Origin: Flavobacteriia bacterium
GTDB taxonomy: Bacteria > Bacteroidota > Bacteroidia > Flavobacteriales > Flavobacteriaceae
Length of the DNA: 17,491 nucleotides
NCBI GenBank assembly: GCA_003973375.1
Contig: QNYL01000018.1
Coordinates: 1-17,491 of the forward strand
Direction of reading: 5' to 3'
Shown here: positions 1-17,491 of the stretch, piece after piece
Layout: every line of letters begins with the position of its first letter
How positions within the stretch are numbered: the first letter of the stretch is position 1
The notes under the pieces: generated by a model
Seen by the model: the letters and a program-made list of their open reading frames with translations, nothing else
The model's database searches: none
What the model was told of the DNA's origin: nothing
Position numbers and translations under genes: made by a program

Positions 1-524
1 AGAAACTAAAAAGTTGGATTTCGGCCGGGAATACACTGATCACTTCCAGAACAGCAAGTTCCTGGGCAATTAAAAACAAGATTGTAGATGAACAGTTGAT
101 CAGTAAAAAGAAAGACAGTACGGTTAAAAGACTAAACTATGAAGATGCTTACGGAACTATTGGTAAGCAAAGTATTGGCGGCGCTATTTTTAAGGTAGAT
201 CTCGATCTTACACATCCGATAGGTTTTGGTTTTCACGATAAAAGAATACCTGTTTACAAAAACAATAATGTTTTTCTTAAACCGAGTAAAAGCAGATTCT
301 CAACAGTGGCAAAATATACGCAATCACCTCATATTGATGGTTATATAACTCCTGAGAACCTGAATTTTATTAAGAATGCAGCCTCCATTGTGGTAAGCGG
401 AGTAGGGAAAGGAAGAGTAGTTATGTTTGCAGATAATCCGAATTTCAGGGGAGCGTGGTACGGAACCAACAAATTGTTTATGAATGCCGTATTTTTTGGT
501 TCTTTGATCAGGGTATCAAATTAG
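1..524 (+). CDS. M14-family zinc carboxypeptidase, C-terminal part (5' end outside window)
   Basis: The frame is open from the first bases of the window (first full codon at 3) to TAG at 522-524, so this is the 3' end of a longer gene; the TTG at 96 is not its start. About 173 residues are visible. They begin with a segment of the type LKSWISAGNTLI, followed by TASSWAI, and end with GKGRVVMFADNPNFRGAWYG and TNKLFMNAVFFG. This last block is characteristic of the C-terminal glutamine-amidotransferase-like domain attached to large secreted M14 carboxypeptidases of Bacteroidota. The metal-binding catalytic domain (HxxE...H) would lie upstream and is not visible, so the assignment rests on the C-terminal domain only. 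A strong terminator follows 12 nt after the stop. Family recognition is from memory of this domain, not from a search. Confidence 0.72.
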   Translation, partial: KLKSWISAGNTLITSRTASSWAIKNKIVDEQLISKKKDSTVKRLNYEDAYGTIGKQSIGGAIFKVDLDLTHPIGFGFHDKRIPVYKNNNVFLKPSKSRFSTVAKYTQSPHIDGYITPENLNFIKNAASIVVSGVGKGRVVMFADNPNFRGAWYGTNKLFMNAVFFGSLIRVSN

Positions 525-536
525 ATAGGATCAATA

Positions 537-570
537 AAAAAACTCCGGAGTTTTACTCCGGAGTTTTTTT
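537..570. terminator. Bidirectional rho-independent terminator
   Basis: A perfect stem AACTCCGGAG (541-550) / CTCCGGAGTT (556-565) with a TTTTA loop is flanked by an A-run on the left and a T-run on the right. It therefore works for both the peptidase gene (plus) and the cytochrome gene (minus), which converge here. Confidence 0.92.
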
Positions 571-587
571 ATTTTAAAAATGATCTC

Positions 588-1025
588 TTATTTCTTACTT
601 CTCATATAAGCAGCAATAGCCTGTAATTCATCACCGGTAAGATCTTTTACAAAACCATCTAAATTGCCTTTCATAATAGCAACCTGACCGGGATCAGTAT
701 CAACAATTGCAGGAGATTTTTCTTTAAGGAAAGCTACAATATTACCATTGGTTTCCTCATACTTTTTAACGATGTCCTTAACAGAAGGACCTACTAATTT
801 AGTATCGATAGCATGGCATGATGCACATGTTTTAGAGGTAAAAAGCTTTTCGCCCATGGCTACCTGATCCTGCGCTACGGCAGCATCACTTTTTACTTCT
901 TTCACTTCTTTCGCAGCTTGCTCAACTACCGGTTCAGCAGTTGTTTTGGTCTCTGCTTTTTTATCTTTACCACAACTGGTTATTAAAAGGGCAAAAATTA
1001 CAGATGCAAATAGTACTTTTTTCAT
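588..1025 (-). CDS. c-type cytochrome lipoprotein (monohaem class I)
   Basis: This is a 145-residue protein. It starts with a lipoprotein signal peptide (KK..LFASVIFALLITSC, lipobox Cys18), so the mature protein is probably anchored by lipid on the periplasmic side. A low-complexity Ala/Glu/Lys/Val linker (about 20-52) follows, then a single cytochrome c domain with the haem motif CASCH (67-71; Cys67, Cys70, axial His71), LVGPS (77-81) and a likely distal axial Met118 in IMKGN. The C-terminal helix LTGDELQAIAAYMRSKK is typical of small class I cytochromes. The role is electron transfer in respiration; the partner is unknown. It is a single-gene unit, ending at the shared terminator and starting from a TAnnTTTG-type box 33 nt upstream. 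It could equally be described as a cytochrome c551/c552-like protein. Confidence 0.9.
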   Translation of the reverse strand: MKKVLFASVIFALLITSCGKDKKAETKTTAEPVVEQAAKEVKEVKSDAAVAQDQVAMGEKLFTSKTCASCHAIDTKLVGPSVKDIVKKYEETNGNIVAFLKEKSPAIVDTDPGQVAIMKGNLDGFVKDLTGDELQAIAAYMRSKK

Positions 1026-1057
1026 GATTTAGGTTTTAGAAAATTAAATTACAGCTA

Positions 1058-1065
1058 CAAATTTA
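1058..1065 (-). promoter_or_regulatory. Candidate -7 box for the cytochrome gene
   Basis: On the minus strand this reads TAAATTTG, an exact match to the Bacteroidota -7 consensus TAnnTTTG, 33 nt upstream of the cytochrome ATG. No clear -33 TTG is seen at the right distance. Confidence 0.5.
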
Positions 1066-1143
1066 TTTATTTTTTTAACATATTTTTAATTTTTATGATA
1101 TTTATTTCTAAAAGACATCTATAAATTTAGTTTAAAAAAAACG

Positions 1144-1151
1144 TAAATTTG
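1144..1151 (+). promoter_or_regulatory. Candidate -7 box for prfA
   Basis: TAAATTTG matches the Bacteroidota consensus TAnnTTTG and lies about 70 nt upstream of the prfA ATG, in an AT-rich divergent spacer shared with the cytochrome gene. The -33 region (TTTAG around 1126-1130) is only a weak match. Confidence 0.5.
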
Positions 1152-1220
1152 CATTCATTAGAATTTTAGGTCTAACTTGTAGTGAAGAAATGATCGTTTA
1201 GAAAAGACAAAAAGCAACAC

Positions 1221-2297
1221 ATGAAAGATAAAATAAAAATAGCAAAGCAGAGATTTGATGAAGTTTCCGATCTGATCATTCAGCCGGATATTATCACAGA
1301 TCAGAAAAGATATGTTGCATTAAATAAGGAATATAAAGACCTGAAAGCTATTGTAGATAAGGGAGAGGAATATTTAGCAATCCTCGCCAATATTGAGGAG
1401 GCCAAAGAGATCATCAGCGATGGATCTGATGCGGAGATGGTTGAAATGGCCAGGATGGAACTGGAAGAGGCCGGTGAAAAGAAACCTGAACTGGAAGAAG
1501 AGCTCAGAATGATGCTGATTCCTAAAGACCCTGAAGATGCCAAAAATGTAATTGTTGAGATCAGAGCCGGTACGGGAGGGGATGAAGCCAGTATCTTTGC
1601 GGGTGATCTTTACAGGATGTACACCAAATATGCGGGCAATAAAGGCTGGAGAACAGAGATCGAAGATCTGAATGAAGGTACCTCCGGTGGATTTAAGGAA
1701 ATTATTTTTAGTATTTCCGGAGAGGATGTATATGGTACCATGAAGTTTGAATCGGGGGTGCACCGGGTACAGCGGGTGCCTCAAACCGAAACGCAGGGGA
1801 GAGTACACACTTCAGCAGCTACAGTGATGGTTTTGCCGGAAGCAGAAGAATTTGATATCGATCTGAAAATGAGTGATGTGAGAATAGATTTATTCTGTGC
1901 ATCAGGTCCCGGAGGACAATCGGTTAATACAACTTATTCCGCTGTGCGTTTAACTCATATTCCAACAGGAATTGTTGCACAATGTCAGGATCAGAAATCA
2001 CAACATAAGAATAAAGAAAAGGCTTTTAAGGTTTTACGTTCCAGATTGTATGAACAGGAACTGGAAAAGAAGCTGGCTGAAGATTCGGCTAAACGAAAGA
2101 CTCTGGTAGCCAGTGGTGACCGTTCTGCAAAGATCAGAACTTATAATTATCCGCAGGGCAGAGTAACTGAACATAGAATTGGACTGACCATTTACGATCT
2201 GGCAAATGTGATGAACGGAGATCTTGAAAAAATAATAGAAGCATTAAAACTTTATGAAAATACTGAAAAATTAAAAGCTTCGGAAGAGACATTATAA
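1221..2297 (+). CDS. prfA: Peptide chain release factor 1
   Basis: At 358 residues this is normal RF1 length. RF1 recognises UAA and UAG in the ribosomal A site and triggers hydrolysis of peptidyl-tRNA. An N-terminal coiled-coil region (about 1-105) is followed by the PCRF/peptide-release domains. [10 protein letters not shown] (114-123) is the conserved class I signature. The anticodon-like tripeptide is PQT (187-189, in [10 protein letters not shown]), fitting the RF1 PxT motif and not the RF2 SPF motif. The catalytic GGQ lies at 231-233 ([10 protein letters not shown]), with its Gln the target of PrmC methylation. There is no internal frameshift of the RF2 type. The residue before ASGPGGQ is Cys where many RF1s have Arg. 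The gene probably has its own promoter upstream, and tRNA-Pro follows 11 nt after the stop, so the two are probably co-transcribed. Confidence 0.97.
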
Positions 2298-2308
2298 ACT
2301 TAATTATT

Positions 2309-2589
<281 letters not shown>

Positions 2590-3342
2590 CTATTCAAAAG
2601 TGAGATTTAAAAAAACACCTTTTACCCCAAAGGAATCAATCGGACCTGTCCAAGGACTATCCGGATGAGAATCTCTTACCAGCTGATCATTGATGGCAAA
2701 GATTCCTCTGATAGAAGGAGAAAATTTAAAGTAAAAGAAGTAGAATTCCATCCCCAGGCCAACTTCATACATAAAGTTATGTGTGGTAGTTCTAAACTGT
2801 GAATCAAAATTATCCAGACTATTATCTTCGTTACTTGAGAAATTATAGTTATACGATGCTCCACCAAGTACAAAGGGGCGGATATTATTTAATCGGTTGG
2901 TGCTGAATTTAAACAACAGAGGTATGTGCAGATAGGTTCCTGTAACGGTCCTTTCAGTATTGGATGTGCCGTTATATCCTGGATTCTCCGGTCCGATATT
3001 GGGATTTAAATAATTAAAAGTTAACGAATTACTCATTAATCCGGGTTCAAGTCGGAGGTTGATATTTTTGTGTAATCTCAGATCTACAACAAAACCGATA
3101 TTAAATCCATAGGCGTTTTCCATATCTAAAGAAAGCTCTTTATTCAGTGGTGGTATCGGATTATAAGATCCGGGATCTTTATAATCAATCTTATAATTAA
3201 AACTGTTCATTCCCAGATAAAATCCAAAGTGGATGGTTCGTTTGTCAAAGTTTGGCAGGTATTCAATTTTTTCTTTTTGCGCATAGACAGAGCCCGTGGC
3301 AAACAGAAAAAAGAAGCTTATCAGATAAATTGTTTTCCTCAT
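2590..3342 (-). CDS. porT: PorT-family outer-membrane beta-barrel protein (type IX secretion)
   Basis: The protein has 250 residues, with a signal peptide (YLISFFFLFATGSVYA, cleavage probably after Ala21) and then a mature protein of alternating amphipathic strands. HFGFYLGMNSFNYKI opens the barrel and an aromatic C-terminal strand ends in NLTFE, as expected for an eight-stranded porin-like barrel. PorT/SprT is an outer-membrane component of the type IX secretion system of Bacteroidota, needed for gliding motility proteins and secreted enzymes in several species. Its place directly downstream of ubiE/menG (4 nt gap, same strand) is the gene order I know for porT in Flavobacterium-like genomes and strengthens the call. 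Sequence alone would give only an outer-membrane beta-barrel protein; the specific name leans on context. Confidence 0.8.
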   Translation of the reverse strand: MRKTIYLISFFFLFATGSVYAQKEKIEYLPNFDKRTIHFGFYLGMNSFNYKIDYKDPGSYNPIPPLNKELSLDMENAYGFNIGFVVDLRLHKNINLRLEPGLMSNSLTFNYLNPNIGPENPGYNGTSNTERTVTGTYLHIPLLFKFSTNRLNNIRPFVLGGASYNYNFSSNEDNSLDNFDSQFRTTTHNFMYEVGLGMEFYFFYFKFSPSIRGIFAINDQLVRDSHPDSPWTGPIDSFGVKGVFLNLTFE

Positions 3343-3346
3343 CGTA

Positions 3347-4075
3347 TTATTTTATAGCATGGTAAATGGTTGCAGAACCAAAAGTCTGCGGATAAAACTC
3401 AGAACTTTTAAACCCTGTTTTTAGTAAAATATTGTTGAAAGCTTTACCAAAAGGAAAAGCTGCAGCTGATTCCGGAAGATATGAATAGGCTTTACTGTCC
3501 TTGGAAAAGAGTTTCCCCATGGTTGGAATAATATACTTTGAGTAAAAAAGATAACCTTGTCGTACCGGAAATTTTGTTGGCTGAGAAGTTTCCAGCACCA
3601 CAAAGGAGCCTCCCGGTTTTAAAACGCGGTAGATTTCTTTTAAGCCTTTTTCAAGGTTCTCAAAATTTCTTACTCCAAAACCAACGGTGGCAGCATCAAA
3701 ACTTTGATCTTCAAAGGGCATTTTTTCCGAATCTCCCAAAATCATATCCACTTTCTTTTCCAGACCTTTTTCCTTAACTTTTTTCTTTCCAACTTCCAGC
3801 ATTCCCGGCGAAAGATCAAGTCCGACAACCTTTTCCGGATTAATATCTGCCAACATAATGGCCAGATCACCGGTTCCTGTAGCAATATCAAGAATTCGTT
3901 TTGCTTTGGCCTGCTGGACGATTTTAATCACTTTCTTTCTCCATTTTATATCAATACCAAAGGTAAGTAATCGGTTTAAAAAATCGTAGTTCGAAGAAAC
4001 ATTATCGAACATTTGTGTAATCTGCTCTTTTTTACCCAGATCGGAATCTTTATATGGAATGACTTTTTTCGACAT
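3347..4075 (-). CDS. ubiE: Demethylmenaquinone methyltransferase (UbiE/MenG/COQ5 family)
   Basis: A 242-residue SAM-dependent C-methyltransferase that carries out the last step of menaquinone synthesis, converting demethylmenaquinone to menaquinone. SAM motif I is LDIATGTGD (62-70) and the acidic residue at the end of strand 2 is in VGLDLSPGM (84-92). The UbiE signatures VGFGVRN (131-137) and [14 protein letters not shown] (149-162) are present, and the N-terminal [17 protein letters not shown]...WR is also typical. As Bacteroidota use menaquinone rather than ubiquinone, the menG function is inferred. It starts a two-gene minus-strand unit with porT and is divergent from queA across a 157-nt spacer. 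Confidence 0.95.
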
Positions 4076-4156
4076 TTAGAAAATTTGTGTAAATATACCA
4101 AATACTTAAACAAATTACACTTTTAGTTGAAAAAGCAATATAAAATACATATTTAC

Positions 4157-4188
4157 TTGACTTTGCCTATGCTGAGGTTGTATATTTG
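4157..4188 (+). promoter_or_regulatory. Bacteroidota-type promoter for queA
   Basis: The -33 TTG (4157-4159) and -7 TATATTTG (4181-4188, matching TAnnTTTG) are separated by 21 nt, close to the known Bacteroidota architecture. They lie about 45 nt upstream of the queA ATG. Confidence 0.65.
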
Positions 4189-4232
4189 CAGCCGCACAAA
4201 ACGAATATAAATATTGATAAAAAGTTACATAT

Positions 4233-5282
4233 ATGAAATTATCCCATTTTAACTACGAGTTACCTGATGAATTACTGGCTGAATATCCTTCTGAAGAAAG
4301 AGATGAAGCAAGACTGATGGTGATAAATCGTAAAGAAGGAACCATTGAGCACCGTGTTTTTAAAGATATCGTTGATTATTTTGATGAAGGTGATATTATG
4401 GTTTTTAACAATACCAAGGTTTTTCCTGCAAGGCTTTTTGGTAATAAAGAGAAAACAGGAGCAAGGATCGAGGTATTTCTGCTAAGAGAGCTCAATGCCG
4501 AAAGCCGTTTATGGGATGTGCTGGTGGATCCTGCCAGAAAGATCAGAATAGGAAATAAACTATTCTTTGGAGACGACAGCGGATTGGTAGCAGAGGTAAT
4601 AGATAATACAACATCACGTGGTAGAACCTTGCGTTTCCTTTTCGATGGGTCTTATGAAGAATTTAGAAAAAAATTAAAAGAAATGGGAGAAACTCCGCTT
4701 CCTAAATATATCAAACGTGCTGTTGAACCTTTCGATAAGGAAAGATATCAAACAATCTATGCAAAATATGAAGGCGCTGTTGCTGCACCAACTGCCGGTT
4801 TACACTTTTCAAAACATCTGTTAAAGCGCCTTGAGATCAAAGGGGTTGACTTGGATGAGATTACTTTGCATGTGGGTCTTGGTACTTTTAATCCGGTTGA
4901 GGTAGAGGATCTGTCTAAACATAAAATGGATTCTGAAGAATATACCATTTCTCAAAGTACTGCGGATGCTGTAAACAAGGCTAAAAAGAATAAAAAAAGG
5001 GTTTGTGCCGTGGGTACTACTGTGATGAGAGCTATGGAGAGCTCAGTCTCTGCGGATCATCAATTAAAACCATTTGACGGATGGACCAACAAATTTATCT
5101 TTCCGCCCTATGAGTTTAGTATAGCCAACTGTATGATTACCAATTTTCATACCCCAAAATCAACTTTGATGATGATGACCTCCGCTTTTGTGGGTCATGA
5201 CCTGTTGATGGAGGCTTATAAACAAGCGGTTAAAGAAAAATATAAATTCTATTCGTATGGTGATGCCATGCTGATCATTTAG
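4233..5282 (+). CDS. queA: S-adenosylmethionine:tRNA ribosyltransferase-isomerase
   Basis: The protein has 349 residues, normal for QueA. It transfers and isomerises the ribosyl group of SAM onto preQ1 in the wobble base of GUN-anticodon tRNAs, giving epoxyqueuosine. The N-terminus [20 protein letters not shown] (6-25) is a strong family match. [16 protein letters not shown] (55-70), [15 protein letters not shown] (179-193), [11 protein letters not shown] (212-222) and the C-terminal [15 protein letters not shown] follow in family order. The gene is read from its own promoter and followed by rlmN on the same strand after 114 nt, with a terminator-like hairpin between them. Nothing unusual was seen. 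Confidence 0.97.
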
Positions 5283-5325
5283 AATTTTCTAGGAAAACTG
5301 TTTTAAGAACATTTTATCGGGATCC

Positions 5326-5356
5326 ACTGGGAAGATCCGAGTTACCCAGTTTTATT
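5326..5356 (+). terminator. Terminator-like hairpin between queA and rlmN
   Basis: ACTGGG (5326-5331) pairs with CCCAGT (5345-5350) across a 13-nt loop, followed by TTTTATT. The sequence GGGATC...GATCC across 5319-5339 could form a competing pairing. It may be the queA terminator or a leaky element before rlmN. Confidence 0.45.
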
Positions 5357-5396
5357 GATAAAATTATATGTTTTTAAAGCAGTTTCTTTATTTAAG

Positions 5397-6437
5397 ATGA
5401 AAGATAAAAAGGATATACGGGCATTGTCTAAAGACCAGTTACGGGATTTCTTTGTTGCAAATGGCGATAAAGCTTTCCGGGGTAACCAGGTCTACGAGTG
5501 GTTATGGAACAAAGGAGCACATTCTTTTGAAGCGATGACCAATGTTTCAAAAGACACCCGTAAAATGCTGGAAGAACATTTTGTGATCAACCATATTGAG
5601 GTTGACAAAATGCAGCAATCTTCTGATGGTACAGTTAAAAATGCCATCAAATTACATGATTCACTTATAGTTGAGTCGGTAATGATCCCTTCCCAAAAAA
5701 GAAGTACGGCTTGTGTTTCCAGTCAGGTAGGATGTAGTCTTAACTGCACTTTTTGTGCTACGGCACGCTTAAAGAGAATGCGTAACCTGAATCCTGATGA
5801 GATCTATGATCAGGTGGTTTCCATTGATCAGCAAAGCAGATTGTTTGAAGGTCATCCGCTAACCAACATTGTTTTTATGGGAATGGGAGAGCCTTTGCTG
5901 AATTATGATAATGTTATAAAAGCCATTGATATGATCATTTCCGATGAAGGCCTCGGGATGTCGCCCAGGAGAATTACCCTTTCTACGGTTGGTTTGCCAA
6001 AGATGATCAAACAACTGGCCGATGATGAGGTAAAATTCAATCTTGCCGTATCTCTGCATTCAGCCATTGATGAGGTAAGATCGGAAATGATGCCTGTAAA
6101 CAGAACACACAATCTTGCCGAGTTACTCGAATCGTTACAGTACTGGTATGCAAAAACTGCCAAAAGGATTACTTTTGAATATGTGGTATGGAAGGGGATC
6201 AACGATAAGAAAAAGGATATAGATGCTTTAGTAGCCTATTGTAAAAGAGTTCCTTCAAAGGTAAATTTGATCGAATACAATGCCATTGATGATGGGGATT
6301 TTCAGCAGGCCGATCCCAAAGCGATCGAATATTATGTCAGAGAGCTTGAAAGAAATAATATTACGGTAAATGTTAGGCGGAGCAGGGGTAAGGATATAGA
6401 TGCTGCCTGCGGACAATTAGCCAATAAAAGCAGTTAA
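5397..6437 (+). CDS. rlmN: Dual-specificity RNA methyltransferase RlmN (23S rRNA A2503 / tRNA A37)
   Basis: A radical-SAM enzyme that makes 2-methyladenosine. I place the start at ATG 5397 (346 residues); an in-frame TTG at 5355 would add 14 residues of non-conserved sequence. The [4Fe-4S] motif is GCSLNCTFCAT (Cys113, Cys117, Cys120), and NIVFMGMGEPLLNYDNV follows. The resolving or methyl-carrying cysteine sits in the C-terminal DAACGQLANKSS (Cys338). The last 11 sense codons, stop and 4 nt form the first copy of a perfect 36-bp direct repeat (6406-6441), so the 3' end of this gene is probably the attachment site of an inserted element. The gene is nevertheless complete. Confidence 0.96.
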   Translation: MKDKKDIRALSKDQLRDFFVANGDKAFRGNQVYEWLWNKGAHSFEAMTNVSKDTRKMLEEHFVINHIEVDKMQQSSDGTVKNAIKLHDSLIVESVMIPSQKRSTACVSSQVGCSLNCTFCATARLKRMRNLNPDEIYDQVVSIDQQSRLFEGHPLTNIVFMGMGEPLLNYDNVIKAIDMIISDEGLGMSPRRITLSTVGLPKMIKQLADDEVKFNLAVSLHSAIDEVRSEMMPVNRTHNLAELLESLQYWYAKTAKRITFEYVVWKGINDKKKDIDALVAYCKRVPSKVNLIEYNAIDDGDFQQADPKAIEYYVRELERNNITVNVRRSRGKDIDAACGQLANKSS

Positions 6438-6441
6438 GTCA
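6406..6441 (+). repeat. 36-bp direct repeat, left copy (rlmN 3' end; attL-like)
   Basis: It starts CCTGCGGACAATTAGCC and ends GCAGTTAAGTCA, and covers the codons for CGQLANKSS and the rlmN stop. It is identical to 7476-7511, exactly 1,070 bp away; bases on either side differ (G versus T before, C versus A after). Confidence 0.95.
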
Positions 6442-6484
6442 CACTAAAAGCAACATAACGGTCAAAACAGACAGATCTAACGAC

Positions 6485-6639
6485 CTAATATATTAGATTC
6501 TGTTGAACTGATACTAAAGATAAGATAAATGAATTACTCTAATCAAAAGAGTAGAAATAAACCACTATGAACTAAAAAGTCCATAGGTTTTGGTAATGAC
6601 TGAAAGTCATCACTCAATAATGAAACTATCATCATTATT
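6485..6639. other. Cluster of four perfect hairpins/palindromes in the insert
   Basis: CTAATA/TATTAG (6485-6496), TACTCT/AGAGTA with a 7-nt loop (6535-6553), ATGACT/AGTCAT with a GAA loop (6596-6610) and AATAATGA/TCATTATT with an 8-nt loop (6616-6639) follow one another within 155 bp. AT-rich DNA forms such stems by chance, but four perfect ones in a row are notable. No T-run follows them, so they do not look like terminators. Confidence 0.4.
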
Positions 6640-6771
6640 TTGATTGGGCTTTCTATGATGTTCCAAATTTTCATTTAAAATGTGAAACAGTATGATTTTG
6701 ACTTCATTGATAATACAATCAACAAAGAAAAGTTTTTAGAAGCTGAAGCAAAATGTACTAAAAGTGTATAG
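6624..6771 (+). pseudogene. Degraded coding remnant
   Basis: A frame starting after a stop at 6621 reads NYHHYFDWAFYDVPNFHLKCETV and ends at TGA 6693-6695. A second frame, open from GTG 6682 to TAG 6769-6771, reads VKQYDFDFIDNTINKEKF and on to LEAEAKCTKSV. Both have protein-like composition and join naturally if one frameshift near 6685 is assumed. I do not recognise a family. This could also be chance. Confidence 0.3.
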
Positions 6772-6778
6772 TTTTAAC

Positions 6779-6801
6779 TATATTTGAGATTAATAAATTT
6801 G
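6779..6801 (+). promoter_or_regulatory. Two overlapping -7-type boxes before the small ORF pair
   Basis: TATATTTG (6779-6786) and TAAATTTG (6794-6801) both match TAnnTTTG, 50-70 nt upstream of the ATG at 6849. No clear -33 TTG is seen. The sequence TATAGT/ACTATA (6767-6782) forms a small hairpin overlapping the first box. Confidence 0.35.
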
Positions 6802-6848
6802 GCTAAAAAAGTTTAGAATAATTATGACTTTCTTTAATCTTAATAAAA

Positions 6849-6982
6849 ATGAATAATATTTTAAAAACAGGATTAAGTTTGGACTAATATGTCATGGTGC
6901 AGTTCTTGCTAGTCAACATTTTGCTTCTGATAACTGTAATGCTAAAGCAGAAGATTGTAAATCTAAACATTATAAATTATGA
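6849..6982 (+). pseudogene. Small cysteine-containing protein with signal-like N-terminus, frameshifted
   Basis: From ATG 6849 the frame reads MNNILKTGLSL and hits a stop (TAA 6885-6887). Dropping back one base near 6880-6882 continues as GLICHGAVLASQHFASDNCN and then AKAEDCKSKHYKL to TGA 6980-6982. The product would be about 44 residues: a hydrophobic signal or anchor segment, then a short polar tail with Cys residues. A single T lost from the TTT run explains the break. The stop overlaps the start of the next ORF as ATGA, which supports both being real coding sequence at one time. No family is recognised. It could instead be a programmed or sequencing frameshift. Confidence 0.45.
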
Positions 6983-7242
6983 AGAAAAATATTTCCATTT
7001 TCAATATATTACCTTTTGCTCTACTTATACTATATTTTGCTATTGATAACTTAGTTCCAAATATAGAAAATAATATTAGGTATGCGCTACTAAGCAGTTT
7101 TATTATAATTTCGTTAATCAGTTTTATTTTTTCAATTAAAAAAGAAAAATCAATACAAAGAAAAAAACAAAAAATTATATTATTATTTATTGGAATTTTG
7201 ATTAGTACTATTCTTTTTCTCAAATTCTATAACGTGGCATAA
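6979..7242 (+). CDS. Small three-helix membrane protein, function unknown
   Basis: The protein has 87 residues, is very rich in Ile/Leu/Phe/Lys and starts MKKNISIFNILPFALL. Three hydrophobic segments are visible at about 8-27, 33-53 and 65-83, separated by charged loops (KKEKSIQRKKQK at 54-65), so it is predicted to sit in the inner membrane. The start codon overlaps the stop of the frameshifted upstream gene (ATGA), suggesting translational coupling. The complementary strand is also open over most of the length, which in AT-rich DNA is weak evidence against it. I recognise no family. It is the only intact gene in the rlmN-end insert and could be cargo such as an immunity-type, toxin-type or orphan membrane protein; none of these can be shown from the sequence. 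Confidence 0.5.
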   Translation: MKKNISIFNILPFALLILYFAIDNLVPNIENNIRYALLSSFIIISLISFIFSIKKEKSIQRKKQKIILLFIGILISTILFLKFYNVA

Positions 7243-7267
7243 CAACACTTAAAGTTTATATTGGTTT

Positions 7268-7434
7268 CTAGTGTCAAGTCAGGTGTATTATGGGGTGAAA
7301 GACGCTGTTATTTTTGTTAAGTGCAAGGCAGAAAACTTTCACTATAGCAGTAGCTATGGTTAAAATTTTTAAAGCAGCAATTGGCAAAAAGAACAAGTCT
7401 TAGTATGTTGAAAATATACTTAACTTGACACTAG
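7268..7434. mobile_element. MITE-like element, 167 bp, with terminal inverted repeats
   Basis: The left end CTAGTGTCAAGT (7268-7279) and right end ACTTGACACTAG (7423-7434) are a perfect 12-bp inverted repeat. Reading further inwards, the two ends still agree at most positions for about 23 bp (CTAGTGTCAAGTYARGTRTATT). The interior has no gene and contains a hairpin ATAGC-AGTA-GCTAT near the middle. No clear target duplication flanks it. It looks like a non-autonomous derivative of an insertion sequence; the parent family is not identified. Confidence 0.55.
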
Positions 7435-7475
7435 GCTTAATTCAATGGTTAGTTATTCTTTAAACGGATATTTTT

Positions 7476-7511
7476 CCTGCGGACAATTAGCCAATAAAAG
7501 CAGTTAAGTCA
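7476..7511 (+). repeat. 36-bp direct repeat, right copy (attR-like)
   Basis: Identical over all 36 bases to the end of rlmN (6406-6441), but here not part of a gene: the upstream sequence (TTTTT) does not continue the rlmN frame meaningfully. It directly precedes the terminator at 7514-7540. Confidence 0.95.
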
Positions 7512-7513
7512 AT

Positions 7514-7540
7514 AAAAAAACCGATGTTCAACATCGATTT
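7514..7540. terminator. Bidirectional terminator of atpG (and originally rlmN)
   Basis: CGATG (7522-7526) pairs with CATCG (7532-7536) across TTCAA, inside a longer perfect palindrome. Seven A's on the left give a T-run for the minus-strand atpG transcript, and ATTTCTT on the right serves the plus strand. It would have followed rlmN directly before the insertion. Confidence 0.85.
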
Positions 7541-7566
7541 CTTATAATATTTATTCAGTAATTTCT

Positions 7567-8433
7567 TTATCCGTTCAAAGCCTCAGCACCTCCAACAATT
7601 TCAAGGATCTCATTGGTAATAGCTGATTGACGGGCTTTGTTGTACTGTAACAGAAGCTCATCTCTAAGATCTGTAGCATTATCGGTAGCCTTGTGCATAG
7701 CAGTCATTCTGGCACCGTGTTCAGAAGCAAAAGAATCCCGAAGTGCTTTGAATAACTGAGTTTTTAATGATTTAGGCAACAGATTATGAATGATCTTCTT
7801 TTCCGATGGTTCAAAAATAAAATTAGTTTCTGTATTAGTGAGATCTTCATCAACCGGAGGAACAATTGGCAGGAATTGCTCTTCAGTTATGATTTGAGTT
7901 GCAGCATTCTTAAACTTATTGTACACAAGGATAATTCTGTCAAAATGCCCGTCGGTAAACTGATCCATCAGATCCTGAGCCATTACATTAACATTTTCAA
8001 AGCTAAGCTTATCAAAAATATCATTTTCATTTCTGAAAATATTCTGGGTTTTAGAAAGGATGTCATTTCCTTTTTTACCAATGGTCATTACAGAAACTTC
8101 ACTGCCTGCATATTTGGTTTCGATCAATTCAATAGTATGTTTTATAATATTCGAATTAAAAGCGCCACAGAGTCCTCTGTTTGAGGTTATTGCAACGATA
8201 AGCACCTTATTTGGATGTCTTTGTACAGTAAAAGCACTTCCGTCAGTAACATCGAGAGAAGAGCTCAAACGCTGGATCAATTCGGTTAACTTATTTGAAT
8301 AAGGTCGCATCTCCACAATAGCTTTTTGAGCCTTTTTTAATTTGGCTGCAGACACCATTTTCATGGCACTTGTAATTTGCATCGTAGATCCGATGGAAGC
8401 TATTCTGTTACGTATTTCTTTTAAGTTTGCCAT
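7567..8433 (-). CDS. atpG: ATP synthase F1 gamma subunit
   Basis: A 288-residue protein forming the rotating central stalk of F1, which couples c-ring rotation to catalysis in the alpha3-beta3 head. The N-terminal helix NLKEIRNRIASIGSTMQITS (3-22), with AMKMVSAAKLKKAQ after it, and the C-terminal helix with LLLQYNKARQSAITNEILEI are the two conserved strands of the coiled-coil rotor. The Rossmann-like middle part includes SNRGLCGAFNSNI. This is the last gene of the minus-strand atp cluster in the window, separated from atpA by 116 nt with hairpins and followed by a strong terminator. The beta and epsilon genes do not follow, as expected for Bacteroidota. Confidence 0.97.
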   Translation of the reverse strand: MANLKEIRNRIASIGSTMQITSAMKMVSAAKLKKAQKAIVEMRPYSNKLTELIQRLSSSLDVTDGSAFTVQRHPNKVLIVAITSNRGLCGAFNSNIIKHTIELIETKYAGSEVSVMTIGKKGNDILSKTQNIFRNENDIFDKLSFENVNVMAQDLMDQFTDGHFDRIILVYNKFKNAATQIITEEQFLPIVPPVDEDLTNTETNFIFEPSEKKIIHNLLPKSLKTQLFKALRDSFASEHGARMTAMHKATDNATDLRDELLLQYNKARQSAITNEILEIVGGAEALNG

Positions 8434-8532
8434 TTTCTGTACTAATCCCTTCGGTAAAATGAAGGCTTTTAATATTTGTTCTTTTTTGTTAAATTTTCTT
8501 TCCTCTAAAGGAAATTACAGGTCAATTTAAAA

Positions 8533-8550
8533 ATTCAGTATTATCTGAAT
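8533..8550 (-). terminator. Attenuator-like hairpin between atpA and atpG
   Basis: On the minus strand the atpA stop runs straight into ATTCAG-ATAATA-CTGAAT followed by TTTTT (8528-8532). The stem is only six pairs and weak, so partial termination or RNA processing is more likely than full termination. A second small hairpin TTTCCT/AGGAAA lies at about 8501-8516. Confidence 0.4.
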
Positions 8551-10130
8551 TAAGCTTTATAGTTTGCAGCAGTATCCTGGGCTACTTTAGTTAAAATTTC
8601 AATAGCTTCATCTGTAAGTTTACCTGATTTAAGTACATTCAAGATGTCTGCATGTTTGTTTCTCAGATAATCAAGATAATTATCTTCAAAATCTTTTACT
8701 TTTTCAACAGGAACTTCCCTCAATAGGTTTTTAGATCCTGCAAAGATAATAGCGATCTGATCCTCCACTCTGTACGGATCGTTTTGAGCCTGCTTCAGGA
8801 TCTCAACATTACGTCTTCCTTTTTCAATTACGTTTAAGGTTGCAGCATCAAGATCGGAGCCAAATTTAGAGAAAGCTTCCAGTTCCCTGAATTGAGCCTG
8901 GTCAAGTTTTAGAGTACCGGCAACTTTTTTCATCGACTTGATCTGTGCGTTTCCTCCTACACGCGATACAGAAATACCCACGTTAATTGCCGGACGAACT
9001 CCCGAGTTAAATAAATCGGTTTCCAGGAAGATCTGACCGTCAGTGATCGAGATCACGTTAGTTGGAATATACGCAGATACATCTCCCGCCTGGGTTTCAA
9101 TAATCGGAAGGGCAGTAAGCGAACCACCACCTTTTACTTTCCCTTTTAAAGAATCGGGAACATCATTCATTTTTTTAGCAATTGAGTCTTCCCCGATGAT
9201 CTTGGCAGCACGTTCCAGTAATCTTGAGTGCAGATAGAATACATCACCCGGGTAGGCTTCACGTCCCGGTGGACGGCGAAGCAGCAAAGATACTTCACGG
9301 TAGGCAACGGCCTGTTTTGACAGATCATCATAAATGATCAGTGCAGGACGGCCTGTGTCTCTGAAATATTCTCCAATGGCTGCACCTGAAAAAGGAGCGT
9401 AGAACTGCATAGGAGCAGCATCCGAAGCATTTGCAGCAACAATGGTTGTATAGGCGAGAGCACCTTTTTCTTCAAGTGTTTTGGCAATATTGGCAATGGT
9501 AGAACCTTTTTGCCCTATGGCAACGTAGATACAGTAAACAGGTTCTCCTGCATCATAAAACTCTTTCTGATTGATAATGGTGTCAATGGCAACAGTTGTT
9601 TTACCGGTCTGACGGTCACCAATAATCAATTCACGTTGACCTCTACCAATCGGGATCATCGCATCGATCGCTTTAATACCTGTTTGTAAAGGTTCGGTTA
9701 CCGGTTCGCGGAAAATTACACCCGGAGCTTTTCTTTCCAAAGGCATTTCAAAAATTTCTCCTTCAATAGGACCTTTACCATCTATGGGTTGCCCCAGCGT
9801 ATCTACCACACGCCCGAGAATCCCTTCTCCTACATTGATAGAGGCAATTCTTTTGGTTCTTTTAACAACAGCACCTTCTTTGATAGCTGTTGATTCTCCT
9901 AAAAGTACAACCCCTACGTTGTCTTCTTCAAGGTTTAGTACAATACCTTCCAATCCGCCCTCAAAAGAGAGCAGTTCACCGTATTGTGCATTGGATAAAC
10001 CATAAACACGGGCAATACCGTCTCCTACCTGTAAAACAGTTCCTACTTCATCCAAAGAGGCTTTGCCTTCAAATCCTGTAAGTTGTTCTTTTAAAATTGC
10101 TGAAATTTCAGCCGGTCTTATTGTTGCCAT
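8550..10130 (-). CDS. atpA: ATP synthase F1 alpha subunit
   Basis: The protein has 526 residues. It is the non-catalytic nucleotide-binding subunit of the F1 head and contributes the arginine finger to the catalytic site on beta. An N-terminal beta-barrel (about 25-95) is followed by Walker A GDRQTGKT (171-178), the Walker B region [11 protein letters not shown] (263-273), [29 protein letters not shown] around 282-310, and [16 protein letters not shown] with the arginine finger at Arg390. A short Lys/Gly-rich insertion ([10 protein letters not shown], 327-336) fits Bacteroidota alpha subunits. The spacing to atpH upstream is 18 nt, so they are co-transcribed. The alpha C-terminal helical domain is complete. 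Confidence 0.98.
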
Positions 10131-10148
10131 ATTATAATTTGTTGTCGT

Positions 10149-10709
10149 TTAATTTAGTTTTGAAATGTATTGATTATCACCAAATCCTTCCAGCACTGAG
10201 TTCAGAAGTCCGGTTACACTTGAATCGAGTTGCTGATCTCCAACGCGCAGGATATACCCGCCAACGATAGAGGGATCAACAATATTTTTAACGGTAATTT
10301 CTTTACCTACAAGTTCAGTTACTTTTTTTAAGAATTCTTTTTCCAGTTCTTTGGTTATAGGAACCGCAGTAGTTACCAGAGCTGTTTCAATACCTTTTAG
10401 ATAATCGTAAATGATTGTGTACTCTTTGGCTACGGGTTCCAAAAGTTCTATTCTGCCGTTTTCAATGAGTAAATTGATTACTTTTTCGGTAAGCGGATTT
10501 ACTTTTTTAACAAATATTTTGGTCAGAACCGATCTTTTTACAGATGATCTTATCACAGGACTTTTAAGCATAACCTGTAAGTCCTTACTTTCAGAAATAG
10601 CTTTGCCGATCAAAATCATATCTTCATTGATCTTATCTGCAATGCCTTTTTCTTTGGCCAGATCCAGGGTTGCCTTTGCGTAACGTAATGCAGCTCTTGT
10701 TCCTTTCAT
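10149..10709 (-). CDS. atpH: ATP synthase delta subunit (OSCP)
   Basis: The protein has 186 residues. It joins the peripheral stalk (b subunits) to the top of the F1 alpha3-beta3 head. The N-terminal helical domain begins GTRAALRYAKATLDLAKEKG, and the C-terminal part holds the delta signature near VDPSIVGGYILRVGDQQLDSS. The gene starts 5 nt after the atpF stop and is followed 18 nt later by atpA, consistent with one operon. Confidence 0.95.
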   Translation of the reverse strand: MKGTRAALRYAKATLDLAKEKGIADKINEDMILIGKAISESKDLQVMLKSPVIRSSVKRSVLTKIFVKKVNPLTEKVINLLIENGRIELLEPVAKEYTIIYDYLKGIETALVTTAVPITKELEKEFLKKVTELVGKEITVKNIVDPSIVGGYILRVGDQQLDSSVTGLLNSVLEGFGDNQYISKLN

Positions 10710-10714
10710 TAATA

Positions 10715-11215
10715 TTATTTTAAAGTGGCCTCATCCAGCATCTTTTTGATCAGATTTAATTGCTGATCTTTTGCGGACAATTCTTTTTTAATTACTTTTT
10801 CAGCGATCTCTACTGAGAGTTCTGCCACGTGATTCTTAAGATCAGTAATTGCAGATTGTTTTTCCAGTTCGATACTGTTTTTGGCCATTTCAATCATATT
10901 ATTGGCCTGAATTTTGGCTTCATCTTTCGCCTCAGCGATCAGCTTATCCTTAATGATACGGGCTTCTTTAAGCATGGCTTCTCTTTCAGCACGGGCTTCT
11001 TTTAAGATCTTTTCGTTGCTGGCTTTTAATTCAGCCATTTCTTCACGGGCTTTCTCGGCCTGCTCCAAAGCTTCTTTAATACCTTCTTCCCTTGAATTTA
11101 CAGCATCCAGAATGGGTTTCCAGGCATATTTGGTTAGAAGCCATAAAAGGAGAATAAACAGCAGGATTTGCCAGAAAAATAGTCCAAATGAAAAATCATT
11201 AATTAGTTTATCCAT
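10715..11215 (-). CDS. atpF: ATP synthase F0 b subunit
   Basis: The protein has 166 residues. A single N-terminal membrane helix (about 11-29, FFWQILLFILLLWLLTKYAW) is followed by a long charged helix rich in Glu/Lys/Ala that dimerises as the peripheral stator stalk. KPILDAVNSREEGIKEALEQ just after the membrane is the conserved hinge. The C-terminal segment LSAKDQQLNLIKKMLDEA binds delta. Only one b-type gene is present. It is preceded by an 81-nt spacer with a very strong hairpin after atpE. Confidence 0.96.
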   Translation of the reverse strand: MDKLINDFSFGLFFWQILLFILLLWLLTKYAWKPILDAVNSREEGIKEALEQAEKAREEMAELKASNEKILKEARAEREAMLKEARIIKDKLIAEAKDEAKIQANNMIEMAKNSIELEKQSAITDLKNHVAELSVEIAEKVIKKELSAKDQQLNLIKKMLDEATLK

Positions 11216-11255
11216 AATTTTAATATATGATCGTAATTTATTAAGTTTTGATTTA

Positions 11256-11290
11256 AATAATAGCTATAACCAACCGTTATAGCTATTATT
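11256..11290 (-). promoter_or_regulatory. Strong intercistronic hairpin after atpE
   Basis: AATAATAGCTATAAC (11256-11270) and GTTATAGCTATTATT (11276-11290) are perfect 15-bp inverted arms around a 5-nt loop. It begins 6 nt after the atpE stop on the minus strand and about 40 nt before the atpF start. No T-run follows, so it looks more like an mRNA 3'-end stabiliser or ribonuclease barrier than a terminator. Confidence 0.7.
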
Positions 11291-11296
11291 GGTTTT

Positions 11297-11551
11297 TTAG
11301 CCTACAAATAATGCGGCAAAGGCAATACCTTCAATCAACGCTGCTGCGATCAGCATGGCTGTTTGAATCTTACCAAAGGCTTCAGGCTGGCGTGCAATGG
11401 CGTCCATTGCTGAACCACCAATTTTACCGATACCGATTCCTGCACCAATTACGATTAAACCTGCACCTACAATTGTTGGAATAATAGGAGTTTTTGCTGC
11501 TTCTTTCGCTACTTCTGCTATTTCTTGAATAGCTGGAATAGAATTTACCAT
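11297..11551 (-). CDS. atpE: ATP synthase F0 c subunit (proteolipid)
   Basis: The protein has 84 residues. Two membrane helices form the rotor-ring hairpin. The first has the glycine-rich GAGIGIGKIGG (36-46), the polar loop is ARQPEAFGK (53-61), and the second carries the ion-binding Glu74 in AALIEGIAFAALFVG. Gly rather than Ser/Thr follows Glu74 and no Gln is seen in the usual helix-1 position of sodium-binding rings, so proton coupling is inferred. There is a 20-residue Ala/Glu-rich N-terminal extension before helix 1. It sits between atpB (36 nt) and a strong hairpin that separates it from atpF, consistent with a need for many copies of c per complex. Confidence 0.97.
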   Translation of the reverse strand: MVNSIPAIQEIAEVAKEAAKTPIIPTIVGAGLIVIGAGIGIGKIGGSAMDAIARQPEAFGKIQTAMLIAAALIEGIAFAALFVG

Positions 11552-11587
11552 AATATAGATATATAATTAATTATTAAACATTCAAAT

Positions 11588-12670
11588 TTAATGTGCTTCT
11601 TCATGTTCATGCTCTTCAACAGCAAAGCCGAAATACAGAGCAGATAACATGGTAAAAATATATGCTTGTAACAATGCTACCAGCAATTCCAGAATTGAAA
11701 GGACAAATGCCAGTAAAAATGTTAAACTTCCTCCAACCCAGTTCTTAAAAATAAAAATCAATCCGATAATACTCATCAGAACCACGTGCCCTGCCATAAT
11801 ATTTGCATACAAACGAATCATCAGGGCAAAAGGCTTGATAAATACCCCAATCAGTTCAATTGGAGCCAAAACGATCTTCATAGGCCAGGGTACACCGGGC
11901 ATCCAGAAAATATGTTTCCAGTAATTTTTATTTCCGGAAAACTGTGTTATGATAAAAGTTATAAGCGCTAAAGCCAGCGTTATGGTTATATTTCCTGTAA
12001 TATTTACCGACAGGGGTGTTAAACCAAATAAGTTTGAAAACCATATAAAGAAAAACACAGTTAACAGGAAGGGCATATATTTTTTATAATGTTTTTCTCC
12101 AATATTGGGTATGGCTATTTCATCTCTGATAAACAGTATAATGGGCTCGAAAAATCTTCCCACACCGGTGGCAATATAACCTTTTTCAAATGATTTTGCC
12201 AAGCCACCAAAGAGTAAGAGCATAAGAATGCCAATAACGATGATCATAAAAACATTCTTAGTAATAGAAAAATCCAGAGGTTTTTCGTTCTCAGGATGCC
12301 CGTGCTCATTTAATTTTAGATCTCCCGAAGCATTGGTTTTGTAAATCTTATTGTGATACAGTTTATAATAATTTCCGTTACTTTCTACAATTTTTTCACC
12401 ATGATGAAATTTAGATGCTGAGAATATATGAAGACCGTTATCCCATAAAATCACAGGTAATGAGAACCCGTAATATTTACCGGTTTCACTGTTGTGAAAG
12501 AAAATAAATTCATGAGAATCCTGAATATGATGGTAAACAGCTTCCTTTATACCGGCTTTTGCTTCGGCTTTCTCGCCTTCACCTTCAACTTTTTCATGCT
12601 GAGCAAAAGAACTTACAGTAAAAAGAAATATAAAAATTGTAAGGAATTTTATTAAAAACTTACTTTGCAT
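11588..12670 (-). CDS. atpB: ATP synthase F0 a subunit with signal peptide and periplasmic domain
   Basis: The protein has 360 residues, about 100 longer than the E. coli a subunit. It starts with a signal peptide (FLIKFLTIFIFLFTVSSFA, cleavage near 23) and a charged, His-rich periplasmic segment (about 24-135). The usual membrane part follows with helices near 138-160, 198-216, 226-245, 265-300 and 315-350. The essential Arg286 lies in PFALMIRLYANIMAGHVVL, which forms the proton path with Glu74 of the c ring. The C-terminus VEEHEHEEAH is His/Glu-rich. The longer N-terminus is known in Bacteroidota a subunits. It is the first of the core atp genes in this order, with a good -7 box 34-41 nt before its start. 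Confidence 0.96.
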   Translation of the reverse strand: MQSKFLIKFLTIFIFLFTVSSFAQHEKVEGEGEKAEAKAGIKEAVYHHIQDSHEFIFFHNSETGKYYGFSLPVILWDNGLHIFSASKFHHGEKIVESNGNYYKLYHNKIYKTNASGDLKLNEHGHPENEKPLDFSITKNVFMIIVIGILMLLLFGGLAKSFEKGYIATGVGRFFEPIILFIRDEIAIPNIGEKHYKKYMPFLLTVFFFIWFSNLFGLTPLSVNITGNITITLALALITFIITQFSGNKNYWKHIFWMPGVPWPMKIVLAPIELIGVFIKPFALMIRLYANIMAGHVVLMSIIGLIFIFKNWVGGSLTFLLAFVLSILELLVALLQAYIFTMLSALYFGFAVEEHEHEEAH

Positions 12671-12703
12671 ATGCTACAATTTTATTCGCTTATATTATAG
12701 CTG

Positions 12704-12711
12704 CAAATGTA
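12704..12711 (-). promoter_or_regulatory. Candidate promoter -7 box for atpBEFHAG
   Basis: The minus strand reads TACATTTG, an exact TAnnTTTG match, 34 nt upstream of the atpB ATG. No convincing -33 TTG is seen, so a readthrough contribution from upstream genes is also likely. Confidence 0.5.
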
Positions 12712-12743
12712 ATATTTTTATTTAGATATAAAACCGGAAATTT

Positions 12744-13121
12744 TTATTTTTTTATGATTTTGATAATACCTAATGTTTCAAATATCAGGCAAATAGCATA
12801 AGGAACAAAAAAAGCAGCAAATTCAATAATTTGAATTTTACCATCGAAATGATAATTGGGATAAAAAACGATAAAAAAGACCAGAAACTTTATAAAACTC
12901 CCTGCCATAAAGAAGAACCCCAGATAATTAGGGTATTTATTCCTTGAAAAAAAGAGAAGGGTATAGATCAGGATGGCCAGTATGTAATTAACAAGATACG
13001 CTTTTACTATTTGGTTATCAAAAAGGGGTAATTTAATAAAATACAGAACGGCTATATGTAATAAAAATACAACAATTAAGGAGATAAAAAGATAAAAGAT
13101 AAAACGACCAACAGGTTTCAT
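12744..13121 (-). CDS. Four-helix membrane protein in AtpI position (possibly DUF6168 family)
   Basis: The protein has 125 residues and is highly hydrophobic. Helices are at about 8-29, 40-58, 66-86 and 98-120, with short loops such as FSRNKYPNY (58-66). I believe it is the small family found before atpB in Flavobacteria (the name DUF6168 is from memory and unverified). The four-helix layout and its place between the AtpZ-like gene and atpB match AtpI, which helps assemble the c ring in other bacteria, but there is no clear sequence signature. It is separated from the AtpZ-like gene by 56 nt, in which a TAGTTTTG -7-type box (13146-13153) could start transcription. Confidence 0.65.
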   Translation of the reverse strand: MKPVGRFIFYLFISLIVVFLLHIAVLYFIKLPLFDNQIVKAYLVNYILAILIYTLLFFSRNKYPNYLGFFFMAGSFIKFLVFFIVFYPNYHFDGKIQIIEFAAFFVPYAICLIFETLGIIKIIKK

Positions 13122-13145
13122 TCAGAAAATTATTTAAGACCGTTG

Positions 13146-13153
13146 CAAAACTA
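13146..13153 (-). promoter_or_regulatory. Candidate -7 box before the four-helix membrane gene
   Basis: TAGTTTTG on the minus strand matches TAnnTTTG, 25 nt before the ATG at 13121. No -33 element is obvious. Confidence 0.35.
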
Positions 13154-13177
13154 TATAGAATTATGAAATAAAGGCTA

Positions 13178-13396
13178 TTATTTATTGATGTTCTTAACCT
13201 GAGTCAGTAGATTGTAAAACGAAATAATTACACCGAGAAGCGTTAGAATTATTGTGTAAATATTATTTTCATTAGGATATCTATGGTCAAGCCATTTGCC
13301 GAAATAGGCTGCCAGAAAAATGGTGACACCCATTTGAAAACCAATACCTGTTAAACGAATGTATTTGTTAAGCTGTTTTTTTGGCTTTTGCTCCAT
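13178..13396 (-). CDS. AtpZ/AtpI-family small membrane protein
   Basis: The protein has 72 residues and two membrane helices: GIGFQMGVTIFLAAYFGKWLD (17-37) and IYTIILTLLGVIISFYNLL (46-64). The first helix, with the Gly pattern and FGKWLD end, is the hallmark of AtpZ/AtpI-type proteins, which in other bacteria support magnesium supply or c-ring assembly of the ATP synthase. Its first 29 nt overlap the 3' end of the bactofilin gene in another frame, so translation of the two is probably coupled. Choosing the next in-frame Met (22) would cut into helix 1, so the overlapping start is preferred. Confidence 0.82.
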   Translation of the reverse strand: MEQKPKKQLNKYIRLTGIGFQMGVTIFLAAYFGKWLDHRYPNENNIYTIILTLLGVIISFYNLLTQVKNINK

Positions 13397-13766
13397 CCTT
13401 ATTGATATTTTTTACGGCTCCTTTCATACTGCAGGTAGCATTGAACTCAGCTCCCGGTTCAACGGATAATTTTTCAAGTACTACATCACCTGTAATATTG
13501 GCGGTTTCTTTTAGTGATAATAATTGGTCAACAATAAGTTTTCCGGAAAAAGCGCCCTCAATATCAGCATTTATACATTCTATGGTACCTTTAACAAAAC
13601 CATCTTTTCCAATGATCACCTTGCCTTTTGATTTGATATTCCCCTCAATTTTTCCGTCAATTCTAAAATCACCATCTGATGAAATATCACCGGTTAATAC
13701 GGTATTCTTTCCTATAATATTGATTTCTGATAATGGTTGTGTTGTCCCTTTTTTTTCGTTAAACAT
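13368..13766 (-). CDS. Bactofilin (polymer-forming cytoskeletal protein)
   Basis: The protein has 132 residues. The central bactofilin domain (about 15-115) is made of short repeating strands of the right-handed beta-helix type: NTVLTGDISSDGDFRIDGKI, EGNIKSKGKVIIGKDGFVKG, ADIEGAFSGKLIVDQLLSLK and ITGDVVLEKLSVEPGAEF. The ends are short and polar, as usual. Bactofilins assemble into filaments without nucleotide and act in cell shape, polarity or organising envelope machines. The start is 4 nt behind sprE and the 3' end overlaps the AtpZ-like gene, so it is locked between a secretion/gliding gene and the ATP synthase cluster. The C-terminus is Lys/Ala-rich. Confidence 0.93.
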   Translation of the reverse strand: MFNEKKGTTQPLSEINIIGKNTVLTGDISSDGDFRIDGKIEGNIKSKGKVIIGKDGFVKGTIECINADIEGAFSGKLIVDQLLSLKETANITGDVVLEKLSVEPGAEFNATCSMKGAVKNINKDGAKAKKTA

Positions 13767-13770
13767 CTCT

Positions 13771-15975
13771 TTATTCTTTTTTTGTGGTTAATTTCTTTAG
13801 TTTTTTAATTGCTTTCTCAGCAAGTTTACTTTCTTCGGTATTTGGGAAGTTGATAATGATGTCATTCAACATCTTGTTACCCGCTTCGGCATTTCCTTTT
13901 TTAACTGCGATAAATGCTTTTAACAGTTCGATCTTAGGTTCAATATCGGTTCCTTCATGATGTTTAATTTCATTTAAGCTGTAAAGCGCATAATCGTAAT
14001 CACCTTCTTTATAGCAAACAAATGCATTTTTATAAATATATTCAGGGGAGTCTTCCTGAAAACTGTTTTTTGCAATAAACCCGGGATTCTTTATGATCTG
14101 AGCATACCTGCTGTCAGGATAATTATTAACGATTTCTTCCTTGTATTTATTGCTTAATTCGGTATTAAAATTTTCGTAACATCTGAACAAATGGTATTTA
14201 ACAGGCAGGATCAGATTGGGGTTGGGATCGGCATTGAGATATTTTTCAAAATTCTGTGCGGCGATCTCAAAATCTTTAAACTGTTCTTTATAAATCAACC
14301 CAAGATTATAATAAGCATTGTTGCGTAATTTTGCTATACTGTCGAGTTGTGATTGCTCCTTTGGGATGCTGCTGAGATAAAAATCGACATTATAACGTTG
14401 AGAGTCATCAACTGCACTTATCTCTTTTTCAGGAGGACCGCTGTTATTGCCTAACTGTTGCCCGGAAAAGATCCAGTTATCCTGTAAAGGGCGGTTACCG
14501 AATTTTCTTTTGAATTCCTGCATTCCAAAACTTGCAACCTGAACATTGTAAAAATAGAACTTTCCTCCGTTTGCATTCTGTTTGGAACCAACCACATTAA
14601 CATCTGTATTTCCTGCCGACAGCTGCTGTTGCTCTTCTATAATCTTTTTTTGTTCATCAACTTCCTTTAAATGGGCAATATAGCCTTCAAAATATTGTTT
14701 TTGTTCATAAGGTCCCATCGCGGCAAGCCTAAGGATGCTGTCGTTGGTCTTTAGAATATTTTCGTAGTAGATCACTTCTTCCAGACTCTTGTTTTTCGCT
14801 ATGATATGCCTGATCCTTTTGGTATTGTGGTCAATGTTGGTTATTTGTAAAACACTATCGTAATAAGCTCCGGCAGTGATGTAATTACCCCCATTAAAAT
14901 AAAGATTTCCCATTTGTTCATAGGATAAACTTTTCTGATAGGGTTTTTTGGTATTGGTTTTAATCGATTCTTTAAAAAATTCAACGGCTTTATCCGTGTT
15001 TCCCTGTTGCAGGGCAATCAGTCCGGCCTGATAGTAAAGTTCGTCATAATAAGGTTTGTTCTCATGGTCTTTGGCAAGATCTTTTAAGGCAAAGATTATA
15101 GCCTCGGTACTGTCTTTATCGGTGTAATTCTTAGCGCGTTCTATTTGCGCATGAACCCGGTATTTATGAGGTACTTTTTTAAGATATAGCAGGGATTCAA
15201 AGGCCATATTAGAAGAATCGATCTTATTCTCTTCCCGGTAGATCTGACCAAGAATAAACATATTTCTTGAGCTCTGTATTGGATCTTTAAAATAATAGGT
15301 AGCCTGTTTTAACTGATCAATCACAAGTTGCGTGCTGTCTAATTGCGTATAGGCCATAGCCAGGGCTGTATGTGCTTTTTCCAGGGTCTCTTCAGGTAAC
15401 TCAACCTTTTTTATGATATTCTGGAGTGTTTCTATGGCGAGTCGCTCGTTTTGTATCCGAATATTCGATTTGGCCCGCCAAATCTTCAGGTCATAATACA
15501 GATCGGCATTAGGATATTTTTCAATGGCATAGGAAAAGGCTTCGAGAGCTGGTACAAAGCGTTGCATATAATATCTCGATCTTCCTAAAAGATAGTAGGC
15601 ATCATCGATCTGGTTATTGCGTTCCAGATCATCGATAATCATCGAGTGTTTCTGAACGGCTTTTACCGCTTTTTCTTCTGCTTTTTCAAAATTTTGTGTT
15701 ACCGGATTCCTGGTCTGCGTCTGTCCTGGCATCGGGATTTTATCTTCTATCTTAAGCGGTTCAATGGGAAGGCGTTTCCAGTAATTGTCCTCATAAGTTT
15801 CATCGAGCAGTTTTTTACCTTCGTTAAAGGCTTCGTTCCCGTTAAAAAGCACATTGAACTTGGCATTCATTTCATGAAATCCGCGATTTATGATAGAATC
15901 TTTTTTAGTTGAACAACTAAAGATGCTAAAGAAGATGCTTATAAAAAATATATATTTCTGGATTCTACTCTTCAA
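13771..15975 (-). CDS. sprE: SprE/PorW-type TPR lipoprotein (gliding motility and type IX secretion)
   Basis: The protein has 734 residues. A lipoprotein signal (KYIFFISIFFSIFSCS, Cys21) is followed by INRGFHEMNAKFNVLFNGNE and AFNEGKKLL, the N-terminal pattern of the SprE/PorW family. Many helical TPR-like repeats follow, for example DDAYYLLGRSRYYMQRFVPA at about 120-140 and later YNLGLIYKEQFKDFEIAAQN, which probably bind other subunits in the periplasm. PorW is required for the type IX secretion system and SprE for gliding in Flavobacterium. The protein ends in a Lys-rich tail. It seems to head the minus-strand cluster with bactofilin 4 nt behind. The upstream box at 16042-16049 (TTTATTTG) is one mismatch from the -7 consensus. 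Confidence 0.85.
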   Translation of the reverse strand: MKSRIQKYIFFISIFFSIFSCSTKKDSIINRGFHEMNAKFNVLFNGNEAFNEGKKLLDETYEDNYWKRLPIEPLKIEDKIPMPGQTQTRNPVTQNFEKAEEKAVKAVQKHSMIIDDLERNNQIDDAYYLLGRSRYYMQRFVPALEAFSYAIEKYPNADLYYDLKIWRAKSNIRIQNERLAIETLQNIIKKVELPEETLEKAHTALAMAYTQLDSTQLVIDQLKQATYYFKDPIQSSRNMFILGQIYREENKIDSSNMAFESLLYLKKVPHKYRVHAQIERAKNYTDKDSTEAIIFALKDLAKDHENKPYYDELYYQAGLIALQQGNTDKAVEFFKESIKTNTKKPYQKSLSYEQMGNLYFNGGNYITAGAYYDSVLQITNIDHNTKRIRHIIAKNKSLEEVIYYENILKTNDSILRLAAMGPYEQKQYFEGYIAHLKEVDEQKKIIEEQQQLSAGNTDVNVVGSKQNANGGKFYFYNVQVASFGMQEFKRKFGNRPLQDNWIFSGQQLGNNSGPPEKEISAVDDSQRYNVDFYLSSIPKEQSQLDSIAKLRNNAYYNLGLIYKEQFKDFEIAAQNFEKYLNADPNPNLILPVKYHLFRCYENFNTELSNKYKEEIVNNYPDSRYAQIIKNPGFIAKNSFQEDSPEYIYKNAFVCYKEGDYDYALYSLNEIKHHEGTDIEPKIELLKAFIAVKKGNAEAGNKMLNDIIINFPNTEESKLAEKAIKKLKKLTTKKE

Positions 15976-16041
15976 AATGCTGCCTGTTGAGTTTTTTAAA
16001 CTTTTTTATTACTTGATTATTGTATAGGGGATGTAAAAGTA

Positions 16042-16049
16042 CAAATAAA
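16042..16049 (-). promoter_or_regulatory. Weak -7-like box upstream of sprE
   Basis: TTTATTTG on the minus strand differs from TAnnTTTG at one position, about 67 nt before the sprE start. It is the only candidate seen in the 85-nt spacer. Confidence 0.25.
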
Positions 16050-16060
16050 TTAAAATACTT

Positions 16061-16771
16061 TCAGGCTTTCAGGTAAACTTTGTATTCAGGATAGAGATTA
16101 CACATTTCTTCTTCGAGCTTTGGAGGAACCAAAGTGATAAGTATATAGACAAAAATGCTAAATACAGTAAGAAAGAACGAGGAAAGAAAAAGTTCTGTTG
16201 AATTCAGGGAGGAAGTGCCGTCAAGATCGATGTATTTGAGTAGCTGAATCGGGATTTGAATTGAAATAATAAAGAGCAGACCCGATTGTTTGATCACTTC
16301 ATCAATCATCCATTTCTTGCCGGTTCTTTTAAATCTTTTTTTAAGTTTTGAACTGTACCTAAGCCCAAATACTACAGGAAAAATAAAAATGATCCAGAAG
16401 GCAATGATCAGTATTGAAATCTCATGCCCGGTAAGTTTTAATATTGAAAAAACAATTAAAGAGATGGTCAGGGTAATGATGATCTTCGGAAGCTTAAAAT
16501 AATCTTTAAAGATCTGCCATAATACTTTCCAGTAGTGTTTGTTTACTGCTTTTGATTTATCTGCAATCACATCCATAAACCCGAAAATGCCAAACTTTTT
16601 AAAAGCTTTGTTCTTTGCCTGGTCAAAACTCAGATTGGGTTCTTTCTCCCAGATCGCCTCGATATCATTGGCCAGATGATCCACCAGTTCTGTTTGCAGA
16701 TCGTACCATTCTACATAATGTGCTCTGGTAAATTTATAAAGTTGATCGATATGTTCTTTGGTAAGTTTCAT
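16061..16771 (-). CDS. Membrane protein with HAAS/permease-prefix-like N-terminal domain
   Basis: The protein has 236 residues. The N-terminal part, about 1-65 (HIDQLYKFTRAHYVEWYDLQ then TELVDHLANDIE, ending in FDQAKNKAFKKFG), has the pattern of HAAS/permease-prefix domains: an ELxDHL motif and a terminal FG turn. Four membrane helices follow at about 96-113, 116-137, 163-180 and 196-215, with a basic cytoplasmic loop KLKKRFKRTGKK (142-153). The C-terminus EEMCNLYPEYKVYLKA is polar. Proteins of this type often accompany PadR-like regulators and membrane stress systems, but no regulator is in the window. Its ATG overlaps the stop of the upstream ORF fragment (ATGA), so the two form a coupled pair. 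The function is unknown. Confidence 0.75.
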   Translation of the reverse strand: MKLTKEHIDQLYKFTRAHYVEWYDLQTELVDHLANDIEAIWEKEPNLSFDQAKNKAFKKFGIFGFMDVIADKSKAVNKHYWKVLWQIFKDYFKLPKIIITLTISLIVFSILKLTGHEISILIIAFWIIFIFPVVFGLRYSSKLKKRFKRTGKKWMIDEVIKQSGLLFIISIQIPIQLLKYIDLDGTSSLNSTELFLSSFFLTVFSIFVYILITLVPPKLEEEMCNLYPEYKVYLKA

Positions 16772-16923
16772 ATGGACTGGAGTTCTTTATATAATCGATT
16801 GTATTCAGTTTGTGTTTTACGATAAACTTTAAGTCCTGTAAAGAACCAGATTAAACTCAGGATCACATAGCCTGTGAAAATTGAAAGGTAGACCCCTCTT
16901 TGGAATAAAATAGAGACAGCTAT
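16768..16923 (-). pseudogene. 3' end of a membrane-protein gene, cut off at the 70-bp repeat array
   Basis: The minus-strand frame from 16923 to TGA (16770-16768) encodes IAVSILFQRGVYLSIFTGYV followed by ILSLIWFFTGLKVYRKTQTE and YNRLYKELQSI. The last 35-40 residues look like real bacterial protein: one membrane helix then a basic, polar tail. The stop overlaps the next start as ATGA. Upstream, the frame enters repeat unit 1 and meets a stop at 16926-16924, and no usable ATG exists, so the 5' part of the gene is missing. The break lies somewhere within about 16889-16905. Either a repeat insertion or an assembly join removed the rest. Confidence 0.6.
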
Positions 16924-17308
16924 TCAGCATTATGCAAAGCCTGCGCAAAAATAGCGGATAGACCCCTTTTTGGTTTGTGTAGACCAGAGAATAGACCTAT
17001 ACAAAAGGTATCTGTTATCTATTATTAGTAGTAGTATTTTTCGAGCAACATAGAGACAGCTATACTGCATTATTCAAAGCCTGTGCAAATAAAGGGTGTA
17101 GACCCTTCTTTCGAGCAACACAGAGACAGTTATTCTGCATTATGCAAAGCCTGTGCAAATATAGGGTGTCGACCCCTCTTTCGTGCAACACAGAGACAGT
17201 TATTCTGCATTATATAAAGTATGCACATATATTCGGGGCAGACCCCTTCGTCAGGCAAATACACACAGCTGTTCTGCACTACATAAAGCAAGTGGAAATG
17301 TTCGTGGA
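16889..17308. repeat. Tandem array of six 70-bp units
   Basis: The landmark GACCC recurs at 16891, 16961, 17101, 17171 and 17241, and AGAGACAG at 16912, 17052, 17122 and 17192, always at multiples of exactly 70. Units 16889-16958, 17029-17098, 17099-17168 and 17169-17238 are clearly alike, sharing AGAGACAGYTAT, CTGCATTAT and GCAAAGCCTGTGCAAAT. Unit 2 (16959-17028) keeps its first 15 nt but is otherwise degenerate. Unit 6 (17239-17308) is strongly diverged. Seventy is not a multiple of three and the frames are full of stops, so it is not a protein repeat. There is no constant-repeat/unique-spacer pattern, so it is not CRISPR. Confidence 0.85.
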
Positions 17309-17491
17309 GGGGTGAACCGACCTCGGCGGCCTCTTTAAGCGAACGAACCCGAATATGTTGGTGGACAGATGGAGACGACAAAGACGATAGCGAAGTGGAC
17401 GCGTGCCGGTGGCGTTGAAATGCGGGTGAGCCGTACGAAGTACAGGGGTCAGGACAAAATCGATCTGCGGTATTGGATGGAGGGTGACAAG
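17309..17491. other. GC-richer terminal segment of different composition
   Basis: Beyond the array the composition shifts to well over half G+C by eye, unlike the A/T-rich genes elsewhere. Codon use in its open frame (ACG, GCG, CGG, CTG) also differs from the rest of the window. It may belong to another replicon or organism. Confidence 0.5.
17339..17491 (+). CDS. Open frame running off the window, possibly a PC4-like nucleic-acid-binding domain
   Basis: After TAA at 17336-17338 the frame stays open to the last base. From ATG 17369 it reads METTKTIAKWTRAGG followed by VEMRVSRTKYRGQDKIDLRY and WMEGDK. The segment MRVSRTKYRGQDKIDLRYW resembles the beta-strand core of PC4/YdbC-type single-strand-binding domains (basic strand, then KGxxxIDIRxW), but only about 30 residues are visible and this is a weak pattern match. 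There is no recognisable start signal. It could be a chance open frame in GC-rich DNA. Confidence 0.3.

Follow-up and report, generated by a model that had tools for sequence, protein, structure and literature searches.

A 36-bp duplication of the rlmN 3′ end flanks a 1,034-bp AT-rich insert in a Flavobacteriaceae genome: a possible remnant of site-specific integration

Introduction

Remnants of genomic islands that lack an integrase occur at the 3′ ends of genes, and the SCC elements at rlmH are the best-known case involving a methyltransferase gene. The locus described here lies on a 17,491-nt stretch of a Flavobacteriaceae genome, referred to below as the window. It resembles such remnants in having direct repeats that restore the 3′ end of a gene, an empty site in a relative and a foreign composition. 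It differs from them in that no recombinase, relative of the element or second occupied site was found for the window in the searches reported below.

The use of rlmN as an integration target is not new, having been reported for an AICE of Streptomyces. AICE03 of strain RLB3-6 is integrated in rlmN, is flanked by 11-nt direct repeats and encodes its own integrase, and its relatives at tRNA-Val have 46-nt repeats, according to the available part of the report (PMC9513070). The window shares with AICE03 both integration at rlmN and flanking direct repeats; AICE03, however, is an AICE of Actinobacteria with an integrase and an excisionase and with the much shorter repeats just mentioned, and the end of rlmN that is concerned is not given in that part of the report (PMC9513070).

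Two groups of insertion sequences also invite comparison. IS1549 and IS1634 resemble the locus in their long flanking repeats, as far as the excerpted account describes them, but the insert in the window has neither inverted ends nor a transposase (PMC2266710). The likeness to IS200/IS605 is that 246 bp of the insert can be aligned with the two ends of an IS200-type element; this stretch, in contrast, is internally deleted, dead, and located inside the insert rather than at its borders.

Results

The duplication and the insert

The features of the locus are collected in Table 1. The 36-mer CCTGCGGACAATTAGCCAATAAAAGCAGTTAAGTCA stands twice, in copies which are 100% identical and which start 1,070 nt apart; the rlmN stop codon is included in its 32 nt of rlmN. 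The GC content of the insert between the copies is 26%, versus 40% for rlmN. The second copy is followed, after 10 nt, by a CGATG/CATCG hairpin. The sequence running on from the second copy, GTCAATAAAAAAACCGATG, belongs to the native flank, and native DNA thus borders the locus on either side. No inverted repeats were detected at the ends of the insert (score 14 versus a shuffled mean of 15.3, p 0.78).

Exact direct repeats of at least 18 bp, lying within 6 kb of each other, were surveyed in 26 sequences of the source genome (370,948 bases, window included), with words occurring more than six times in one sequence excluded. The 36-mer was the longest. The runners-up were two 29-bp repeats, recurring at 70 and 81 bp in the manner of tandem arrays, and a 23-bp pair with a spacing of 846 bp was also recovered. 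Chance cannot explain an exact repeat of 36 nt.

Table 1. Features at the rlmN–atpG junction (positions are those of the window)
Feature	Position	Strand	Remarks
rlmN, intact, 346 aa	5397..6437	+	Pfam RlmN_N, Radical_SAM; TIGR00048 RlmN equivalog 395.8 bits, cut-off 290
36-bp direct repeat, copy 1	6406..6441	+	last 32 nt of rlmN + GTCA
Insert, 1,034 bp, 26% GC	6442..7475		missing from the orthologous G001 site
IS200-type remnant, decayed, internally deleted	6555..6800	-	both ends kept, most of transposase lost; match to G011 element
41-codon stop-to-stop frame	6857..6982	+	overlaps start of next ORF (6979-7242)
87-aa ORF, hydrophobic, membrane-like	6979..7242	+	no family match above cut-off
Palindromic dispersed repeat, 167 bp	7268..7434		22-nt inverted ends; folds along whole length
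36-bp direct repeat, copy 2	7476..7511	+	joined to native right flank
Terminator-like hairpin	7522..7536		between rlmN and atpG; also at G001 empty site
atpG	7567..8433	-	convergent with rlmN

The empty site and the age of the insertion

An RlmN search of 60 relatives gave 55 matches at E ≤ 1e-100, and 30 loci, that of the window included, were compared. Taken with the 80 loci described below (30 + 80, partly from the same genomes), atpG lies beside rlmN in only two of 110 loci, those of the window and of G001, which makes G001 the sole informative relative. G001 belongs to the same genus as the window; its RlmN is 96% identical and its rlmN DNA 90.2% identical.

At the orthologous junction of G001, AGCAGTTAA-TCCAAAATAAAAAAACCGATGTTCAACATCGG, a single copy of the rlmN end is followed by the terminator and then by atpG, with no insert between them and with synteny on both sides. 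Window positions 5372-6449 align with 8115-9192 of the G001 locus (L043), and positions 7476-16771 with 9149-18335. In G001 coordinates the two blocks share 44 bp, such that one target stretch is used twice; this is expected because one target site stands twice in the window. A unit of 1,070 bp, made up of the 1,034 bp and one 36-bp repeat, is thus present between rlmN and the terminator in the window and absent from the same site in G001. Owing to the doubling of 36 bp of the target, RlmN stayed whole. The duplicated target, together with the foreign composition, marks the event as a gain on the branch of the window rather than a loss from that of G001.

These comparisons bear out the initial annotation in its description of the locus. 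It had noted a perfect 36-bp duplication of the rlmN end, an AT-rich spacer of 1,034 bp, a gene regenerated intact and the absence of an integrase; the copies are identical, the spacer has the low GC content given above, rlmN is whole by its TIGR00048 score, and the longest stop-to-stop frame within the insert is 88 codons. It had also recommended a search for an empty site in related strains, which G001 provides, and had held that a spacer shared, with both copies, by all relatives would speak against its proposal; G001 is without the spacer.

With an empty site known from a sister species, the insertion is a clean one, and limits can be put on its age. rlmN differs from that of G001 by 9.8% overall and by 24.5% at third positions. 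If the right-hand copy is free to drift, and if its drift is assumed to be about 12% per lineage, or about half of the third-position difference accumulated since the split, the chance of 36 unchanged sites (0.88^36) is about 1% by our own arithmetic. The insertion is therefore probably recent, and younger than the split between the window and G001. The last 33 nt of rlmN in G001 are, however, identical to those in the window, suggesting that this stretch changes slowly, being kept by selection or by luck, which weakens the argument from age given above.

Contents of the insert

The insert is largely decayed debris. Its 246-bp IS200-type stretch aligns in pieces, at 72-85%, with the two ends of an element of about 590 bp which is multicopy in another genome (G011; L064 1170-1761), and about 340 bp of the middle of that element are missing. 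The 157-aa ORF of the G011 element is a Y1/IS200 (IS200/IS605) transposase (PF01797 125.2 bits, NF033573 130.3 bits). No Y1 transposase was found in the source genome; G001 has two.

The 41-codon frame, for which no homologue was found, probably represents the rear portion of a small gene whose frame is broken, judging from its letters. As a partner of the 87-aa ORF, it could be what remains of a small secreted-peptide gene overlapping the start of that ORF. Among 5.8 billion proteins the 87-aa product has three matches, namely itself, P0002 (99%, on an 18,968-base contig) and P0003 (91%, on a 590-base contig); no relative was confirmed in genome contigs or viral contigs. Of 299 family genomes compared, E ≤ 0.01 was reached in 26. 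The source genome gives 1.4e-46; the other 25 matches (E 2.7e-4 or weaker, 22-40% identity, several across stop codons) were treated as low-complexity membrane matches.

Outside its own locus, the middle of the insert (6801-7267) gave only matches of E 4.2e-4 or weaker in six genomes of the genus. Rfam gave no match at E ≤ 1, and no similar element was found in phage records. Plasmid records yielded a 59-bp match of 81% (E 2e-3) in the IS200 part, which falls under a cytochrome gene in two Nitratiruptor plasmids and was taken as chance.

The right-hand part of the insert contains a near-perfect palindromic repeat that begins CTAGTGTCAAGT. Its inverted ends are 86% complementary, and its end-to-end fold has a predicted energy of -58.7 kcal/mol with RNA parameters and -28.9 with DNA parameters (z -5.7 versus 200 shuffles). 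The repeat occurs at five places in the source genome (G000): the window, contigs C142 (94%) and C130 (91%), and, in part, C205 and C80. In G001 it occurs at three places (C68, C13 and C19), the copies on C68 and C13 also matching reversed, in palindrome-like fashion; none was found in the other four of the six genus genomes at E ≤ 1e-5. It looks like a non-autonomous hairpin element. No direct repeats of at least 18 bp surround its other copies on the contigs read from its own genome, the copy on C205 reaching the contig end so that its right side lies out of view; the 167-bp repeat therefore does not explain the 36-bp duplication. Several of its copies lie near contig ends.

Recombinases

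A search with PF00589 found two tyrosine recombinases in the source genome and two in G001. In the source genome, one is XerD (TIGR02225 344.4 bits, cut-off 329.6) and the other has XerC as its best match (TIGR02224 303.3 bits, cut-off 335.15 not reached). G001 has XerD (344.9 bits) and one protein that reaches no NCBIfam cut-off (its highest score being 165.2 for NF040815, where 220 is required). The source genome is 75.7% complete, so an integrase could lie in the missing part. The insert, with its longest frame of 88 codons, contains no recombinase gene; such a gene can be absent from satellites and from decayed remnants. Core-type inverted repeats around a crossover are often weak, and no core-type dyad rose above shuffles in the 36-mer (p 0.80).

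Use of the rlmN 3′ end elsewhere

Repeated use of the rlmN end was sought with an exact degenerate 21-mer for CGQLANK, a motif search which misses short or drifted att copies. The motif is present in 379 of 397 family genomes, and only in the genome of the window do two copies stand on one contig; in a further genome (G408) the two copies are on separate contigs and differ in their codons. In an order-wide sample of 296 genomes, overlapping the family sample, 172 matched, and besides the genome of the window only G574 has two copies. These motifs of G574 (C2:282-302 and C27:85956-85976) are on the same strand of different contigs and use different codons, one of them standing 282 bases from the contig start. 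Judged by position and letters, the pair possibly reflects a second rlmN-like gene.

Relaxed local alignment covered at most 10 kb downstream of rlmN in 80 named loci, the top 80 among 587 confirmed relatives, and recovered no second rlmN tail; five of the 80 have less than 1.5 kb downstream. The window scored 72 versus 35 for the best other locus (L138). That locus exceeds all of its 200 shuffles with a 19-of-20 match 6.6 kb downstream; the match lies inside a 473-aa frame (...PKDIDAA...), is without CGQLANK and was set aside as a coding coincidence. The scores of 29 in L132 and L123 were equalled or exceeded by 11 and 12 of 200 shuffles, respectively. Within 1.5 kb, likewise, none of the other 29 loci in the set of 30 has a second tail (scores 15-24 versus 72 for the window), and in each the score is at or below the best of 20 shuffles, except in L018 (22 versus 21). 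The sets of 30 and 80 loci share some genomes.

A crude profile built from three recombinases found no integrase in 2,496 ORFs of the 110 loci; it was controlled with a protein closely related to one of the three and could therefore miss distant integrases. A scan of viral sequences for the rlmN end motif gave one match (L071), at the start of an apparent tail tape-measure gene in an unrelated phage; this was taken as chance.

Recurrent use of the rlmN 3′ end was thus not found in the genomes and loci surveyed. The initial annotation had put this end forward as an attachment site which it did not know to be described. The insertion, the empty site and the whole rlmN stand; use of the site by elements in the group is unsupported, no second occupied site having been recovered, and the novelty falls away with the published Streptomyces AICE in rlmN, as far as the available part of that report goes (PMC9513070). 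The passages that mention rlmN in PMC11983580 and PMC9864904 deal with matters other than insertion there. An attachment site is a possible interpretation of what is a single case.

Discussion

The locus is interpreted, with a probability of about one half, as a remnant of site-specific integration at the rlmN 3′ end from which the recombinase is absent. A site-specific recombinase leaves just this pattern, a perfect 36-bp duplication restoring the end of a conserved gene around an insert that lacks inverted ends. The length of the repeat and its position at a gene 3′ end would fit repeats made by an integrase, and the 99% and 91% relatives of the 87-aa protein stand on other contigs, as mobile cargo might. 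Counted against such an origin are the lack of an integrase in the insert, the finding of only two tyrosine recombinases in the incomplete genome, the lack of any second use of the site in the genomes and loci surveyed and, although such repeats are often weak, of a core-type dyad above shuffles, and the failure to find a similar element in phage records or, beyond the 59-bp match, in plasmid records.

In the proposed mechanism, a site-specific recombinase would have inserted an element into the rlmN 3′ end, the two 36-mers being attL and attR. The recombinase gene would since have been lost by internal deletion, or the enzyme supplied in trans. Cargo and debris would have been left behind, comprising the IS200-type remnant, the broken small gene, the 87-aa membrane-like ORF and the dispersed palindromic repeat. 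Without machinery of its own the present insert is probably stuck, except that recombination of its two flanking repeats could, rarely, remove it. If integration was site-specific, rlmN is added as a target in the Flavobacteriaceae after the reported Streptomyces case, and a very small element becomes available for tracing its recombinase. In a bolder version, which is improbable, the unit of 1.07 kb would be a minimal satellite without an integrase; it would need just the 36-bp site and its cargo, be moved by the recombinase of another element or by XerC/XerD, and have the rlmN 3′ end as its site in the genus.

The absence of a recombinase, of a relative of the element and of a second occupied site keeps illegitimate insertion in serious consideration as the main rival, at odds clearly below even. 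Here repair or transformation would have joined a fragment to the chromosome, either with one end guided by homology inside rlmN or into a staggered break; the repeat would be the overlap of the two joints, and no recombinase would have taken part. Homology-facilitated illegitimate recombination has been described, as the excerpted source sets out (PMC3240628). The debris-like insert, devoid of a recombinase, and the single use of the site among the relatives searched both suit this origin. Its position is weak evidence for an integrase, since near a stop codon only insertions that keep the gene end survive. A perfect target duplication of 36 bp is, however, long for illegitimate insertions. 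Microhomology at the right joint is also unconvincing: a GGATAT match lies 4-8 nt away, with a p value of 0.02 for a span of 20 nt and 0.20 for one of 40 nt, and 28% of the windows taken within the insert do no worse. If the insertion was illegitimate, the locus is an ordinary example of the build-up of intergenic debris.

The structure might also be an artefact of short-read assembly, which would have merged a chromosome whose site is empty with an insert plus one 36-mer that belongs to a small circle or to another strain. The assembly graph of an empty site plus a circle equals that of the integrated unit, and the assembly is fragmented, the contig being one of 315. Against this, a 36-bp repeat is short for collapse by an assembler, and, more tentatively, the 99% relative of the 87-aa protein is on an 18,968-base contig and not on a 1-kb circle. 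Such a merger is very doubtful.

Placement by a transposon with long, variable target duplications is the least credible origin, as the precedent of IS1549 and IS1634, which leave duplications of 8-514 bp according to the excerpted account (PMC2266710), is outweighed by the missing terminal inverted repeats, which count against a DDE transposon, by the lack of a transposase frame spanning the insert and by the lack of direct repeats of at least 18 bp around the other copies of the hairpin repeat on the own-genome contigs read.

Other features of the window

The type IX secretion genes porT/sprT (2590-3342, minus strand) and porW/sprE (13771-15975, minus strand) flank the rlmN–ATP synthase region and are ordinary core genes. 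An array of units of about 70 bp occupies positions 16900-17300, just before the contig end. TRF reports a period of 70 with 2.5 copies and 92% matches at 17039-17213, further degenerate units of about 70 bp are visible by eye around this interval, and the array is followed by a stretch which apparently encodes the start of a small basic protein.
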